The notes below the pieces were generated by a model, which searched no databases, was not told the origin of the DNA, and saw only the letters and a program-made list of their open reading frames with translations. The position numbers were made by a program, and so were the translations under genes. From positions 3,968,001-4,032,000 of the forward strand of contig NZ_CP074102.1 of the NCBI RefSeq assembly GCF_018310535.1: a DNA stretch of 64,000 nt, given 5' to 3'. Below are positions 1 to 64,000 of this stretch, one piece after another (within the stretch, counting starts at the first letter, position 1; the number at the start of each line of letters is the position of its first letter). This DNA is from Streptomyces mirabilis. GTDB taxonomy: Bacteria > Actinomycetota > Actinomycetes > Streptomycetales > Streptomycetaceae.

Positions 1-371
1 CGGAGAAGAACTGGAAGTTCTCCGCGGCCGACGTCCGGGAGCGGCGCCGGTGGGACGACTACCAGGACGCGTTCTCCGAGATGCTCTCGGCCACGAGCAC
101 GAAGTGGGCGCCGTGGTACGTCGTGCCGGCGGACCGGAAGTGGTTCGCGCGGATCTGCGCGGCGGCGGTCCTCGCGCACGCCCTGATGGACATCGATCCT
201 CAGTACCCCGACGTGGGGGAAGCGGCGCGGAAGGATCTGCTCGCCACCAAACGGGAGCTTGAGCAGGAAGCCCCCGCCGGAGCCCCGGCCGATCCGTACG
301 CCTCCCGTCATCCGTCGGCCTCGCGAACCTCTGGCCGGAGAGACAGGCCGACGAAGAAGAAGCGCGGCTAG
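1..371 (+). CDS. Polyphosphate kinase 2 (PPK2) family protein, C-terminal part
   Basis: Partial gene entering from the left edge; the reading frame begins at base 3. The visible residues carry the PPK2 C-terminal signature: KNWKFSAADVRER, then the WDDYQDAFSEMLSATST stretch and APWYVVPADRKWFAR, which is the conserved end of the P-loop phosphotransferase fold. PPK2 enzymes transfer phosphate between polyphosphate and nucleotides in the cytosol. The last ~40 residues are a basic Pro/Arg/Lys tail without domain character. The catalytic Walker motifs lie outside the window, so substrate class (AMP, ADP or GDP) cannot be judged. Confidence 0.9.
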   Translation, partial: EKNWKFSAADVRERRRWDDYQDAFSEMLSATSTKWAPWYVVPADRKWFARICAAAVLAHALMDIDPQYPDVGEAARKDLLATKRELEQEAPAGAPADPYASRHPSASRTSGRRDRPTKKKRG

Positions 372-436
372 GGCCTGTCCGGAGCGGCGGGCGACCGGCC
401 CGGACGCATCCGTGGCCACGGATCGGAGGCAGAACG

Positions 437-3157
437 ATGACGGTGCGGTCGGATTCCGTGGGAGAACAGCCTCGGGCTTCGAAGGACGGCTGGTGCACGC
501 GCGCTCCCGAGGAGGTCGTAGCCGCGTTCGGCGTCGATCCGGCGGTCGGCCTCTCCGCGGCGCGGGCCGCTCAGCTCCTGACCGCGCACGGCCCGAACTC
601 GCTGCCCGAGGAGAAGCGAACTCCGGCCTGGCGCCGGTTCATCAAGCAGTACCGCAGTTACATGCAGATCGTCCTCGTGGCCGCGGCGATCGTCTCGCTG
701 CTCATCAAGGAGTGGACCACCGGGATCCTGCTGATCGTCCTGACCCTGCTGAACGCGGTCGTGGGCCTGCGTCAGGAGGGCAAGGCCGAGAGCGCGATGA
801 ACGCGCTGCAGTCGATGATGAAGGCGACGGCGCGGGTGCGCAGGGACGGGACGGAGGCCGAGATCCCCGCCGAACAGCTGGTCGTCGGCGACATCGTGCT
901 CATCGCCGCCGGGGACCAGGTGGCGGCGGACGGACGCATCATCGAGGCCAGTGCCCTGCAGATCGACGAGTCGGCGCTCACCGGCGAGAGCGTTCCCGCC
1001 TCGAAGGACGCCCGCACGCTGCCGGGCGCCCGGCCGGCACCCGGCGACCAGACGAACATGGCGTTCATGAACACCCCGGTCACTCACGGCAGCGGCGTAT
1101 TCGTCGTGACCGCGACCGGCGTCGGAACCGAAGTCGGCAAGATCTCCGGGATGCTGTCGGCCACCGAGACGGAGGTACCGCCGCTCACCAAGGAACTCGA
1201 CACCCTGACGCTGTGGATCACGGGAGCGGCGGGCCTGACCATGATCGTGATGTTCGCCCTCGGGCGGCAACGCGACCAGGCCTGGGACGTCCTGTTCGTC
1301 AGCGCGGTCTCGCTGGCCATCGCCGCCATCCCCGAGGCCCTGCCGACCGTGACCCAGGCGATCCTGTCCGTCGGCAGCCTCAACCTGGCGAAGTGGAACG
1401 CGATCGTCAAGGAGCTGCCGTCGGTCGAGACCCTGGCGTTCACGTCGGCGATCAACTCGGACAAGACCGGCACCCTGACGATGAACCAGATGACCGCCGT
1501 CGAGGTCGTGAGTCCCACCGACCGGTACACCGTCTCGGGCACGGGCTACGGACTCGACGGGAAGATCCACCATGCGGCAGGTTCCTCCACGGGCATCGAG
1601 GACGCGATCCTGCCGTACGTGGTGGCCAGCGACGCGAAGCTGGTGGACGGCAAGGTGGTGGGCGATCCCACCGAGGGCGCGCTGCTGGTGCTCGCGCACA
1701 AGGCCGGGCTGGACATCGACGCCACCCGGGAGAGCCTTCCCCGGCTCGCCACACTGCCGTTCGACCCGGGCTACAAGCTGATGGCCACCTTCAACTCAGC
1801 GGTCGACGCCGCCGGGCGGCAGGTCGTCCGATGCTTCGTCAAAGGCGCGGTCCCGGCGGTGGTGGCGCGGGCCGCCACCGCGCTCGCGGCGGGCGAGACC
1901 ATCCCGTGGGACGCCGAACTGGTCGCGCGTGCCGAGGCACAGACCGAGCGGATGGGCGGCGAGGGGCGCCGGGTGATGGCCGCGGCCACCCGTGACCTGG
2001 ACCCGGCCGACTTCGATCCGGACGGGGACCTGCTCGCGTACGTCACCGAGCTGCGGATGACCAGTCTCGTCGGCATGGTCGATCCGCCCCGCGAGGACGC
2101 CAAGACCGCCGTGGCCGGCGCCCAGGCCGGGCACATCCGGGTCCGTATGGTGACCGGTGACGACGTCACCACCGGTGCGGCGATCGCCCGGCAGCTCGGC
2201 ATCCCCGGCGAGGCGGTCCTCGGCGCCGATTTCGCCGCCATGAGCGAGGACGAGCAACTCGCCCGTATCGACGGCATCGGTGTGGTGGGGCGCGTCGCGC
2301 CGGAGCACAAGGTGCTGCTCGCCGACACGCTCAAGAAGAAGGGCGAGGTCGTGGCGATGACCGGTGACGGCGTGAACGACGCGCCCGCCATCAAGGCCGC
2401 CGACATCGGTATCGCCATGGGCAGCGGGACGGACGTGGCGAAGAACGCCGGACGCATGATCCTCTCCGACGACAAGTTCGCCACCATCGTCTACGCCGTG
2501 GAGCAGGGCCGGAGAATCTACGACAACCTCACCAAGTACATCCGGTTCGTTCTTCTCCTGCTGGTCACCTTCGTGCTGACCTTTCTCGGGGCCACCGTCT
2601 TCAACATCGCCGCCGGTGAGCCCTTCACCCCGCCCCAGGTGCTGTGGATCCACTTCGTGGTCAACGCCTCCTTCGGCTTCGCGCTGGGCTTCGACCGGGA
2701 GAGTCCCGGGCTCATGCGACGCAGGCCGCGTCCGCGAGGGGAGTCGGTGCTCACCCGGCCCGTACTGGTCACGGTCGGAACCGGCGGGCTGGCGATCACC
2801 GTCGTCCTGCTCGGACTGATCAAGCTCGGTCAGGCCCACTTCGACAGCGTCGAGACCGGTCGGTCGATCGCGTTCACCGCCTTCGCCCTCTGTCTGATCG
2901 TGGCCGCGTTCGAGTGCCGCAGCGAGACGGATTCGGTGCTGACGACGTCCACCTTCGACAGCAGGCAGATGAACTGGGTGGCACTGGCCCAGTTCGTGCT
3001 CGCGGTGCTCGTGACCCAGATGGACGGCTTCCGCCGCATCCTCGGGACGACCCAGATCAACGCGCGGCAGTTCGGCTGGGCGCTGCTGGCCGCCGTCGCG
3101 CTCCTGCTCCTGTGGGAACTGGGCAAGCTCCTGGCCCGCCGGTCGAGAGGCACCTGA
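437..3157 (+). CDS. P-type cation-transporting ATPase (PacL/P2-like)
   Basis: ATP-driven cation pump of the cytoplasmic membrane, 906 aa, the normal length. An N-terminal cation-ATPase domain is followed by TM segments, the TGES actuator motif (LTGESVPASKD), PEALPTVTQ in TM4 (about residue 299, the ion-site Glu typical of calcium/sodium-type pumps), the phosphorylation site SDKTGTLTMNQ with Asp342, and the hinge TGDGVNDAP with Asp644, then a C-terminal membrane domain. The residue before SDKTGT is Asn where Cys is usual. Start chosen for GGAGG 7 bp upstream of ATG. The ion cannot be told from sequence; Ca2+/Mn2+ or Na+/K+ are possible. It may be cotranscribed with the PPK2 gene 65 bp upstream. 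Confidence 0.93.
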   Translation: MTVRSDSVGEQPRASKDGWCTRAPEEVVAAFGVDPAVGLSAARAAQLLTAHGPNSLPEEKRTPAWRRFIKQYRSYMQIVLVAAAIVSLLIKEWTTGILLIVLTLLNAVVGLRQEGKAESAMNALQSMMKATARVRRDGTEAEIPAEQLVVGDIVLIAAGDQVAADGRIIEASALQIDESALTGESVPASKDARTLPGARPAPGDQTNMAFMNTPVTHGSGVFVVTATGVGTEVGKISGMLSATETEVPPLTKELDTLTLWITGAAGLTMIVMFALGRQRDQAWDVLFVSAVSLAIAAIPEALPTVTQAILSVGSLNLAKWNAIVKELPSVETLAFTSAINSDKTGTLTMNQMTAVEVVSPTDRYTVSGTGYGLDGKIHHAAGSSTGIEDAILPYVVASDAKLVDGKVVGDPTEGALLVLAHKAGLDIDATRESLPRLATLPFDPGYKLMATFNSAVDAAGRQVVRCFVKGAVPAVVARAATALAAGETIPWDAELVARAEAQTERMGGEGRRVMAAATRDLDPADFDPDGDLLAYVTELRMTSLVGMVDPPREDAKTAVAGAQAGHIRVRMVTGDDVTTGAAIARQLGIPGEAVLGADFAAMSEDEQLARIDGIGVVGRVAPEHKVLLADTLKKKGEVVAMTGDGVNDAPAIKAADIGIAMGSGTDVAKNAGRMILSDDKFATIVYAVEQGRRIYDNLTKYIRFVLLLLVTFVLTFLGATVFNIAAGEPFTPPQVLWIHFVVNASFGFALGFDRESPGLMRRRPRPRGESVLTRPVLVTVGTGGLAITVVLLGLIKLGQAHFDSVETGRSIAFTAFALCLIVAAFECRSETDSVLTTSTFDSRQMNWVALAQFVLAVLVTQMDGFRRILGTTQINARQFGWALLAAVALLLLWELGKLLARRSRGT

Positions 3158-3260
3158 AGCGTCGACACGGAGTTGGGGTGCTCCGAGTCGGATGGAGCCG
3201 CGTGGCCGCAACACAGGTGTGCAAACTGCCTGTTCGGGGGCCTGATGGCATGATCAGGAC

Positions 3261-3947
3261 ATGATTGGTGAACCTGCTCGGCCCGGAGCCAAGAAGTACG
3301 TCCTGTTTGACGTCGATGGCACGTTGATCGATGCCGTGGACAACCAGCGCCGGGTTTGGGGGGTGTGGGCGCAGCGATACGGACTCGACCCCGTCGAGGT
3401 CTACCAAGTGGCGTTGCGGACAAGACCGTTGGAGACCTTCGCGCAGGTCGTTCCGGACCGTGACCCGCAGGAGTGCCTGGCCGCACTGCATGAACTCGAG
3501 GACGAGGACGTCCGGTCCGGCACGTATGCGGCCTTCGACGGTGCGTCCGAGCTGCTGGAGGCTCTGCCGGCGGAGGCTTGGGCACTGGTGACGTCGAATT
3601 ACGAGCACCGGGTGCGCGGCCGTTTCGCCCGGACCGGCTTGCCGGTCCCGGGCCTCATCGTCGATGCCGCCTCCGTCGAGGAGGGCAAACCCTCGCCCGT
3701 CCCTTATCTACTGGCCGCCGAGCGGCTCGGTGCCGAGCCGCAGGACTGTCTGGTCATCGAGGACGCACCCTCCGGTGTGCAGTCCGGGCTGCGTGCCGGG
3801 ATGACGGTGTGGGGGGTCAACGCACCCGTTGCGGTGGACGGCGTGCACCGCCACTTCAGGAGCCTGCGCGAAGCGATCAACGACATCCTCGCCGTCACTT
3901 CCGGAACCCGTCCTCACGAGCCGAGGGGATCAGCGGCAGCGGGATGA
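3261..3947 (+). CDS. HAD-family hydrolase (HAD-IA, sugar-phosphatase/phosphoglycolate phosphatase-like)
   Basis: Cytosolic phosphatase of the haloacid dehalogenase superfamily, 228 aa. Motif I is FDVDGTLID near the N-terminus (nucleophile and acid Asp of DxDGT), motif II is the LVTSNY segment, motif III Lys is in EEGKPSP, and motif IV is VIEDAPSGVQSGLRAGM. The alpha-helical cap lies between motifs I and II (YGLDPVEVYQ). No Shine-Dalgarno precedes the ATG; a CATGAT hexamer 7 bp upstream would suit leaderless transcription. Substrate unknown; beta-phosphoglucomutase-like and phosphoglycolate phosphatase-like members look alike at this level. Confidence 0.85.
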   Translation: MIGEPARPGAKKYVLFDVDGTLIDAVDNQRRVWGVWAQRYGLDPVEVYQVALRTRPLETFAQVVPDRDPQECLAALHELEDEDVRSGTYAAFDGASELLEALPAEAWALVTSNYEHRVRGRFARTGLPVPGLIVDAASVEEGKPSPVPYLLAAERLGAEPQDCLVIEDAPSGVQSGLRAGMTVWGVNAPVAVDGVHRHFRSLREAINDILAVTSGTRPHEPRGSAAAG

Positions 3948-4200
3948 TCTCGCTGTAGCCGGCGTGATCACGGCGTCGGAGTCGTCTTGGCCAGCCCTGT
4001 TCACCGGGTTGAGCCTGGGGGGCCTGGGAGTGGGCCTGGGGGTGGCCCGGCTGTACGAAGGCCGCATCGAGGCGCGCAGAGCGCTCGTGCGCTTCGAGCC
4101 GTTGATCCTCTTGCGCGGATGAGCGTCGGCCCGCTATCCCAGTTCCGGGGGTGCGCTTTGATGGGAACGGGTGGGTGGCGGGAGAACCGACTCCTGCTGA

Positions 4201-4359
4201 TCGTGGCTGGGACGCCTGGAGGAGGCGGAGGCGGAACACCGCGCTGTCCTGGACATCCGCACTCGCGTACTGGGTCCCGAACACCCGGACACCCTGACGA
4301 GCCGCAACGACCTCGCCGACGTATCGGCCCAGTTGAGACACCCCGGAGACACGTCATGA
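4201..4359 (+). pseudogene. Fragment of a tetratricopeptide-repeat (TPR) protein
   Basis: The frame beginning at 4201 reads RLEEAEAEHRAVLDIRTR followed by VLGPEHPDTLTSRNDLA. This is the exact repeat unit of the large actinomycete NB-ARC/TPR proteins. It is only about one repeat long, has stops on both sides in the same frame and no usable start, so it is a remnant. The preceding frame (GTG at 3964 to the stop at 4122) gives a hydrophobic Leu/Gly segment followed by a basic stretch and may be the decayed N-terminus of the same gene; that link is inference. The stretch 3948-4355 holds no other gene that I can see. Confidence 0.6.
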
Positions 4360-4844
4360 CCTGTTCGAACCCGCGGGCATGGCTCGCCGGATGCGCCGTG
4401 GCGGCGTCAGTGGTCCTGCTCGCCTCGTGCACATCCGGCAGCGGTGACGGCAAGGCTTCCAAAGATCTCTCGTCGTCTGCTGCGAGTGGATCGCAGGCGG
4501 TAACAGAGCCGTCCCAGAAGAAGCTCACCGAGCAGGCTCAGGCGGCCCTGACCGCCGTCCAGAGCGGGAAGACGGTCGAGGCCGGAGCGGAGCGGGTGAC
4601 CGACGGCATCCACACCGAGCCGAGCCTGAGCGAGGGCAGGACATACAGGCTCATCCTGGTGTGCGTCGGCAACGGCAATGCGCGGTTGACCTTCACACCG
4701 GCGAGCACCGGCACAGAGACCGAGGTGCCGTGCGACCAGTCAGTGGTCCAGCGGCGGATCACCGTGCACAAGCCGGTACGCATTGATGTCGACGGCACCA
4801 AGGGGTCGACCGGCGTGATCGCCTGGCGGATCGCCATCATCTGA
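4356..4844 (+). CDS. Secreted lipoprotein of unknown function
   Basis: 162 aa. Residues 1-28 are a lipoprotein signal peptide (basic Arg, hydrophobic GCAVAASVVLLASC) with lipobox LASC, so Cys is lipidated and the protein is held on the outer face of the membrane. A Ser/Gly-rich spacer follows, then a compact domain with two Cys (LVCVGNG and EVPCDQS) that could form a disulfide. The fold (RLILVCVGNGNARLTF ... AWRIAII) resembles small beta-sandwich lipoproteins common in Streptomyces. Start chosen because it alone gives a complete signal peptide; CCGGAG lies 8 bp upstream. Not recognised at family level. Confidence 0.75.
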   Translation: MTCSNPRAWLAGCAVAASVVLLASCTSGSGDGKASKDLSSSAASGSQAVTEPSQKKLTEQAQAALTAVQSGKTVEAGAERVTDGIHTEPSLSEGRTYRLILVCVGNGNARLTFTPASTGTETEVPCDQSVVQRRITVHKPVRIDVDGTKGSTGVIAWRIAII

Positions 4845-5005
4845 TCCCGGCCGTGCCAGAGCCGGGCGGTCTTCTCACCCCGGCGCTGGGCGAAGACGAG
4901 TTCCTCTCCGAACTCGTTCACGAAGTAGCCGACGTAGTCCTTGTCGGTGACCTCGCCACCACACAGGCGGGCCAGGAGCGGTTCGATCGCGGACCGGCGG
5001 AGGCA
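4845..5005 (-). pseudogene. Coding-like remnant, hypothetical
   Basis: The minus frame reads SAIEPLLARLCGGEVTDKDY and then GYFVNEFGEELVFAQRRG, which looks like real protein with natural composition. It is preceded by an in-frame stop near 5005 and loses character after WHGRDQ at about 4845. It has no start and is only ~50 codons long, so I treat it as a decayed fragment. Family not identified. Confidence 0.3.
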
Positions 5006-5042
5006 TCAGAGGCCGACTCCAGCAGCCAAAACCCTGCACGTT

Positions 5043-6059
5043 TCAAGGGCGACGCCACTTCTGGCGATCCGGCCTTTCCCGGCGGGAAGACGGCCACTGG
5101 TCGAGTGTCTCGTCCGGCGCGAGCCGGGACAGCGCCTCCGTCAGGCGCTCGCAGGCCCCTTCGATCTCCCGGAGGGTGCGGTTCTGCTCGGTGATGGCCG
5201 CCGAGAGCAGAAGGGCCGTCAGTGACACGGTGCCGTTGAAGGCCTGCAGGATGACCATCTTGGCGAGGAGATCGCGACCGGAGAACGGACCCGCCCCGGC
5301 GGCACCCGCGTCGATCGCGATCACGGAAGCGATCAGCGCACAGGGCGCGGCGCCCACCAGCTGGAAGCGGAAGGCAGCCCAGATCAGGAAGGGGACGACG
5401 AGAAAGAGAAGGTCGACCGAGCTGTGAGTGGCCACCACGCTGACCGCGACCGTGCCGCCCAGCAGGGCCATCGCCTCGACCCAGCGCAGGACAGGTATGC
5501 CGTGTGGCCATCGGACGGTGCGCACGGCCAGCAGCAGCGGCGCGATGACCAGGACCCCCATCGCGTCGCCCGTCCACCACACCGACCAGGTCGGCCAGAA
5601 ATCATGGGCCGCCAGCGCGCCGGAGGCCACCAGGACTCCGCTACCGAGCGTCGCGCTGATCAGCATCCCGCCCAAGGCCCCGAGGAAGACCAGAGCCAGA
5701 GCGTCCTGCAGCCGGTCGAGTGCGGCATGGAATCCCACACGCCGCAGGAGGAGGTAGGCGCAGACCGGGGCGAGCGTGTTGCCCACCGCGATGGCGAGCA
5801 CGGGGAGGATCGACGGCCCGAGCATCACGTTCACCACGAACGCCCCGAGAGCGATTCCTGGCCACATGCGAAGGCCCCAGAGCAGCAGGACGACGACAGC
5901 GACGCCGGTGGGCGGCCACAGCGGCGTGACCTGCCCTCTCACGAGTTGCTGCTGCAACCCGATCTTGGCACTGACGTAGTAGGCGGCTGCGACGGCGGCC
6001 AGCTGCAGGCCCTTGACGGTGTACCGCCGGAGCCGCTCGTCGCGCGCCGCATCGCTCAT
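5043..6059 (-). CDS. MASE1-domain integral membrane protein
   Basis: 338 aa, almost entirely membrane-embedded: about eight hydrophobic segments between residues 15 and 295. The opening motif VSAKIGLQQQLVRGQVTPLW-PPTGVA is the diagnostic start of the MASE1 sensor domain. In most proteins MASE1 is fused to a histidine kinase, GGDEF or phosphatase output domain. Here it ends in a short cytosolic tail (EQNRTLREIEGACERLTEAL) that could be a signalling helix. The gene just upstream on the same strand encodes a SpoIIE-type phosphatase, so sensor and output may be split between two neighbouring genes; this is inference. Confidence 0.8.
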   Translation of the reverse strand: MSDAARDERLRRYTVKGLQLAAVAAAYYVSAKIGLQQQLVRGQVTPLWPPTGVAVVVLLLWGLRMWPGIALGAFVVNVMLGPSILPVLAIAVGNTLAPVCAYLLLRRVGFHAALDRLQDALALVFLGALGGMLISATLGSGVLVASGALAAHDFWPTWSVWWTGDAMGVLVIAPLLLAVRTVRWPHGIPVLRWVEAMALLGGTVAVSVVATHSSVDLLFLVVPFLIWAAFRFQLVGAAPCALIASVIAIDAGAAGAGPFSGRDLLAKMVILQAFNGTVSLTALLLSAAITEQNRTLREIEGACERLTEALSRLAPDETLDQWPSSRRERPDRQKWRRP

Positions 6060-6129
6060 GCTCGCCCACCCCGGTGGTCACAGCGGGCGAGGCGTACCCC
6101 GCCGGGGTCGCAGATGCCTCGCATGCCGC

Positions 6130-6999
6130 TCATGTTTCGCCCTGCCGCTGTTCCTGGAGGCCTCCGTAACGAAGGACAAGGACCGCGGCGTCGTCACTGT
6201 GGCCGGTGAGATCCGCCACCTTGATCACCTGTGCGGCCAGCTCTTCGGGGTCGGTGCGACAGGCTCCGACGAGCAGGTCGGCCACCTGCTCGAGCCCTTC
6301 CTCGATCGGATAGCTGGGACCTTCCACCACACCGTCGGTGAGCAGCACGAACGCGCCCACGCCAGTGAGCGGTCGGCGGGTCGACCGGTAGCTCTCGCCG
6401 GCTTGGATGCCCAGCGGCAGACCGCCGTCGTTCAGGACGATGTCGCAGCAGCCGTCGGCCGTGGCCCAGACGGCGGGGACGTGCCCGGCGCGGGCCTCGA
6501 CGAGCTCGCTCGTGGCCGGGTCGAAGCGCAGGAACGAACAGGTCACGAAGAGCCCGCAGTCCATGGCGACGAGCAGATCGTTGGTGCGCCGGAGCACCTC
6601 CGCCGGGTCCGTGGTGGCGGTGGCGACGGCGCGCAGGCAGGTGCGCACCTGCCCCATGAGAGCCGCGGCCTCGACATCGTGGCCCTGTACGTCTCCGATC
6701 ACGAATCCCACCGAGCCGTCCGGCATGAGGAAGCCGTCGTACCAGTCGCCGCCGATGTCCAGCCCGGCCCGCGCCGGTGCGTACCGTCCCGCCACCTGCA
6801 GGTATGGCAGGACCGGCAGCTCGGCGGCGAGGACCTGGCGCTGCAGCGCGGCAGCGAGTTCCACGCGGGCCTGCTGGACCTTGATCAGGTCCAGTATCCG
6901 GCCGGTGAGATCACCAAGCGTGTTCAGCAGCTCTGCGGTCCCACTGGACGAATCGGTGCGGCGGCGAGGCATGGCATCACATTTCGGGTTTTTTCGCAT
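6130..6999 (-). CDS. SpoIIE-type PP2C serine phosphatase
   Basis: 289 aa. A short N-terminal helix (QVRVELAAALQRQVL-like linker) leads into the PPM/SpoIIE fold: LDIGGDWYDGF and FVIGDVQGHDVEAA hold metal-binding Asp residues, LLTDGVVEGP and SDDAAVLVLRY the C-terminal ones. Such enzymes dephosphorylate anti-anti-sigma factors and so free sigma factors in stress or development. The ATG used has no clear ribosome-binding site; Met10 (6972) is an alternative. It lies 70 bp upstream of the MASE1 gene on the same strand, a likely operon. Confidence 0.88.
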   Translation of the reverse strand: MRKNPKCDAMPRRRTDSSSGTAELLNTLGDLTGRILDLIKVQQARVELAAALQRQVLAAELPVLPYLQVAGRYAPARAGLDIGGDWYDGFLMPDGSVGFVIGDVQGHDVEAAALMGQVRTCLRAVATATTDPAEVLRRTNDLLVAMDCGLFVTCSFLRFDPATSELVEARAGHVPAVWATADGCCDIVLNDGGLPLGIQAGESYRSTRRPLTGVGAFVLLTDGVVEGPSYPIEEGLEQVADLLVGACRTDPEELAAQVIKVADLTGHSDDAAVLVLRYGGLQEQRQGET

Positions 7000-7147
7000 T
7001 TACGCCGTAGGTCACGAGTTCACGGTACCCCTGTTACAGGCGGCTCATCCTGCTGGCGCACACGGCGCCGTCACTGCTACGACCAGCGAAAACAGAACCC
7101 GAGGGCCTCCGTGCCGCGGGACCGGCGCCTGCGCCGCGAGTGGCGCC

Positions 7148-7173
7148 GCCTCCGGTGATGCATCACCGGAGGC
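7148..7173. terminator. Perfect 26-bp palindrome, likely terminator
   Basis: GCCTCCGGTGATG followed directly by its reverse complement CATCACCGGAGGC. It lies 36 bp beyond the stop of the minus-strand serine hydrolase gene, where a GC-rich hairpin terminator without U-tract, usual in Streptomyces, is expected. Confidence 0.65.
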
Positions 7174-7208
7174 GACCGGCCACACGGCCCTTCGCCGGTC
7201 GCACGGGG

Positions 7209-8462
7209 TCAGTTCGTGGCCGGGACCACGGTGCCGAAGGAGGCGGCGGCGATCTGCTGTACGTAGCGCATCTCGGTGCCGTTGAGGTTGGTCGGGTTGA
7301 CCGAGTAGACGACCTTGCGGGAGAGGTCGCGGGTGGCGAACACGCCGCTGGTCCAGCCGGGGCGGGAGCCGGTCTTGCCCCAGACCACGACGCCGTTGGA
7401 GGCCTTCACCCGCATGATGCCCATGGTCATGCAGGCACGGCCTGCGTCGGCCTCGGTGCGGCACTGGCTGCTGTGGAAGCTGGGGACGTCGGGGACGGTG
7501 AAGAGCTCGGCCTGCTGGGCCGGCGGGAGGAAACGGCCGCGGAAGAGAGCGGTCATGAAACGGTCGAGGTCGGCGGGGGTGGAGATCATGCCGCCCTCGG
7601 CCCAGGGCCAGGGGCTCTGTTCGGTGACGTCCACCGGGTGCGTGGTGCCGTCCGAGGACGTGACCGTCAGATAGCCGTGGGAGTGCGGGCCGGGCAGGCG
7701 CGGGTCGTCGGCGTCGGGGACGTAGGTGTCGTGCAGTCCGAGCGGCCGGGTGATCCGGGATCGCACCTCGTGGGCGAAGGTGTGCCCGGTGATCTTCTCG
7801 ACCAGCAGGCCGGCGACGTAGTAGTTCATCCCGTTGTACTGCTGCGCGGTGCCCGGCGCGAACTCCATCGGCCGGCCTGCCATCAGGTCGACCACCTGCT
7901 GCGGGGTGAAGCTCTTGAGGCGGTTGGCGGCGAACCATTCGGGGCTGCCGTCGCCGAAGTCCGGGCTCGCGGCGCCGCGCGGCAGGCCGCTGGTGTGGTT
8001 GAGCAGCCGACCGACCTCGACGGGCGGCAGGTCGGCGGGCAGGACGCCCGGAAGGTACTGCTGGACGGGCTTGTCCAGGTCGATCCGGTGCTCGGCGGCG
8101 AGCTGGAGGACGATGGTGGCGGTGAAGACCTTGGAGATGCTGCCGATCCGGATGTGCGCGTCGGTCGGGACGCCCTGACCGGTCTCCAGGTCGCCCACGC
8201 CCGAGGTGCCCGACCAGTGGCCCGCGCTGCCGGTGATCCGCAGCAGCGCGCCGGTGACGTCCGCGTTCGGCAGGCCACCGATGGCCGCCCGGAGCTCGGC
8301 CGGGTCGAGCCCTGGCAGCGGCGCGGCGGCGGTGGCGGTGGCGGGCTCCGGTGCCGGGGTGACGGCCGAAGCGGGAGCGGCCATCCCCGCGGCCAGGGCG
8401 ACCAGCACGGCGCCGGACGCGGCCACGGTGGTCCAACGGGTACGAGCGGCAGAGGAGTTCAC
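7209..8462 (-). CDS. Secreted serine hydrolase (beta-lactamase/D-Ala-D-Ala carboxypeptidase class C fold)
   Basis: 417 aa with a Sec signal peptide (RTRWTTVAASGAVLVALA, cleavage near APASA-VT). The penicillin-binding fold is shown by SxxK in GSISKVFTAT (nucleophile Ser), a degenerate YxN region in QYNGMNYYVAG and the KTG triad WGKTGSRPGW. Related streptomycete enzymes are D,D-carboxypeptidases, esterases or D-aminopeptidases acting outside the cell. Cys residues in SSQCRTEADAGRACMTMG could form a disulfide. Terminated by the palindrome at 7148-7173. Confidence 0.9.
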   Translation of the reverse strand: MNSSAARTRWTTVAASGAVLVALAAGMAAPASAVTPAPEPATATAAAPLPGLDPAELRAAIGGLPNADVTGALLRITGSAGHWSGTSGVGDLETGQGVPTDAHIRIGSISKVFTATIVLQLAAEHRIDLDKPVQQYLPGVLPADLPPVEVGRLLNHTSGLPRGAASPDFGDGSPEWFAANRLKSFTPQQVVDLMAGRPMEFAPGTAQQYNGMNYYVAGLLVEKITGHTFAHEVRSRITRPLGLHDTYVPDADDPRLPGPHSHGYLTVTSSDGTTHPVDVTEQSPWPWAEGGMISTPADLDRFMTALFRGRFLPPAQQAELFTVPDVPSFHSSQCRTEADAGRACMTMGIMRVKASNGVVVWGKTGSRPGWTSGVFATRDLSRKVVYSVNPTNLNGTEMRYVQQIAAASFGTVVPATN

Positions 8463-8599
8463 AGTGAGGCTCTCCGGAGTGGTAGCGGTCGGACCGGCGG
8501 TCGAACGGCCCGCCCACGAGTCTCTTGCGCCCGCCGGCCCAGCTCATCAGGGAACATCCCTGAGCAAACCCTGACCGCACCCCGACAACTGACTGCGGG

Positions 8600-8725
8600 T
8601 CAGGTCAGCGCGAAGTGGCCCAGGTGGTTGGTGGCGAAGTGCAGTTCCCGGCCCTCGGGGGTACGGGGCGGCAAAGGCCCCATCGCCCCGGCGTTGTCGA
8701 CGAGAATGTGCAGCGAGCTCTCCAT
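8600..8725 (-). pseudogene. Fragment of a short-chain dehydrogenase
   Basis: About 41 codons on the minus strand read LHILVDNAGAMGPLPPRTPE then FATNHLGHFALT followed by a stop. This is the NAG motif and following NHLGHFALT block of SDR enzymes. The N-terminal Rossmann nucleotide motif and the catalytic YxxxK part are missing on both sides, so the piece cannot work. It abuts a second gene fragment of opposite strand. Confidence 0.7.
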
Positions 8726-8739
8726 CCGGCGACGAACGC

Positions 8740-9100
8740 CGCGGCCGACGCCCAGGACCACCGCGCGGGACGCGGCGGGCAACGAGTCCGCTCCCTCGGC
8801 CGCGGGCACCACCGGCACCCCCGACACCACCCCGCCGGCCGCCGTCACGGGCCTGACGGGGGGCGGCGGCAGCTGGGGCAGCCTCCTCACCCGGAACGCC
8901 TCCGCCTCCCCCGACGTCGCGCCCCGCACGACGACGGCAATGCGGTGTCCTTCGCCCTCCCGGACGGGAGCAGCGAGAGGTACGTCTACGGGTACCGCCT
9001 CTACCGCAGCGCGGGCCCCCGCACCGGCTGGACGGGCGTGGCGTTCACGCAGGCGTACGCCAGGGGCATCGTCGACACCCTGAACTTCACCGTCTCCTGA
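8740..9100 (+). pseudogene. Frameshifted 3' remnant of a secreted FN3-containing enzyme
   Basis: One frame reads ARDAAGNESAPSAAG, then PDTTPPAAVTGLTGGG, typical of the end of a fibronectin type III domain and its linker. About 60 codons on, the coding sense moves to another frame (DGNAVSFALPDGSSERYVYG, then WTGVAFTQAYARG, NFTVS stop). Neither frame has a start, so this is the decayed 3' end of an extracellular hydrolase or adhesin gene. The enzyme class cannot be told. Confidence 0.55.
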
Positions 9101-9140
9101 GTCGACGCAGCGGCACCGGACAAGGAGGCCGTGACGGTTC

Positions 9141-9890
9141 TCAGTGGGAGAGGAGTTGCTGGCCGCCGTCGATGTCGTACGTGGCGCCGGTGAGCGCGTC
9201 GTTGCACATGATGTGCACGGCGAGAGCGGCGACATCGGCCGGGCCGACCACCCGTCGGATGGGAAGCCTGGTGCGCAGTTCCTCGCGCCGGGCATCGACC
9301 TGATCCCCCAGCAGTGAGGCCGACAGGGGTGTGTCGACGAACCCGGCGGCGATGAGATTCACCCGGACCGGCGCCATTTCGAGCGCCAGGTTGGCAACGA
9401 GGGCGGGCAGAGCCGCGGTGGCGGCCGACGCGATGGCCAGGCCGACACCGGGGCGTCGGCCGCCGGTGCCGCCGATGAACAACAGGGTGCCGCCGGCGCG
9501 GATCTTGTCACGGCTGTAGAGGGCGACCCCGAGTGTCATGCCGAGGCGCTCGTCGAACGCGCGGCGGGCGTCGGCGAGGTCCATGCTCTCCAACGGCATG
9601 TAGTAGGGGCCGCCGGCTGTGACCAGTACATGGTCGACCGGTCCCGGCAGGTCCTGGAAGAACTGCCGGAGGCGGTCGGTGTCGGTGGCGTCGAACGCGG
9701 CCGTGGCGACGGGGTCCAGCTCCAGCGCGGCCTGCCGCAGCCGTTCGGGGTTGCGGCCGACCAGGACCACCCGGCCGCCGTCCGCACGTACCTGGCGGGC
9801 GGTCTCGAGTCCGATTCCCGCGCTGGCGCCGATGACCACGACCGTCCGGTCGGCGAGGCCGTGGCCGTGGTCGGGTTCGCTGCCCGTCAT
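9141..9890 (-). CDS. Short-chain dehydrogenase/reductase lacking the usual Tyr-Lys pair
   Basis: 249 aa single-domain Rossmann protein. VVIGASAGIGLETARQV is the TGxxxGxG-like NAD(P) site and VLVTAGG the NAG-like motif. C-terminal VNLIAAGFVDTPL and TGATYDIDGGQQL are classic SDR. However, at the position of YxxxK the sequence reads ASAATAAL, so the catalytic Tyr and Lys are Ala and Thr. This matches an SDR subgroup seen in actinomycetes whose catalysis may differ or be lost. It lies 48 bp downstream of the VOC gene on the same strand. Confidence 0.85.
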   Translation of the reverse strand: MTGSEPDHGHGLADRTVVVIGASAGIGLETARQVRADGGRVVLVGRNPERLRQAALELDPVATAAFDATDTDRLRQFFQDLPGPVDHVLVTAGGPYYMPLESMDLADARRAFDERLGMTLGVALYSRDKIRAGGTLLFIGGTGGRRPGVGLAIASAATAALPALVANLALEMAPVRVNLIAAGFVDTPLSASLLGDQVDARREELRTRLPIRRVVGPADVAALAVHIMCNDALTGATYDIDGGQQLLSH

Positions 9891-9938
9891 CTCTGCCTCC
9901 GGGTATCAGCCTGGTTCTCCTGTCATGGGCACGTGGCG

Positions 9939-10412
9939 TCAGCGGCCGGGGGCCCGCTTCCTCACCTCCTGGAGCACCCAGCCGTTGCCGTCCGGGTCGC
10001 TGAAGGTGGCGTAGGAGCCGTAGTCGGCGCGGTCGGGGTGCGGGCCGGGTACCCGTTCCGTCTCCCCGCCCTGGAAGGTGACCCCCTGGGCGCCGTGGCC
10101 GTGCTGGAAGATCCCTCCGGCGTCGTGGAACACCTCGCTCATCTCGACGCCTCGGCCGCTGAGCTCCGCGTGGGTCTTCTCGATGTCCAAAACGACGAGG
10201 TACAGGCCCCGGACCGAGCCGGGCTCGGCGGAGGTGACCCCTTTGCCGAAGATGATGGCGCATTCGGAGCCGGGCGGCGTGAACTGCACCACCCGGTAGT
10301 CGTCATTGGCGGCGTGGTCGGCGTCCATCCGGAATCCCGCCGCCTCGTAGAAACTTTTGGCCCGATCGACGTCGGAGACCGGCAAGACGATGACTTCGAG
10401 TTTCAGGTCCAT
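9939..10412 (-). CDS. VOC-superfamily protein (glyoxalase/bleomycin-resistance fold)
   Basis: 157 aa, two beta-alpha-beta-beta-beta modules: LEVIVLPVSDVDRAKSFYEA at the start and LYLVVLDIEKTHAEL in the second half, ending in YATFSDPDGNGWVLQE, the hallmark C-terminal motif. These are metal-dependent lyases, dioxygenases or drug-binding proteins; the DPDGN element usually supplies a metal ligand Glu. The gap to the downstream SDR gene is 48 bp, so the two probably share a transcript. Confidence 0.88.
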   Translation of the reverse strand: MDLKLEVIVLPVSDVDRAKSFYEAAGFRMDADHAANDDYRVVQFTPPGSECAIIFGKGVTSAEPGSVRGLYLVVLDIEKTHAELSGRGVEMSEVFHDAGGIFQHGHGAQGVTFQGGETERVPGPHPDRADYGSYATFSDPDGNGWVLQEVRKRAPGR

Positions 10413-10471
10413 GCGGAGGTCTTTCTTCTCGACGTCGACGCACCGCCCACTCCGGCGTGCAGAACGGGGAC

Positions 10472-10981
10472 TCAGTTTCCTGAAGGGCCGTCAACGGTGA
10501 TGTGGAAGGTGAGGTTGCGCACCGTCTTCCCGGCGGGGACGGTGTGGACGTAGCCCCGAGCCGAACTGAAGGCACCCGAACCGCCGGTGACGGCGATGTC
10601 GATGGAGGGGGCCGGCGGCAGGTGGAGCAGCGCCTGCGAGGTGATCTGCCCCTGCGGCAGAGCGAAGGTGCCCACGCACTGGAGCTCACTCGGATCGAGG
10701 TGGACGTAGACGCAGACCACGCTGTGGTCGCCGATCTTCCGGCCGTCGCGGTACAGGTCCTCGGCGATGACGAGCTGGTCACCCCGGCCGATCCCCTTCT
10801 TGCCCAGGTCGAGGGATTCGGACTGGGTCTGTTTGGCGACCAACTGGAACGTTTCCGCGCGCTGTTGGGTGTTCGGCCGACCGTGCGGGGTCGATGTCGC
10901 GGCCGACACCGGCGGGGCGACGACGAGGGCGGCGGCCAGGCCCGCGACCGCGCTCAGGCAGCGCTGACTGATCCTGCGCAT
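10472..10981 (-). CDS. Secreted allene-oxide-cyclase-like/dirigent-type beta-barrel protein
   Basis: 169 aa. Signal peptide at residues 1-27 (SAVAGLAAALVVAPPVSA). The mature part follows the plant AOC/dirigent barrel pattern also found in actinomycetes: GKKGIGRGDQLVIAEDLY, a strand with CVYVHLDPSELQCVGTFALP, then IAVTGGSGAFSSARGYV and a final NLTFHITVDG. The GGSGAFxxARG block is the most diagnostic part. Two Cys probably pair outside the cell. Ligand or reaction unknown. Same strand as and 111 bp downstream of the TetR gene. Confidence 0.7.
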   Translation of the reverse strand: MRRISQRCLSAVAGLAAALVVAPPVSAATSTPHGRPNTQQRAETFQLVAKQTQSESLDLGKKGIGRGDQLVIAEDLYRDGRKIGDHSVVCVYVHLDPSELQCVGTFALPQGQITSQALLHLPPAPSIDIAVTGGSGAFSSARGYVHTVPAGKTVRNLTFHITVDGPSGN

Positions 10982-11092
10982 GGTGGGACTCCCACAGGGG
11001 GCGGAGATGTGCCCTTCATTCCCAACGTACCGGTTTGCACAGCCCCTCGCGCGCCGTCGCCCACAGCGTCGCGCGCAGCGGGGCGGCGTTCG

Positions 11093-11689
11093 CTACATGG
11101 CTCGCCAGCCGGGTTCGAGGCGGTCGAGGAGGACGCGGAAAGCCGCGTCGGCCTGGTCCCAGTCGCCGTCGGTCAGGGCTCCGACGACCAGACCGGCGCA
11201 CGCGTCGACCAGGAGGACCGCCTCCGTGCGGGCTCGTGCCTCGGGCAGGCCCATCTCGCGGAAGGCGGAGGTGAACAGGCCCTTCCACTCGGTGAGTGTG
11301 TCGCGCATGACGGGTCCGTACCGGTCGGGACGGAGCAGACCGGTGACCATGATCTCGAGATAGAGGGGGAGCGCGGCGCGCAGGCCGGGGGCGCTGAACC
11401 GCTGCCAGACCTCCTCCACGGAGCCGCGGAGCCACACCGGGCCCCTGTCGGCGTCAACGGCACCGAGCAGACTCCGGGCACGCAGGAGCGGTCGCCGCTC
11501 GTCCAGGGCGAGCGCCTCGGCGACCATGCGTTCCTTGGTGCCGAAGTAATACAGGAGCATGCGGTCGCTGGTGCCCAAGGCCCGGGCCAGCGGGCGGAGG
11601 GACAGGTCCGCCAGGCCATTGCGGATCATGTACTCGCGAACCTGGTCCAGCAGGTCGCGTCGTTTGGCCGGGTCGGGCGGGCGCGGCAT
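11093..11689 (-). CDS. TetR-family transcriptional regulator
   Basis: 198 aa. The N-terminal HTH is RRDLLDQVREYMIRNG then LSLRPLARALGTSDRMLLYY followed by FGTKERMV, the canonical TetR recognition helix. The all-helical ligand domain follows (LPLYLEIMVTGLL ... EAVLLVDACAGLVVGAL). It probably represses itself and neighbours through the twin inverted repeats found ~110 bp upstream at 11800-11842. The secreted AOC-like gene immediately downstream is a likely target by position. Confidence 0.92.
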   Translation of the reverse strand: MPRPPDPAKRRDLLDQVREYMIRNGLADLSLRPLARALGTSDRMLLYYFGTKERMVAEALALDERRPLLRARSLLGAVDADRGPVWLRGSVEEVWQRFSAPGLRAALPLYLEIMVTGLLRPDRYGPVMRDTLTEWKGLFTSAFREMGLPEARARTEAVLLVDACAGLVVGALTDGDWDQADAAFRVLLDRLEPGWRAM

Positions 11690-11728
11690 GGGGGCTCCCA
11701 GTGCGGTCGGGTCGGCGGTTGCCGTTGC

Positions 11729-11758
11729 GCGAGGCGGAGCGAGGCGGAGCGAGGCGGA
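11729..11758. repeat. Three tandem copies of a 10-bp unit
   Basis: GCGAGGCGGA occurs three times in a row between the tetR start and its putative operators. Function unknown; it could arise by replication slippage. Confidence 0.8.
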
Positions 11759-11799
11759 TTCGGCATGTCCGATTTATTGCCTTCATTTAAGTATTTACT

Positions 11800-11842
11800 G
11801 TAGCGCCCGCTACGCGTATATTTGGGATGTAGCGAGTGCTAC
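11800..11842. promoter_or_regulatory. Twin TetR-type operators
   Basis: Two inverted repeats of the same design: GTAGCGCCCGCTAC at 11800-11813 and GTAGCGAGTGCTAC at 11829-11842. Each has arms GTAGC/GCTAC and a 4-bp spacer, and each is followed by GCG. Their centres are 29 bp apart (about three helical turns), so two repressor dimers could sit on one face of the DNA. They lie in the divergent region between tetR and the ATP-binding protein gene and next to AT-rich promoter-like sequence. Confidence 0.6.
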
Positions 11843-11940
11843 GCGAATGTGAGGCCCGGCATGCCCTGCCCGGTCAGCGACGCACTTCCCGCCGCCGCGG
11901 CGACCACGGCCGCCGACGCTTCAGAAGGGACTGGTTCTCC

Positions 11941-12534
11941 ATGGCCTTCCAGGCCATCGGCCTCACCGCGACCTCGCGCCCGGGATTCGTTGCCCGGCTT
12001 TGCCGCCGCCGACAGGAAGAGTCGGGGCGGAAGGCCGCACTCACCTCGTGGTTCGCCCGGCACCAGGCCCTCTGGGCGCGCACGCTGGCACCCGTACGCC
12101 CCTTTGACGCGCCTCGCGGCCGTGCCACCGACTGGGACGCCTCCTGGCCCCTGCCGCGGGAACTGACCTCGGTCCGCCAGGGCCGACGCCTGGTGACCGC
12201 GCAACTGGGTGACTGGGGTCTGCAGGACCTGACCGACACGGCCGAGCTCCTGGTCAGCGAACTGATCACCAACGCCCTACGCCACACGCGCGGCCCGCTG
12301 CGGCTCAATCTGCAGGTGCGCGACTCCCGCCTGCGGTGCGAGGTCGAGGACACCGACCCCACCGGGCCCGTACGGCGTGTCGTCGACGCCGACGCGGAAA
12401 GCGGGCGCGGCATCGACCTGCTCGATCTGCTCGCCGAGGCCTGGGGCAGCACCAGTACGGCCACCGGCAAGACCATGTGGTTCCAACTGCCGGCGAACGC
12501 ATCCGCGCCGGAGGAGTCACCCGCCTCCGGCTGA
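11941..12534 (+). CDS. ATP-binding protein, anti-sigma-factor/histidine-kinase-like ATPase
   Basis: 197 aa. The C-terminal ~130 residues form a GHKL ATPase: N-box ELLVSELITNALRHTRGPL, then CEVEDTDPTGP, the G-box DAESGRGIDLLDLLAEAWG and GKTMWFQLP. Such stand-alone ATPases in Streptomyces act as serine kinases of anti-anti-sigma proteins. The N-terminal ~70 residues are basic and without domain. Start placed at this ATG because AGAAGGG lies 12 bp upstream; an in-frame ATG at 11836 sits inside the operator region and is less likely. Confidence 0.8.
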   Translation: MAFQAIGLTATSRPGFVARLCRRRQEESGRKAALTSWFARHQALWARTLAPVRPFDAPRGRATDWDASWPLPRELTSVRQGRRLVTAQLGDWGLQDLTDTAELLVSELITNALRHTRGPLRLNLQVRDSRLRCEVEDTDPTGPVRRVVDADAESGRGIDLLDLLAEAWGSTSTATGKTMWFQLPANASAPEESPASG

Positions 12535-12558
12535 GCCGGTACGCGCGCCGACCGTCGA

Positions 12559-13122
12559 TCAGGCGGTCGCGACCGCCCGCGTTTCCCTCTTACGGGCGCG
12601 GTAAGCCGCGGCCTTGATCTTGTTGCCGCAGGACTCCATGCCGCACCACTGCCGACGCATGCCTCGCGAGCGGTCGACATAGACACGGGTGCACTCCGGA
12701 TTGCCGCACTCCTTGAGCAGCGGCACATCCGGTCCGCCCAGCAGCTCGACGGCGAGCCGCGCCACGGTCGACAGCGCTTCTTCCGGGGTAGCCGCCGTCC
12801 ACCGGCCCGCCGGGGTGAGCTGCGGTGTCGCCGCGGGTTTCCGGGCCGCGGCGTTCAGCACGGCCAGGGCCTCGTCGTCGTACGCGTCGTCCAGCCGTCG
12901 GACGGTGACCAGCGCATAGACGGCCTCCCGCACCGCCGTCGCCCGCCCGACGTCGGAGTCCTGGCTCCCGGCGACGGAGTCGACGACTCCGGACTCCAGG
13001 TACCAGGCGTCCAGGCGGTCCGGCGAGGCGAGCATCTCGAACCGTAGCGAGCGGCGAGCGCGGAGTGTCGCGGCGAAGTCGAGTGCCGGGTTCCCGCAGA
13101 CGAAGACGTGATCCAGATCCAC
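12559..13122 (-). CDS. CGNR zinc-finger protein (ABATE domain)
   Basis: 187 aa. The N-terminal ABATE-type domain begins HVFVCGNPALDFAATLRAR. The C-terminus is a zinc finger with ligands spaced as in KECGNPECTRVYVDRSRGMR then QWCGMESCGNKIKAAAYR, the CGNR signature. These are predicted DNA-binding stress or metabolite regulators. It converges with the ATP-binding protein gene (25 bp between stops). A promoter must lie in the 130 bp before the divergent small gene at 13254. Confidence 0.9.
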   Translation of the reverse strand: MDLDHVFVCGNPALDFAATLRARRSLRFEMLASPDRLDAWYLESGVVDSVAGSQDSDVGRATAVREAVYALVTVRRLDDAYDDEALAVLNAAARKPAATPQLTPAGRWTAATPEEALSTVARLAVELLGGPDVPLLKECGNPECTRVYVDRSRGMRRQWCGMESCGNKIKAAAYRARKRETRAVATA

Positions 13123-13211
13123 ATCACCATCTTGACAGGTGATGCGCGGGGCCGGAACATCTGGACATCATCACCAGTTGAACAGGTGACTGGTCGATGT
13201 CACCGACTGCG

Positions 13212-13239
13212 GTGCTCATACCGAAGTGCTCATACCGAA
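13212..13239. repeat. Direct 14-bp repeat upstream of a small gene
   Basis: GTGCTCATACCGAA occurs twice in tandem just ahead of the ribosome-binding site of the 61-aa gene. It could be a regulator site or a duplication; no further evidence. Confidence 0.7.
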
Positions 13240-13253
13240 GCGAGGTACGCGAG

Positions 13254-13439
13254 ATGACACAGGCGGAGCGGACGGAGAAGGCCCCCGACACCGCGGAGGC
13301 GGCACGCCGGGCGCGGTTCGGCGCGCTGCCGGAGCGCATTCGGGTCGAGGACACGGTCGAGGAGCGGCCCGCCACGGTGCCCGACCCGGCGCGGGACGCA
13401 TACAGCGCGGACGAGTGGCTCGTCCGTTACTGCCTGTGA
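13254..13439 (+). CDS. Small hypothetical protein
   Basis: 61 aa, acidic, with no membrane segment or cysteine motif (one Cys at the second-last residue): MTQAERTEKAPDTAEAARRA then YSADEWLVRYCL. GAGG lies 8 bp before the ATG, so this start is preferred over an upstream in-frame ATG. A 30-aa membrane ORF follows after 17 bp, so the two may form a small operon. Family not recognised. Confidence 0.55.
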   Translation: MTQAERTEKAPDTAEAARRARFGALPERIRVEDTVEERPATVPDPARDAYSADEWLVRYCL

Positions 13440-13456
13440 ACAGAAAGGAGTCCGGG

Positions 13457-13549
13457 ATGACGACGAGAACACCACAGGTCCTCAGGGCCCTCACAGCGAT
13501 CGTGGCAGTGCTCGTGATCGGCTTCGGCTGTTTCACACAGGTCTTCTGA
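13457..13549 (+). CDS. Very small membrane protein (30 aa)
   Basis: An AAAGGAG ribosome-binding site 6 bp before the ATG leads into MTTRTPQVLRALTAIVAV and one hydrophobic helix ending in GFGCFTQVF. A single transmembrane segment with a short basic N-terminus suggests a membrane peptide. Strong RBS and codon bias support translation; function unknown. Confidence 0.55.
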   Translation: MTTRTPQVLRALTAIVAVLVIGFGCFTQVF

Positions 13550-13633
13550 CAGCGCAAGGTTCCCCATGTTCCCCCGGGGCGCCGCATGGTCGGTGATCCG
13601 TTACGCTGACCGCCGCTGACCTCAGGGGGAGAC

Positions 13634-14185
13634 ATGTTCGGCAAGCGGCTGCTGGTGGCCGGAGCGACCGCGGTTCTCATAGCCGGGCTGGGCGCGTGCG
13701 GCGGCGGTGGCGGGGGCGGCTCGCGCGGCGTGGACCCGGGAGACGTGACCGACGTCGGTCAGAGCAGTGCGGGCACCGTCCAGGAGCCCCCGCCGAGCCC
13801 GGACACCGTCTCCGGGCTCAGGGACTCGGTCCGCCACCTCGCCGCGAAGACCACCAGGGCCACCCGCCCGCACCTGGTCAGGAAGTGCACGTCCGCCACC
13901 AGGCAGGTCAGGCACACCCAGCGCACGGGCACGGGCACGCACCGGACGACCCGCACCTGGTACACCACTGAGCGATACCAGAGCTGCAAGAAGGTCCGCA
14001 GCGGCACCGAGACGTACACCCGAACCATTCGGCCGCAGCGGTGGTGCGTGAGCCTGGACAACGTCGACGGCGACACCGCCAGGGACGACCTCTGGTACCA
14101 GGTCACCCCGGCCACCTACGGCAAAGCCCGCGACGCGGACGAGCACGCCCGCATGGAGTTCACCCCGACCGGCACCGGCTGCTGA
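13634..14185 (+). CDS. Hypothetical lipoprotein, Cys- and Arg/Thr-rich
   Basis: 183 aa. Signal peptide LLVAGATAVLIAGLGAC with lipobox GLGAC, followed by a poly-Gly run and an acidic/Pro-rich linker. The C-terminal ~110 residues are rich in Thr, Arg and aromatic residues with four more Cys (RKCTSAT, YQSCKKV, RWCVSLD, final GTGC), probably two disulfides. AGGGGGA sits 3 bp before the ATG. Not recognised; small streptomycete lipoproteins of this style are widespread. Confidence 0.75.
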   Translation: MFGKRLLVAGATAVLIAGLGACGGGGGGGSRGVDPGDVTDVGQSSAGTVQEPPPSPDTVSGLRDSVRHLAAKTTRATRPHLVRKCTSATRQVRHTQRTGTGTHRTTRTWYTTERYQSCKKVRSGTETYTRTIRPQRWCVSLDNVDGDTARDDLWYQVTPATYGKARDADEHARMEFTPTGTGC

Positions 14186-14194
14186 ACAACACTC

Positions 14195-14236
14195 GCCGCG
14201 CGACTCTCCCGGGCAACAGCCCGGTTCCGAGAGCGG
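14195..14236. terminator. Hairpin terminator after the lipoprotein gene
   Basis: CCGGGC-AACA-GCCCGG (14209-14224) forms the core, extended by outer CTCTC/GAGAG arms. It sits 24 bp after the lipoprotein stop and before the chitinase promoter. Confidence 0.55.
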
Positions 14237-14272
14237 CTGCGCCATGTTTTGAACAGTTAACTGTAAAGAACC

Positions 14273-14300
14273 TTGACAGACAATTGGTCTAGTCCAACCA
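14273..14300 (+). promoter_or_regulatory. Chitinase promoter with DasR-type operator
   Basis: TTGACA at 14273 is a good -35 box. It runs into ATTGGTCTAGTCCAAC (14283-14298), which matches the DasR-responsive element consensus around GGTCTAGACC with one change. DasR is the GlcNAc-sensing GntR repressor of streptomycete chitinolytic genes, so this chitinase is very likely repressed by DasR and induced when amino-sugars are available. A CAGTTAACTG palindrome sits just upstream at 14254-14263. Confidence 0.75.
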
Positions 14301-14420
14301 TGGTCCCTGTTCGCCCTTGGTCATGGAGAGCTCTCCGGCGTGTACCGACCGGTGGACATCGCACGCACCTTTCCGGATTCCCGCTGTCCCACCTGCTCTT
14401 CCTTCACCATGGGAGCCTCA

Positions 14421-15509
14421 ATGAGACGATCTGGGCCATTCCGCGCGCTGCTGTCCGGCGCCACCGCGACCGCTCTCGCAGCGGGGCTGGTCGCGCTCGG
14501 CGGAGGCGGGGCGCTCGCCGCGGAGCGGTCGCCCGCGCATGTCGCGCGGCACATGCCCGCACATGTGGCGGCGCCGTACTTCGAGGCGTGGACGGGCGAG
14601 AGCCCCGCCGCGCTCGCCGCCGAGTCGGGCAACAAGTACCTCACGATGGCCTTTCTCCAGACGGCCGCGGCGGGCTCGTGCACGGCGTACTGGAACGGCG
14701 CCTCCACCCAGCCGATCGCCAAGGCGACCTTCGGCCGGGACATCGCCACGATCCAGGCGCGCGGCGGCAACGTCATCCCGTCCTTCGGCGGCTACAGCGC
14801 CGACACCACCGGCACCGAACTGGCCGACAGCTGCACCGATGTCGACTCCATCGCCTCGGTCTACGAAAGCCTCGTCAAGACCTACGGCGTCACCCGGATC
14901 GACCTCGACATAGAGGCCGACTCCATCAACAACACCGCCGGGATCGACCGCCGCAACAAGGCCATCGCCAAGGTGGAGCGCTGGGCCGAACGGACCGGCC
15001 GCAGCGTGCAGTTCTCCTACACCCTGCCGACCACCGCCACCGGCCTCGCACCCAACGGCGTGGCGCTGCTGAAGAACGCCGTCGACAACGGCGCGCGCGT
15101 GGACGTCGTCAACATCATGACGTTCGACTACTGGGACGGCGCCACCCACGACATGGCGGCCGACACCAAGACCGCCGCCTCCGGGCTGCACGGCCAACTC
15201 GCCGCGCTCTACCCGAAGAAGAACCCGGCGAAGCTCTGGCACATGATCGGCGTCACCGAGATGCCCGGCATCGACGACTTCGGCCCGGAGGAGACCTTCA
15301 CCACGCAGGACGCGGTGAAGGTGGAGAACTGGGCGGTCGCCAAGGGCATCGACACGCTCTCCTTCTGGGCCCTCCAGCGCGACAACGGCGGTTGCGTGGG
15401 CACGGCCGGCGCCAACTCCTGTTCCGGCATCGCCCAGGACACCTGGTCCTTCAGCCACATCTTCGAGCCGTTCACGCGCGGCATCGGCGTCGGCATCGGC
15501 ATCGACTAG
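14421..15509 (+). CDS. Secreted chitinase, glycoside hydrolase family 18
   Basis: 362 aa. Signal peptide ends near LGGGGALAA. The GH18 barrel shows the substrate strand motif PSFGGYS (SxGG) around residue 121 and the catalytic motif IDLDIEAD, with Asp161, Asp163 and acid Glu165 of DxDxE. MTFDYWDG supplies the following conserved strand. It hydrolyses beta-1,4-GlcNAc chains outside the cell; no carbohydrate-binding module is present. Start set by GGGAG 5 bp upstream. Transcription is probably under DasR (site at 14283) and ends at the 21-bp hairpin after the stop. Confidence 0.93.
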   Translation: MRRSGPFRALLSGATATALAAGLVALGGGGALAAERSPAHVARHMPAHVAAPYFEAWTGESPAALAAESGNKYLTMAFLQTAAAGSCTAYWNGASTQPIAKATFGRDIATIQARGGNVIPSFGGYSADTTGTELADSCTDVDSIASVYESLVKTYGVTRIDLDIEADSINNTAGIDRRNKAIAKVERWAERTGRSVQFSYTLPTTATGLAPNGVALLKNAVDNGARVDVVNIMTFDYWDGATHDMAADTKTAASGLHGQLAALYPKKNPAKLWHMIGVTEMPGIDDFGPEETFTTQDAVKVENWAVAKGIDTLSFWALQRDNGGCVGTAGANSCSGIAQDTWSFSHIFEPFTRGIGVGIGID

Positions 15510-15533
15510 GAGCCCGTCCTCCATGGCGTCCCG

Positions 15534-15578
15534 CCCCGCGCGAAACCCCCAGGTGGGACCTGGGGGTTTCGCGCGGGG
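15534..15578. terminator. Strong terminator, 21-bp perfect stem
   Basis: Bases 15534-15554 are the exact reverse complement of 15558-15578, with a GGG loop. The stem includes CCCCGCGCG and ACCTGGGGG segments. It lies 24 bp past the chitinase stop. Confidence 0.85.
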
Positions 15579-15780
15579 CGCGGCGCCGGGCGTGGCGGGC
15601 GACGCGTGGGCGGCGACCGCGGGGCCCAGCGGGAGTGCGGGGACGACCACGAACGCAGTACGCCCCGCTCGTTCACCGGGGCGCCCCGTGAGACGCGAGG
15701 CCGTTTTTCATCGTATCGCCCCCTTTGTCGCATGGCGGCTCGTGGAGAACCTTCGCCGGAACGGCGGGATGATGGTCGGC

Positions 15781-16248
15781 ATGCTCATCCGTATCGACGC
15801 CGTCGACCTGCCCGGCCGCACCTGTCCGGCCCCCGCCGGCAGCACCGCGCCGACGTACGACAACATCCACGTGGCCGTACAACGCCGGGACCGTCCGGCC
15901 GAACTCCTCGAACCGCACCCCGGTGACGCCGCGTCCGCGACCTGGACCCTGGAGTGCACCGCGCTCGCCTCGCCGGCCGGCACGGACGTCAAAGGGCCTT
16001 ACGTGCAGGACCGTCTGGGCCGCCGGTTCATATACCTGTCATGGGGCACGGTCGACGAGTCGGGCGTCTTCAGCATGTTCCGGCGCGCCAAGCTCATGCT
16101 CGACGTCATCCCCGCCGAGGTGCTCGCCGCCGCCGCGCGTGAGGGCCTGTTGGTCGGACGCCTCGGCCTGACCGACGCGCACGGCAACCCCCTGTGCGCG
16201 CGGGTCGAACCCCCGCACATCACATGGACCGCCGAGCCCGCCTCGTAG
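15781..16248 (+). CDS. DUF5990-family protein
   Basis: 155 aa, begins MLIRIDAVDLPGRTCPAP, the characteristic opening of the DUF5990 family, and contains the block VKGPYVQDRLGRRFIYLSWG. No signal peptide or membrane segment; the function of the family is unknown. An in-frame ATG 12 bp upstream is an alternative start; neither has a strong RBS. The 270 bp before it, after the chitinase terminator, hold no other gene that I can see. It converges with tatA. Confidence 0.8.
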   Translation: MLIRIDAVDLPGRTCPAPAGSTAPTYDNIHVAVQRRDRPAELLEPHPGDAASATWTLECTALASPAGTDVKGPYVQDRLGRRFIYLSWGTVDESGVFSMFRRAKLMLDVIPAEVLAAAAREGLLVGRLGLTDAHGNPLCARVEPPHITWTAEPAS

Positions 16249-16305
16249 CCGACCGGGGTGCGAACCTCGGCCAACCGGGCCGGAGGGCACGCTTGCCGAG
16301 AACGC

Positions 16306-16632
16306 TCAGCGGGTTGCGGTGCCCCCGTCGACCGGGCGGGCCGACGCGGTCTCGCCGGGTGCGGACTGGACGACGTGGGGCGCCGGTACGGCGGGCGCGT
16401 TCCCGGACTCGGCCTCGGGCGTGGTCTCGGACCGGGGTGTGGTGGAAGGCCCGCCAGAGGGTGCGGCGCCGTCGTGCTTCATGGCGTTGGCCTCGCTCTT
16501 GAGGATGCGCATCGACTTGCCCAGCGCGCGGGCGGTGTCGGGCAGCTTCTTCGAGCCGAACAGCACGATGATCACGATCGCCACGATCAGCAGGTGCCAG
16601 GGTTCCAGTCCGTTACGGAGCATCCCGCCCAC
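16306..16632 (-). CDS. tatA: Twin-arginine translocase component TatA
   Basis: 108 aa from the GTG, or 105 aa from the ATG at 16623. A short N-terminal TM helix (EPWHLLIVAIVIIVLFG) is followed by the TatA hallmark FGSKKLPDTARALGKSMRILKSE amphipathic helix, then a Pro/Ala-rich acidic tail. TatA forms the oligomeric pore of the Tat system for export of folded proteins. Streptomyces normally has a main tatA elsewhere with tatC; this solitary copy may be a paralog. It is divergent from the LCP gene, with the TTGCGCAA element between them. Confidence 0.88.
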   Translation of the reverse strand: MGGMLRNGLEPWHLLIVAIVIIVLFGSKKLPDTARALGKSMRILKSEANAMKHDGAAPSGGPSTTPRSETTPEAESGNAPAVPAPHVVQSAPGETASARPVDGGTATR

Positions 16633-16695
16633 CTCTTCCCTTCACCGGGCCCGGCGCTTCCGCGAACGCGCGGCAGCGCCCGTCACTGTTGCCAC

Positions 16696-16714
16696 ATTGC
16701 GCAACTTTACAACC
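16696..16714. promoter_or_regulatory. TTGCGCAA palindromic element, copy 1
   Basis: TTGCGCAACTTTACAACC lies in the 110-bp divergent region between tatA and the first LCP gene. It matches the element upstream of the second LCP gene at 15 of 18 positions. In the sense of the minus-strand gene it reads GGTTGTAAAG then TTGCGCAA, about 64 bp before tatA. Confidence 0.45.
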
Positions 16715-16742
16715 ATCGGGCGGGGCCGAGCGTCCCCTACGT

Positions 16743-18269
16743 ATGAGTCGGACGGATGAGAGCTCACGTGTGACGACCGGTGACCAGGCACGGCGGCCGC
16801 GCCGCAGACGGAGCCCCCTGCGGATCGCCCTCGTCGTGGCCCTGACCGTGCTCCTGCTCGGCACGGCCGGACTCGGCTGGATCTATCTGAAGCTGAACGG
16901 CAACATCGACACCTTCGGCGCCGACGGCCTCTCCAAGGACCGGCCGGCCGGTTCGACGAAGGGTGAGAACGTCCTCGTCATCGGCTCGGACGCGCGCACG
17001 GACGGAAACAGCGCGCTGGGCGGTGGCGACAAGGGCGACATCGGCCGCTCCGACACGGCGTTCCTGCTGCACGTCTACGCCGACCACCGGCACGCCGTCG
17101 CCGTTTCGATCCCCCGCGACACACTGGTCACCCTCCCCCCGTGCAAGCTCCCGGACGGGACGTGGACCAGGACGCGGCCGAACACGATGTTCAACGAGGC
17201 GTACTCCGTGGGGCAGACGGCCAAGGGCAACCCGGCCTGCACCCAGAACACGGTCGAGAAGCTGACCGGCCTGCGCGTCGACCACACCGTCGTCATCGAC
17301 TTCAAGGGCTTCGCGGCACTGACGCGGGTCGTCGGCGGGGTGAACGTGTGCCTCCCGCAGGACGTGTACGAGAAGGATCTCAACCCCAACCGCGCCACCC
17401 GGGGCGGGCTGCTCTTCAGGAAGGGTGAGCAGAACCTCTCCGGGCAGCGCGCGCTGGACTACGTCCGTATCCGGCACGGCATCGGCGACGGCTCCGACAT
17501 CGGGCGCATCAAACGCCAACAGGCCTTCGTGGCCAGCCTGGTGAAGAAGGTGAAGAGCGACGGGCTCACCCCGACCCGGCTGCTGCCGCTCGCCGACGCC
17601 GCGACGAAGTCGCTGACCGTCGACCCGGGTCTGGGAACGGCGAAGCGGTTGATCGGGTTCGCGATGTCCCTAGAGAACATCGACCTCCACGACACAAAGT
17701 TCGCCACCATCCCCTGGCGTTACCAGGGGGAGCGGGTCGCGATCGTCCAGCCGGACGCCGATCAGCTGTGGGCCGCGCTCAAGGCCGACCGCACCCTCGA
17801 CGGCACCGACGCCGGCGGAAAGAAGGGCGGGCAGGGCGGGCAGACCGCCGCGGCCACCGCGCCCAGTACCGCCGCGGACGTCTCGGGGGACGGTATCGAC
17901 GTCGCCGTCTACAACGGCACCACCACGCGCGGCCTGGCCTCGCGCGCCGCGACGGCCCTCACCGAGCACGGCTTCACCGTCACCCGTACCGCGAACGCGG
18001 TCGACCGGGACCGCGCCGACACGGTGATCGAGTACGGCGCCGGCCTGCGGACCCGGGCCCGGACGGTCGCCCGGCTCTTTCCGGGCGCCGAGCTGAAGTC
18101 CGTGCCGGGCGCGGGCGTCGACGTCGTCCTGGGCCGGGCCTACGTCACCACGGGCAGCACGTCGGCCCCGGCCTCACCCACGTCCACGCCCACCGCCCTG
18201 CCCACTTCGGTGGCACGTGACGCGCGCTCCGCCGACGACGACGTGTGCTCCAACCTGTCCTACGGATAG
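16743..18269 (+). CDS. LCP (LytR-CpsA-Psr) family cell-wall glycopolymer transferase
   Basis: 508 aa. Cytosolic basic N-terminus, one TM helix (LRIALVVALTVLLLGTAG), then the extracellular LCP catalytic domain: NVLVIGSDART, VSIPRDTLVTLP with the conserved Arg, MFNEAYSVGQ and DYVRIRHGIGDGSDIGRI. A LytR C-terminal domain follows (IDVAVYNGTTTRGLASRAA). LCP enzymes ligate teichoic or other anionic glycopolymers from undecaprenyl carriers to peptidoglycan. The C-terminus ends in a conserved DDVCSNLSYG tail. A GTG nine codons later is an alternative start. A paralog lies at 23050-24807. Confidence 0.92.
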   Translation: MSRTDESSRVTTGDQARRPRRRRSPLRIALVVALTVLLLGTAGLGWIYLKLNGNIDTFGADGLSKDRPAGSTKGENVLVIGSDARTDGNSALGGGDKGDIGRSDTAFLLHVYADHRHAVAVSIPRDTLVTLPPCKLPDGTWTRTRPNTMFNEAYSVGQTAKGNPACTQNTVEKLTGLRVDHTVVIDFKGFAALTRVVGGVNVCLPQDVYEKDLNPNRATRGGLLFRKGEQNLSGQRALDYVRIRHGIGDGSDIGRIKRQQAFVASLVKKVKSDGLTPTRLLPLADAATKSLTVDPGLGTAKRLIGFAMSLENIDLHDTKFATIPWRYQGERVAIVQPDADQLWAALKADRTLDGTDAGGKKGGQGGQTAAATAPSTAADVSGDGIDVAVYNGTTTRGLASRAATALTEHGFTVTRTANAVDRDRADTVIEYGAGLRTRARTVARLFPGAELKSVPGAGVDVVLGRAYVTTGSTSAPASPTSTPTALPTSVARDARSADDDVCSNLSYG

Positions 18270-18496
18270 ACCGCGTCTGCCGGAGGCGGAGTGGTCCCAG
18301 GCGGCGTGGTGGCGGACGAAGGGGTGGCGGACGAAGGGGTGGCGGACAGAGAGGTGGCGGGCGAAGGAGTGGCACGCGGAGGGGTGTCGTGCGAAGGGGT
18401 GGCCTGCGGGGTGTTGGCCGCCCGCACGATGACGTAGAGGGCCAGGGCGAGGACCAGCAGAGTGAGCCACCGCCACCGCGTCCAGGATGCGGCCAT
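18260..18496 (-). CDS. Small membrane protein with Thr/Pro/Ser repeat tail
   Basis: 78 aa. After a short basic start (MAASWTRWRW) comes one TM helix (LTLLVLALALYVIVRA), then an outward tail built of repeated ATPS/SATPS units, mirrored at DNA level by 15-bp tandem repeats (GGGGTGGCGGACGAA-like). Its 3' end overlaps the LCP gene stop by 10 bp in convergent orientation. GGCGGG precedes the ATG; an ATG seven codons upstream is possible. Function unknown; the tail resembles O-mannosylated surface stalks. Confidence 0.55.
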   Translation of the reverse strand: MAASWTRWRWLTLLVLALALYVIVRAANTPQATPSHDTPPRATPSPATSLSATPSSATPSSATTPPGTTPPPADAVYP

Positions 18497-18568
18497 GTCC
18501 CGCCTTCTCTCTTCCACCCGTTCACCGGCGCGCCGAGGCGAAGCGCTGGAGGGAAGAGTAAGCCCGCG

Positions 18569-21328
18569 TCACCCTCCGTCGTGGATGCGCTCGCCGCGCG
18601 GCCCTTGATCACTGTGCGAGATCCCGTGGTCGTACACGTACGCGTACGCGTATGCGCACTCGCCTTCGCCTTGGTCCTCGGAGCGACGGCGTTCGTAGCG
18701 TGACCGCGTGGCCACCAGTCCCACCGCGTACAGGCCGAGGACGGCGGCGAGCAGCAGGTAGTACAGGGCGGGCAGCGAGGTCATGCCCAGCGGCGGGCCG
18801 AGCGGGGAGAGCGGCAGCGCGAGGCCGACGGCGGTGAGGGCGGTCGCGCCCCAGCCGACGGGACCCGGTTTACGCCGGCCCTCGGCACCCCGGCGGCCGA
18901 GCCGCAGCAGGAGCATCACCAGGGCCTGGGTGAGCAGGTTCTCGGTGAACCAGCCGGAGTGGAACACGGACTCGTCGTTCGCCGTCCCGGGCCCGTGCAC
19001 GGCGAGCGCGAGGACGCCGAAGGTCGCGAGGTCGGCGACGGCGTTCAGCAGGCCGAAGCCGGTGATGAAGCCCAGCAGGTCGCGCGAGCGCAGCACGGTG
19101 GGGCGCTTCAGGGCGCCCGGCGCGGGACGGTCGTAGGCGAAGGCGAGCTGGGCCGCGTCGAAGCACATGTTCTGCACGAGGACCTGCGTCGGCAGCATCG
19201 GCAGGAAGGGCAGCAGGATGCCCGCCGCGAGCATCGCGATCACGTTGCCGAGGTTGGAGGAGAGGGTGACCCGCAGATAGGTGCCGATGTTGCCGCTGGA
19301 GTAGCGGCCCGCGGTGATCGCGTGGGAGATCGCCGTGAGGTCCTTGTCGGCCAGCACCACCTCGGCGCTCTCCCGGGCCAGGTCCGTGGCGTCGCGCGGG
19401 CAGATCCCGACGTCCGCGGCGTGCAGCGCGGGCAGGTCGTTGACACCGTCGCCGAGGTATCCGGTGGCGTGTCCGCGGGCGCGCAGTGCGACGGTGATAC
19501 GCGCCTTGTGCTCGGGCGTGCAGCGGGCGAAGACGGTGGTGCGATGGGCGAGCTCGCCGAGTTCGGTGTCCGTGAGACCGTCGAGGTCGGCGGCGGTGCG
19601 TACCTCCCCGGGGTCGAGGCCCAGGTCGCGGCAGGCGCGGGCGGCCGTGCCCGGGTGGTCTCCGGTCAGCACCCGTACGGCGACGCCCCGGTCGGCGAGC
19701 ACCCGCAGCGCGTCGGCCGCGCTCGGCACCAGCGCGTCCCGCAGCGTGACGAACCCCTCGAAGGTGAGGCCGCGTTCGTCGGCCGGGGTGTAGTCGCGGT
19801 GGCGGGCGGGGCGTACGGCGGTGGCGACCGCCAGGACGCGCAGTCCGTCGTCCGTCAGCTCGTGGGCGCGGGCGAGCAGCCGTGTGCGCTCCTCCGGCTC
19901 CAGCGCACAGCGCTCCAGTACGGCTTCGACGGCGCCCTTGACCAGGAGGGTGTGGAAGCCGAGGGCGCCGGGGGTGCGTACGACGGCGGTGGCGAGGCGG
20001 CGTACGGGATCGAAGGGCAGCGCCGCGATCCCGTCGTACGCCGTCAGGTCGTCCTCGTCGGCCGTGTGCAGGAGCGCCTCGTCGAGGGCGTCGGGTGCGG
20101 GCAGGTCGGCGAGTTGCAGCGTCCACCAGGCGGCCGCGGCAGCCCGGCGCAGTACCTCGGGCGCGTCCTCGCCGTCCGCGTCCAGCGCGCGGTCGACGAC
20201 CGGCCGGTCCTGGGTGAGGGTGCCGGTCTTGTCCACGCAGAGCACGTCGATGGCGCCGAGGTCGTGGAGCGCGGGCAGCCGCTTCACGATCACTCCGTGC
20301 GTACGGGCCAGCAGCGACGCCCCGCGGGCCAGGCAGGTCGTGACGATGACCGGCAGCATCTCCGGGGTCATCCCGACCGCCACCGCGACGGCGAACGGCA
20401 GGGTCTCCAGGCCCCGCCCGCGCAGGGCCGCGCCCGCCATCAGGACCAGCGGCGGGGTGAGCAGCATGAACCGGATGAGTATCCAGGAGATGCCGTGCAC
20501 GGACCGGTCGAAGGCGCTCGCCTCCCGCCGCCCCGGGTCCCGGTACCCCTCGGCGAACCGCGTGTGCGCGCCGGTCGCCACGACCACGGCGGTGCCACTG
20601 CCGGAGGCGACACTGCTGCCCTGGAAGCACAGCTGCGGCTGCTCGAACAGCTCACCCGCCGTGGCGCCCGGCGCGTCGACCGGGTACTTGGCGACCGGCA
20701 CCGACTCTCCGGTGAGCGCGGCCTGGTACACGGTCAGCCCGCCGGCCCGCAGCAGCCGTACGTCGGCGGGGACCAGGTCGCCCGGACCGAGCCGGATCAC
20801 ATCCCCCGGCACCAGCTGGTCGACCGGGAGGTCATGGTCGGTGGGTACCGCGTCCGCGTCGGTCCTGCGCAGCACGGTGGCGGTGCTGGCGACCAGGTCG
20901 CGCAGCGCCGCCATCGAACGGTCGGCCCGGTGCTCACCGGACGACCGCAGCACACAACTGACCACCACCAGTACGGTGATCACACTCGCGGTGCCCCAGG
21001 AGGCCACGAGCGCCGAGACCAGGCCGAGGCAGAGCAGTACGGCGGTGAACGGATCCCGCAGACTGCGCAGGAACCGCCCGAACCACGGAACGGGCCGCCG
21101 GGCGGGCAGGATGTTCTCCCCGAACCGGGCGAGGCGTTCGTCGGCCTGCGCCTGCGTCAGTCCCCGCGGACCGCTGTCCAGCCGCCGGAGCAGCTGAAGC
21201 GCGGTCGGCTCGCCCTGTTCCTCCCCGTCCGAAGTGCCTTGAAAGACCTGGGGTTTCTCTGCCGCCGGGCCGTCCGCGGAGGTGGGGCGCTCGGCGCCCC
21301 CTCCCGCCGTCGCGGACGTCTCAGCCAC
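18569..21328 (-). CDS. Magnesium-transporting P-type ATPase (MgtA/P3B-like)
   Basis: 919 aa pump. N-terminal cation-ATPase domain (LQLLRRLDSGPRGLTQAQAD), actuator LTGESVPVAKY, TM4 motif MTPEMLPVIVTTCLARGA as in MgtA/MgtB, phosphorylation site VDKTGTLTQD with Asp366, and hinge GYLGDGVNDLPALHAADVG. The TM6 region reads NMCFDAAQLAF, resembling MgtA rather than calcium pumps. The start is a GTG overlapping the stop of the arsR gene (GTGGCTGA), so translation is coupled to the regulator. A ~45-aa hydrophilic C-terminal extension with alternating Ala-Tyr (AYAYAYVYD) is unusual. Confidence 0.88.
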   Translation of the reverse strand: MAETSATAGGGAERPTSADGPAAEKPQVFQGTSDGEEQGEPTALQLLRRLDSGPRGLTQAQADERLARFGENILPARRPVPWFGRFLRSLRDPFTAVLLCLGLVSALVASWGTASVITVLVVVSCVLRSSGEHRADRSMAALRDLVASTATVLRRTDADAVPTDHDLPVDQLVPGDVIRLGPGDLVPADVRLLRAGGLTVYQAALTGESVPVAKYPVDAPGATAGELFEQPQLCFQGSSVASGSGTAVVVATGAHTRFAEGYRDPGRREASAFDRSVHGISWILIRFMLLTPPLVLMAGAALRGRGLETLPFAVAVAVGMTPEMLPVIVTTCLARGASLLARTHGVIVKRLPALHDLGAIDVLCVDKTGTLTQDRPVVDRALDADGEDAPEVLRRAAAAAWWTLQLADLPAPDALDEALLHTADEDDLTAYDGIAALPFDPVRRLATAVVRTPGALGFHTLLVKGAVEAVLERCALEPEERTRLLARAHELTDDGLRVLAVATAVRPARHRDYTPADERGLTFEGFVTLRDALVPSAADALRVLADRGVAVRVLTGDHPGTAARACRDLGLDPGEVRTAADLDGLTDTELGELAHRTTVFARCTPEHKARITVALRARGHATGYLGDGVNDLPALHAADVGICPRDATDLARESAEVVLADKDLTAISHAITAGRYSSGNIGTYLRVTLSSNLGNVIAMLAAGILLPFLPMLPTQVLVQNMCFDAAQLAFAYDRPAPGALKRPTVLRSRDLLGFITGFGLLNAVADLATFGVLALAVHGPGTANDESVFHSGWFTENLLTQALVMLLLRLGRRGAEGRRKPGPVGWGATALTAVGLALPLSPLGPPLGMTSLPALYYLLLAAVLGLYAVGLVATRSRYERRRSEDQGEGECAYAYAYVYDHGISHSDQGPRGERIHDGG

Positions 21329-21683
21329 CGATCCCGCGCAGCCTGCGTACGGGTGACGATGCCTCCTCGGCACGTGCGGCCAGCTGTCCGACCATCACGC
21401 GCACCACGGTCACGACATCGGGATCGTCGACGTAGTAGACCTGTCGGCGGCCTTCGCGCCGGGAGCGGACGAGACCCGCGAGCTTCAGCTTCGACAGGTG
21501 CTGACTGACGGCGGGCAGGGCGCCGCCGACACGCTCCGCGAGGTGGGTCACGTCGCTCTCGCCCTGCGCGAGGGCCCACATGATGTGCAGCCGGTGCGAG
21601 GAGGCCAGCAGTCCGAACGCGGCGGCCGCGTCCGCCAGCACCTCGGCGGGCGGATCATCGAAGCCGCCGACGTATGCCGTCAC
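21321..21683 (-). CDS. ArsR-family metalloregulator-like repressor
   Basis: 120 aa winged-helix protein: FGLLASSHRLHIMWALAQGE, then DVTHLAERVGGALPAVSQHL and the wing LVRSRREGRRQVYYVDDPD. GTG start with AGGAGAAG 5-6 bp upstream. It contains no cysteine, so any metal site would need His/Asp/Glu. Its stop overlaps the start of the Mg-type P-ATPase gene by 8 bp, which makes the pump its obvious target. Confidence 0.9.
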   Translation of the reverse strand: MTAYVGGFDDPPAEVLADAAAAFGLLASSHRLHIMWALAQGESDVTHLAERVGGALPAVSQHLSKLKLAGLVRSRREGRRQVYYVDDPDVVTVVRVMVGQLAARAEEASSPVRRLRGIGG

Positions 21684-21739
21684 AGTCTCTTCTCCTGTCC
21701 CGCCCCGGGCATCCGTGCCCGCGTCCGCGCCGACCCAGT

Positions 21740-22327
21740 TTAGGCGTCCGCCACCAGGTGGCTCCGCAGGTAGGGCAACAAGCCCCGCTCCAGCAGGGCC
21801 TGCCGCCATCTCTCCCGGGCCCGGTCCACGTCGGTTCCACCGGCGGGCTCCCGGCACTCGGACGTGCCCTCGCGCTGACGCAGGGCCGTGCGCAACAGGG
21901 CCCAGAGACCGATGCACGCGGTGACCGCCGCGGTGAGCGCGAGCACCCAGCCCGCCGTGACGACCGACGTGGCGAACCCGGTGGCCACCTCGGCGAGACG
22001 CGCTCCGTACCCGATCAGCAGGAGCACCGCCGCCGCGACGGCCGCCACCACGGGGGTGAGCACGGCGAGAACGGGCCACAGCCCGCCTTCGGCGGCCTCA
22101 CGGGCGTCACGGGTCTCACGGGCGGCGAGGTAGTCGCGGTACTCGTCGGCCGCTGCGGAGGCGATCTCCTCCGTGGCTTCCAGAGCCAGGTCCCGCAGCC
22201 GTCTCGCGGCCCTTCCCGTGGGGTCGCGGCGCAGTGCGGAACGGATGTCGACGACCTCGAGTGCGCACTGCAGCACTCGTTCGAATTCCACTCGATCCTC
22301 TTGCCGGAGGCCGGACGCGTAGGTCAC
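21740..22327 (-). CDS. Membrane protein, paralog of the preceding gene product
   Basis: 195 aa. Cytosolic N-terminal helical domain (EDRVEFERVLQCALEVVDIR ... EYRDYLAARETRD), two hydrophobic segments (VLAVLTPVVAAVAAAVLLLIG and VVTAGWVLALTAAVTACIGL), then a C-terminal motif RARERWRQALLERGLLPYLR. The GTG start overlaps the upstream stop as GTGA, so the two are translated together. The same layout and C-terminal motif occur in the neighbour, so they arose by duplication and may form a hetero-oligomer. Family not recognised by name. Confidence 0.75.
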   Translation of the reverse strand: MTYASGLRQEDRVEFERVLQCALEVVDIRSALRRDPTGRAARRLRDLALEATEEIASAAADEYRDYLAARETRDAREAAEGGLWPVLAVLTPVVAAVAAAVLLLIGYGARLAEVATGFATSVVTAGWVLALTAAVTACIGLWALLRTALRQREGTSECREPAGGTDVDRARERWRQALLERGLLPYLRSHLVADA

Positions 22328-22977
22328 ACGTGGTCCCTGGTGTCGGCCTCGTCGAGGCGGGCGAGGAGGAACGGCATCATCCCGCGCTCCAGCAGGGCGA
22401 GTTGCCACGCTTCGCGCGCCCTCTTCACCTCCGCGTCCTCGCCGGCGGGCACCCCGTCGTCCACCGCGGAGCGGTTGTGGGCCGCCGCGACCAGCAGACA
22501 GGCGAGATCGGCGACCGCGCCGCCGACGGCCACGGCCGCCGCGACGAACCCGGCCGTGAGCAGTCCCGCGCCGATGTAGGGGCGCCCCCCGAAAACGCGC
22601 AGGGCGAGCCCGGACACCAGGAACACCGCCGCGGCGACGGCCGACAGACTCGGCACGAACACCGCCAGCACGGGGAGCAGCCCGCTCCCGCCGCTGCCGC
22701 TGTTGCTGATGCTGTTGCCGTTGCTGTCGCGCTCACCGGTCTGCTCGGCTGCCAAGGCCTTGCTCTCGGTGTACGCGTGGTACTCGACGGCCGCCACGGC
22801 GGCGATGGCGGCGCGCTCCCGCAGCGCGCGGGTGCGCAACTGCTCCCGGTTGAGCGTCCCGGCGGACCGCTCCAGCGCGTCGCTGATCCGCCGGGAGTTC
22901 AGGGCCTGGTCCAGGACCCGTTCGAAAGTCACGCTGATGTAGCCGATGTCCGCCCCTGAGGGCTCAGGTTCCGCCAT
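22324..22977 (-). CDS. Membrane protein of a tandem paralog pair
   Basis: 217 aa. Start placed at the ATG preceded by GGGGGAGAC; an in-frame ATG 48 bp upstream has no such signal. N-terminal helices (SVTFERVLDQALNSRRISD ... EYHAYTESKALA), a Ser/Asn/Gly linker, two TM segments (LPVLAVFVPSLSAVAAAVFL and AGLLTAGFVAAAVAVGGAVA) and the tail KRAREAWQLALLERGMMPFL shared with the downstream paralog. A GGATTGCGCAATCC palindrome ~40 bp upstream may control it. Function unknown. Confidence 0.75.
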   Translation of the reverse strand: MAEPEPSGADIGYISVTFERVLDQALNSRRISDALERSAGTLNREQLRTRALRERAAIAAVAAVEYHAYTESKALAAEQTGERDSNGNSISNSGSGGSGLLPVLAVFVPSLSAVAAAVFLVSGLALRVFGGRPYIGAGLLTAGFVAAAVAVGGAVADLACLLVAAAHNRSAVDDGVPAGEDAEVKRAREAWQLALLERGMMPFLLARLDEADTRDHV

Positions 22978-23014
22978 GTCTCCCCCGTCGCCGCGCGCCA
23001 GTGTGATGATTCCC

Positions 23015-23028
23015 GGATTGCGCAATCC
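23015..23028. promoter_or_regulatory. TTGCGCAA palindromic element, copy 2
   Basis: GGATTGCGCAATCC, a perfect 14-bp palindrome, lies in the 72-bp gap between the LCP gene stop and the start of the membrane-protein pair, ~40 bp before that start. Confidence 0.4.
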
Positions 23029-23049
23029 CCAAAGGTTTCGAGCACCGGC

Positions 23050-24807
23050 TCACGGTGCCGAGTCCTCGGTGCCGGAGGCTGCTCGGTAGGCCTGGGTGGG
23101 GGTCATGGCGACGCCGTTGAGACTGACGGTCCTGTACGGGCTGACCTTGGCGCAGGTTTTGGACTGGTCGGCGGTCTCGGCGTGGGCGTTGGAGGTGGCG
23201 GCCTTGGTGTCGGCAGGGGCGGGTGTGGTGGCGGGGTAGGCGGTGCCGCTGGTCCAGTCGGTGCCGATGACCAGGGTCAGGCCGGTGGCGTCGCTCTGCT
23301 TGAGGTGGGAGGACGGCAGGCCCAGGGCCTTGGCGGCGGTCTGGGCCTCGGCCTTGTGCCCGCTGCCGTAGGTGAGGGTGGTCGTGGACGTGATGCCGGC
23401 GGCGTTGCCGGTGGTGGTGCCGGAGCTGAAGCCCTTGTCGATCAGGGCGGTGGCGACGGCGGAGGCCCGGCCGGTGACGGTGGTGCCGTTCTCCACGGTG
23501 ACCGCGATCTGCGCGGCGGGGACCGCGGAGGCGGTGGCCGTGGCTTTGGCTGTCGCGGAGGCCGCGGCGGTCTTCTCGCCCGACGAGCTGGTCAGGGACT
23601 GGTCGTTCGCGATGGTGGCGAACAGACTCTGGGCCGTGGCGGCGGGCACCAGCCGGTTGCTGTCATTGGGGTCGGGCGCCGTCTGCATGGTGGTGAAGGT
23701 GATGCGCTTCGCCGGGACCTTGTCCACGTCGGCGGCGAGCCCGATCAGTTTCCTGATGGTGCCCAGGCCGGTGTCGACGGTGAGGGCCTTGGTGGCGGCG
23801 TCGGCCAGGCGGTAGACCGCGGTGGGGTCGGTGAGGGTGCCGGCGCTCTTGAACTTGCGGATCATCGAGCTGAGGAAGATGTGCTGGGAGTAGGTGCGCC
23901 CCAGGTCGCTGCCGTCGCCGAAGCCGTGCCGGGAGCGGACGAACTCCAGGGCGGCGACGCCCTTGAGGGTGTGCGTGCCCTGAGCGAGTTTCAGGTGTGA
24001 GTAGGTGTCGTAGACGTCCTTGTCGACGCAGGCCGACACCCCGCCCACCGCGTCGGACATCTTCACCACGCCGGAGAAGTCGAGCTTGACGAAGTGGTCG
24101 ATGGGGATGCCGGTGAGCCGGTGAACGGTGGCCACCTGGCAGGCGGGCCCGTACTGCAGGGCGCTGTTGACCATGCCGGTGTAGCCGTTCGTGGAGACGC
24201 CGGTCTCGGTGTCCTTGCAGGCGGGGACCGTGGTCACGGTGTCGCGGGGGATGCTCATCACGGTGGCGTTGGAGCGGTCGGCGGAAATGTGCATCACCAT
24301 CTCCACGTCCGCGTTGGCCCCGGACTGCACACCGGTCTGCGAACAGCCGCCGCCCAGCTTGCAGTCGCTCGCGTTGGTACGCCCGTCGCTGCCCATCACC
24401 AGGAGGTTGATCGGGGTCCTGCCGAAGGAGTCGGCCTTCTCCTTGCCCGCGCTGTCGCCCGTGCCGTCGGTCAGCGGGACGCTGTGGAGATTGCCGTTCA
24501 GATGCTCGTAGAACCACCACCCCACGCCCGCCGTGGCCAGGACCAGCACCGACAGCGATATCGCGGCCGTCCGCAGGATCCGCCTGCCCCGGCGTACGGG
24601 CCGGGCCCGGCGCCCCACGCCGACCTTGGGACGCGCACGGGACCCCGTCCGGGAGGGCGCGGAACCGGAGGGCGCGGAACGGGAGGGCGCAGAACCGGAG
24701 GACGCGGAACCGGAGGTAACGGAACCGGAGGTGTGGCGCTGCCGGGGCACCCCGCGTGCGTGGCTGCGTGCGGCGTTGCCGGCGGGGGCGTCCCCAAGGT
24801 CAGTCAT
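23050..24807 (-). CDS. LCP (LytR-CpsA-Psr) family cell-wall glycopolymer transferase, paralog 2
   Basis: 585 aa. The N-terminal ~75 cytosolic residues hold SGSAPSR-type repeats encoded by tandem 15-bp units, then one TM helix (AAISLSVLVLATAGVGWW). The LCP domain shows INLLVMGSDGRTN, VMSIPRDTVTTVP with the catalytic-site Arg, and LEFVRSRHGFGDGSDLGRTY. A LytR C-terminal domain (IAVTVENGTTVTGRASAVA) and a TCAKVSPYRT tail follow. Like paralog 1 it has a TTGCGCAA element upstream. The nine-residue insert KLGGGCSQTGVQ with two Cys is not in paralog 1. Confidence 0.92.
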   Translation of the reverse strand: MTDLGDAPAGNAARSHARGVPRQRHTSGSVTSGSASSGSAPSRSAPSGSAPSRTGSRARPKVGVGRRARPVRRGRRILRTAAISLSVLVLATAGVGWWFYEHLNGNLHSVPLTDGTGDSAGKEKADSFGRTPINLLVMGSDGRTNASDCKLGGGCSQTGVQSGANADVEMVMHISADRSNATVMSIPRDTVTTVPACKDTETGVSTNGYTGMVNSALQYGPACQVATVHRLTGIPIDHFVKLDFSGVVKMSDAVGGVSACVDKDVYDTYSHLKLAQGTHTLKGVAALEFVRSRHGFGDGSDLGRTYSQHIFLSSMIRKFKSAGTLTDPTAVYRLADAATKALTVDTGLGTIRKLIGLAADVDKVPAKRITFTTMQTAPDPNDSNRLVPAATAQSLFATIANDQSLTSSSGEKTAAASATAKATATASAVPAAQIAVTVENGTTVTGRASAVATALIDKGFSSGTTTGNAAGITSTTTLTYGSGHKAEAQTAAKALGLPSSHLKQSDATGLTLVIGTDWTSGTAYPATTPAPADTKAATSNAHAETADQSKTCAKVSPYRTVSLNGVAMTPTQAYRAASGTEDSAP

Positions 24808-24878
24808 GTTCGCACTCCCACGAAACGGTCGGGCCGTTCAGGCATACGTCAGGCGTTGCGGGGCGCCTCACTTGCATG

Positions 24879-24897
24879 GTTGCGCAATATAACAACC
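24879..24897. promoter_or_regulatory. TTGCGCAA palindromic element, copy 3
   Basis: TTGCGCAATATAACAACC, 72 bp before the start of the second LCP gene. On the minus strand it reads GGTTGTTATA then TTGCGCAA towards the gene. It is closely similar to copy 1 including the flanking ACAACC. Confidence 0.45.
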
Positions 24898-24936
24898 CCG
24901 GCCCGAGACCCAGCACGGCTCCCACCCACCACCCCT

Positions 24937-25006
24937 TGAGAGGGCTCCGGACGCGGGGGCGTTCCGACGCCTGAGAGGGCTCCGGACGCGGGGGCGTTCC
25001 GACGCC
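24937..25006. repeat. Two tandem copies of a 35-bp unit
   Basis: 24937-24971 and 24972-25006 are identical. Each holds GGACGCGGGGGCGTTCC, which can fold into a short hairpin. They fill the divergent gap between the second LCP gene and the permease gene. Confidence 0.85.
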
Positions 25007-25123
25007 CGGAGTCGCCGGTCGCCGCAGTGGTCCGACTCATGACCGAGATGTGGTGAAGTCGTGGTGAGCGGTGGGGCCCGGGCCCGCTATGTTCGGTGCG
25101 ATCATCCGAGATTCGGAGCTGGC

Positions 25124-26188
25124 GTGCAGAAGACGGACGAACGGGCCGTGGGGGCGGATGAACCGTCCACAAAGGCGGCGGAGGCGGCCGTCGCGGTCCC
25201 GGCGGCGGAGGCGGGTGCCGCAGGTCCCCGGCGCGACTGGCCCCGCCACTGGCCCCTTCTGCTCGGAGCGTGCGCGCTGTCCGGGCCCGCGCTCTACGTC
25301 CTCGGCCGGTGGATGGAGCAACCGGCCATGCAGGCCTGGCGGACCGTCGCTCTCGCCGTCACCGTGCAGGCACTGCCCTTCCTGCTGCTCGGCACGGCGC
25401 TGTCCGGCGCGATCAACGCGTTCGTGCCGGCCCGGGTGTTCACCCGGGTGCTGCCCAGGCGGCCCGTGCTCGCCGTCCCGGTCGCCGGAGTCGCCGGAGT
25501 CGTGCTGCCCGGCTGCGAATGCGCGTCGGTGCCGGTCGCAGGCAGCCTGATCGGCCGGGGTGTCACCCCGGCCGCCGCGTTCGCGTTCCTGCTCTCGGCG
25601 CCCGCCATCAACCCGGTCGTGCTGACCGCCACCGCCATCGCCTTCCCCGGCCACCCCGAGATGGTGCTGGCCCGGCTGCTCGCCTCGCTCGCCACCGCTG
25701 CCGTGATGGGCTGGCTGTGGCTCTTCCTGGGCCGCGACAAATGGCTCAAGCCTGTCGTACGGCACACCGGTCACCAGCCCGAGCAGAGCCGCCTGCGGGA
25801 GTTCCGGCGCGGCTTCCAGCACGACTTCCTGCACGCGGGCGGCTTCCTGGTCCTCGGGGCCATGGCGGCGGCCACGTTCAACGTGGCGGTCCCACGCACC
25901 GTGCTCGACGCGTTCTCCGGCTCGCCCTGGCTGTCGGTGCTGTTCCTCGCCGCGCTCGCCATCCTGCTCGCGGTGTGCTCCGAGGCCGACGCGTTCGTCG
26001 CGGCCTCGCTCACCGGCTTCTCGCCCGTCGCCCGGCTGGCGTTCATGGTCGTCGGACCGATGGTCGACCTGAAACTGATCGCCCTTCAGGCGGGCACCTT
26101 CGGCCGGGCCTTCGCCGTCCGTTTCTCCACGGCCACGACGGTCGTCGCGATCCTGTGCAGCGCGCTCATCGGAGGAGTACTGCTGTGA
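25124..26188 (+). CDS. Permease of the DUF318/ArsP-like family
   Basis: 354 aa polytopic membrane protein, about eight to nine TM segments. The diagnostic motif is LPGCECASVPVAGSLIGRG, followed by FLLSAPAINPVVL, and CSEADAFVAASL in the second half repeats the Cys-acidic pattern. Family members are linked to efflux of organoarsenicals or metals. GTG start after a GGAG; the 20 residues before the first TM are hydrophilic. Its stop overlaps the next start (GTGA), the usual pairing with a TIGR03943 protein, so the two probably work as one transporter. Confidence 0.88.
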   Translation: MQKTDERAVGADEPSTKAAEAAVAVPAAEAGAAGPRRDWPRHWPLLLGACALSGPALYVLGRWMEQPAMQAWRTVALAVTVQALPFLLLGTALSGAINAFVPARVFTRVLPRRPVLAVPVAGVAGVVLPGCECASVPVAGSLIGRGVTPAAAFAFLLSAPAINPVVLTATAIAFPGHPEMVLARLLASLATAAVMGWLWLFLGRDKWLKPVVRHTGHQPEQSRLREFRRGFQHDFLHAGGFLVLGAMAAATFNVAVPRTVLDAFSGSPWLSVLFLAALAILLAVCSEADAFVAASLTGFSPVARLAFMVVGPMVDLKLIALQAGTFGRAFAVRFSTATTVVAILCSALIGGVLL

Positions 26189-26916
26189 AACGCCCCCTCC
26201 AGGTGACCCTGCTCGTCCTCAGCGGCCTCGGCCTGCTGCACGCCTCGCTCTTCACCGACCTGAGCCTCAGGTTCGTGAAGGAGGGGATGCGTCCCATGCT
26301 GGTCGCGTCGGGGGTGGTGCTGCTCGTGCTGGGCGTGGCGGAGGCGTGGTCCAGCCAGAGGCCGGGCAGCGGCGACGCCGCCGACGGTCACGGTCACAGC
26401 CACGACCACTCCACCGTGCCCCGTATCGCCTGGCTGCTGTTCCTCCCCGCGCTGAGTCTGCTCTTCTACGCCCCGCCGGCCCTCGGCGCGTACACCGCCG
26501 CGCGCGAGGCGCCCAAGGCCGTCACGGAGCAGAGGTACTTCGATCCGCTGCCCGCGACCTCGCCCGTCCTGCTGACGCTCACCCAGTTCACCAGCCGGGT
26601 GCAGCAGGACCACAAACGGGACATCGGCGGCCGTAGCGTCCGGATGACCGGCTTCGTCACGCCCGACAAGGGGGGCGCCGGCTGGTACCTGACCAGGATC
26701 ATCTTCACCTGCTGCGCGGCGGACGCCCAGTCCGTGAAGGTGCGGATCCACGGGGCGGCGGCCCTGCCCGCCGACACCTGGGTGACCGTCACGGGAACGT
26801 GGCACCCCGGCGGAACGCTGGGCACGAGTTCCGCCCCGGCCGCGCTGGACGCCCGTACCGTCAAGAAGGTCACCAAGCCGGTGAACGCGTACGCGGACGC
26901 TCTTCCGTTGTTCTAG
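26185..26916 (+). CDS. TIGR03943-family membrane protein, partner of the permease
   Basis: 243 aa. Two or three N-terminal TM helices (LQVTLLVLSGLGLLHASLF, MLVASGVVLLVLGVAEAW, IAWLLFLPALSLLFYAPPAL) separated by a His-rich loop DGHGHSHDHS that could bind metal. The outer C-terminal domain carries RSVRMTGFVTPDKGGAGWYL then IIFTCCAADAQSVKV, typical of TIGR03943. GGAGGAG lies 7 bp before the GTG. Always found beside DUF318 permeases; the Bacillus pair YcgR/YcgQ is similar. Confidence 0.85.
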   Translation: MKRPLQVTLLVLSGLGLLHASLFTDLSLRFVKEGMRPMLVASGVVLLVLGVAEAWSSQRPGSGDAADGHGHSHDHSTVPRIAWLLFLPALSLLFYAPPALGAYTAAREAPKAVTEQRYFDPLPATSPVLLTLTQFTSRVQQDHKRDIGGRSVRMTGFVTPDKGGAGWYLTRIIFTCCAADAQSVKVRIHGAAALPADTWVTVTGTWHPGGTLGTSSAPAALDARTVKKVTKPVNAYADALPLF

Positions 26917-26946
26917 ATCAGCCTTTGTTCCAGATCAGCCGTTGCT

Positions 26947-27230
26947 CTAGGCCGGCCGTACCAGGCCCACGTCATAGGCGAAGATCACCGCCTGCACCCG
27001 GTCCCGTACACCGATCTTGGTGAGGACGCGGCTGACGTGGGACTTGACCGTGGACTCCGCGAGGGAGAGACGGTCGGCGATCTCGGCGTTGCTCCAGCCG
27101 GAGGCGATGGCGGTGAGGACTTCGCGTTCGCGGTCGGTGAGGGCGTCGAGCCGGCGCTCCTGCTCGGGGGTGTGCCCCGGGCGTCGCTCGGTGTAGGCGT
27201 CGATGAGTTTGCGGGTCAGGCCGGGTCGCG
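26947..27230 (-). pseudogene. 3' remnant of a NarL/FixJ response regulator (LuxR HTH)
   Basis: On the minus strand a frame reads RPGLTRKLIDAYTERRPG, then LTDREREVLTAIASGWSNAE and STVKSHVSRVLTKIGVRDR before a stop at 26947. This is an intact LuxR-type DNA-binding domain and its linker, with no receiver domain or start. Its upstream end (about 27225-27233) joins directly, out of frame, to the MMPL coding sequence, so a deletion fused the two genes. Confidence 0.75.
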
Positions 27231-28600
27231 GGGCTGACCGATGCGACGTCCGGCATCGTGCCGAGCAGGGTGACCGCGTCCTGGGCGGCGCCCTTGGCGT
27301 CGTCGCTCGTACGGGCGTCGACGACCACGGTCAGCGGCCCGTTGTAGCCGGGCCCGAACCCTTTGGTGATGGTGTCGTAGGCGATGCGCTGGGTGGAATG
27401 GGGGGCGGCCGAACTGTCGCTGGGCATGGCCAGTTGCAGCGACAGGGCGGGAATGGCCAGGGCGAACAGGGCGGCCACCGCGACGGCGAGGACCTCGACC
27501 GGGTTGCGGGTGACGAACCGCGCCCAGCGCACGCCCGCGGGTTCGCCCTCGCCGCGCTCCTCGATCGCCCGCATCCGGCGGGTCTTGAGCTTCCCCTTCA
27601 TGATCCGGGGACCGGCGAAGCCCAGCAGGGCGGGCAGCGGGGTGAGCGCGATGAGCACGGCGACCGCGACCGCGCCCGCGGCGCCGAGACCGATGTCGGT
27701 GAGCAGGCCGACCCCGATGATGCTGAGCCCCGCGAGCGCGATGACCACGGTCAGACCGGCGAACACCACGGCGGAGCCGGCCGTGCCGAGCGCGCGTCCG
27801 GCGGCCTCCTCCGGTTCGTGCCCCTCCCTGATCTCGCCGCGGTAGCGGGAGACGATGAACAGCGCGTAGTCGATGGCGACCGCGAGGCCGAGCATCAGCG
27901 CCAGCGTCGAGGTGGAGGAACTCAGGTCCACGAACGCGCTGGTGAGGGTGATCGCGGACACCGCCACCACGATGCCGAAGATCGCGGTCAGCAGGGGCAG
28001 TCCGGCCGCGAGCAGCGAGCCGAAGGTGATGACCAGCGCGACGGCGGCGACCGCGAGGCCGATCAGCTCACCGGCGCTCTGCTCGGACTTCACCTGGACG
28101 GCGTTGCCCCCCATGCTCACCGCGAGGCCCGCCTTGTCGCCCCGGTCGGCCACGGACTTCAGGTCCTCGCGGGCCCGGTCGGTGACGTCGGCCTGGGCGA
28201 CCTTGTACGTGACCTGGGCGTAGGCGACGGAGCCGTCCTTGCTGACGGTGCCGCTGGTGAACGGGTCGGCGACGTCCCCGACCTGGGAGGCCTTCCTGAG
28301 GTCGGCGACGAGGGACACGACCTCGGCCTTGTCGGCGCCGGACGTCAGCTTCCGGCCGTCCGGGGCCTCGAACACGACACGGGCGGTGGCTCCGGCGGCC
28401 GAGGCCCCCGGGAACTCCTTCCCCAGCAGGTCCAGCGCCTTCTGGGACTGGGTTCCGGGAATGGTGAAGGAGTCCGACGTACCGGCCGACACACTGGCGG
28501 CACCGATGCCGACGGCCGCCAGGACGGCTATCCACAGCATGAGGACAAGTCGTCGCCGCCGGAACGCGAACCGGCCGAGACGATAGAGGAACGTGGCCAC
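26972..28600 (-). CDS. Truncated MMPL/RND-type membrane exporter
   Basis: MMPL coding sequence runs from the start to about residue 456 (PDVASVSPA), then continues out of frame through the response-regulator remnant to a chance stop, giving ~85 unrelated Arg/Pro-rich residues. The intact part has TM1 (LVLMLWIAVLAAVGIG), the periplasmic loop, TM helices with GLAVAIDYALFIVSRYRGE (the proton-relay helix) and the start of the second half (VEVLAVAVAALFALAIPAL). Family members are ~700-750 aa with 12 TM segments; the second transmembrane bundle is missing, so the pump is probably dead. Confidence 0.8.
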   Translation of the reverse strand: MATFLYRLGRFAFRRRRLVLMLWIAVLAAVGIGAASVSAGTSDSFTIPGTQSQKALDLLGKEFPGASAAGATARVVFEAPDGRKLTSGADKAEVVSLVADLRKASQVGDVADPFTSGTVSKDGSVAYAQVTYKVAQADVTDRAREDLKSVADRGDKAGLAVSMGGNAVQVKSEQSAGELIGLAVAAVALVITFGSLLAAGLPLLTAIFGIVVAVSAITLTSAFVDLSSSTSTLALMLGLAVAIDYALFIVSRYRGEIREGHEPEEAAGRALGTAGSAVVFAGLTVVIALAGLSIIGVGLLTDIGLGAAGAVAVAVLIALTPLPALLGFAGPRIMKGKLKTRRMRAIEERGEGEPAGVRWARFVTRNPVEVLAVAVAALFALAIPALSLQLAMPSDSSAAPHSTQRIAYDTITKGFGPGYNGPLTVVVDARTSDDAKGAAQDAVTLLGTMPDVASVSPATRPDPQTHRRLHRATPGAHPRAGAPARRPHRPRTRSPHRHRLRLEQRRDRRPSLPRGVHGQVPRQPRPHQDRCTGPGAGGDLRL

Positions 28601-28851
28601 GAATGACTCCCGGAGAGGGGAAAAGAGGCCTTCGTGGCCTCCTTACGCCAGGCTAGGAACGCCCGGTCGCCACTCGGCGGCACTCCGGAGGTGAATACGG
28701 CCCGGCGGTTAGTACTTCCGTGCCATACGCATGTCATCCGGCCGGTGTACGAGACGCGGCCGCGGCCCGCGCGGGCCCCGGGCCACTCGGCGGGTCTTAC
28801 GGACCCGTGACGTGACGGGCGCGGTGCTGCCGTGCGCCATGGTCGCGGTCC

Positions 28852-28865
28852 TAGCGTTCGGCGTA
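28852..28865 (+). promoter_or_regulatory. Leaderless promoter of the epimerase gene
   Basis: TAGCGT at 28852-28857 is a TANNNT -10 box 7 bp before the ATG, with no ribosome-binding site, so the transcript should begin at the start codon. The upstream GTCGCGGTCCTA is shared with the promoter of the molybdopterin oxidoreductase gene (start 35849). Confidence 0.5.
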
Positions 28866-29860
28866 TGCGAGTACTGGTCACCGGCGGTGCCGGGTTCATC
28901 GGGTCCCATGTCGTCGAGGCGCTGAGCGCGCGAGGGCACGAGGCGGTCGTGTTCGACCTGCGCGACGGCCTGGACGTACGGGACGCCGAGGCGGTCGGCG
29001 CGGCGCTGGCGGGCATGGACGCCGTGTGCCATCAGGCGGCGATGGTGGGGCTGGGGAAGGGGTTCGACGACGCGGTCGAGTACGTGTCGCGCAACGACCT
29101 CGGCACGGCGGTGCTGCTCGCCGCGATGGCCGACGCGGGGGTGCGCCGGCTCGTGCTCGCCGGGTCGATGGTCGTGTACGGCGAGGGCGCGTACGGCTGT
29201 GAGTGGCACGGGCCGGTACGCCCCGGGCCCCGGACCGTCGCCGATCTCGACGCGGGACGGTTCGAGCCCCGCTGCACGCGGTGCGGCGAGGAACTGACAC
29301 CCGGCCTGGTGCGCGAGGACGCTCCGGCCGACCCCCGGAACGTGTACGCGACGACCAAGCTGGCCCAGGAGCATCTGGCGGCGGCCTGGGCCCGGTCGAC
29401 GGACGGTTCGGCGGTGTCGCTGCGCTACCACAACGTGTACGGGCCCGGGATGCCGCGCGACACCCCGTACGCGGGGGTCGCCTCGTTCTTCCGGTCCGCG
29501 CTGGCCCGGGGCGAGGCGCCGCGTGTCTTCGAGGACGGCGGGCAGCGACGGGACTTCGTGCACGTACGGGATGTGGCCACGGCCAATGTGGCGGCCCTGG
29601 AGGCGGGTTCGCGCGCCGGGGCCCTCACGGCCTACAACACCGGAAGCGGCGAGCCGCACACGGTCGGCGAGATGGCCCGTGCCCTGGCCACCGCCCACGG
29701 CGGGCCCGAGCCCGTGGTGACCGGGGAGTACCGCCTCGGCGACGTACGCCACATCACGGCCGACTCCGCACGGCTGCGCGCCGAACTGGGCTGGAAGCCC
29801 GAGACCAACTTCGCGGAGGGGATGAGGGAGTTCGCGGCGGCGAGGCTGCGCGGGGAGTAG
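28865..29860 (+). CDS. NAD-dependent epimerase/dehydratase (extended SDR)
   Basis: 331 aa. VTGGAGFIGSHVVEAL is the GxxGxxG cofactor site; the catalytic triad is present as GSMVVYGEG (Ser) and NVYATTKLAQE (Tyr, Lys). YGPGMPRDTPYAGVASFF and QRRDFVHVRDVA are sugar-nucleotide epimerase motifs. A family-typical insert with a zinc-knuckle-like CTRCGEE sits between Ser and Tyr. It probably makes a nucleotide sugar for the glycosyltransferases further down. ATG chosen for the leaderless promoter. Confidence 0.88.
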   Translation: MRVLVTGGAGFIGSHVVEALSARGHEAVVFDLRDGLDVRDAEAVGAALAGMDAVCHQAAMVGLGKGFDDAVEYVSRNDLGTAVLLAAMADAGVRRLVLAGSMVVYGEGAYGCEWHGPVRPGPRTVADLDAGRFEPRCTRCGEELTPGLVREDAPADPRNVYATTKLAQEHLAAAWARSTDGSAVSLRYHNVYGPGMPRDTPYAGVASFFRSALARGEAPRVFEDGGQRRDFVHVRDVATANVAALEAGSRAGALTAYNTGSGEPHTVGEMARALATAHGGPEPVVTGEYRLGDVRHITADSARLRAELGWKPETNFAEGMREFAAARLRGE

Positions 29861-29919
29861 GGGAGCAGGAGAGCAGCGGCCGGGGCCTGCGCCTCACGCC
29901 CTCGCCATGGGCACCCGCC

Positions 29920-31104
29920 TCACGCCCTCGCCATCGGCAGCGTGACCTCGAAGCGGCAGCCGCCTGGGACGTTGTGGACGGCGGCCTGCCCCTGGTGGGC
30001 CTCGACGATGCCCCGGACGATGGCCAGGCCCAGGCCCGCTCCGGCGGGTGGCGTGCGGGCGTGGGTGCCGCGCCAGCCGGTGTCGAAGACGCGCGGGAGG
30101 TCCTCCTCCGGGATGCCGCCGCAGCCGTCGGTGACGGACAGGACGACCCCCGCGTCCGAGCGCTCGGCGGCGACCGCGACCGTGCCGTCGGCCGGAGTCC
30201 GGCGGATCGCGTTGACGAGGAGATTGCCCAGCACCCGGCTCATCTCCTTGCCGTCCACCTCGACCGGCACCGGCTCGATACGGTCCCCGACGAGGCGTAC
30301 GCCGTGCTCGCGGGCGAGCGGGTCCGCGCCCGCGAGGGCGTCGCCGACGAGGTCGTAGAGGGAGATGCGGGAGGGGGACAGGGCGAGGGTCCCGGCGTGT
30401 ATGCGGGAGAGTTCGAAGAGGTCGCCGACCATGTCGTTGAGGCGTTCGACCTCGGTGCGGATCTGCCGGAGGTAGCGGTCCGGGTCGGCGGCCACCCCGT
30501 CCTCCAGCGCCTCCGACATCGCCCGCAGTCCGGCGAGCGGGGTGCGCAGGTCGTGCGAGATCCAGGCGACGAGTTCACGGCGGGAGGTCTCCAGCGCGCG
30601 TTCACGGTCGCGGGACTCGGCGAGCTTCGCGCTGGTCGCCTGCAACTCACGGCTCAGCGCGGCGAGTTCGGCGGTCGCGGGGCCCTCGGGGGCCGCGAAG
30701 TCGCCGCCGTCGCCGAAGGAGCGCGCGGCCAGGGTCAGGGCCCTGCTGCGGGCCACCACCCAACGCCCCAGCAACAGCGCCGTCGCCAGGGACACCACCG
30801 CCGCCATGGCCACCACGGTCGTGACCACGCCCAGGTCGTGCGAGGACAGGAACATCGCCCAGGCGACGGCCAGCGTCCCCGCGAGCATCGCGGTGACCGC
30901 CACGGCGGCGACGACGGCGAGGGAAACGGTCAGCGACCGGCGCCGGATCAGCCACAGCGCCCCCGCGCCGAGCAGCCCGGCCACGGCGGCACCGAGGAAG
31001 GCGTACAGGGCGATGAGCAGCATGTCGTGCGTGGAGTGCACGGTTTGCATGGCTTGCACGGAGTGTGTGGCTTGCACGGCGTGTGTGAGGGGCATGGCTC
31101 GCAT
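29920..31104 (-). CDS. Sensor histidine kinase
   Basis: 394 aa. Three or four N-terminal TM helices (MLLIALYAFLGAAVAGLLGA, VSLAVVAAVAVTAMLAGTLA, GVVTTVVAMAAVVSLATALL), a HAMP-like region, H-box AWISHDLRTPLAG with His184, and a GHKL domain with N-box LGNLLVNAIRRTP, DGCGGIPEEDLPRVF and GAGLGLAIVRGIV. No large sensor loop, so it probably senses the membrane or a partner. Residues 1-30 carry a repeated TH-VQA pattern from duplicated codons. The start is 2 bp after the response-regulator stop. Confidence 0.92.
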   Translation of the reverse strand: MRAMPLTHAVQATHSVQAMQTVHSTHDMLLIALYAFLGAAVAGLLGAGALWLIRRRSLTVSLAVVAAVAVTAMLAGTLAVAWAMFLSSHDLGVVTTVVAMAAVVSLATALLLGRWVVARSRALTLAARSFGDGGDFAAPEGPATAELAALSRELQATSAKLAESRDRERALETSRRELVAWISHDLRTPLAGLRAMSEALEDGVAADPDRYLRQIRTEVERLNDMVGDLFELSRIHAGTLALSPSRISLYDLVGDALAGADPLAREHGVRLVGDRIEPVPVEVDGKEMSRVLGNLLVNAIRRTPADGTVAVAAERSDAGVVLSVTDGCGGIPEEDLPRVFDTGWRGTHARTPPAGAGLGLAIVRGIVEAHQGQAAVHNVPGGCRFEVTLPMARA

Positions 31105-31106
31105 GG

Positions 31107-31877
31107 TCAGACCGCTTCCTCTCGGGGAGTCGGGGCCTCGCCGGGCGTGGGCTCCTCGAAGCGGTAGCCGACCCCCCACACCGTCTGGATCAGCCGCGGT
31201 CTGCCCGGATCGTCCTCGACCTTGCCCCGCAGCCGGCGCACGTGGACCGTGACCGTCGACAGGTCGCCGAAGTCCCAGCCCCACACCTCGCGCATCAGGT
31301 CCTCGCGGCTGTACGCCCGGCCGGGATTGCGGAGGAAGAACGCGAGCAGGTCGAACTCGCGGATGGTGAGGGCGAGATCCTCGCCGTTCCTGGTGGCGCG
31401 GCGGGCGTCGGGGTCGACGGCGAGACCGGCCAGCCGGAGGGGGCGAGCGCCTGCGGCGGGGCGGCTGCGGCGCAGTACCGACTCCACCCTCAGGACCAGT
31501 TCACGGGGGCTGAAGGGCTTGGTGACATAGTCGTCGGCGCCCACCTCCAGGCCGAGGATCCGATCGTCCTCGTCACCGCGGGCGGTGAGCATGATGACCG
31601 GAACGGGACCGTGGCCGCGCATCCTGCGGCACACCTCCAGGCCGTCCATCCCCGGCAGCATCAGGTCCAGCACCACCAGGTCGGGCCAGTGCGCGGCGGC
31701 ACGGGCGAGCGCGGCGGGTCCGTCCGCGGCACGGTCCACGACGTACCCGGCGCGGTCGAGGTAGCCGGAGACCACCTCGGCGACGGTGGGATCGTCGTCG
31801 ACGACGAGGACGCGGGCGCTCCGCCCGGGCCCGCCCGGGGCAGGTCCGGTACCTGCGGATTCGTACGGCTGCTGCAT
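31107..31877 (-). CDS. OmpR/PhoB-family response regulator
   Basis: 256 aa. Receiver domain RVLVVDDDPTVAEVV with phospho-acceptor Asp71 in VVLDLMLPGMDGLE and Lys in VTKPFSPREL, then a winged helix (LTIREFDLLAFFLRNPGRAY ... TVHVRRLRGKVEDDP). It is phosphorylated by the kinase encoded 2 bp downstream. Divergent from the GT2 gene; the 112 bp between them must hold both promoters, so that operon is a likely target. Confidence 0.93.
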   Translation of the reverse strand: MQQPYESAGTGPAPGGPGRSARVLVVDDDPTVAEVVSGYLDRAGYVVDRAADGPAALARAAAHWPDLVVLDLMLPGMDGLEVCRRMRGHGPVPVIMLTARGDEDDRILGLEVGADDYVTKPFSPRELVLRVESVLRRSRPAAGARPLRLAGLAVDPDARRATRNGEDLALTIREFDLLAFFLRNPGRAYSREDLMREVWGWDFGDLSTVTVHVRRLRGKVEDDPGRPRLIQTVWGVGYRFEEPTPGEAPTPREEAV

Positions 31878-31989
31878 GAATCCAGCGTCCCACCGGCCGC
31901 ACCCGCGTGCCGCGATCCCGCCGCGACGTCCGTGTTTCGTAAGGACCCGAAGTCCGATATCTCCCTTTCGCGTTCGTAGGGTGAAAGCC

Positions 31990-32802
31990 GTGACGACCTC
32001 TCCCCAACCTGACCCCGACAAGCCCCCGGACACGAACCCGGCGCCCGTCGACGTGGTCCTCCCCCGTCCGGTCGACGTGATCCTCCCCTGTCTGAACGAG
32101 GCCGAGGCCCTCCCCTGGGTCCTCGCCCGCGTCCCCGCCGGGTGGCGCGCGCTGGTCGTGGACAACGGCTCCACGGACGGCTCGGCGGAACTGGCCCGCG
32201 GCCTCGGGGCGACCGTCGTGCGCGAGACGCGCCGCGGGTTCGGCGCCGCCTGCCACACCGGTCTGCGAGCCGCCACCGCGGACATCGTGTGCTTCTGCGA
32301 CTGCGACGCCTCGCTGGACCCGGCCAGGCTCCTGCCCTTCGTCCGCGAGGTACAGGACGGCGAGGCCGACCTCGTGCTCGGGCGGCGCCGCCCACAGGGC
32401 CCCGGCGCCTGGCCCGCGCACGCCCGGGCGGGCAACCTCGCCCTCGCCCGGATGCTCCGCCGCCGCACCGGACTGCGCCTGCACGACCTCGGCCCCCTGC
32501 GTGCCGCCCGCCGCGAACCGCTGCTCGCCCTCGGCCTCACCGACCGCCGCAGCGGCTACCCGCTCCAGATGGTCGTGCGCGCCGCCGACGCCGGCTGGCG
32601 CGTCACCGAGCACGACGTGCCCTATCTGCCGCGCACCGGCGCCTCCAAGGTCACCGGCACCTGGCGCGGCACCTGGCAGGCGGTACGGGACATGCGCCGC
32701 GTCCTCGCCGAGCCGCCCGTGCCGTCCCGCCACGCCCACGCCGCCCCCGCCCCTTCCCTCACCTCCACGGATTCCCGTTCCCAGGGAGGAACCAGCCAGT
32801 GA
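31990..32802 (+). CDS. Family 2 glycosyltransferase (dolichyl-phosphate-mannose-synthase-like)
   Basis: 270 aa GT-A protein: VDVILPCLNEAEALPWVLAR, VVDNGSTDGSAELAR, and the DxD-type CFCDCDASLDP. No TM segments. It transfers sugar from a nucleotide donor, probably to a lipid phosphate. TAGGGT at 31977 lies 7 bp before this GTG, fitting a leaderless transcript; a GTG nine bases earlier is in frame. The gene overlaps the TIGR04282 gene (GTGA) and leads a three-gene coupled operon. Confidence 0.87.
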   Translation: MTTSPQPDPDKPPDTNPAPVDVVLPRPVDVILPCLNEAEALPWVLARVPAGWRALVVDNGSTDGSAELARGLGATVVRETRRGFGAACHTGLRAATADIVCFCDCDASLDPARLLPFVREVQDGEADLVLGRRRPQGPGAWPAHARAGNLALARMLRRRTGLRLHDLGPLRAARREPLLALGLTDRRSGYPLQMVVRAADAGWRVTEHDVPYLPRTGASKVTGTWRGTWQAVRDMRRVLAEPPVPSRHAHAAPAPSLTSTDSRSQGGTSQ

Positions 32803-33419
32803 CGACGCTCCTCGTCATCGCCAAGGAACCACGGCCGGGACGGGTCAAGACCCGCCTCACCCCGCCGTTCACACCCCGGGAGGCGGCGCTGCTCGCCGAG
32901 GCGTCCCTCGTGGACACCCTGCGCACGGTGGCGGCGACCCCGGCACGGCGCCGGGTGCTCGTGCTCGACGGAGCGGCCGGCGACTGGCTGCCGGCCGGCT
33001 TCGACGTCGTACCGCAGTGCGCGGGCGGCCTCGACGAACGGCTGGCCGCCGCCTTCGCGGGCTGCGCCGGGCCCGCGCTGCTCATCGGCATGGACACACC
33101 GCAGGTGACACCCGCGCTCCTCACCGTGGACTTCGCCGGCTGCGACGCGTACTTCGGCCCGGCCGAGGACGGCGGCTTCTGGGCCCTCGGGCTCGCCGCC
33201 CCCGATCCGGAGCTTCTGCGGGGCGTGCCGATGTCGACGCCCACGACGGGTGCGGTGCAGCGGGAGCGGCTCGTCGCCGCCGGGCTGCGCGTACGCGACC
33301 TGCCCCGCCTCCGGGACGTCGACACGGCCGCCGACGCGGAGGCGGTCGCCGCCCTCGCGCCGCCCGGCAGCCGCTTCGCCGCCGAGCTCGGACGTCTGCG
33401 GACGGCCACCGGACGATGA
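32799..33419 (+). CDS. TIGR04282/DUF2064 family glycosyltransferase-like protein
   Basis: 206 aa, opening LLVIAKEPRPGRVKTRLTPP and continuing LLIGMDTPQVTPALL and FGPAEDGGFWALGLA. This is a nucleotidyl/glycosyl-transferase-like GT-A fold (DUF2064). The family name refers to arsenosugar loci, but most members sit beside GT2 genes with no arsenic link, as here. GGGAGG lies 9 bp before the GTG start, and the start overlaps the GT2 stop. Confidence 0.85.
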   Translation: MTTLLVIAKEPRPGRVKTRLTPPFTPREAALLAEASLVDTLRTVAATPARRRVLVLDGAAGDWLPAGFDVVPQCAGGLDERLAAAFAGCAGPALLIGMDTPQVTPALLTVDFAGCDAYFGPAEDGGFWALGLAAPDPELLRGVPMSTPTTGAVQRERLVAAGLRVRDLPRLRDVDTAADAEAVAALAPPGSRFAAELGRLRTATGR

Positions 33420-34258
33420 GCACCGCGCACGGGACGACGACACCGCCGGGGCTGCCCGGCCCGCGCCCCTGGTCCGCCGACCCCTACTCGGACGCCCTGG
33501 TCACCGGCCGGGGCCCGCTCTTCCTCCGGCGCACCGACGGCTGGCTGCTGCCCCTGGAGGTGGAGCGCTGGTGCGCACGGGCCGACGCGGTGGACCTGAC
33601 CGTGCTGGGGCGCTGCGAGGGGACCGTGCTCGACGTGGGCTGCGGGCCGGGGCGGCTCGTCGCCGAACTCGCCGCCCGGGGCCGGCCCGCGCTCGGCATC
33701 GACGTCAGCGAGGCGGCCGTCGCGCACACCGCCCGGCTCGGCGGCCAGGCCCTGCGGCGCTCCGTCTTCGAGCCGCTCCCCGGTGAGGGCCGCTGGGACA
33801 CCGCGCTCCTCCTCGACGGCAATGTCGGCATCGGCGGCGACCCGGCCGCCCTGCTCCGCCGGATGACCCAACTCCTCGCTCCCGGCGGGCTGTTGATCGT
33901 CGAGACGCTCGCGGACGTGGACGTCGACGAACGGGTCAGCGTGCACATCGTCCGGGTCACCGACCCCCGGGGCACGGACGGGCCGGCCTTCCCGTGGGCC
34001 CGCCTCGGCACCCCGGCGCTGCTCCGGCACGCGGCACGCGCGGGCTGGCGCCGGGAGGGTCAGTGGTCGGCCGGGGGTCGCTCGTTCGTCGCCCTGCGCA
34101 ACCGCGACGGATGCGATGGCCCGGACGACCGCGATGACCGGGACGACCGCAACAGCCGCAGTACGAGCAGCGCCGCCGAGCCCCCGAACAGCACCGCCGT
34201 GATCAGCAGCCAGCGGACCAGGAAGTCGTCGCCCGGGAGCCCGGTGGCCAACCGGTAG
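33416..34258 (+). CDS. Class I SAM-dependent methyltransferase
   Basis: 280 aa. Motif I is VLDVGCGPGRLVAELAARG, then ALGIDVSEAAVAHTAR and LLAPGGLLIVETLADVD. The recognisable domain ends near SFVALRN (about base 34110). The last ~45 residues are a low-complexity Asp/Arg/Ser tail whose DNA is antisense to the convergent membrane gene. Start ATG overlaps the upstream stop (ATGA). Substrate unknown; the setting suggests a sugar or lipid-linked glycan. Confidence 0.85.
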   Translation: MSTAHGTTTPPGLPGPRPWSADPYSDALVTGRGPLFLRRTDGWLLPLEVERWCARADAVDLTVLGRCEGTVLDVGCGPGRLVAELAARGRPALGIDVSEAAVAHTARLGGQALRRSVFEPLPGEGRWDTALLLDGNVGIGGDPAALLRRMTQLLAPGGLLIVETLADVDVDERVSVHIVRVTDPRGTDGPAFPWARLGTPALLRHAARAGWRREGQWSAGGRSFVALRNRDGCDGPDDRDDRDDRNSRSTSSAAEPPNSTAVISSQRTRKSSPGSPVANR

Positions 34259-34611
34259 TGCTCCGCCATCTGCCCGCTGATCAGCGGAAACCACATCAGC
34301 AGCAGAAGCGCCGAGAACGCGGCCGGGAACCGGACGTAGACCGTCCACTCCCGGCGGCCGACCGCGCCAAGACCCCTCGCCACGGCCCGGTCCGCCCCCG
34401 CGTACAACGGGACGAGCACCAGGTCGTGGAGGACCGCCGCGCCCACGAACCACAGCGCCACCCCGAACCAGTCCCCTGCGAGCAGCCGCACCCCGGCGTA
34501 CCCGGCGAGCGCGAACGAACAGGCCGGCAGCAGGATCTGCAGCGGACCACCCAGGACAGGCTTCCCGAACGGCCGTCGCATCACAGGTCGTCGCCCCACA
34601 GGTCGTCGCAT
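34060..34611 (-). CDS. Four-helix membrane protein
   Basis: 183 aa with four TM segments (LQILLPACSFALAGYAGVRL, LWFVGAAVLHDLVLVPLYAG, AAFSALLLLMWFPLISGQ, VRWLLITAVLFGGSAALLVL). The start overlaps the molybdopterin oxidoreductase stop (TGATG), so it is coupled to it. The N-terminus repeats RRPV/MRRP from a 20-bp duplication. The final ~35 residues lie antisense to the methyltransferase gene, a 199-bp convergent overlap. Possibly an accessory subunit of the membrane oxidoreductase. Confidence 0.7.
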   Translation of the reverse strand: MRRPVGRRPVMRRPFGKPVLGGPLQILLPACSFALAGYAGVRLLAGDWFGVALWFVGAAVLHDLVLVPLYAGADRAVARGLGAVGRREWTVYVRFPAAFSALLLLMWFPLISGQMAEHYRLATGLPGDDFLVRWLLITAVLFGGSAALLVLRLLRSSRSSRSSGPSHPSRLRRATNERPPADH

Positions 34612-35849
34612 CACAGTTCTCCGAACGTCATCCGGGCCACCCACTTGGTGTTGAGCACGCCGGGCGCCGCGGGGACGATGATCCGCGCGGGATAGCCGTG
34701 GTCGGGGGTCAGGTCCTCGCCGTTGGCGAACAGGGCCAACAGGGAGCGCGGGTCGCGCACCTGGTTGTAGCGCAGGGCCGCGTGCCGGAACGCCCCGTGC
34801 CGCTGCAACGACTCCACCAGCACATCGGGCGCCGCGCCCTCCTCGTATCCGACGAGCCGCGCCAGGTCCCGCAGCCGTACGCCCCGCCACCACTGGTCGG
34901 AGGTCGACCAGCCCTCCACGCAGGCGATGGGCAACGCGGCGCTGTGGAGCGGAAGTTCGAGCAGCTCGCCCCGGCTCAGCCGGACCGTGCGCCCGCGCCC
35001 CTCGACGACCAGCCGCCACGTCTCCTCGGCCGTCTCCCGCATGTCGATGCCGACCGCCTCGGCCGTCTTGTTGATCTGGAAGCCGCCGGGTCCGCTGCCC
35101 GGTTCGGGGCCGCCGTGCGGAGCGAGTACGGCCGTCTCCCGCAGCGGCTCGTCGAAGCTGCGGCCCGCCGTCGTGGCGAACAGCAGCAGCGATCCGCCGC
35201 CGACGACTCCGAGGGCACCGCGCCGCGAGACGGTGGGCGGGGTGGGGTCCGGTGAGACCAACTCCCCTTCTTCCGGGGTGCGTTCGTCCCGGAGGCAGCG
35301 CAGATTGCGGAGCGCCGCCGGGACCCGCAGCACGGCGTGCGTCACGAACGCGGCGAAGAACACCCAGGCCCCGTAGAAGTGCAGCGGATAGAAGGAGCCG
35401 GGGAAGATGTAGTCGAGCTGGATGTTCAGCACGCCGGTGGTGAACTCGAACAGGGCGCCCCCGACCAGCAGGAGCAGCGAGATCCGCTCCAGCGCGTGCG
35501 CGAGCGACCGGGCGGGCGGCAGCGCGAACAACTTCGGCACGACCGACCACAGCTTCGCCAGCAGTACGGGGATCAGCGTGATCCCGAGGGTGACGTGGAC
35601 GCCCTGGGTGAGGCGGTACAGCCAGGACGGGTTCGTCGGCCAGGAGAAGAGGTAGAAGCCGAGCAGACCCTTGTCCGGGGTCATGTCGTTCACCGGCGAC
35701 AGGTTCGGGTTGTAGGCGGCGTACGACACGAGACCCGTCACGAACAGCACGGTGATGCCGCCGAGCAGGACGACGCCGAGCACCGAGGTGAACCAGGGGC
35801 CGCGCAAGGGGCTGCGCCAGAACGCGGGGGAGGAGGGAGACCGTGGCAT
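34611..35849 (-). CDS. Molybdopterin-dependent oxidoreductase fused to a membrane cytochrome-b-like domain
   Basis: 412 aa. Residues ~20-200 hold four or five TM helices with His residues suited to haem (VHVTLGITLIPVLLAK, LHFYGAWVFFAAFVTHAVLR). After a Pro-rich linker and a second anchor (VSRRGALGVVGGGSLLLFATT) comes a sulfite-oxidase-type Mo domain: LPLHSAALPIACVEGWST with the Mo-ligand Cys, and GYPARIIVPAAPGVLNTKWV. It should pass electrons between quinones and an outside substrate. Leaderless promoter TACGGT 6 bp upstream. Confidence 0.85.
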   Translation of the reverse strand: MPRSPSSPAFWRSPLRGPWFTSVLGVVLLGGITVLFVTGLVSYAAYNPNLSPVNDMTPDKGLLGFYLFSWPTNPSWLYRLTQGVHVTLGITLIPVLLAKLWSVVPKLFALPPARSLAHALERISLLLLVGGALFEFTTGVLNIQLDYIFPGSFYPLHFYGAWVFFAAFVTHAVLRVPAALRNLRCLRDERTPEEGELVSPDPTPPTVSRRGALGVVGGGSLLLFATTAGRSFDEPLRETAVLAPHGGPEPGSGPGGFQINKTAEAVGIDMRETAEETWRLVVEGRGRTVRLSRGELLELPLHSAALPIACVEGWSTSDQWWRGVRLRDLARLVGYEEGAAPDVLVESLQRHGAFRHAALRYNQVRDPRSLLALFANGEDLTPDHGYPARIIVPAAPGVLNTKWVARMTFGEL

Positions 35850-35962
35850 GCTCCGACCGTAGGACCGCGACACCCCCCGAACGGGTCCGCGAACCATGAC
35901 GAAACTCTGACGTCCACGCCTGCGGCGCCTCCGGCGGCCGGTCCGCGGCCTAGCGTGCGGAT

Positions 35963-37402
35963 GTGAACCGCGATCTTCCCCAGGACCTTCCCCCGGACGG
36001 TCCCCGCGATCTCCCCGGCGCTCCTCACCTCGACCGGTGTCACGGTCGACGGCTCGACCGGCGCCGGGATCCGCTCCTCGACCTGGGCGCCGTCCTGGCC
36101 GCCGCCCTGCTCGTCACGGCGGCCGCGCTGGTCGGCACGTCGATCGAACGCCGCCATCACACGCTCTTCGTGCGCTGGCCTCCCCTGTTCGCCCAGTGGG
36201 AGCCGCACCTCGGCCCCGGCACCCCGGCCGCGCTCGCCGTGGCCGTCGCCGTCGTCGCCTACGGGCCGCTCCTCGCCAGGCGTCTGCCGTGGCGGGCGCT
36301 GCTGTGGGCGTCCTGGGGCACCGCCACCGCCTGGACGTTCTCCCTCGCGCTGGTCGACGGGTGGCAGCGGGGGATCGCCGGGCGGCTGACGGCCACGAAC
36401 GAGTACCTCACGGTCATCGACCGCTTCCACGACATCCCCGCCACCCTGCGGGACTTCACCCACCACATCGTGAGTCACTCCCCCGCTCCCTGGCCCGCGC
36501 ACATCGCCGGCCACCCGCCGGGGGCCACCGTCACCTTCGTGCTCCTCGACCGGGCCGGGCTGGCCGGCGGCGGCTGGGCGGGCGTGTGGTGCATCGTGGC
36601 CGGGGCGGCGGCGCCGGCCGCGGTCCTGGTCGCCGTACGGGCGCTGGCCGCGGAGGAGCTCGCCCGCCGCGCCGCCCCCTTCCTGGTCCTCGCCCCGGCC
36701 GCCGTGTGGGTGGGCGCCTCCGCGGACGGCTACTTCGCCGCGGTCGCCGCCTGGGCCGTCGCCCTCCTCGCCCTCGCGGTCACCGGACCCCGGCCCCGGG
36801 CGACGGGCTTCGCCGCCGGACTCCTCCTCGGCCTCACCGCGTACCTCTCCTACGGCCTGACGCTGTTCGCCGTGATCGCCGCCGCCGTCCTGCTGCTCGG
36901 CTCCCGCCGCCTCCGCCCCCTCCCGTACGTCCTCGCCGGACTGGCCGTCGTCCCCCTTCTGTTCACGCTGCTCGGCTTCAACTGGTGGGAGGGGTACCGC
37001 CTGTTGGTCACCCGCTACTACGAAGGGGTCGGCGGCGTACGGCCGTACGGCTACTGGGTCTGGGCGAACCTCGCCTGTACGGCGCTGATCGTGGGCCCGG
37101 CGACGGTGGCGGGCCTGCGCCGAACGGTCGCGACGGCCGTACGCGAAGGTCCCCGCGCCCTCCGCCGCCCCCACGTCCTCTCCCCCGAGCCCCGCCTCGC
37201 CCTCCTCGCTCTCGCCGCCCTGCTCGCCCTCCTGGCCGCCGACCTCTCCGGCATGAGCAAGGCGGAGACGGAACGGATCTGGCTGCCGTTCGCGATGTGG
37301 TCCCTGCCGACCTGCGCGTTCCTGCCCCGCCCCCGCGCCTGGCTCACCGCCCAGGCCACCCTGGCCCTGCTCCTCAACCACCTCCTGCTGACCGGCTGGT
37401 GA
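35963..37402 (+). CDS. Polytopic membrane protein, GT-C-like glycosyltransferase candidate
   Basis: 479 aa with ~11 hydrophobic segments from residue 40 on. A luminal loop after TM3 holds EYLTVIDRFHDIPATLRDF and APWPAHIAGHPPGATVTF, the kind of His/Asp-rich loop seen in GT-C mannosyltransferases. ADLSGMSKAETERIWLPFA near the end matches lipid-linked mannosyltransferase-like proteins of actinobacteria. Leaderless GTG start: TAGCGT at 35951, 6 bp before the codon. It belongs to the glycan-type cluster by context. Confidence 0.75.
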   Translation: MNRDLPQDLPPDGPRDLPGAPHLDRCHGRRLDRRRDPLLDLGAVLAAALLVTAAALVGTSIERRHHTLFVRWPPLFAQWEPHLGPGTPAALAVAVAVVAYGPLLARRLPWRALLWASWGTATAWTFSLALVDGWQRGIAGRLTATNEYLTVIDRFHDIPATLRDFTHHIVSHSPAPWPAHIAGHPPGATVTFVLLDRAGLAGGGWAGVWCIVAGAAAPAAVLVAVRALAAEELARRAAPFLVLAPAAVWVGASADGYFAAVAAWAVALLALAVTGPRPRATGFAAGLLLGLTAYLSYGLTLFAVIAAAVLLLGSRRLRPLPYVLAGLAVVPLLFTLLGFNWWEGYRLLVTRYYEGVGGVRPYGYWVWANLACTALIVGPATVAGLRRTVATAVREGPRALRRPHVLSPEPRLALLALAALLALLAADLSGMSKAETERIWLPFAMWSLPTCAFLPRPRAWLTAQATLALLLNHLLLTGW

Positions 37403-37600
37403 CACCAGGAGCGGAGACCGTGATCAATTCAGCCGGATGGCGGCGGGCCGGGGCGGTCCCGGCACATCGGGGGAAGGTGCTGTTCAGCGCCGTACCGGGG
37501 AGAGAGCGGGGCGCGCGGCGGGGGCGTGGGGCGGGTTGCGGCGGGGGGTCGTGGATCTCACGGTGGGCCCATGAAGAAGCAGCCGACGAAAGGACCACGC

Positions 37601-38113
37601 ATGCGTGCCCTCATATCCCGATCCCGCACAGCCCTCCTGCCACCCCTGGTCGGCGCCGCGCCGGTCTGCGGCCCGGTCGGCGGGGCCGACCACGACGCCG
37701 TGTTCCACCCGCTGCTGGACGTACTGTCCGCCGTCGCCGAACGGGGCGGCCGTCTCGACGCGGCCGAGGCCGCCGGTTTCGCGCGCGTCCTGGAGACGGC
37801 GAACGCGTCCCTGGAGCGGCGGCTGAAGGAGCGGGCCTCCGCCACCACGTCCGCCACGACCGCCACCGCCCCCACCGCCGCCCCCGGCGTCACCGACCGG
37901 GCCGGGATCGCGGTCGCCGATCCGGTCTCGGATCTCCTCACCCAGCTCCAGTCGACGGTCGACGGGCTGGTCAAGGCCCTGACGGGGGCGCTGGGCACGG
38001 TGACCGGCCTGCTGTCGCCGGTGGTCGGGGTGGTCACGGGGCTCCTCGGCGGCGGACTGTCCGGGCTTCCGGCCCAGCCCGCCGCGGCAAGTCCGGCGAC
38101 ATCCTCGCGCTGA
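37601..38113 (+). CDS. Small secreted or surface protein, hypothetical
   Basis: 170 aa from the ATG that follows AAAGGA at 7-bp spacing; an ATG 30 bp upstream is in frame. A weak signal-like N-terminus (RALISRSRTALLPPLVGAAP) is followed by a helical segment (HPLLDVLSAVAERGGRLDAA) and a hydrophobic glycine/leucine region (VTGLLSPVVGVVTGLLGGGL). Low-complexity Ala/Thr linkers. Function unknown. The stop lies in the left stem of a terminator shared with the next gene. Confidence 0.6.
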   Translation: MRALISRSRTALLPPLVGAAPVCGPVGGADHDAVFHPLLDVLSAVAERGGRLDAAEAAGFARVLETANASLERRLKERASATTSATTATAPTAAPGVTDRAGIAVADPVSDLLTQLQSTVDGLVKALTGALGTVTGLLSPVVGVVTGLLGGGLSGLPAQPAAASPATSSR

Positions 38114-38144
38114 CAAGCGCCCCGGGGGCAAAGGGTCGTCAGCG
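38108..38144. terminator. Bidirectional hairpin containing both convergent stop codons
   Basis: CGCTGAC (38108-38114) pairs with GTCAGCG (38138-38144), with an inner GCCCC-G-GGGGC stem. The TGA of the plus gene and the TGA of the minus L,D-transpeptidase gene lie inside the two arms. Confidence 0.65.
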
Positions 38145-38930
38145 GGCGAGGGACTTGGCATCGCCCATGACGATCACCGGGTGCTGGGCGGGATCCAGCG
38201 TGCGCAGCAGTTCCTTCATGTGCTCCTGGGCCAGACTCACGCAGCCGTGCGTGGGGCCCCCGTGGTCGACGTGCACCCAGATGCCGCCGCCCCTGCCCGC
38301 GCCGAGCGGGCGGGTCCAGTCGAGGGGTGAAGTGCCGGGCTCGTGGTTGTAGTTGATCGCGACGACGTAGTCGAAGGAGCCGGCCAGCGACTCCCCCTCG
38401 AAGCCCGTGCCGGCGATGGTGAACCCGACCGACCGGTCGTAGGGCAGCTTGGCACCGGGGTCGGGCCGGAGTCCGCCCGCGTCGGTGAGGGTGAACACGC
38501 CGACGGGCGAGCGGAGATCACCGGCGTGATGGTCGTCCGTCCAGCCCTTGAGGGCGTTGTGGGCCGGCCAGGTCGCTCCCGGCTGCCAGCCCGCGCTCGT
38601 ACGCCGGTACAGCACCACCTGTGACACCGGGGAGTCCTTGCCCCGGCCGGTGACCAGAACGACCTGCCGCGCGTTCCTGGGTATCCCGGCCAGCGTCGCG
38701 GAGCCGACACCCGGCAACCGCGCCGGTACGACAGGCGCGGCGGACTCCGCACCGTCCGGTGCGGGCCGCCCGGGCCTGGCCTGCGTCGTACCGGGAGCGC
38801 CGACGGACCGTTCGGCGCCGACGCCGGCGCATCCGGCGAGCGTGACGGACAAGGCCAGAGCCCCGGCGGCGATCAACGGCGTACGGAGACGCTGTCGGGG
38901 GAAGGCCGGGCGACGGGTGAAGGAAGCCAT
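38139..38930 (-). CDS. L,D-transpeptidase (YkuD) lipoprotein
   Basis: 263 aa. Signal peptide with lipobox-like TLAGC at residues ~30-34, then a Pro/Ala linker. The catalytic domain has IWVHVDHGG and THGCVSLAQEHM, the H-...-SHGC-type motif with nucleophile Cys230, as in YkuD/ErfK proteins. RSPVGVFTLTDAGGL is the N-terminal strand motif. These enzymes make 3-3 peptidoglycan cross-links or act as carboxypeptidases outside the membrane. Confidence 0.85.
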   Translation of the reverse strand: MASFTRRPAFPRQRLRTPLIAAGALALSVTLAGCAGVGAERSVGAPGTTQARPGRPAPDGAESAAPVVPARLPGVGSATLAGIPRNARQVVLVTGRGKDSPVSQVVLYRRTSAGWQPGATWPAHNALKGWTDDHHAGDLRSPVGVFTLTDAGGLRPDPGAKLPYDRSVGFTIAGTGFEGESLAGSFDYVVAINYNHEPGTSPLDWTRPLGAGRGGGIWVHVDHGGPTHGCVSLAQEHMKELLRTLDPAQHPVIVMGDAKSLAR

Positions 38931-39089
38931 GATCGTCAGCCTGGGGGTGACTTGTGAGGAACTGGTCAGCTCCGCTCAGCAGACCGTTTCAGCTTCGGTG
39001 ACGGAACCCTGCGTGAGCCTGAAGCGAGCACGGATACGCCCGGAATGCGCCTTTCGGTAAGGAGAGAACCCTTGCTCATATCCCCCGGG

Positions 39090-39276
39090 TAGGGTGACGG
39101 AAATGGAGATCCGCCAAGCGACGGCCGGCGCCGCCCTGCCCGACATGACCCCGGTCCGCAAGCTGTGACCGACGAGATCGTGCCGGCCACCACGGGCTCG
39201 ACCCCGAGCTCGTGCTGCTCAGCGGCGCCATCGGGGGCCACCCCGCCCTGCCGGAACCCGTTCGGGACGCCGTGAA
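39090..39276 (+). pseudogene. Gene debris with a live-looking leaderless promoter
   Basis: TAGGGT at 39090 lies 7 bp before an ATG (39103) that opens MEIRQATAGAALPDM, the usual start of a GNAT acetyltransferase, but the frame stops after 21 codons. From about 39188 another frame reads GLDPELVLLSGAIGGHPALP-EPVRDAV, resembling the C-terminus of a ROK-family protein. Both are too short to work. The rest of 38931-39322 holds no other gene that I see. Confidence 0.4.
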
Positions 39277-39322
39277 CACGCCGGCTCCACTGCCGCTCGT
39301 CGCCCCCGCCACAGGAAAGAAC

Positions 39323-40213
39323 ATGCCCCTTTCTCACGCCGCAACCGCCACCTCCACGACCGCCCCTCTGACCGTCACCGCGCCCCAGCCCCCGGAAGGA
39401 GCCGCCGACATCCGGCTCATCGTCACCGACATGGACGGCACGCTCCTGGACGACGCCAAGCGCATACCCGACGGCTTGTGGTCGCTCCTGGCCGAGCTGC
39501 GCCGACGGGACGTGCTCTTCTGCCCGGCGAGCGGCCGTCAGTACGCCACCCTGGCCAAGGAGTTCGCCGACGCGGGGCAGGGCATGGTGTTCATCGCCGA
39601 GAACGGCACCTACGTCGTACGGGACGGCGTGGAGCTCAGCTCCGACCCGCTGGACCCGTCCGTCGCCGCGCGGATCGTCACCACGACACGGGGGCTGCGG
39701 GCCGAGGGCGTGGACGTCGGCGCGGTGGTCTGCGGCAAGCGGTCCGCGTACGTCGAACGGACCGACGAAGCGTTCCTGGCCGAGGCCGGGCAGTACTACA
39801 CCCGGCTCCAGCCCGTCCCCGACGCGACCGCCGTCGACGACGAGATCCTCAAGGTCGCCCTCTTCGACTTCGGACCGGTGGAGCGGACCACCGCCCCGGC
39901 CCTGAGCCCCTTCACCTCGACCCACCAGGTCGTCGTCTCCGGCGAACACTGGGTCGACATCATGAACGTCACCGCCGACAAGGGCGCGGCCGTACGCCGT
40001 CTCCAGGACGACCTGGGCATCACACCCGCCCAGACGATGGTGTTCGGCGACTACCTCAACGACCTCGAAATGCTCGACACCGCCGAGTGGTCCTTCGCCA
40101 TGGCCAACGCCCACCCCGCCATCATCGACCGGGCCCGCCACCTCGCCCCGTCCAACAACGAGAACGGCGTCCTGCGCACGATCACCCGCCTACTCCACCT
40201 GCCACCCATGTGA
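39323..40213 (+). CDS. Cof-type HAD-IIB phosphatase
   Basis: 296 aa; start set by AGGAAAG 3-4 bp upstream. Motif I VTDMDGTLLDDAKRIPDG, motif II CPASGRQYATL, motif III Lys in NVTADKGAAVRRL, motif IV VFGDYLNDLEMLDTA. The C2B cap lies between. Cof-type enzymes dephosphorylate sugar phosphates or cofactors such as FMN and pyridoxal phosphate; the substrate here cannot be told. The first ~30 residues are a disordered Thr/Pro stretch. Confidence 0.88.
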   Translation: MPLSHAATATSTTAPLTVTAPQPPEGAADIRLIVTDMDGTLLDDAKRIPDGLWSLLAELRRRDVLFCPASGRQYATLAKEFADAGQGMVFIAENGTYVVRDGVELSSDPLDPSVAARIVTTTRGLRAEGVDVGAVVCGKRSAYVERTDEAFLAEAGQYYTRLQPVPDATAVDDEILKVALFDFGPVERTTAPALSPFTSTHQVVVSGEHWVDIMNVTADKGAAVRRLQDDLGITPAQTMVFGDYLNDLEMLDTAEWSFAMANAHPAIIDRARHLAPSNNENGVLRTITRLLHLPPM

Positions 40214-40222
40214 CCCACCCGA

Positions 40223-40744
40223 TCATCCCTCCACGACCCGCCGCGCACCGACCTCGCCGGGGTACTCGCGGACGGTGAACGCGGCGAGGACCCAGCCGAC
40301 GGCGTAAGCGAGCAGGGCGGGCAGGACGGGCGCCGCGATCAGGAAGAGGATGCGGCCGGCGAGGACCGGCCCCGTGGAACGGCGGGTCTGGTCACGCTTG
40401 CGGCCGCGGGCCTCGCTGGGGGTCGGCGGGTCCAGGAGGTCCCTGCGGTGGCCGCGGCGCTGCACCACCCACCCCCAGACCAAGGCCACACAGGAGGCGG
40501 CCACCTGCGCCCAGTCCCACACCATGCGCACGCCTGACGGCAGGTCGCCGCGGAACGACTGGTAGAGCACGAGCGCGATGTAACAGGCGAAGGCCAGCAC
40601 GGCGAACCAGAGGACGGCCCCGGAGGCGCGGCGCAGCCAGTAGCGCGCACCACGCTGGTACCAGGTGGTGCCGAGCCCCGGCAGGGCCGGGATGCGGGCG
40701 GGGGCTCCGAGTGGCGGAGAGCCAAGAGACGATTTTGTGGTCAC
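40223..40744 (-). CDS. Membrane protein, second of a tandem paralog pair (candidate immunity protein)
   Basis: 173 aa. Three hydrophobic segments: SGAVLWFAVLAFACYIALVL, WAQVAASCVALVWGWV and FLIAAPVLPALLAYAVGWVL, with basic loops (QRRGHRRDLLDPPTP). It shares the whole plan and the tail TVREYPGEVGARR with the upstream paralog. Its GTG start overlaps the paralog stop (GTGA). As last gene of the WXG operon it is a good candidate for membrane immunity; this is inference. Confidence 0.75.
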   Translation of the reverse strand: MTTKSSLGSPPLGAPARIPALPGLGTTWYQRGARYWLRRASGAVLWFAVLAFACYIALVLYQSFRGDLPSGVRMVWDWAQVAASCVALVWGWVVQRRGHRRDLLDPPTPSEARGRKRDQTRRSTGPVLAGRILFLIAAPVLPALLAYAVGWVLAAFTVREYPGEVGARRVVEG

Positions 40745-41277
40745 GCCGAGGATCCGTGTTCCTGCAACCAGCGCCGAGCGCCGACCTCGCTGGGATACTC
40801 ACGCACGGTGAGCCAGGCGACCAACCAGCCGACGATGTACGCGGCGAACGCCGGCATGACGGGCGCCGCGAGGATCACGAGGCCCCGGCCGGCGGCTACC
40901 AGCCCGGGGGCGCGCCGGTTGTGGGCGCGCTTGGCCTGACGGGTCTGCTCGGGGGTGGGCGGGTGCAGGAGACCTTCACGGTGGCCCCGGCGCTGCCTCA
41001 CCCACCCCCAGACCAGAGCCACGCAGGCGGCGACCACCTGTACCCAGTCGCACACGGTGCGCACGGTGGGCGGCATCTCACTGCGGAACCCTTGGTAGAG
41101 GCTGATCGAGAAGAAGCAGACCATGGCCATCACGATCAGCAGGAAGACCGTCGTACGGGCACGGCACAGCCAGTAGAGCGCGCCGCGCTTGTACCACGTG
41201 GTCCCGAGCTTGGGCAGGGCCGGAATGTGGGCGGGGGTCCCGAGGGCGGGAACCTCAGAAGATGCTCTTGACGCCAT
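40741..41277 (-). CDS. Membrane protein, first of a tandem paralog pair (candidate immunity protein)
   Basis: 178 aa. Opening PALPKLGTTWYKRGALYWL and closing TVREYPSEVGARRW match the next gene; three TM segments in the same places (VFLLIVMAMVCFFSISLYQG, DWVQVVAACVALVWGWV, VILAAPVMPAFAAYIVGWLV). Its start lies 23 bp inside the WXG gene, so translation is coupled. No named family recognised. The position after a WXG protein with a hydrophobic tail fits an immunity role. Confidence 0.75.
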   Translation of the reverse strand: MASRASSEVPALGTPAHIPALPKLGTTWYKRGALYWLCRARTTVFLLIVMAMVCFFSISLYQGFRSEMPPTVRTVCDWVQVVAACVALVWGWVRQRRGHREGLLHPPTPEQTRQAKRAHNRRAPGLVAAGRGLVILAAPVMPAFAAYIVGWLVAWLTVREYPSEVGARRWLQEHGSSA

Positions 41278-42529
41278 GCCAGATGTCCTTCGCCATTCGT
41301 ACGCCGTCGTCCCCGGTTTCCGTGAAGACGTGGCCCGTGCCGGTCAGCACACCACCGACTACGCCGTGGTCGTGGATGTCCTCGCTCCAGTGCTCGTGGA
41401 AGGAGTGGTCGAGGAGACTGGTCGCACCCACCGCTGCCACGACCCCGACGCCGGCCAGCGCGACCGCGCCTTCGACGGGCAGGGCGGCCACAACGCCCGC
41501 GCCGACGGCGACACCGCCGAGTGCGGCACCGCCGTCGACGACGACGGAGTGCTGCCAGGACCAGCCCTTGTCGTGGTCGTCCTTCGCCTCCACCAAACCG
41601 CACGCCGCAGCCGCGGCGACGTCCAGCACCGGGACCTCCTTGAGGAACTCCGGCAGCGCTTCGAGGCTTCGGCCGACGCGCAACGCCTCGGCGGCGTCTG
41701 CCAGTTTGATGTTGAGGGCCCGGTCGTAGGGGAGCTTGGTACTGCCGTGGTCGGCGCGGGCGATGTCCTCTTCCAGCGAGTCGACCTTCGTCATCGCGTC
41801 GCGGTAGGCGCTCTTGGCGGGGAGGTCCTTGGGCAGCGAGCGACCTGCCTTCTGAAAGGCCTTGCGCTCCGCGCGGAGTTCCTTCTTGGCTGCCCGCTCC
41901 TCGTCCTTGGCGCCGTCGATCAGCTTGCGGGCCTCCCTGCCACCGGCTCGGGCGTCCTCGGCGTCGTACGCGTACAGACCCCGCAGCATGTCGGCAAGGG
42001 TGATCTTGTCGCCCGGTGACACCGACGCGGTGACCTGTGCGTACAGTCCCCGCAACTTGTCCGCCGCGACCAGCCTCGCGTGCTGCGCCGTATGCAGAAT
42101 CTCCGTGCGCACCTTGTCGTACTCGCCGAACGCCGAGATCGTCTTCTGTTCGTCGGCGCTCGGCGGGTCGGACGTGACGAACTGGAGCGGGGCGCCCTGG
42201 GCGCCCATGGGTACGCCCTTCTTCGCGGCGATGTGCTCGGCGTTCTGCAGGGCGGTCTCGCAGGCGGACAGCGCACCGACGAGGGTGTCGAGGATGTCGC
42301 CCGCGTCGTGGACGAGGCCCGCGAAGGCTCCCGCCGTGAGGGCGTCCTCGCTCCAGGTGGCGCGGAAGGTCTCGGCCGCGTCGCCCTTCCAGCTCGCGTC
42401 GCCGACCAGCTCCTCGACGGCGCTGCTGAGCGGACGGACGACGTCCTCGAGCTTCTTCTTGGCGTTCTTGTACGTCTCGGCCATCGTGCGCAGTCCGCCG
42501 ATGTCGCCGCCGACCCAGCTGTCGCCCAT
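41255..42529 (-). CDS. WXG100-superfamily protein with hydrophobic C-terminal domain (candidate T7SS effector)
   Basis: 424 aa. The N-terminal ~100 residues form a WXG helical hairpin with DASWKGDAAETFRATW. A long helical middle follows, including a charged coiled coil (DGAKDEERAAKKELRAERKA). Residues ~310-390 are a Gly/Ala/Val-rich hydrophobic domain (GGAALGGVAVGAGVVAALP, VALAGVGVVAAVGATSLL), then a His/Asp-rich end (HEHWSEDIHDHGVV). This architecture fits a type VII-secreted effector with a membrane-inserting tail. It starts on the stop of the DUF6317 gene (TGATG). Confidence 0.75.
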   Translation of the reverse strand: MGDSWVGGDIGGLRTMAETYKNAKKKLEDVVRPLSSAVEELVGDASWKGDAAETFRATWSEDALTAGAFAGLVHDAGDILDTLVGALSACETALQNAEHIAAKKGVPMGAQGAPLQFVTSDPPSADEQKTISAFGEYDKVRTEILHTAQHARLVAADKLRGLYAQVTASVSPGDKITLADMLRGLYAYDAEDARAGGREARKLIDGAKDEERAAKKELRAERKAFQKAGRSLPKDLPAKSAYRDAMTKVDSLEEDIARADHGSTKLPYDRALNIKLADAAEALRVGRSLEALPEFLKEVPVLDVAAAAACGLVEAKDDHDKGWSWQHSVVVDGGAALGGVAVGAGVVAALPVEGAVALAGVGVVAAVGATSLLDHSFHEHWSEDIHDHGVVGGVLTGTGHVFTETGDDGVRMAKDIWHGVKSIF

Positions 42530-42831
42530 CAGCCGTCCCCCACCATCAGGTCCTCGAACAGACCGTGTACGTCGATGTCGTGCCGCTGGAACGAGTCGCG
42601 GGCGTACGCCACCTTGTCGCCGTGGTCGTCCAGCCGGTCGGCGAAGCCGGTGTGCAGGGCGACGATGAGGTCGGCGACCTCCTTGATGGCGTGGTCGAGG
42701 CCGCTGTCACCGCCGCTGACGACGGGTGGGGCGACCTGGTCGTGCAGGTTCCGGTAGTGGGTGGCCTCGTCGTGGAAGGTCTTGGACATCGAGGTGAGGT
42801 CACTCAGGACCGCCTTGAAGTCGGGCGGCAT
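42529..42831 (-). CDS. DUF6317-like small WXG-type partner protein
   Basis: 100 aa all-helical protein: MPPDFKAVLSDLTSMSKTFH, then DHAIKEVADLIVALHTGFAD and DDHGDKVAYARDSFQRHD. Length and pattern fit the small ESX-like helper proteins named DUF6317. Start and stop overlap both neighbours by one base (TGATG), so all three are translated in series. Probably a chaperone or co-secreted partner of the 424-aa WXG protein. Confidence 0.7.
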   Translation of the reverse strand: MPPDFKAVLSDLTSMSKTFHDEATHYRNLHDQVAPPVVSGGDSGLDHAIKEVADLIVALHTGFADRLDDHGDKVAYARDSFQRHDIDVHGLFEDLMVGDG

Positions 42832-43439
42832 CAGCGCACCTCCCGTGCGTAGGCGGCCAGGTCGGCCGACTGCCAGTTGGGGTGTCCGGGCGCGACGCGC
42901 GGGTCGACGCGGACGGTGACGCCGTGCTCGCGCACTCCCTCGGCCAGCGGCCCGATCGACGTGGCGACCCACGGCTGGGCCTCGCCGAGCGCGGCCACCA
43001 GCCGGGCCGGCGTGGTGAAGGCGAGGGCCACGGTCCCGTCCGTGGGGTGCTCGAACAGCTCGTAGGCGATGAAGGGCACGCGGGTGGGGCGGCCGGACGG
43101 GTCCAGCGCGTCGACATAGCGCGGATGGGCCGGGACCAACACGGGGGTGTGGTACGCCGGAACGCCGGGCTTCGGGGCCTGCCGTCCTTCCGCGTCCGGC
43201 CCTACGGGCGGCTCCGCCTCGGCGTAGTCGAGCAGGCGCGAACGACGTGGCTCCGGGTTCGACGGACGAGGTTCCGGGGCCGACGGACGAGGTTCCGGGT
43301 TCAATAACGGCTTGGCCGTGGCCGGTGGCTCGGGTGGCCCGGTCTCGGCGAAGTCGGAAATGTGCGACCGTATCGGCGCCCCCACCGCCGTCACCTCTTC
43401 ACTCTTCGCTCTTTGCGCTGGACGTTTTGGCGCGCTCAC
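42831..43439 (-). CDS. SAV_915-family protein
   Basis: 202 aa from the GTG. N-terminal half is a disordered region with a repeated EPRPSAPEPRPSNPEPRRS pattern. The C-terminal domain PAHPRYVDALDPSGRPTRVP, EHPTDGTVALAFTTP and GEAQPWVATSIGPLAEGVRE matches SAV_915/SseB-like proteins found beside streptomycete type VII secretion genes. An in-frame TTG at 43463 is a weaker start. First gene of the coupled operon; its promoter lies in the following ~500-bp gap. Confidence 0.7.
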   Translation of the reverse strand: MSAPKRPAQRAKSEEVTAVGAPIRSHISDFAETGPPEPPATAKPLLNPEPRPSAPEPRPSNPEPRRSRLLDYAEAEPPVGPDAEGRQAPKPGVPAYHTPVLVPAHPRYVDALDPSGRPTRVPFIAYELFEHPTDGTVALAFTTPARLVAALGEAQPWVATSIGPLAEGVREHGVTVRVDPRVAPGHPNWQSADLAAYAREVR

Positions 43440-43965
43440 CCTAACGACCGACCCCGAGGGCAAATCCCGCTATGTCAGGCTGCCGGGCCGTGTACATGCC
43501 GAGTGCATGCCTACTGCATACCGACCACATACCGACCGCATGCTGAACCGATACGGCCGCTGTGACCCAGCTCTCATCTCCCTCGTGCAGCAGATGAAGG
43601 GGCTTCCCCGTCGAGGAGGGGTGACAGGAAGGGAGGAGCGTGTGGATCTGGCAACCGAGTGGAAGCTGGGCGCCGAGCGCGGCGGGACCGAGTCGCTGGA
43701 CATGGTGCGATCCGCAGAAGACCCTGAGCGTCAACGGCCGAGATCTTGGACGTTGCTCTAAAGCAACTGCTTCAAAGGCATCACTTCAAAGGCACCACTT
43801 CAGAGGCGTCGCTTCGAAGCGGCCAAGGACAGAGGTGTGTGCCGAAGTGTCATGAACGGTCGGGACCTCGTCAGGTGAACGCCAACACCCTGGCCCGCCG
43901 CCCTCCCCCCGCGTTCGATGGAACGCGGATACCCGTGTCGACGTACGCCGAGGGGTGAGCGAGCG
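43440..43965. other. 526-bp intergenic region with tandem repeats
   Basis: No convincing gene. It holds CATACCGAC-type short repeats around 43500-43545, several short frames with AGGAGG-like sites (GTG at 43621 and 43642, up to 46 codons) that lack domain character, an AAGCA-AC-TGCTT inverted repeat near 43762, and the 14-bp tandem repeat listed next. It must contain the promoters of the leftward T7SS operon and the rightward stress-protein gene. Confidence 0.6.
43771..43819. repeat. 14-bp tandem repeat, three and a half units
   Basis: TTCAAAGGCATCAC, TTCAAAGGCACCAC, TTCAGAGGCGTCGC, then TTCGAAG. The A/T content is higher than the surroundings. Could be a regulator array or slippage product. 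Confidence 0.75.
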
Positions 43966-44502
43966 ATGGGCGAGGGAAAGCGGCGGCGGGTCGTCGTGGG
44001 GGTGAGCGGTTCGCCGGGGAGTCTGGCTGCGCTGCACCGGGGCGCGTTCGAGGCGCGCCGCACCGGCGCCGTGCTGCTGGCCGTGGGTGCCTGGGAACCG
44101 CCGCACGGCGCGCTCGCCCACCCGAGTTCGATGCTCGCGCCGCCGATGACCGAGTTCCGGCAGATGGCGGACGACCGGCTGCTCACCGCGCTCGGCACGG
44201 CCTTCGGCACCGACGGGCCCGGGGTGCCGTGCCGGGGGCTGGTCGTGTGGGACCGGCCGGGGCGCGCCCTGGTGCGGACCGCCGACCGGATCGGCGACCT
44301 CCTGGTGATCGGCGGCGGGCGGCGCGGCCGGATGCGCCGGGCACTGTTCCCGTCCGTCGCGCGCTACTGCCTCGCGCACGCCGCCTGCCCGGTGCTGGCC
44401 GTACCGCGCTCACCCCTGCACCGCGAACTCGCCTCCGTACGCCGCCGGGTCAGCATGCGCCTGCCGCTCGACGCCAGCGAACTGACCGACGGCAGGTCCT
44501 GA
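43966..44502 (+). CDS. Universal stress protein (UspA family)
   Basis: 178 aa. RVVVGVSGSPGSLAALHRGA is the first strand and helix of the Usp fold, and VIGGGRRGRMRRALFPSVARY replaces the ATP-binding Gx2Gx9GS motif, ending in CPVLAVPR. Start chosen for GAGGGGTGA 8 bp upstream. Usp proteins bind nucleotides and respond to starvation or oxidative stress. It converges with the kinase gene (68 bp between stops, filled with a CCGTCCCAGCCCC repeat). Confidence 0.88.
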   Translation: MGEGKRRRVVVGVSGSPGSLAALHRGAFEARRTGAVLLAVGAWEPPHGALAHPSSMLAPPMTEFRQMADDRLLTALGTAFGTDGPGVPCRGLVVWDRPGRALVRTADRIGDLLVIGGGRRGRMRRALFPSVARYCLAHAACPVLAVPRSPLHRELASVRRRVSMRLPLDASELTDGRS

Positions 44503-44570
44503 GCCACTGTCCTGAACCGCTGTCCCGATCTGCCGTCCCAGCCCCGCCGTCCCAGCCCCGCCGTCCCGAC

Positions 44571-46106
44571 TCAGCCGACGCGGAAGCCCGCCGAGACCGT
44601 GTCGAAGACCGGGCGGAAGGTGTCCCACTTGAGGTCCGGGGCCGAGAGGTAGATGTCGTACTCCCGGCCGCCCTCCTGCCCGAAGCCCAGGTCGATCGCG
44701 CGGAACGCCCGGACCCTGCCCTTGAAGGTGAACTCCCACACGGCCGCGGGCTTCTCCTGGAACGTGGTGCGCTGCATACGCAGTTTCCGGTACGAGGAGG
44801 GGTAGTTGAGCTTGGTGTTCGCCTCGATGTTCGTGAAGTGCGACTCGGGGTTCGCACCCGCCGGCTCGACCATGCCGATCGTGAGGCCCACGAGACCCGT
44901 CTCGTCGGCGTAGGTGACCTGTTCGGAGGTCGCCTTGCCGCGCTTCCAGCCGTCCGGGACCGGGAAGGACACGCCCAGTTTCTTTTCCGTGACCAGGTGG
45001 TAGCCCGCGGGAACGGCCGGTGGCGCAGAAGTGGCGGCGGACGCGGCGGCTTTGTGGTGGTTGCCGCTCTTGCCGTCCCGGGTCAGGGACCACCCGGCCG
45101 CCACCGTCGCGGCCGCCAGCACCACGGCCAGCGCGCTCCAGACGGCCGCACGGCGCTCGCGAGCCCGGGGCGGTGCGTCTTCCCGCGCCGGTGCGACCGT
45201 CGTGGCGGTCGGCGGAGACTGTGTCGGTGTCCGTGTTGACATCGGCGCCGTTGCCGGAACCGGGCGCGTGGGCGTCAGCTGCGTCGGTACCCCCGACACG
45301 ACTTCCCTCAGGACCCGCTCCACCTCCTCCGCCGACGGCCGCTCCTCCGGCTCCTTCGCGAGCAGCGCCTCGATGAGGGGTTCCAGCGGGCCTGCCTGCT
45401 TCATGGGGTCGACCGGGTCGACGGCGATGGCGTACGCCGTCTCCACGGCCGTGGCCTTGCGGAACGGGGGCCGCCCCTCGACGGACTGGTAGAGGGTCGC
45501 CCCGAGCGCCCACAGGTCCGCGGCGGGTCCGGGCTTCTTGCCCCGCATCCGTTCGGGCGCGATGTAGTCGATCGAGCCGATGATCTCGCCGGTCTTGGTC
45601 AGCGTCGAGGTGCCGGTCGCCATGGCGATGCCGAAGTCGGTGAGGACGACGCGGCCGTCGGAGCCGAGCAGGACGTTGCCCGGCTTGACGTCACGGTGCA
45701 GCACCCCGGCGGCGTGCGCGGCCCGCAGCGCGGCGACCATGCCGAGGCCGATCCGGGCGGCGTGGGCGGGCGGCACCGCGCCGCCGTCCGTGAGCAGTGC
45801 GGCGAGGGTGGTGGAGGGCACGTACTCCATGACGATGCAGGGCAGCCCCTCGTCGTCCACCACGTCGTGCACGACGACCACGTGGGGATGGGCGATACGG
45901 GCGGCGCTGCGCGCCTCGCGGCGGGTGCGTTCGTGGAGGGTGGCGAGCTCGTCGTCGGTCAGGTGCCGCTGGACATGCAGCCGCTTGACCGCGACCTCGC
46001 GGTTGAGGACCTCGTCCTCGGCACGCCACACCGTGCCCATGCCGCCACGGCCGATCTGTTCGATCAGCCGGTAGCGCCCGGCGACCAGCCGCCCCTCGTC
46101 CGCCAC
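44571..46106 (-). CDS. Membrane Ser/Thr protein kinase (PknB-like)
   Basis: 511 aa. Complete kinase: glycine loop IGRGGMGTVWRA, Lys41 in VAVKRL, HRD at 137-139 (LHRDVKPGNVLL), DFG Asp157, APE as IAPERM. A Thr/Pro juxtamembrane linker, one TM helix (AVWSALAVVLAAATVAAGW), then a unique outer domain (YHLVTEKKLGVSFPVPDGWK ... SHFTNIEANTKLN) instead of PASTA repeats. GTG start with AAGGGG 6 bp upstream. It precedes the lipase gene region on the other side of a 107-bp gap; both point left. Confidence 0.93.
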   Translation of the reverse strand: MADEGRLVAGRYRLIEQIGRGGMGTVWRAEDEVLNREVAVKRLHVQRHLTDDELATLHERTRREARSAARIAHPHVVVVHDVVDDEGLPCIVMEYVPSTTLAALLTDGGAVPPAHAARIGLGMVAALRAAHAAGVLHRDVKPGNVLLGSDGRVVLTDFGIAMATGTSTLTKTGEIIGSIDYIAPERMRGKKPGPAADLWALGATLYQSVEGRPPFRKATAVETAYAIAVDPVDPMKQAGPLEPLIEALLAKEPEERPSAEEVERVLREVVSGVPTQLTPTRPVPATAPMSTRTPTQSPPTATTVAPAREDAPPRARERRAAVWSALAVVLAAATVAAGWSLTRDGKSGNHHKAAASAATSAPPAVPAGYHLVTEKKLGVSFPVPDGWKRGKATSEQVTYADETGLVGLTIGMVEPAGANPESHFTNIEANTKLNYPSSYRKLRMQRTTFQEKPAAVWEFTFKGRVRAFRAIDLGFGQEGGREYDIYLSAPDLKWDTFRPVFDTVSAGFRVG

Positions 46107-46213
46107 CGCGTGCCCCTTGCCGTTCTTTCCGGACCGCTCGCTCCGGACCGGTTCGAACCATTTCGCGTTCGATTCGTGTCGACACCATAGTCGGCGCAGG
46201 TTGCGGGCGAATC

Positions 46214-47713
46214 TCAGCCGTCGTCCCCCCGCTCGTCCGGGGCCGCGAGGACGAGTTGGGTCAGCTGGGTGGGGTCGCCCGTGTCCAGGGTGACCCGGTA
46301 GAGGCCGGGCGCGGGCACGGTGACGCGGGCCGCGAGGTGGTCGTCGTCGCCGTGCAGCCGGGCGGGTCCGGCGAAGGCCCCGTCCACCTCCTCGACCACG
46401 CAGTCCAGCCCCGCGGGACTGTCGGCGCCGCGCACCCGGACCGTCCAGGGCGTGCCCGGGGCGACGAGGTCCGGGACCTCGATGCCGACCCGTGCCCCGG
46501 CCTGCGGAGGGCCGAGGTGCTCGTCCTCCTCCAGGAACGAGGTCACCGCCTCCAACGCGGCCTCCCCCTGGGCCAGCGCACCGTGCTGCAGCGCAAGGGG
46601 CACGATGGCGCGGTTCAAGGGGGAGGTCGCGGACTCCTTGTGTACGGTGCCGTCGCCGCCCACGTCGAAGCGACGCGGTGCGCCGGTCTCGTCGCGCATC
46701 AACTCGCCGTCGCTGTGCTCGCGGTAGCAGTGCTCGGAGGCGGTCACCACGCCCTGACGGAGGGTCAGGGACTGGAGTGTGGGCTGGCTGATGCCCACCA
46801 GCGCCCGGTGCCCGGGCAGCGCCCGCCCGCGCAGGGTGTCGTGCAGGGTCTGGGAGTCGACGGCCAGATCCTTGTCGCCGCCCAGGTCGGCGATGTCCGT
46901 GGGGCTGAGCCGGCGGATGTTCAGGCCCTCGTCGAGACAGGGAAACGTCGGGAGCAGGTCGTGCAGGCCCGGCATGGTGTACGCGAGTCTCCTGAGCCTG
47001 CCGTGCGGCAGCGGAACCGGCGCGCCCTGCCCGGTGTTGAGGATCGCGGCGGCGGCCACCGCCCCCTGGAAGGGCGTACCGAGGGTGAGCACCCCACGGG
47101 TGTCCGCCGCGAGGTCGGCGTCGGGGCCGTCGGTGAGAGCGGCGAGGGTGAGCAGTCCGCCCATGGAGTGGGCGACGAAGACGAGCCGCCCCTCCCGTTC
47201 GTCGACCCGGTGCTTGCGGGCGAGCGCGTGTGCGGGGTGCCGCCGCCACCGCTCCAGATGGGCGCGCGCCGCCTCGGCGAGGAACCGGGCGTTCGTGGCG
47301 ACCGACAGCCGCCAGTCATAGGCGAAGGGCAGCACGGCCTGAGGGTCGGCCACGCTCCGGGTGACCGTCGCGACCAGGTCGCCGTAGGGCTCGATGCCGC
47401 GCAGGAACGGGCTCCAGGCGGGGGTGCTCAGCAGGCGCCGGGCCCGGATGCGGCCGAGGCGGCCCTCGCGTTCGTCGGGCGTGAGGCGCAGGGCGCGTAA
47501 GCCCCGGGGCGCCGTCCAGGCCTTCAGCAGCCATCCGGCGTTCGCGAGGCCCCAGACGACGTCGCCCGACTCGGCGTCGTACAACTCGCTCCCCATGATG
47601 CCGGGAACGACGACGACGGCGTCCTGCGTCGTGTTCGGAGAGAGGCCGGGGAGGCTGTAGGGCCGCTCGTCCAGGCGGCGGCCTGCGGTATTGGGCTGCG
47701 ACGACTCGGTCAT
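46214..47713 (-). CDS. LCAT-like lipase/acyltransferase (alpha/beta hydrolase)
   Basis: 499 aa. DAVVVVPGIMGSELYDAES is the lid/oxyanion start typical of lecithin:cholesterol acyltransferase-like enzymes; nucleophile Ser183 is in VFVAHSMGGLLTLAAL; TLGTPFQGAVAAA follows; FDVGGDGTVHKESA holds the acidic residue and LQHGAL the His. A C-terminal beta-sandwich (TPWTVRVRGADSPAG) may bind substrate. No signal peptide, so it acts in the cytosol or on the inner membrane face. Its start lies about 20 bp from that of the divergent caspase-NTPase gene; an ATG at 47734 is also in frame. Confidence 0.87.
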   Translation of the reverse strand: MTESSQPNTAGRRLDERPYSLPGLSPNTTQDAVVVVPGIMGSELYDAESGDVVWGLANAGWLLKAWTAPRGLRALRLTPDEREGRLGRIRARRLLSTPAWSPFLRGIEPYGDLVATVTRSVADPQAVLPFAYDWRLSVATNARFLAEAARAHLERWRRHPAHALARKHRVDEREGRLVFVAHSMGGLLTLAALTDGPDADLAADTRGVLTLGTPFQGAVAAAAILNTGQGAPVPLPHGRLRRLAYTMPGLHDLLPTFPCLDEGLNIRRLSPTDIADLGGDKDLAVDSQTLHDTLRGRALPGHRALVGISQPTLQSLTLRQGVVTASEHCYREHSDGELMRDETGAPRRFDVGGDGTVHKESATSPLNRAIVPLALQHGALAQGEAALEAVTSFLEEDEHLGPPQAGARVGIEVPDLVAPGTPWTVRVRGADSPAGLDCVVEEVDGAFAGPARLHGDDDHLAARVTVPAPGLYRVTLDTGDPTQLTQLVLAAPDERGDDG

Positions 47714-47732
47714 GGCGGGAAGAATAGAGACC

Positions 47733-49904
47733 ATGCGAGGGCGGGCGGGCGGGCTTGTCAGGATCGGGGAGCCGGGGGACGCCGACGATACGGGGCGGGC
47801 CACGGCGGGCCGTGCGTCGGTGAATGCCGTGACCGCCGTGGACGAGGACTCCGCGCGGCGCACCCTGCTGACCCTCGCCGTCCGTGACTACGACGACGGG
47901 GACACCGAGTTCACCGCCGGCATCGACGAACAGCTGTCCGTCGTGGCCGACTGGTGGTGCGCCCCGGGAGCACCGGAGCCGTTCACGCACGTCCCCGCGC
48001 CGGAGCTGCGCGAGCGCTACGACGTGGAGCGCTTCCTGCACGAGAGCAAGGTGCGCGAGATGCGCGGCCGCGCCCTGGTCGTCTTCATCACGGGCCACGG
48101 CCAACTGGGCGCCTCCCGCACCCACTTCCTCCAGCTGCCGAGGACCGAACCCCGGCGCCAGCTGGCCACGGCCATCCGCACCAGCGAGATCGTCGCCGCC
48201 GCCCTCGACTCCCGCGCCGAACACGTCCTGGTCGTCATCAACACCTGCTACGCGGCCGGGATCGCCGAGGAGCTGGAGAAACTGCACCAGGAGATCCTGC
48301 CGAGCCGGCGCACCGGCGGCAGCCTGGACGTCGTCGCCACCTGCGCCCACGACCAGCTGGTCCAGGTACGGCAGTTCCCCTCGGTGATGCGCCGTGTGCT
48401 GGAGCGGCTGCGCACCACCGCCCAGATCACCACGCCCTGGCTGAGCGTCGCCCATCTGATGACGGAGTTCGAGAGCGAACTCGGCACCGACACCGAGCGG
48501 CGCAAGCACCGGCTCAAGCGGGTCCTGGACGGTGGCGGCCAGACCACCCTGACGCCCTGTCTGCCGAACCCCGGCTACCGGCCCGTACGGGAACTGGTGG
48601 GGCCCGCGCGCCGCCAGGTCGCCACCCCGGCCGACGAGGTCGACCACTGGCTCGACCGCGCCAGCGGCCGCCCCCAGGAAACCGACCCCGGCTGGTACTT
48701 CAGCGGTCGCGAGGGACTGGGCCGCGCCATCACCGCGTTCCTCGGCCGTCCCCGCGGCGTCCTGCTGCTGACCGGGACCGCCGGCAGCGGCAAGTCGGCC
48801 GTGCTGGCGCGAGCCGTGACGTTCAGCGACCCGCTGTTCCGCGACGACCCGCGCTACGGCCGCGCGCTGCGCTCGGCCGCACCCGAGACCGTCCCGCCCG
48901 AGAACTCCGTCACCGCCGCCGTACTGGCCCGCCACCGCACCGCCTCCGACGTGCTCGGCGACCTGCTGCGCGCCCTGGAACTGCGACCGCGCCCGGCCGG
49001 GCCGAGCGACGACCCGGTGGAACTGCGCCGCGCCCAGCTGATGGCCCACCTGGACGAGCCGGGCGACCCGGTCACGCTCGTCCTCGACGGCCTGGACGAG
49101 TCCGTCGAACCCTTCCGCGTGGTCAGGGACGTACTCGCCCCGCTCACCGCCCACTGCGGCGCCGCCCCCGCCCTGCCCGGCCAGCGCCGTCCGGAGCGGC
49201 AGCGGTCCCTGCGGCTGCTGATCGGCGTACGCAGCAGCCGTCCCCGTACGGACCGCGCCGCCCCTGCCGGGCCCGCGGGGCGGGAGACGGGGCTGCTCGG
49301 CGCGCTCCGGGAGGTCTTCCCCACGGCGTCCGTGCTGCGCACCGACGAGACGGACAGCGAGAGCGACATCGCCGACTACGTCCAGGCGCTGGTCGGCGAC
49401 GAGACGTCCGGCGGCGACAGCACCCGGCAGGCGGCCGAGACCGTCGCCAAGCGGGTCTGGCCCTCGTTCCTGGACGCCCGGCTGGCCGGCGAGCAGCTGC
49501 ACCACGCGTCCGACCCCGGCGCGCTGGCGGACAACCCCGACTGGCTCGAACTGCTGCAGGCGGGCACCGTCGGCCTGCTCCGGCGCGATCTGGCGCTCGT
49601 CGAGGACGAGGGACTGCCCCCGGAGGTCGCCCTCGCGCTGCTGCGGGCCGCCGCGTTCGCGCTGGGCGCGGGCATCCCCTGGTCGGACGTGTGGCCTGCC
49701 GTCGCCGGGGCGCTGCTCGGCCGGCCCCTCGAGGACCCGGACCGGATGATCGAGAACCTGCTGAAGAGCAGGCTCGCCGGATATCTGGCCCACGACGACG
49801 AGGACGACCGGCTGGTGTACCGGCCGGCCCACGAAGCCCTGTCCGAGCTCCTGCGGGATCCCCGCCAGGACCTGCTGGCCGGCGTCGGGGGCGGCGCCGT
49901 ATGA
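47733..49904 (+). CDS. Caspase-like peptidase fused to a STAND-type P-loop NTPase
   Basis: 723 aa from this ATG; GTG codons at 47757 and 47820 are alternatives because the domain only begins at LLTLAVRDYDDG. Residues ~35-215 are a caspase-like (C14) fold: VVFITGHGQLG with His122 and VLVVINTCYAAGI with Cys172 give the His-Cys dyad. Then a P-loop NTPase with Walker A GTAGSGKS at 348-355 and Walker B VTLVLDGLDE with Asp452. The end LVYRPAHEALSELLRD is the usual STAND helical region before sensor repeats, but the repeats are in the next gene (ATGA overlap). Confidence 0.85.
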   Translation: MRGRAGGLVRIGEPGDADDTGRATAGRASVNAVTAVDEDSARRTLLTLAVRDYDDGDTEFTAGIDEQLSVVADWWCAPGAPEPFTHVPAPELRERYDVERFLHESKVREMRGRALVVFITGHGQLGASRTHFLQLPRTEPRRQLATAIRTSEIVAAALDSRAEHVLVVINTCYAAGIAEELEKLHQEILPSRRTGGSLDVVATCAHDQLVQVRQFPSVMRRVLERLRTTAQITTPWLSVAHLMTEFESELGTDTERRKHRLKRVLDGGGQTTLTPCLPNPGYRPVRELVGPARRQVATPADEVDHWLDRASGRPQETDPGWYFSGREGLGRAITAFLGRPRGVLLLTGTAGSGKSAVLARAVTFSDPLFRDDPRYGRALRSAAPETVPPENSVTAAVLARHRTASDVLGDLLRALELRPRPAGPSDDPVELRRAQLMAHLDEPGDPVTLVLDGLDESVEPFRVVRDVLAPLTAHCGAAPALPGQRRPERQRSLRLLIGVRSSRPRTDRAAPAGPAGRETGLLGALREVFPTASVLRTDETDSESDIADYVQALVGDETSGGDSTRQAAETVAKRVWPSFLDARLAGEQLHHASDPGALADNPDWLELLQAGTVGLLRRDLALVEDEGLPPEVALALLRAAAFALGAGIPWSDVWPAVAGALLGRPLEDPDRMIENLLKSRLAGYLAHDDEDDRLVYRPAHEALSELLRDPRQDLLAGVGGGAV

Positions 49905-52303
49905 GCGACGCGGACAGCCCGTACCGCGCGCCCCGTCCGGGCCGCTCCGACACGGGCGACTCGAAGACGTGGGCCGACGACTCGAAGGCGTGGGCCGACA
50001 CCAAGGACGCGCACCGGCTCATCGCCGAGGCGCTGTCCCGGCTCGTCGCCGCGGACCCGACGATCCCGCCCCACCCGTATCTCAGCCGTCACCTGGCGCA
50101 GCACGCGGCCCGGGGCGAGGTCCTCGACGACGCCCATGTGCCGCCGGCCGTACTGCCCTGGGAGTCCAGCGCGAACGTGCGCACACTGCTGCGGCAGAGC
50201 GGCCCCGTGAGCGCGCGGCGGCAGGAGTGGCTGGAGGCGTGGGCCCGCATCGAGCCGTTCATCGGCGGCGCCGGTCCGGAGTCCCGGCTGACGAGCCTGC
50301 ACCTGGCCCAGCACGCGGCGACCCGCCCCCGCACCCCGCTCGACACGTCCGCCGCGCGGGTGTCCGGTTCGCGCATCACCCCGCTGTGGAGCGACTGGAC
50401 GGCGCAGGACAACGTACTGGCCGTCTCCGAGACCCGCCTCGAATCGCTGACCCGCACCACGACCGCCGACGGCCGCTCGCTGCTGGTCAGCGGCGACAGC
50501 CACGGCACGATCCGCATGTGGGAGCCGCACGGCGTACCGGCGATGGCGCCGCTGCACACGTACGGCGGCGCGGTCCAGCATCTGCTGCCGCTCCCGGGCG
50601 ACCTGCTGCTCTCCGCGGGCACCGACGGTTCGGTGCGCGTCTGGCACCTCACCCGGGGCCAGCTGCTCGCCGAACCCGTCCACCGCCCCGGCACCTGGGT
50701 CAGCGCCCTCACGCTCTTCGCGGCGAAGGACAGCCCGGAGGTCGTCCTCGTCGCCCACAGCGACGGCGCTCTCGGCGCGCTGGATCCCGTCACCTTCCGG
50801 CCCGTCGACACCCCGCTGCCCGCCCTCGATCCCGCTCCGGCCCTGCTGAGCGGGGTCGGTCTGGGCGGGGCGGAGGGGATGGTGCTGGCCGTGGCCCAGG
50901 GCCGGCGGGTGCGTGTCTGGGATCCCCGGCGGGCCGATGGGTACACGCACGAGCACGAGCATCAGGGGGCGGTGCGGGCCCTGGTGGACCTCGCGGCGCC
51001 GGGACGGTACGCGCTCTGCGACGACTCGGGGTACATCGGTTTCCGGGACGCCTCGACGGGCCGGGAGACGGCCGTCGCGCCGGCTCCGCCCGCGGGGCCC
51101 GCCATCGCCCTGACCGCCCTGACCGTGGCGGGCCGGGCGGCGGTGGCCTCCGGGGGCAGCGACCACACCCTGCGGGTCTGGGACGCGCGGACGGGCGCGG
51201 CGATCGGCGGCGCCCTGGAGGGACACACCGCTCCTCCGGTGGCTCTGACCACGCTGCCGGGCTCCCCGCAGGAGCTCCTCGTCTCGGCCGGCGCGGACCA
51301 CACCCTGCGGCGCTGGAAGCCGGGCGGGCCGGGCGTGGGTGCCGGGCGCGCGGTCCGACGGCCCGTCACGGCGGCGGCGCTGTCGGGTGCGGGGTCCACC
51401 GCCGGTGCGCCGCTGATCGCCGTGGCCGACGAGTCCGGTACGGCGCTGTGGGACACCGGGACCGGCCGCTCGGCCGCACTCCCGGCGGGACACGCCACGG
51501 TGACCGCCTTCGCCTCGGCGCTCGTCCGGGGCGAGCCCCTGCTGGTGACCGCGCACAGCGACGCCGGGGTCCAGCTCTGGTCCCTTGACCGGGGGGCCCA
51601 CGCCGCTCCCGCACGGCTGGCCGGGCTCCTCGGCCACAGCCTGCCGGTACGGTCGATGGCCGCCTTCCCGCACGACGGACGGACCCTGCTGGTCACCGGG
51701 GGCGCCGACGGCACCGTACGGCTCTGGGACCTCGACCGGGCATGTGTGCTGGCCTGCCGGGAGGACCATCTGCTCAGCGTCCGGGACGTCGCCGTGCTCG
51801 ACACGGCACAGGGTCCGCGGATCGTCTCCGCGGGCACCGACGGGACCGTACGGCTCTGGGATCCGGCCACGCTGCGGCCCGCGGGGGCGCCGCTCCACTG
51901 CGAGCAGCGGGTCGTCAACGCCGTCGTCGCCGTGCCCGTCGACGACCCGGACCGTGCCGTCCTCGTCGCGTCCGGCGGGGAGGACGGCACGGTCCGGCTC
52001 TGGGATCCCGGCACCGGGCGGCCGGTCGGGCGGCGGCTGGACATCGGCGACGGGCCGGTGGCCGCGCTGGCGTCCTTCCGGACCGCGACCGGCCGCCCCT
52101 GCCTCGCGGCGACGGGCCCCGGCGGAACCATCCACCTGTGGGACATCGGCACCGGCTCGCACCTGCTGCGGATCGTGACGGGCAGCCCGCTCGGCATCCT
52201 CGACGCCCGGCAGCCGGGCGGCCCGCGCCCCGAGCACCCCGTCCTCCTCGCGGCGGGAGTCGCAGGCGTATGTGTGTTCGACATTCGAGTGGAGGGGCGC
52301 TGA
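49901..52303 (+). CDS. WD40-repeat sensor protein with STAND helical N-terminus
   Basis: 800 aa. Residues ~30-130 (HRLIAEALSRLV, HPYLSRHLAQHAARGEVLDD, PWESSANVRTLLRQ) match the helical stretch that in single-chain STAND proteins links NTPase to repeats. From ~150 on there are about a dozen WD40 blades, with repeat ends such as IRMWEPH, VRVWHLT, VRVWDPR, LRVWDAR, VRLWDLD, VRLWDPA, VRLWDPG and IHLWDIG. No signal peptide or TM. Its start overlaps the caspase-NTPase stop, so it is the repeat half of a split STAND protein, probably the trigger-sensing part. Confidence 0.9.
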   Translation: MSDADSPYRAPRPGRSDTGDSKTWADDSKAWADTKDAHRLIAEALSRLVAADPTIPPHPYLSRHLAQHAARGEVLDDAHVPPAVLPWESSANVRTLLRQSGPVSARRQEWLEAWARIEPFIGGAGPESRLTSLHLAQHAATRPRTPLDTSAARVSGSRITPLWSDWTAQDNVLAVSETRLESLTRTTTADGRSLLVSGDSHGTIRMWEPHGVPAMAPLHTYGGAVQHLLPLPGDLLLSAGTDGSVRVWHLTRGQLLAEPVHRPGTWVSALTLFAAKDSPEVVLVAHSDGALGALDPVTFRPVDTPLPALDPAPALLSGVGLGGAEGMVLAVAQGRRVRVWDPRRADGYTHEHEHQGAVRALVDLAAPGRYALCDDSGYIGFRDASTGRETAVAPAPPAGPAIALTALTVAGRAAVASGGSDHTLRVWDARTGAAIGGALEGHTAPPVALTTLPGSPQELLVSAGADHTLRRWKPGGPGVGAGRAVRRPVTAAALSGAGSTAGAPLIAVADESGTALWDTGTGRSAALPAGHATVTAFASALVRGEPLLVTAHSDAGVQLWSLDRGAHAAPARLAGLLGHSLPVRSMAAFPHDGRTLLVTGGADGTVRLWDLDRACVLACREDHLLSVRDVAVLDTAQGPRIVSAGTDGTVRLWDPATLRPAGAPLHCEQRVVNAVVAVPVDDPDRAVLVASGGEDGTVRLWDPGTGRPVGRRLDIGDGPVAALASFRTATGRPCLAATGPGGTIHLWDIGTGSHLLRIVTGSPLGILDARQPGGPRPEHPVLLAAGVAGVCVFDIRVEGR

Positions 52304-52426
52304 TCCGGCGCCCGCCGGGCCGCCGAATGTGCGCGTGCGCCTCCCGTATGCTCCAGCGCCCCCCTCTCGCGCCCCCGCCACGGCGTGGAAGCGGGCATCC
52401 TGGGGCGCGCGCCACGGGAGAATGAT

Positions 52427-52457
52427 CGCCCGCATGTTCCGGCGGAACATGCGGGCG
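52427..52457. promoter_or_regulatory. Perfect 31-bp palindrome between WD40 and RES genes
   Basis: CGCCCGCATGTTCCG, one central G, then CGGAACATGCGGGCG. It lies 123 bp after the WD40 stop and ~200 bp before the RES gene. It could be a hairpin terminator or an operator. The rest of 52304-52652 shows three 16-bp imperfect repeats (GGAACGTACGGCTACG-like, from 52461) and no gene. Confidence 0.7.
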
Positions 52458-52652
52458 AGGGGAACGTACGGCTACGGGAACGTACGGGCACGGAAACCTG
52501 CGGGACACAGGGATCACGCGCCTCGTGCGGACCGCGCGGCACCTTCCGCACGGCACGCGGGCCACCCGAGCCCCGGGCCCCTCGGCCCGCCGGGCGGCGC
52601 CCCGGCAGTGCGGCAGCGGCCGCAGACCATCGGCTCAGCAGCGAGGACCAGG

Positions 52653-53372
52653 ATGAACAACAGCCCTTCGGCGGTGACCACAGCCCACTTACCGTCCCTC
52701 GTCCCCGCTCCGGAACGCGGAGTGTGGCGGCTGGGCAAGAGGGATCACCCCAAGGAGTACAACCGGCTCGACCCCGAGACCAGCCAAGGCTCCAGCCAGA
52801 GCTCCAGCGCAGGCCGCTTCAGCCTCGCCACCTACGGAACGCTGTACTGCGCCAGCGATCCGGCCGGCTGTTACGCCGAGGCGCTCGCGCCCTTCCGCGT
52901 CCATCCCAAGCTGCGCGGGCTCATCGGCGACGAGTGGGACGAGCGGCCCAGCCACATGAGGCTCGGCCACCTGGCCTCGGGCTGGCGCGAGGACCACATC
53001 CTGGTCCGGCTCGAACCCGCCAAGGACGCCCAGTTCCTCGACGTCGACGCCGAGTCCACCCGGGCCGTCCTCGCCCGCGAACTCCGGGGCGAGCTGGCCG
53101 CGTGGGACATCGAACCCCCGCTCACCGACCCGCACATCCACGGACGCGACCGCAGGCTCGCCCGGCAGATCGCGGCCTGGACGGTCGCCCAGCGCAACGA
53201 CGCCGGCCACCGGCTGGCCCAGGGCATCGCCTACCGCTCCGGATACGGCGGGCGCACCTGCTGGGCCATCTTCCACGACGTCGATCTCGTCGAGGCCGAG
53301 CGGCGCCCCATCCAGCCGGAGTCCCCCGAACTGCGCGCGGTCGCGGCGGAGTACGGCCTGCGTGTCTTCTAA
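52653..53372 (+). CDS. RES-domain toxin (NAD+ phosphorylase/glycohydrolase family)
   Basis: 239 aa. The RES triad is visible: Arg26 in GVWRLGKRDHP, Glu76 in SDPAGCYAEALAPF and Ser196 in GIAYRSGYGGRTCWAIF, with GRFSLATYGTLYCASD between. RES toxins such as MbcT destroy NAD+ and stop growth. A ParS/Xre-type antitoxin gene follows 330 bp downstream on the same strand, although the antitoxin usually comes first. AGGACCAGG precedes the ATG. Confidence 0.85.
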   Translation: MNNSPSAVTTAHLPSLVPAPERGVWRLGKRDHPKEYNRLDPETSQGSSQSSSAGRFSLATYGTLYCASDPAGCYAEALAPFRVHPKLRGLIGDEWDERPSHMRLGHLASGWREDHILVRLEPAKDAQFLDVDAESTRAVLARELRGELAAWDIEPPLTDPHIHGRDRRLARQIAAWTVAQRNDAGHRLAQGIAYRSGYGGRTCWAIFHDVDLVEAERRPIQPESPELRAVAAEYGLRVF

Positions 53373-53448
53373 ACGGGACTATCGGATCTTCTGAACGGGG
53401 CTCGCGGATCTCCTGAACGAGCCTTCGGGTCCGCCGAACGGCGCCCGC
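53365..53448. repeat. 22-bp degenerate tandem repeats starting at the RES stop codon
   Basis: Units of the form GATCTTCTGAACGGGGCTCG recur four times with drift; the first copy carries the RES TAA stop and later copies a TGA. The following 53449-53650 holds no gene, only an A/G-rich stretch, a possible TAGACT -10 (53620) and a CCTCA-N7-TGAGG inverted repeat (53628-53644). Confidence 0.6.
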
Positions 53449-53651
53449 CCCCGGGGCGTTCGGCCGCACCCGCGTCGCCCGATCGAGCGGTGCTCCGTCC
53501 CGCACCCGTCGACGGCTCCGGAGAAAACCCCTGGTCAAACCCCTCACGCCATTTTCGAGGTGGGATTTCACAGGGGATTGAAGGGGGGAAAGCGGTGGAG
53601 TGAGAGACCCTCTGACGGGTAGACTTCCCTCAACACAACTGAGGAGACGCC

Positions 53652-53708
53652 ATGTTGACACCCCGTCTGTCACCCCTCGCGCCATCCCGCGTCTTACCCG
53701 TTTCATGA
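53652..53708 (+). CDS. TTA-containing leader ORF (18 aa) before the antitoxin gene
   Basis: GAGGAG lies 5 bp before an ATG that opens MLTPRLSPLAPSRVLPVS. Codon 15 is TTA (53694-53696), the rare leucine codon read only by the bldA tRNA in Streptomyces. Its TGA overlaps an in-frame ATG of the antitoxin gene (ATGA at 53705). It looks like a regulatory leader peptide rather than a functional protein. Confidence 0.5.
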   Translation: MLTPRLSPLAPSRVLPVS

Positions 53709-53728
53709 CCGCCACGAAGCGAGGAATC

Positions 53729-54148
53729 ATGCAGCCACTGCGAGAGTCCGCGGCCAAGACGGTCACCGCGAGCGTCACCGACACGGTCACCGAGACCACC
53801 GCGCACGCCAACACGGTCCAGAAGTCGATCGCCGACATAGCGCGCTTCCTCCAGGACAACTTCGGGCAGAAACTCACCGCGTTCATCGCCGGTATCGAGG
53901 ACCCGAAGCAGGTCGGCAAGTGGTCCAGCGCCCAGAACAGCCCGAGAATCGACTCCGAGCTGCGCCTGCGGGCGGCCTACCAGGTCTTCCAGATCATCGA
54001 GCTCCAGGAGAACTGCCACACGGCACGCGCCTGGATGATCGGCATGAATCCGCAGCTGGAGGACGACTCACCGCTGCAGGCCATCGCCGAGGACCGGCAC
54101 AAGGACGTCATGGCGGCGGCCCGCTCGTACGTCAAGGGCGATCTCTGA
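53729..54148 (+). CDS. Antitoxin-like protein (Xre/MbcA/ParS toxin-binding type)
   Basis: 139 aa from this ATG, which has GAGG 4 bp upstream; the ATG at 53705, coupled to the leader ORF, is equally possible. An N-terminal helical part (TVTASVTDTVTETTAHANTV) precedes the HTH-like region IARFLQDNFGQKLTAFIAGI and KWSSAQNSPRIDSELRLRAA. The C-terminus ARAWMIGMNPQLEDDSPLQA-IAEDR is the MbcA/ParS domain that covers the RES active site. It should neutralise the RES toxin and repress the locus. Confidence 0.75.
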   Translation: MQPLRESAAKTVTASVTDTVTETTAHANTVQKSIADIARFLQDNFGQKLTAFIAGIEDPKQVGKWSSAQNSPRIDSELRLRAAYQVFQIIELQENCHTARAWMIGMNPQLEDDSPLQAIAEDRHKDVMAAARSYVKGDL

Positions 54149-54165
54149 CGCACCCCACGGGCTTG

Positions 54166-54196
54166 CTTGCATATGCAAGGATCTCGCGCCTATCTT
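54166..54196 (+). promoter_or_regulatory. Operator and leaderless promoter of the TOBE regulator
   Basis: CTTGCATATGCAAG (54166-54179) is a perfect 14-bp palindrome covering the -35 position. TATCTT at 54191 is a -10 box 7 bp before the ATG. A closely similar site lies in the modA promoter, which suggests autoregulation plus control of molybdate uptake. Confidence 0.65.
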
Positions 54197-54203
54197 GGCG
54201 CGC

Positions 54204-54599
54204 ATGCAGTCCTACACCATCGGTCAGGCGGCACGGCTGCTCGGCGTGAGCCCGGACACCGCACGACGGTGGGCGGACGCCGGGCGGGTGGCGACGCACC
54301 GGGACGAGGGCGGGCGGCGGCTGATCGACGGGCGGGATCTGGCCGCGTTCTCCGTCGAGCTCGCCAAGGGCGGCAGCGGTGAGGAGGACGCCTCCTACAC
54401 CTCTGTGCGCAACGCGTTCCCGGGCATCGTCACCGCCGTGAAGCTCGGCGACGTGGCCGCTCAGGTGGAGATCCAGGCCGGACCGCACCGGCTGGTCTCC
54501 CTGCTGACCCGGGAGGCCGTCGAGGAACTCGGCCTCGAGGTCGGCATGGAGGCCACCGCCCGCGTGAAGTCGACGAACGTGCACATCGACCGGGCCTAG
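54204..54599 (+). CDS. HTH-TOBE regulator (molbindin-type), probable molybdate sensor
   Basis: 131 aa. N-terminal MerR/excisionase-like HTH (YTIGQAARLLGVSPDTARRW then DEGGRRLIDGRDLAAF). C-terminal TOBE/Mop domain: SVRNAFPGIVTAVKLGDVAA, LTREAVEELGLEVGMEATA and VKSTNVHI, which binds molybdate or tungstate. It is the counterpart of ModE in actinomycetes. No ribosome-binding site, so leaderless from the TATCTT box. Probably controls modABC 3 kb to the right. Confidence 0.85.
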   Translation: MQSYTIGQAARLLGVSPDTARRWADAGRVATHRDEGGRRLIDGRDLAAFSVELAKGGSGEEDASYTSVRNAFPGIVTAVKLGDVAAQVEIQAGPHRLVSLLTREAVEELGLEVGMEATARVKSTNVHIDRA

Positions 54600-54623
54600 G
54601 GCCTGTCTTTCGAATCAGGCCCT
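54598..54623. terminator. Hairpin between convergent TOBE and formate dehydrogenase genes
   Basis: AGGGCCTG (54598-54605) pairs with CAGGCCCT (54616-54623) across a 10-base loop. It starts within the TOBE gene stop codon and is placed to end both transcripts. Confidence 0.6.
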
Positions 54624-54658
54624 CGGGCGGCGGCCTCGACGGCCGTCGGTCTACCCGC

Positions 54659-55828
54659 TCATCGGGTGACGGAGTACGAGTGCGCCCCCGTCCCCGCCAG
54701 CGCACCCCCGTCGACGATCAGGTACTCGTCGCGGATCGGGGTCCCGTCGAGCCACGACTCCAGGATCTCCCGGGTGCCCGCCGCGTAACGGGCCTGCGCG
54801 GACAGCGACGAACCCGAGATGTGCGGGGTCATGCCGTGGTGCGGCATGGTGCGCCAGGGGTGGTCGGCCGGCGCGGGCTGCGGATACCAGACGTCACCCG
54901 CGTACCCCGCCAACTGCCCGCTGCGCAGGGCCCGTTCGACGGCGCCCCGGTCCACGATCCGGGCCCGCGCCGTGTTGATGAGATAGGCGCCGCGCTTCAT
55001 CGTGGCGAGCAGCTCGTCGCCGAACAGGCCCTCCGTCTCCGGGTGCAGCGGCGCGTTGATGGTGACGACGTCGCAGTGCGACGCCATCTCGGCGGCCGTG
55101 GCGTGGAAGGTCAGCCCGAGCTCCCGCTCCACCTCCGCCGGCAGCCGGTGCCGGTCCGTGTAGTGCAGCTTCACGTCGAAGGGCGCGAGGCGGCGCAGCA
55201 CCGCGAGCCCGATGCGCCCGGCGGCGACCGTACCGACGTGCATGCCCTCCAGGTCGTACGAACGGGCCACGCAGTCCGCGATGTTCCAGCCGCCGTCCAG
55301 GACGACCTGGTGGGAGGGGAGATAGTTGCGGACGAGGGAGAGCGTCATCATCACCACGTGTTCGGCGACGCTGATGCTGTTGCAGTACGTCACCTCGGCG
55401 ACCGTGACACCGTGCGCGATGGCCGCGTCGAGGTCGACGTGGTCGGAGCCGATGCCCGCCGTGATCGCCAGCTTCAGGTTCTTCGCGGCGGCGATCCGCT
55501 CGGGAGTCAGATAGGCGGGCCAGAACGGCTGCGAGATGACGACGTCCGCGTCCGGCAGCTCCCGGTCGAAGACCGAGCCTTCACCGCCGCGCACCTCCTT
55601 GTCGGAGGTGACCACCAGGGTGTGCCCGCGCTCCTCCAGGAAGCGGCGCAGACCGAGTTCACCGCTCACGCTGCCGAGGAGGTGGCCGGGGGTGAAGTCG
55701 GTCGCCTTCGGGGTGGGCGTGGTCTGGCCGCCGGGATAGTGGTCGATGACGGGGAGATCGTCCCGGGCGTACGTGGTGGGGTATCCGTCGGTCGGGTCGT
55801 CGTACAGCACGCAGAGCACCTTGGCCAT
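54659..55828 (-). CDS. NAD-dependent formate dehydrogenase
   Basis: 389 aa D-2-hydroxyacid-dehydrogenase fold. Formate dehydrogenase-specific features: long N-terminal region with YPGGQTTPTPKATDF, QPFWPAYLTPERI, catalytic Asn in TYCNSISVAEHVVM, cofactor motif GTVAAGRIGLAVL, Arg in NTARARIVD and catalytic His in GMTPHISGSSL. It oxidises formate to CO2 with NAD+, without a metal. Start: GAGGAG 8 bp upstream. Preceded on the same strand by a LysR gene, the likely activator. It does not need molybdenum, unlike its neighbours. Confidence 0.92.
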   Translation of the reverse strand: MAKVLCVLYDDPTDGYPTTYARDDLPVIDHYPGGQTTPTPKATDFTPGHLLGSVSGELGLRRFLEERGHTLVVTSDKEVRGGEGSVFDRELPDADVVISQPFWPAYLTPERIAAAKNLKLAITAGIGSDHVDLDAAIAHGVTVAEVTYCNSISVAEHVVMMTLSLVRNYLPSHQVVLDGGWNIADCVARSYDLEGMHVGTVAAGRIGLAVLRRLAPFDVKLHYTDRHRLPAEVERELGLTFHATAAEMASHCDVVTINAPLHPETEGLFGDELLATMKRGAYLINTARARIVDRGAVERALRSGQLAGYAGDVWYPQPAPADHPWRTMPHHGMTPHISGSSLSAQARYAAGTREILESWLDGTPIRDEYLIVDGGALAGTGAHSYSVTR

Positions 55829-55961
55829 GACGCGGCTCTCCTCAACTCCGTTGATCGCGGGCTCCGTTGAACGGACGGTGCTGTCACGATCCTCGGAGCC
55901 GATCGCGCTGGTCAAAGCGAACGTCGCTATGCCCGGATAGACGGCGGCTATCAACACGCCC

Positions 55962-56894
55962 TCAACCGCGCCCGCCCAGATAGGTGTGGAGCAGAGCGTC
56001 CAGCGCGTCCCTCACCCCCGCCTCGCGCGCCACCTTCAACAGCGCCTCCGCCAGGACGGACGGAGGATCGTCCCGCGCCACGACAAGCCCCACCCGCGGC
56101 CCGTGCGCCGGTCCCTCCAGCGGCACCACCCGCATCCCCTCCGGCACCCCGAACATGTGCAGCCAGGCATGGGAGATCACACTGGACCAGCGGCCACTGG
56201 GCAGATGCGCGTACAGCCCTGCGACACTGTCCGACTCGATCGCCGGGGTCGCCTTCGCACCGTCCGCCGCGAAGCACTCGTCGATGATCCGCCGGTTGCG
56301 CATGCGGGGACTCAGCAGGCACAGGGGCAGGGCGGCCGCGTGCGCCCAGCGGGCCCTGGTCACCGAGGCGAGCGGACCGGCGACCGGGGTGAGGAGCACA
56401 TACCGCTCCTCGTACAGCGGGAAGCGGCGTACGTGCCGGAGCTCTGCGTCGTCGAGATACGTCATCGCCGCGTCGAGCTCGAACTCGGCGAGCCCGTGGG
56501 TGATCTCGGCCGACGACAGGGACTCCAGGCGGACGCGGGCCCCCGGGTGGCGTTGGCAGAACGGGGTGGTGAGGAGGGAGGCGGCGGGCAGCGCGGTGGG
56601 GACGATACCCAGGCGCAGGGTGCCGGTGAGTCCGCCGCGCAGCGCCGACAACTCCTGGTGCAGGGCGTCGCGCTCGGCGAGGATCCGGTGCGCCCAGGCG
56701 AGTACCACCTCCCCCTCCGGGGTCAGCCCCTCGTACCGTCTGCCCCGGCGCACGATCGGCACGTCCAGCTCGTGTTCGAGACGGCGGATCGCGGCGGACA
56801 GCGAGGGCTGCGAGACGAAGCAGGCGGCCGCCGCACGGGCGAAGTGCCGCTCCCTGGCCAGCGCGACCAGGTACTCCAGCTGACGCAGCAGCAT
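55962..56894 (-). CDS. LysR-family transcriptional regulator
   Basis: 310 aa. N-terminal winged HTH: RQLEYLVALARERHFARAAA, then FVSQPSLSAAIRRLEHELDV and VRRGRRYEGLTPEGEVVL. The effector domain has the two-lobe PBP fold (GTLRLGIVPTALPAASLLTT ... VGLVVARDDPPSVLAEAL). It lies 133 bp upstream of the formate dehydrogenase gene on the same strand, so that gene and the one before it are likely targets. Confidence 0.92.
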   Translation of the reverse strand: MLLRQLEYLVALARERHFARAAAACFVSQPSLSAAIRRLEHELDVPIVRRGRRYEGLTPEGEVVLAWAHRILAERDALHQELSALRGGLTGTLRLGIVPTALPAASLLTTPFCQRHPGARVRLESLSSAEITHGLAEFELDAAMTYLDDAELRHVRRFPLYEERYVLLTPVAGPLASVTRARWAHAAALPLCLLSPRMRNRRIIDECFAADGAKATPAIESDSVAGLYAHLPSGRWSSVISHAWLHMFGVPEGMRVVPLEGPAHGPRVGLVVARDDPPSVLAEALLKVAREAGVRDALDALLHTYLGGRG

Positions 56895-56957
56895 CCACGA
56901 CCTCCCCGGCGGGTCAGGCTCGCAGACGCCCCCGCGTCACGTCCATGCCCTCGGCAG

Positions 56958-57434
56958 CTAAGTCCATGACGGGTAGCGCCCGTCCACGCGGATCGCGTTG
57001 ATGCCGCTGATGTGCCGAGCGCCGCAGCGGTCCTGGGGCAGTACGAGCTGGGGGCCCGCCCGGTCCAGCGGGGTGTCGTCGATGGCGACCGCGAGGAGGA
57101 CCGGGGCGTGTGCGAAGTCCGGGTCGATCTCGGCCCAGGTGAGGAGCGCGTGATGACCGTCCGCCCCGGCCACCGCGATGAGGAAGCGCAGCCGGTCCTT
57201 GCGGCGGGCGGGGTCGAATCCCGGTCCGGCGTCGTGCAGGACGTCGTGCAGCAGGGGCCCCTCGAAGCGGTGGTGCTGTACGCCGCTGGTGGCGCACTCG
57301 AAGCTGACCCGGGCCCGATGCTGGGGCCAGGCCAACAGGTCGGGCACGGTCAGCCGGACCGGGCGGGCGAGGTCTCCGGTCAGGGCGACCGACGCGAGCG
57401 GGTGAGCGGGCGACTGCGTCAGGGACTGGCCCAC
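56958..57434 (-). CDS. Small molybdopterin-binding (sulfite-oxidase-type) protein
   Basis: 158 aa. VALTGDLARPVRLTVPDLLA, then ARVSFECATSGVQHHRFEGP with the Cys at the Mo-ligand position, LLHDVLHDAGPGFDP and QLVLPQDRCGARHISGINAI. It corresponds to the oxidoreductase molybdopterin domain alone, without the C-terminal Ig-like domain. GTG start after GGGAGG. Divergent from modA and close to Mo uptake genes, in keeping with a Mo-cofactor protein; its substrate is unknown. Confidence 0.75.
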   Translation of the reverse strand: MGQSLTQSPAHPLASVALTGDLARPVRLTVPDLLAWPQHRARVSFECATSGVQHHRFEGPLLHDVLHDAGPGFDPARRKDRLRFLIAVAGADGHHALLTWAEIDPDFAHAPVLLAVAIDDTPLDRAGPQLVLPQDRCGARHISGINAIRVDGRYPSWT

Positions 57435-57545
57435 TGGGCACCACCTCCCGAATGTCCGTACCCAGGAGGCGGTCCCGTACAAACGCACATGCATACACAC
57501 AGGCAACGATCGTGCAGCTCATGCGATGTGACAGGAGACTTCCGG

Positions 57546-57567
57546 CTTGCATCTGCGGAAGTATGAT
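57546..57567 (+). promoter_or_regulatory. modA promoter with TOBE-regulator-type site
   Basis: CTTGCATCTGC (57546-57556) matches 10 of 11 positions of the palindrome in front of the TOBE regulator gene. It sits directly before a good -10 box TATGAT (57562-57567), so a bound repressor would block RNA polymerase. Confidence 0.6.
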
Positions 57568-57609
57568 CGGCGTAAGCATGCCTGAGGCTTCCGAGGGAGT
57601 AGACCCGTG

Positions 57610-58446
57610 ATGACCCGATCCACGCGCCGGACCCGCACCCGCACTCTGCGCGTGGCCGGCGTCGGTGCCGCCGCGCTGCTGGCCCTGAGCGCCTGCTCGT
57701 CCTCCGACTCCGACTCCTCCTCCAACTCCTCCCCGAAGTCGGACACCTCGGCCTCCTCCTCGCCGAAGCTCTCCGGCACGGTGACCGTGTTCGCCGCCGC
57801 CTCGCTCAAGGAGAGCTTCACGACCCTGGGCAAGGAGTTCGAGAAGGCCAACCCGGGCACGAAGGTCACCTTCAACTTCGGCGGCAGCGACACGCTCGCC
57901 GCCAGCATCACCGGGGGCGCCCCGGCTGACGTGTTCGCCGCGGCCAGCCCCAAGACGATGGCGATCGTGACGGACAAGAAGGACGCCGCGACCACGCCCG
58001 CGACCTTCGTGCGCAACCAGCTGGAGATCGCGACCCTGCCCGGCAACCCCGACAAGGTCGCCTCCCTGAAGGACCTCACCAAATCCGGCCTCAAGGTCGT
58101 GCTCTGCGACAAGACGGTGCCGTGCGGCGCCGCCGCGCAGAAGGCACTGGACGCGAGCAAGCTGAAGCTCACCCCGGCCTCCTACGAACAGGACGTCAAG
58201 AGCGCCCTGACGAAGGTGGAGCTGAAGGAGGCCGACGCCGCCGTCGTCTACAAGACCGATGTGAAGGCGGCGGGTGACAAGGTGGAGGGCGTGGAGTTCC
58301 CCGAGTCGGCCAAGGCCATCAACGACTACCCGATCGCCCTGCTCAAGGACGCGCCCACCCCGGAGGCGGCGAAGGCGTTCATCGCGCTCGTGCAGTCCGC
58401 CGAGGGCCAGAAGGTCCTCACCGCCGCGGGATTCCTGCAGCCGTGA
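57610..58446 (+). CDS. modA: Molybdate ABC transporter substrate-binding lipoprotein
   Basis: 278 aa (a GTG three bases upstream is an equal start). Signal peptide with lipobox LSAC, a Ser/Asp-rich linker, then the ModA fold: GTVTVFAAASLKESFTTLGK, FNFGGSDTLAASITGGAPAD-VFAAA, and EADAAVVYKTDVKAAGDKVE. It captures molybdate or tungstate outside the membrane and hands it to ModB. First gene of a coupled modABC operon under the promoter at 57562. Confidence 0.95.
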   Translation: MTRSTRRTRTRTLRVAGVGAAALLALSACSSSDSDSSSNSSPKSDTSASSSPKLSGTVTVFAAASLKESFTTLGKEFEKANPGTKVTFNFGGSDTLAASITGGAPADVFAAASPKTMAIVTDKKDAATTPATFVRNQLEIATLPGNPDKVASLKDLTKSGLKVVLCDKTVPCGAAAQKALDASKLKLTPASYEQDVKSALTKVELKEADAAVVYKTDVKAAGDKVEGVEFPESAKAINDYPIALLKDAPTPEAAKAFIALVQSAEGQKVLTAAGFLQP

Positions 58447-59309
58447 CCAAGCTGGACGCCTCCGACGCCGCGGCCGACACCCTCACCGGTGGGCCGCGGC
58501 GCCGGCGCGTCCGGACGGGCGGACGGGCGGCCGGGGTCCCGCTCCCCCTCCTCCTCCCCGCCCTGGTCGGCCTGGCCTTCCTCCTGCTCCCCCTGATCGC
58601 CCTGCTCATACGGGCCCCCTGGCGGGACCTCCCGAACCAGCTGACCAGTACGGCGGTCTGGCAGGCGCTCCAGCTGTCCCTGGTCTGCGCCACGGCGGCG
58701 ACCGGGGTGAGCCTGGTGCTGGGCGTGCCACTGGCCTGGCTCCTCGCCCGTACGGACTTCCCCGGCCGGGGCTTCGTGCGGGCCCTGGTGACGCTGCCCC
58801 TCGTGCTGCCTCCGGTGGTGGGCGGCGTGGCGCTGCTGCTGGCGCTCGGGCGCAACGGCGTCGTCGGGCAGTGGCTGGACTCGTGGTTCGGGATCACGCT
58901 GCCGTTCACCACGGCGGGCGTCGTGGTCGCGGAGGCGTTCGTGGCGATGCCGTTCCTGGTCATCAGCGTGGAGGGCACGCTACGGGCAGCCGATCCGCGC
59001 TACGAGGAGGCAGCCGCGACGCTCGGCGCCTCCCGGTTCACCGCGTTCCGCCGGGTCACCCTGCCGTTGATCGCGCCCGGGATCGCCGCCGGAGCCGTAC
59101 TGGCGTGGGCGCGCGCCCTGGGCGAGTTCGGAGCGACGATCACCTTCGCCGGCAACTTCCCCGGCCGCACCCAGACCATGCCGCTCGCCGTCTACCTGGC
59201 CCTCCAGAACGACCCGGCCGCCGCGATCGCCCTGAGCCTGGTGCTGCTGGCGGTGTCGATCGCGGTCCTGGCGGGCCTCAGGGACCGCTGGACGGCGGCG
59301 CCGTCATGA
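58443..59309 (+). CDS. modB: Molybdate ABC transporter permease
   Basis: 288 aa with about six TM helices. The EAA loop reads EEAAATLGASRFTAFRRVTL-PLIAPGIAAGAVLAW, and ARALGEFGATITFAGNFPGR-TQTMPLAVY is the highly conserved ModB segment. GTG start overlapping the modA stop (GTGA). The ~35-residue Arg/Ala N-terminus before TM1 is longer than in enterobacterial ModB. Confidence 0.94.
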   Translation: MTKLDASDAAADTLTGGPRRRRVRTGGRAAGVPLPLLLPALVGLAFLLLPLIALLIRAPWRDLPNQLTSTAVWQALQLSLVCATAATGVSLVLGVPLAWLLARTDFPGRGFVRALVTLPLVLPPVVGGVALLLALGRNGVVGQWLDSWFGITLPFTTAGVVVAEAFVAMPFLVISVEGTLRAADPRYEEAAATLGASRFTAFRRVTLPLIAPGIAAGAVLAWARALGEFGATITFAGNFPGRTQTMPLAVYLALQNDPAAAIALSLVLLAVSIAVLAGLRDRWTAAPS

Positions 59310-60391
59310 CGGACCCGACGCTCCCCTCGGGCAGGCCCCCCGCCTCCGACAAGGGCCTCGACGCCCATCTGGTCGTCCACCGCGACGCCTTCCGTCTCGA
59401 CGTCGCCCTGGCCGCCGCGCCCGGTGACGTCGTCGCGCTGCTCGGGCCGAACGGGGCGGGCAAGAGCACCGCGCTGCGGGCGCTGGCGGGGCTCACACCG
59501 TTGTCCGACGGCGGCCGGATCCGGCTGGACGGCGCGGACCTGGGGCGCACGCCGCCCGAGGCCCGCCCGGTCGGCGTCGTCTTCCAGGACTATCTGCTCT
59601 TCCCGCACCTGTCCGCCCTGGACAACGTGGCGTTCGGGCCGCGCTGCCAGGGTGTACCGAAAGCGGCGGCGCGGGAGCGGGCCGCCGAGTGGCTGGACAG
59701 GATGGGGCTGGCCGAGCACGCGGCCGCCAAGCCACGCCGGCTGTCCGGCGGACAGGCACAGCGCGTCGCGCTCGCCCGCGCGCTGGCCACCCACCCCCGG
59801 CTGCTCCTGCTGGACGAGCCGCTCGCCGCGCTCGACGCCCGCACCCGCCTCGACGTGCGCTCCCAACTCCGGCGCCACCTCAGCGACTTCGAGGCCGTCG
59901 CCGTACTCGTGACGCACGACCCGCTGGACGCGATGGTGCTCGCCGACCGGCTGGTGGTCGTCGAGCACGGCCGGGTGGTCCAGGAGGGGACGCCGTCGGA
60001 CATCGCCCGCCATCCGCGCACGGACTACATCGCCCAGCTCGTCGGCCTCAACCTCTACCGGGGCGCGGCCGAGGGCCACACCGTACGGCTGGACACGGGT
60101 CCGGCGATCACCACGACCGAGAGTCTGGCCGGTCCCGTCTTCGTGGCGTTCCCGCCCAGCGCCGTCACCCTGTACCGCGACCGTCCGACCGGCTCCAGCG
60201 CGCGCAACATGTGGCGGTGCGAGGTCGCGGGCCTGGAGACGCACGGCGACCAGATCCGCGCGGACCTCACCGGAGAGCTCGCGCTCGCCGCGGACCTGAC
60301 GACGGTCGCCGCGGCCGAGCTCGACCTGCACACCGGGGCGCCGGTCTGGGCGACGGTGAAGGCCACCCAGACTCACGCGTATCCCGCCTGA
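59306..60391 (+). CDS. modC: Molybdate ABC transporter ATPase
   Basis: 361 aa. Walker A GPNGAGKS at 47-54, Q-loop VVFQDYLLFPHLSALDN, signature LSGGQAQRVALARAL, Walker B LLLLDEPLAALD, H-loop VLVTHDP. A C-terminal TOBE domain (YRGAAEGHTVRLDTGPA ... HTGAPVWATVKATQTHAYP) binds oxyanion or regulates transport. Start ATG overlaps the modB stop (ATGA). The transcript ends at the hairpin just after the stop. Confidence 0.95.
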   Translation: MTDPTLPSGRPPASDKGLDAHLVVHRDAFRLDVALAAAPGDVVALLGPNGAGKSTALRALAGLTPLSDGGRIRLDGADLGRTPPEARPVGVVFQDYLLFPHLSALDNVAFGPRCQGVPKAAARERAAEWLDRMGLAEHAAAKPRRLSGGQAQRVALARALATHPRLLLLDEPLAALDARTRLDVRSQLRRHLSDFEAVAVLVTHDPLDAMVLADRLVVVEHGRVVQEGTPSDIARHPRTDYIAQLVGLNLYRGAAEGHTVRLDTGPAITTTESLAGPVFVAFPPSAVTLYRDRPTGSSARNMWRCEVAGLETHGDQIRADLTGELALAADLTTVAAAELDLHTGAPVWATVKATQTHAYPA

Positions 60392-60394
60392 CGA

Positions 60395-60431
60395 GGAGTG
60401 ACCAGGAGGCCTCATTCCTTCTGGTCACTCC
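60395..60431. terminator. Bidirectional hairpin terminator after modC
   Basis: GGAGTGACCAG (60395-60405) pairs perfectly with CTGGTCACTCC (60421-60431) across a 15-base loop, between the convergent modC and FkbM methyltransferase genes. Confidence 0.8.
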
Positions 60432-60450
60432 TTCTGGGCAATCCTTCGGG

Positions 60451-61461
60451 TCACTCCGCCTTGGGTACCGCGTCCGCGCGGACCATCACGCAGTCGAACT
60501 CGACGACCCGGCCGGTGCTCTCCTCACGCGTCACCGGGTACATCCCCGAGATCTCGAACCCGCTGCCCTCGTACGTGGCGATCGACTCGCTCATCCGGGG
60601 GCTGCCCTCGTAGAGCCGCAGGGCCGCGACCTCCGACTGCATGCCCACGAAGTCCGCGATCCGCTCCCCGGCCCCCGCGAACACCTCCAGGTCGTAGCCC
60701 TGGGTGTCCATCTTCAGATACGGCCGGGGGTCGGCGATGCCGTCGAGCGCCTTCTCCAGCATCCCGTCGAGGCGCCGGATCTCGATCTCCTCGGTGTTGG
60801 TCTTCGCGAACCGGAGGTAGCGGTCCTTGCCGTAGTCGCTGGGCGGGAGAAGGGAGTTCATGGTGTTCCAGCCCACGTGGATGGACTGGGCGGAGTCCTC
60901 ACGGCCGAGCCCGACGTTGTACACCCACCAGTCGTCGTCCTTCTTGGCGGCGCGCTCCAGCTTCTCGAAGGCGTCCTTGGTGGGTTCGAAGGAGACGATC
61001 CGGCCGGTGTAGCCGAGCTTGCGCAGCCGCCGCCCGTACTGGCCGGAGTTGGCGCCCACGTCGAAGACGCAGTTGACCTGGTACTTCTCCAGCAGGGCAG
61101 TAACGTGCTGGGTACACAGATACTCGGCGGCGGCAAGCTGGAAACGGCGTTCGTCGGCCGCCGAGGCCGTCTCGTCGACCAGCAGCCGCCCACCGGACTC
61201 ACCGAAGGAGACACTGCCCCACACATCACCCGGCGACGAAGGCTCACGGGCGACCACCCACATGTCCGCCTTCGCCTCCGCGCCCACCGGTGTGACCACG
61301 TACTGTCCGCTGCCGCGGGCGATCAGATCGGCGGCGCGCCCCAAGGGGACGCGAGTGCGTTTGCCGCGCCGGTAGACCACCGCCGCACCCGAACCGAGAT
61401 CAAGAACCCGCACCCCGATCCGGGGCAGCAGACCGAGCATTCTTCTGTAAAGGGTCGGCAT
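60451..61461 (-). CDS. FkbM-family methyltransferase
   Basis: 336 aa. The C-terminal ~220 residues are the FkbM domain: VNCVFDVGANSGQYGRRLRK, GRIVSFEPTKDAFEKL, and YLKMDTQGYDLEVFAGAG. These O-methyltransferases act on sugars or secondary metabolites. The N-terminal ~110 residues (RRGKRTRVPLGRAADLIARG ...) are less conserved. ATG chosen with AAAGG 8-9 bp upstream; a GTG six bases earlier is in frame. No biosynthetic neighbours indicate the substrate. Confidence 0.85.
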   Translation of the reverse strand: MPTLYRRMLGLLPRIGVRVLDLGSGAAVVYRRGKRTRVPLGRAADLIARGSGQYVVTPVGAEAKADMWVVAREPSSPGDVWGSVSFGESGGRLLVDETASAADERRFQLAAAEYLCTQHVTALLEKYQVNCVFDVGANSGQYGRRLRKLGYTGRIVSFEPTKDAFEKLERAAKKDDDWWVYNVGLGREDSAQSIHVGWNTMNSLLPPSDYGKDRYLRFAKTNTEEIEIRRLDGMLEKALDGIADPRPYLKMDTQGYDLEVFAGAGERIADFVGMQSEVAALRLYEGSPRMSESIATYEGSGFEISGMYPVTREESTGRVVEFDCVMVRADAVPKAE

Positions 61462-61530
61462 CCCCACACCCTTTCAGACTCCTGTGAGACACGGGAGTGG
61501 TCGGAGAACTTTCGAGCGGAAGGACGGCGA

Positions 61531-61992
61531 GTGAACACGAGCACCGATCCGGAGAAGCCGGCGACGGCCGCCGCACTGGGCATGCGGAGGCATCCCGAGG
61601 GCGGCTGGTTCGTGGAGACATGGAGGGCGGCGCGGGACTTCCACCCCGACGGCTACCCGGGTCCCCGGGCCGCCGCCACCGCCATCTACTTCCTCCTGTC
61701 CCCCGGGGAGACCAGCGCCTGGCACACGGTCCGCTCCGACGAACTGTGGCTGTGGCACCGCGGCGGCCCCCTCGACCTCCTCCTCGGCGGCGACGGCGAA
61801 GCCCCGGACGGGGAGCCGACGGTCCTGCGTCTGGGCCCCGCCCTGGAAAGCGGCGAACGCCCACAGGCCCTGGTCCCCGGCCACGTCTGGCAGTCCGCCC
61901 GCCCGGCCGGCGACCAAGAAGTCCTGGTCAGCTGCGTGGTGGCCCCCGGCTTCGACTACGCGGACTTCCGCCTCCTCGGCAACGGGCCGTGA
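61531..61992 (+). CDS. Cupin-fold protein, DUF985 family
   Basis: 153 aa. Opening GMRRHPEGGWFVETWRA and the cupin strands AIYFLLSPGETSAWHTVRSD-ELWLWHRGGPL, VPGHVWQSARPAG and VVAPGFDYADFRLL are the DUF985 signature. Some members are sugar epimerase-like; function unproven. GTG start with GGAAGGA 6 bp upstream. Divergent from the FkbM gene. Confidence 0.87.
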   Translation: MNTSTDPEKPATAAALGMRRHPEGGWFVETWRAARDFHPDGYPGPRAAATAIYFLLSPGETSAWHTVRSDELWLWHRGGPLDLLLGGDGEAPDGEPTVLRLGPALESGERPQALVPGHVWQSARPAGDQEVLVSCVVAPGFDYADFRLLGNGP

Positions 61993-62192
61993 ACCGACGG
62001 CAACCCTGCCGCGAACCACCAGCAACTCTGTACATCCTTGGCGGCTTTGTGACCTCCGCCCCTGGTTGCCGATCGCCGGGGGCGGGCATCACCCGGGGGC
62101 AGGACCGGCCGCGCACCGTTTCGCGCGGGTTCCGGCCGGCGGGGGTCCGGTCGCCGGGTACCGGTTGTCCTGGGAGGGGAAGTGAGGTTGTC

Positions 62193-62615
62193 ATGCGTGC
62201 GCAGCAGCGCGCCGTCCGACTGACCGCCCGCGTGGAGTACACACTGCCGCGCGCGGCCGTTTCGGCAGGCAGGGCCCGCAGGTTGACCTCGGCGTTCCTG
62301 ACCCGTCCACGTCCGCGGACGGCGGCGCCGACCGCCGACCAGGTCGACGACGCCACGCTCATCGCTTCGGAGCTCGTCGCCAACGCCGTCCGGCACGGCC
62401 GTACCGGCTGCCGGCTGCGGCTCCAGCTGGGCCACGGCGGCGAGGTGACCGTCGAGGTCCATGACGACAGCCCCGGTCACCCCCGGGTCGGCCTGGTGGA
62501 CACCGACGCCGAAAGCGGCCGCGGCCTCGCGATGGTCCAGCAGCTCGCCCACCGCCTGGAAGTCGTCAACACGGGCGTCGGCGGCAAGACCGTCCGGGCG
62601 ATCCTGGCGGTGTAG
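62193..62615 (+). CDS. ATP-binding protein, anti-sigma-factor-like GHKL ATPase
   Basis: 140 aa. Single GHKL domain: N-box DATLIASELVANAVRHGR, then VEVHDDSPGHPRVGLVDTDA and ESGRGLAMVQQLAHRLEVV, ending GGKTVRAILAV. Length and motifs fit the many streptomycete RsbW-like kinases that act on anti-anti-sigma proteins. Similar in plan to the protein encoded at 11941. ATG with GAGG about 5 bp upstream. Confidence 0.88.
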   Translation: MRAQQRAVRLTARVEYTLPRAAVSAGRARRLTSAFLTRPRPRTAAPTADQVDDATLIASELVANAVRHGRTGCRLRLQLGHGGEVTVEVHDDSPGHPRVGLVDTDAESGRGLAMVQQLAHRLEVVNTGVGGKTVRAILAV

Positions 62616-62704
62616 CCCCGCCCGCCTCACCCGGGAGAGTGACCCGGGGCGGACCGTCCAGCGGAGTCGACCGGTGGAGCGCCCGCCCACAGGTAGAGAC
62701 AAGC

Positions 62705-63598
62705 ATGCGCTTCTCTCCTGACGAGCCCCCCGGGCCCCGCGAGCCCCACGTGTCGCAGCCGCCGCGCGAGCCGCGCACACCGCGCAAGAAGATCTGGGTG
62801 GCGGCGGTAGCGGCCACGACGGCGCTGGCGGGCGCCCTGACCGCCCTCCTGCTCCTGCTCTCCGGCAACGGAGACGCGTCCCCGCACCCGGTCTCGGCGG
62901 ACGAGGCCCAGCGCATGGCACTGGCCCGGTTCCGCGCCTACGAGGCGAGTCCTTCGGAGGTGACGATCCGGCTGCCCGCGGTGCAGACGGGGGACGGGAC
63001 GATCACGGTGCGTGCGGTGGTCGACCACCATGTGCGCCGGGCCGTGGGCGCGTACGAGATCGTCGACGACACCCGGACCCTGCAGGGCCTGCTCGCCTGG
63101 GACCTGGAGGGCCTCGCCGTGGCCCGTCCGCCGGCTGTCACGTCCGGCGCCGAGCCCGGCCGGACGACGGCCAGGCCCCCCGCCCCGGACATCGTGACGA
63201 CCGCCGCGCAGGCCGTCCGCAGGGCCGGCACCCTCAAGCGCGAGGAGTGGACCCGCCGCCCCTACTCCACGGCGCCCCTGGACCGAGCCCTGCGCCTGGT
63301 GCTGTCCGTGGCCGCGGACCGGCCCGACAACGCGGAACTCCTCGCCCGTTCAGGTCCGTTGTGGCTGCGCGACGAACGCCTGGACGGCCACGGTTACGGT
63401 GTCTTCTCCGGCCCGCGCCCTGGCCCGAGCCCCTCCGCGAGCCCCGCCGACGACTCCAGCCTCACCTACTGGATCGACACCGACGGCAATCTCCGCCGCG
63501 TCACGGCCCGGATGTCGCCGGGCCACTACGCGACGGTGGACTTCGTGGCCACGAGGGTGCGGATGGGCGTCCCCCGCGCCCCGTGGATGAAGGGCTGA
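62705..63598 (+). CDS. Membrane-anchored extracellular protein, hypothetical
   Basis: 297 aa. A Pro-rich cytosolic N-terminus, one TM helix (IWVAAVAATTALAGALTALL) and an outer domain with a PepSY-like start (SADEAQRMALARFRAYEASP, VTIRLPAVQTGDGTITVRAV). LLARSGPLWLRDERLDGHGY and TYWIDTDGNLRRVTARMSPG point to an extracytoplasmic binding fold related to lipoprotein LppX/LprG-like or regulatory sensor domains. Function unknown. Confidence 0.75.
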   Translation: MRFSPDEPPGPREPHVSQPPREPRTPRKKIWVAAVAATTALAGALTALLLLLSGNGDASPHPVSADEAQRMALARFRAYEASPSEVTIRLPAVQTGDGTITVRAVVDHHVRRAVGAYEIVDDTRTLQGLLAWDLEGLAVARPPAVTSGAEPGRTTARPPAPDIVTTAAQAVRRAGTLKREEWTRRPYSTAPLDRALRLVLSVAADRPDNAELLARSGPLWLRDERLDGHGYGVFSGPRPGPSPSASPADDSSLTYWIDTDGNLRRVTARMSPGHYATVDFVATRVRMGVPRAPWMKG

Positions 63599-63644
63599 GG
63601 AGAAGCTGCGGAGAAAGAGCGGGGATGCTGGGCCGGACGGGGTG

Positions 63645-63923
63645 TTACGCGGTCTCGGCCCAGCTGGGAACGGCGGAGCGGGCCGGGGTGACGGTCGGGC
63701 GGCAGACGAAGCCCAGACGGGTGAGGGCGCGGGCGACCTCGACCTCGGTGAAGTCGCGGCGGTCCTGCTTGGTGATGACCTCCCCCACCTGCTTGACGGG
63801 GTAGGTGTGCGGGCCGATGACCACGGACGCGCTGGTGACGGGTTCGGGCTCGCGGCCCGCCATCGAGTGCTCGACCTCACTCTTGATGAGGTCGAAGGGG
63901 AAACGGGCGATCACACAACGCAT
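63645..63923 (-). CDS. SCO5918-family protein
   Basis: 92 aa. MRCVIARFPFDLIKSEVEHS, then VVIGPHTYPVKQVGEVITKQ-DRRDFTEVEVARAL match the small conserved SCO5918 family. CGGAG precedes the ATG. No membrane segment. Function unknown. The remaining bases to the window end hold two imperfect copies of a ~20-bp unit (CCGGAAAGTGGGCACAG-like). Confidence 0.8.
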   Translation of the reverse strand: MRCVIARFPFDLIKSEVEHSMAGREPEPVTSASVVIGPHTYPVKQVGEVITKQDRRDFTEVEVARALTRLGFVCRPTVTPARSAVPSWAETA

Positions 63924-64000
63924 GGTGTCTCCGCGGGATGAAGTTTCACGGCGCCGGAAGGTGGGCACGGCAGACCGGAAAGTGGGCACAGCGGCCAGAA

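Follow-up and report, generated by a model that had tools for sequence, protein, structure and literature searches.

A candidate NLR-like conflict cassette of Streptomyces: a caspase-STAND/WD40 module head-to-head with an LCAT-type lipase

Introduction

Is a caspase-like protein whose gene starts almost back to back with that of a lipase merely its neighbour, or do the two belong to a single system, and where would such a system end? The question arises from the window, by which we mean the whole 64,000-nucleotide stretch of Streptomyces mirabilis DNA that was analysed. A sequence-only reading had proposed a caspase-STAND/WD40 module head-to-head with an LCAT-like lipase, the two starts lying about 20 bp apart. 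Pfam matches and gene coordinates confirm this arrangement, with 19 bp between both ATGs. The span then given to it, 46214..52303, had the wrong borders, since a RES gene and an antitoxin-like gene, reaching to 54148, belong to the unit.

Borders of the cassette

The cassette comprises five genes, for the lipase, the caspase-STAND protein, the WD40 protein, the RES protein and the antitoxin-like protein. These and the features around them are predicted as follows.

46214..47713, minus strand: LCAT-type lipase gene (ATG, 499 aa)
47714..47732, no strand: shared gap, putative bidirectional promoter (19 bp)
47733..49904, plus strand: caspase (His122/Cys172), STAND-type NTPase and C-terminal helical region (ATG, 723 aa)
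49901..52303, plus strand: WD40 sensor protein gene (800 aa)
52653..53372, plus strand: RES-domain protein, NAD+-degrading toxin family (239 aa from ATG at 52653)
53729..54148, plus strand: MbcA/Xre-type antitoxin-like protein (139 aa from ATG at 53729)
44571 to about 46112, minus strand: Ser/Thr kinase gene, outside the cassette (Pfam scan, start codon check)

Both genes named earlier as neighbours, the kinase and RES, are real. RES is a core member, but the kinase is not conserved and was rejected: the gene beside the lipase is common to the window and only two (L133 and L134) of the 35 other cassettes. Two smaller candidates were likewise discarded. A leader peptide before the antitoxin-like gene is present in the window, L133 and L134 only. 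A palindrome after the WD40 gene has 15-bp arms in the window and an 11-bp core in L133, while L158 has another repeat; no palindrome of at least 11 bp was found at this position in the other 33 of the 36 cassettes.

PADLOC has no model for the lipase, the caspase, RES or the region 53600-54148; the WD40 gene matches one large HEAT-ARM model and the neighbouring kinase many kinase models. Rfam gave a single match (E 0.42), under its gathering score. One public plasmid record labels the five genes merely hypothetical, ATP-binding, benzoate transporter, RES and XRE.

Domains and catalytic residues

The proposed effector-switch-sensor layout is supported by the domain order. The proposed dyad of the caspase domain, His122 and Cys172, is invariant in 40 sequences, as are the Walker A (G353 K354 S355) and Walker B (D452, D455) residues of the P-loop NTPase. 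Taken alone, the window caspase domain matches no Pfam family at 1e-3; Peptidase_C14 is matched by 9 of 22 relatives (best 3.9e-15), and the best PDB matches are caspases, albeit weak ones (E 0.015). The nearest model is that of the EACC1-associated caspases (NF047832, 7.6e-11), although the score of 41.9 bits falls far short of the 140 that its curated cut-off demands. The His-Cys dyad in its caspase domain assigns it by prediction to the caspase superfamily (C14-like). There is no clear membrane helix in the protein, the best 19-residue hydropathy mean being 1.66. The NTPase scores over the cut-off for AAA_22 (4.7e-7) and below those for AAA_16 and nSTAND1; with its Walker A/B motifs and the sensor repeats of the WD40 gene (Pfam WD40, 1e-34), it is predicted to be a STAND NTPase with WD40, of NLR/APAF-1-like layout. 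The WD40 gene is coupled to it, as had been claimed: the two genes overlap by ATGA, and they are fused in 5 of 13 relatives.

The lipase matches Pfam LCAT over cut-off (4.5e-8). A profile of 54 relatives finds in the PDB the uncharacterised protein 4r1d (1e-10), a putative lipase (1.2e-10) and group XV phospholipase A2 (PLA2G15, 1.2e-8); its C-terminal part matches filamin Ig-like domains (1.1e-4). Ser183, Asp354 and His377 are invariant in all 54 relatives. An LCAT domain with Ser-Asp-His makes this a predicted LCAT/PLA2G15-like lipase, and its hydropathy reveals no hydrophobic stretch at the N-terminus. An insertion before Asp354 is found in 15 of 15 close relatives.

The RES protein scores over the Pfam cut-off (2.6e-9), and is probably an NAD-destroying toxin. 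An alignment of 14 sequences has several invariant residues, the arginine of GVWR being His in two, and a RES profile searched against the PDB matched no solved RES structure. For the antitoxin-like protein, a profile of 13 sequences matches MbcA (6fkg_C, 1.5e-4), PF09722 is weakly matched in 6 of the 13 (best 0.011), and the NCBI name in two plasmids is XRE family regulator. A RES protein next to an Xre/MbcA/ParS-type antitoxin defines the RES-Xre/MbcA class, to which the pair is assigned on these profile matches. The toxin gene comes first, several hundred bases from its partner, and neither is in a tight operon with the WD40 gene or with the other, each having a long upstream gap.

The shared gap

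All 39 rows checked, which represent 38 distinct loci, have 18-20 bp between the lipase and caspase genes. In the window the hexamer TATTCT stands 7 nt ahead of the start codon of the lipase, on the minus strand, and TANNNT lies 6-8 nt before that codon in all 39 rows, its three invariant core positions being those that the search filter required. The -10 half that faces it on the caspase strand follows from TANNNT by symmetry and so adds no evidence of its own. The constancy of the gap suggests one short bidirectional promoter for the lipase and caspase genes, with a leaderless lipase mRNA.

Distribution and co-inheritance

The cassette is found in Streptomyces and close relatives. Among 150 same-genus genomes the head-to-head caspase, RES and the antitoxin-like gene occur in the same eight, and free-standing copies of the RES or antitoxin family are absent (E<=1e-5). 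Across 36 cassettes the distances of lipase, caspase, NTPase, RES and antitoxin correlate (Mantel r 0.77-0.94), while a flanking gene is common to only 17 of 630 locus pairs. The cassette genes therefore travel together between differing sites, and their joint inheritance suggests a single inbuilt system, for self-destruction or for defence against viruses. Two copies that were read are plasmid-borne with all parts present, and plasmid NZ_CP108348.1 of S. decoyicus is an example of a carrier; a search of 50,697 phage records gave no match.

Wider relatives of the lipase-caspase pair

A conserved divergent pairing had been set as the check on a single system. The RES-bearing loci that reach the lipase all keep the head-to-head pair and its 18-20 bp gap and, more broadly, a caspase adjoins 66 of 87 lipase relatives, in three arrangements. 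Lipase hits with E between 7.9e-5 and 1e-3, the sole hits in 18 of 91 genomes, were dropped before this count as noise, judged from the genes in three regions. The 21 loci lacking a caspase are of several kinds. Four have a neighbour of the caspase superfamily, CHAT, recognised by Pfam in L198 and by BLAST in L195, L201 and L202. In five (L061, L063, L065, L067 and L069) a long protein ends in the lipase. L067 was examined more closely: its long protein includes a STAND-like ATPase part, and EAD1-trypsin and EAD1 genes adjoin it. The lipase of L069 is broken. The rest are L184, L188 and L204, two at contig ends (L182, L190) and seven incomplete loci (L066, L068, L076, L078, L197, L207, L208). 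L184 and L188 encode full-length lipases in a context that by eye resembles housekeeping.

The converse, a caspase that usually occurs without the lipase, had been named as evidence against one system. It holds in part: 15 of 24 caspase loci examined in the 150-genome sample are without the LCAT lipase family, but 13 of these 15 have another alpha/beta-hydrolase adjacent. The type of hydrolase is swapped between clades, and the RES/antitoxin pair follows one lipase clade. RES is absent from the other lipase-caspase clades, and also from L167 and L168, whose caspases, at 42% identity to that of the window, are no further removed than those of some RES-bearing loci, and whose lipases are more distant.

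This absence agrees with a different role for the RES/antitoxin pair, as a module for addiction or stabilisation, serving to retain the cassette, rather than an effector arm of the STAND-caspase switch. The long gaps upstream of both genes and the two plasmid-borne cassettes point the same way, and RES-Xre pairs are known as stand-alone toxin-antitoxin modules from the part of PMC11535050 available. We regard this as a substantial possibility, if not the expected outcome, since it must be set against the exact co-occurrence with the head-to-head caspase and the lack of free-standing copies in the 150 genomes.

Proposed mechanism

We lean slightly towards reading the locus as a mobile NLR-like conflict cassette, of abortive-infection or programmed-death type, in which the caspase would free the lipase and/or RES. 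Weighing against it are the loose spacing of RES and the antitoxin-like gene, the His that replaces the GVWR arginine in two RES sequences, the RES-free clades together with L167 and L168, and the absence of PADLOC models for lipase, caspase, RES and antitoxin. For such a cassette we infer promoter use, an order of activation, caspase substrates, enzyme activities and a biological role as follows. The genes for lipase and caspase would be read from a single short bidirectional promoter, the lipase mRNA being leaderless, and the two products would thus be made together. The WD40 propeller would sense a ligand, and the STAND NTPase would oligomerise and so bring its N-terminal caspase domains close to one another. 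Once active, the caspase would act on partner proteins encoded by the same cassette, most likely unleashing the predicted cytoplasmic LCAT/PLA2G15-type lipase on the cell's own membrane. Loss of the MbcA/Xre-type antitoxin would leave RES free to consume NAD+.

More tentatively, and as something possible rather than probable, a toxin-antitoxin pair may here have been turned into an arm that an NLR-like caspase receptor can induce: on infection, the caspase would destroy or strip the MbcA-like antitoxin, RES would burn NAD+ and the caspase-controlled lipase would attack the membrane. If true, this would be a two-effector caspase switch and, to our knowledge, the first known immune role of RES toxins.

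The conflict need not be with phage. Regulated death occurs in Streptomyces hyphae, and the cassette might instead act in Streptomyces development, through programmed death of the mycelium, or in interactions between kin. The accessible part of Kaur 2020 (PMC7159879) does link such systems to multicellular bacteria. We consider this unlikely, however, as the sparse distribution (8 of 150), different genomic sites and plasmid copies better suit an accessory conflict gene. The lipase, for its part, might not kill but regulate the caspase-STAND protein or signal to it, for instance by making a lipid signal or by restraining the caspase. The single short gap would suit this, as expected also of an inhibitor-protease pair, and so would the one examined lipase relative that is part of a STAND-like protein. 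This reading is improbable, however, given the Ser-Asp-His invariant in 54 relatives and the replacement of the LCAT lipase by a different alpha/beta-hydrolase type in other clades, which favours enzyme activity over a specific binding surface.

Comparison with known systems

The earlier statement, that the lipase pairing was not known as a described system, has to be narrowed: the accessible text of Kaur 2020 (PMC7159879) reports that caspases pair with alpha/beta-hydrolases in the VMAP (MoxR-vWA) conflict systems and names the two among the effectors of GAP1-N1 systems. The STAND/WD40 setting, the head-to-head gap and the RES pair nevertheless appear new within the literature searched. No paper among the matches listed has a cassette of RES with caspase-STAND or of LCAT lipase with caspase-STAND, in a search that covered main texts and few subscription journals.

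As far as that text of Kaur 2020 goes, the VMAP caspase always has a neighbouring alpha/beta-hydrolase gene, mostly in multicellular bacteria, and this pairing recurs here around STAND-WD40 receptors. Unlike VMAP, the cassette has a caspase fused to a STAND NTPase with WD40, a hydrolase of LCAT type that starts head-to-head from one short gap, and an added RES and antitoxin. The cassette proteins gave no Pfam match to the VMAP, MoxR or vWA core genes; conversely, scans of VMAP loci (30 short, 20 long) yielded no caspase match, and the other alpha/beta-hydrolase type was matched in 2 of 20. The two-gene EACC1-caspase systems covered there supply the nearest caspase model, whereas the cassette caspase is far under its cut-off and has no clear membrane helix, and the scanned proteins included none recognisable as EACC1.

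The RES pair resembles the MbcTA and NatRT modules, so far as PMC11535050 describes them, in its RES over the Pfam cut-off and neighbour matching MbcA, and differs in lying inside a caspase-STAND unit, toxin first, with a several-hundred-base gap. In its accessible part that source states that RES systems have yet to be linked to bacterial immunity, and it found no phage phenotype for NatT, which counts against the present reading. Some variants of the CARD-NLR/gasdermin systems, as presented in the portion consulted of PMC13236601, also join an NLR-like ATPase, a protease and a membrane-attacking enzyme; the cassette has a caspase, not trypsin-like proteases, and an LCAT-type lipase, and neither CARD nor gasdermin families were matched in the proteins scanned.

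A precedent comes from the available sections of PMC12799240: Hachiman and Avs use proteases, and Canu a caspase, to switch on a partner pro-nuclease. Like HamMAB, Avs1 and Canu, the cassette has a sensor-linked protease co-inherited with a separate effector enzyme; its effector is a lipase where theirs is an MBL-type nuclease, and proteolytic activation, described for theirs, is predicted for that of the cassette. The cassette is a candidate lipase counterpart to these newly described protease-activated nucleases.

Gene content of the cassette

The genes of interest are laid out in the window as follows.

44571 to ~46112, minus strand, PknB-type kinase
46214-47713, minus strand, LCAT-type lipase
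47733-49904, plus strand, caspase-NTPase gene
49901-52303, plus strand, WD40 gene
52653-53372, plus strand, RES-domain gene
53729-54148, plus strand, small antitoxin-like gene

The sequence-only reading had joined lipase, caspase-NTPase and WD40 genes into one unit flanked by the kinase and the RES gene. The three do belong together, but the true unit is larger, including both the RES gene and the small gene, which lay outside the span first proposed. The kinase drops out, being common to only two near relatives. The host genome is of 9.6 Mb, and among named relatives the closest found are Streptomyces records.

RES and small genes follow the WD40 gene in 13 of 14 loci from same-genus genomes where lipase and caspase-NTPase genes stand head-to-head. 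In the exception among these comparison loci (L numbers), L033, the sequence breaks off where the contig ends, and its genome carries both genes on another contig (genome G077). In a second set of 46 loci, from a pattern-based scan of named genomes, both are present in 28; 27 of the 34 loci with the lipase carry them. The remaining lipase loci are either cut by contig ends (L140, L156 and L159) or lack the two genes (L163, L167, L168 and L176). Lipase-profile scores run from 1.5e-186 to 8.5e-165 in RES-bearing loci and from 3.6e-144 to 3.5e-104 in L156, L163, L167, L168 and L176, so that the lipase separates the groups. The caspase gives no clean separation, those of L167 and L168 being 42% identical to that of the window. 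In a sample of 150 genomes, both genes occur in exactly the eight with a head-to-head caspase, and neither is found in the other 142 at E<=1e-5.

A profile of the small gene matches MbcA at 1.5e-4 (next match 0.4), PF09722 matches it weakly in 6 of 13 cases, and NCBI names it an XRE family regulator in two plasmids. The RES protein and the small protein are therefore most likely a toxin-antitoxin pair. The gap between their genes is long in all 36 cassettes; in the window it contains an ~80-nt stretch (53578-53659) with counterparts, ~68-78% identical, in up to ten other cassettes, and without an Rfam match. An 18-residue leader-like ORF with a Shine-Dalgarno match (53651-53707) overlaps an upstream ATG of the antitoxin frame and is found only in the window, L133 and L134. 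Only the same three loci have a MerR/TOBE molybdate-type regulator beside the antitoxin-like gene (54204-54599 in the window). Between WD40 and RES genes lies a perfect inverted repeat with 15-bp arms and a 3-nt loop (52426-52458), of which L133 keeps an 11-bp core. Elsewhere in the window, a 424-residue protein (41255-42529) has a WXG100-like N-terminus (PF06013).

In the window and 8 of 13 close relatives, NTPase and WD40 are encoded by separate genes; the remaining five have a fused protein of 1457-1635 residues. Counting the window there are nine split loci, and in eight of them the NTPase gene terminates in ATGA or GTGA. In the nearest relative, L032, the WD40 protein is 87% identical to that of the window, while its lipase, caspase, NTPase and RES reach 93-98%, as would be expected of a faster-changing sensor.

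Pairing of lipase and caspase

The lipase was matched in 91 of 392 same-genus genomes at E<=1e-3, 18 of which had only weak matches (7.9e-5 to 1e-3) that we treated as noise. All 87 places with E<=1e-10 were then considered, with the window's genome left out and pieces of one place merged. A caspase of this type adjoins the lipase in 66 and does not in 21, a count made with caspase profiles built from that very set and over loci that share descent, some within a single genome. Gene order varies (in 31 the lipase precedes the caspase, in 15 it follows the caspase protein, and in 20 the two diverge) and adjacency is kept, so this looks like a functional pair; as judged from gene neighbourhoods, the proposed pairing is real and recurs well beyond the window.

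In 4 of the 21 caspase-free loci the lipase directly adjoins a CHAT-protease gene (L198:5517-9076, L195, L201 and L202), which would be a replacement from within the caspase superfamily. In five others it ends a long protein (L061, L063, L065, L067 and L069). That of L067 (2478-8892; 1426 residues), the one examined, has a STAND-like ATPase part weakly matching AAA_16 and NACHT-type models, and its neighbours are EAD1 with trypsin or EAD1 with a weak AAA match; this may be another conflict system using the same lipase family. In L055 (9168-16737), lipase and caspase-STAND genes are followed by a 1207-residue helicase-like gene (AAA_11/AAA_12), and a similar order, judged by gene size, recurs in L057-L060 and L062.

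Viewed from the caspase, the picture is mixed. Its domain occurs at 25 places in 22 of the 150 genomes, head-to-head with this lipase family in eight (the window, L033, L037, L038, L039, L041, L043 and L045) and beside it in a ninth, L081. Fifteen of the other 16 were fetched (L102-L116, leaving out a second copy in genome G091). None has the LCAT-type lipase, L113 giving only a 4e-4 match, which counts against the single system first envisaged. A different alpha/beta-hydrolase (HGI...AHSLGS type) nevertheless adjoins the caspase in 13, the exceptions being L110 and L112. The profile behind this count started from four of these loci and was iterated over the fetched set, where it picked up six LCAT-type lipases as well. 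Loci of Rhodococcus, Gordonia, Aldersonia and Mycolicibacterium show the same exchange.

Properties of the two proteins

The lipase is probably cytoplasmic, since none of 15 close relatives has an N-terminal hydrophobic stretch (highest 19-residue mean 1.36). The profile of its family also shows a filamin-like Ig domain at the C-terminus. Directly before Asp354, all 15 and several others have an insertion that follows a loose G-x(3-4)-R-[DR] pattern and is shorter or missing in the distant clades L070-L091; we consider it a candidate gate or cut site, nothing beyond. The window's caspase domain, searched alone, matched no Pfam family and was recognised through its relatives and invariant His and Cys.

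The gap between the start codons

Under looser criteria all 15 head-to-head loci have a gap of 18-20 bp, as do 29 of the 34 named-genome loci with the lipase; the other five are L156, L167 and L168, with 43-44 bp, and L163 and L176, which show no clear pair. A strict filter (18-20 bp, and the lipase ATG preceded at 6-8 nt by TANNNT) was applied to L033, L140, L159 and the 36 cassettes that bear RES, giving 39 rows but 38 distinct loci, since L033 and L140 are the same contig. Each row contains exactly one match, bearing out the short divergent gap described earlier. The filter itself demands the three core positions that never vary, and symmetry then produces the facing ANNNT half on the caspase strand; neither is extra evidence. 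Core positions left free by the filter read A in 36 rows, G in 34 and in 35 rows, and A in 37 rows, out of 39. Shine-Dalgarno matches precede the lipase in no row and the caspase in eight. NCBI start codons in two plasmids give gaps of 18 and 20 bp. We infer a putative leaderless lipase mRNA and a putative pseudo-symmetric bidirectional promoter, of the kind described for E. coli (PMC12825309).

Co-inheritance and mobility

Across 36 cassettes, the distance matrices of lipase, caspase, NTPase, RES and antitoxin are correlated with one another at 0.77-0.94 (permutation p 0.001 for each, uncorrected for relatedness of the cassettes). Only 17 of 630 locus pairs have any flanking gene in common (up to four per side, some contigs being too short for four). 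The caspase-NTPase matched in 32 of 72,556 plasmid records, all below 60% identity; among 50,697 phage records it had no match. Of two plasmid loci read, one is the same record as L039; by profile, both have every part of the cassette: lipase, caspase, NTPase, WD40, RES and antitoxin-like protein. In NZ_CP108348.1 the cassette's WD40 gene (L209:9082-11412) is labelled a benzoate transporter, apparently in error. What is observed directly, in a sample of one genus and one pattern-based scan of named genomes, is the cassette's gene content, its conservation and its co-inheritance.

Proposed function and relation to known systems

By analogy, the WD40 part would sense, with oligomerisation and caspase activation, and the caspase would act on the lipase or the antitoxin. 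The nearest tested precedents are the Hachiman-, Avs- and Canu-linked proteases that activate partner nucleases; the paper on them suggests that other classes of enzyme may be activated by proteolysis too (PMC12799240).

The window's genome also has, outside the window, three VMAP-C loci of published ternary conflict systems (contig C1, 4603857, 4912724 and 812038). In L241 (6014-9962), a Streptomyces relative without a caspase match, the other type of alpha/beta-hydrolase lies one gene from a VMAP-type gene set. VMAP caspases, according to Kaur et al. 2020 (PMC7159879), are always accompanied by a hydrolase gene. With the other hydrolase beside 13 of the 15 and the same exchange in other genera, this rule holds for most caspase-STAND proteins examined, which resemble VMAP caspases in having a hydrolase companion. 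The principle of caspase plus hydrolase was therefore already known; its extension here is to the caspase-STAND setting.
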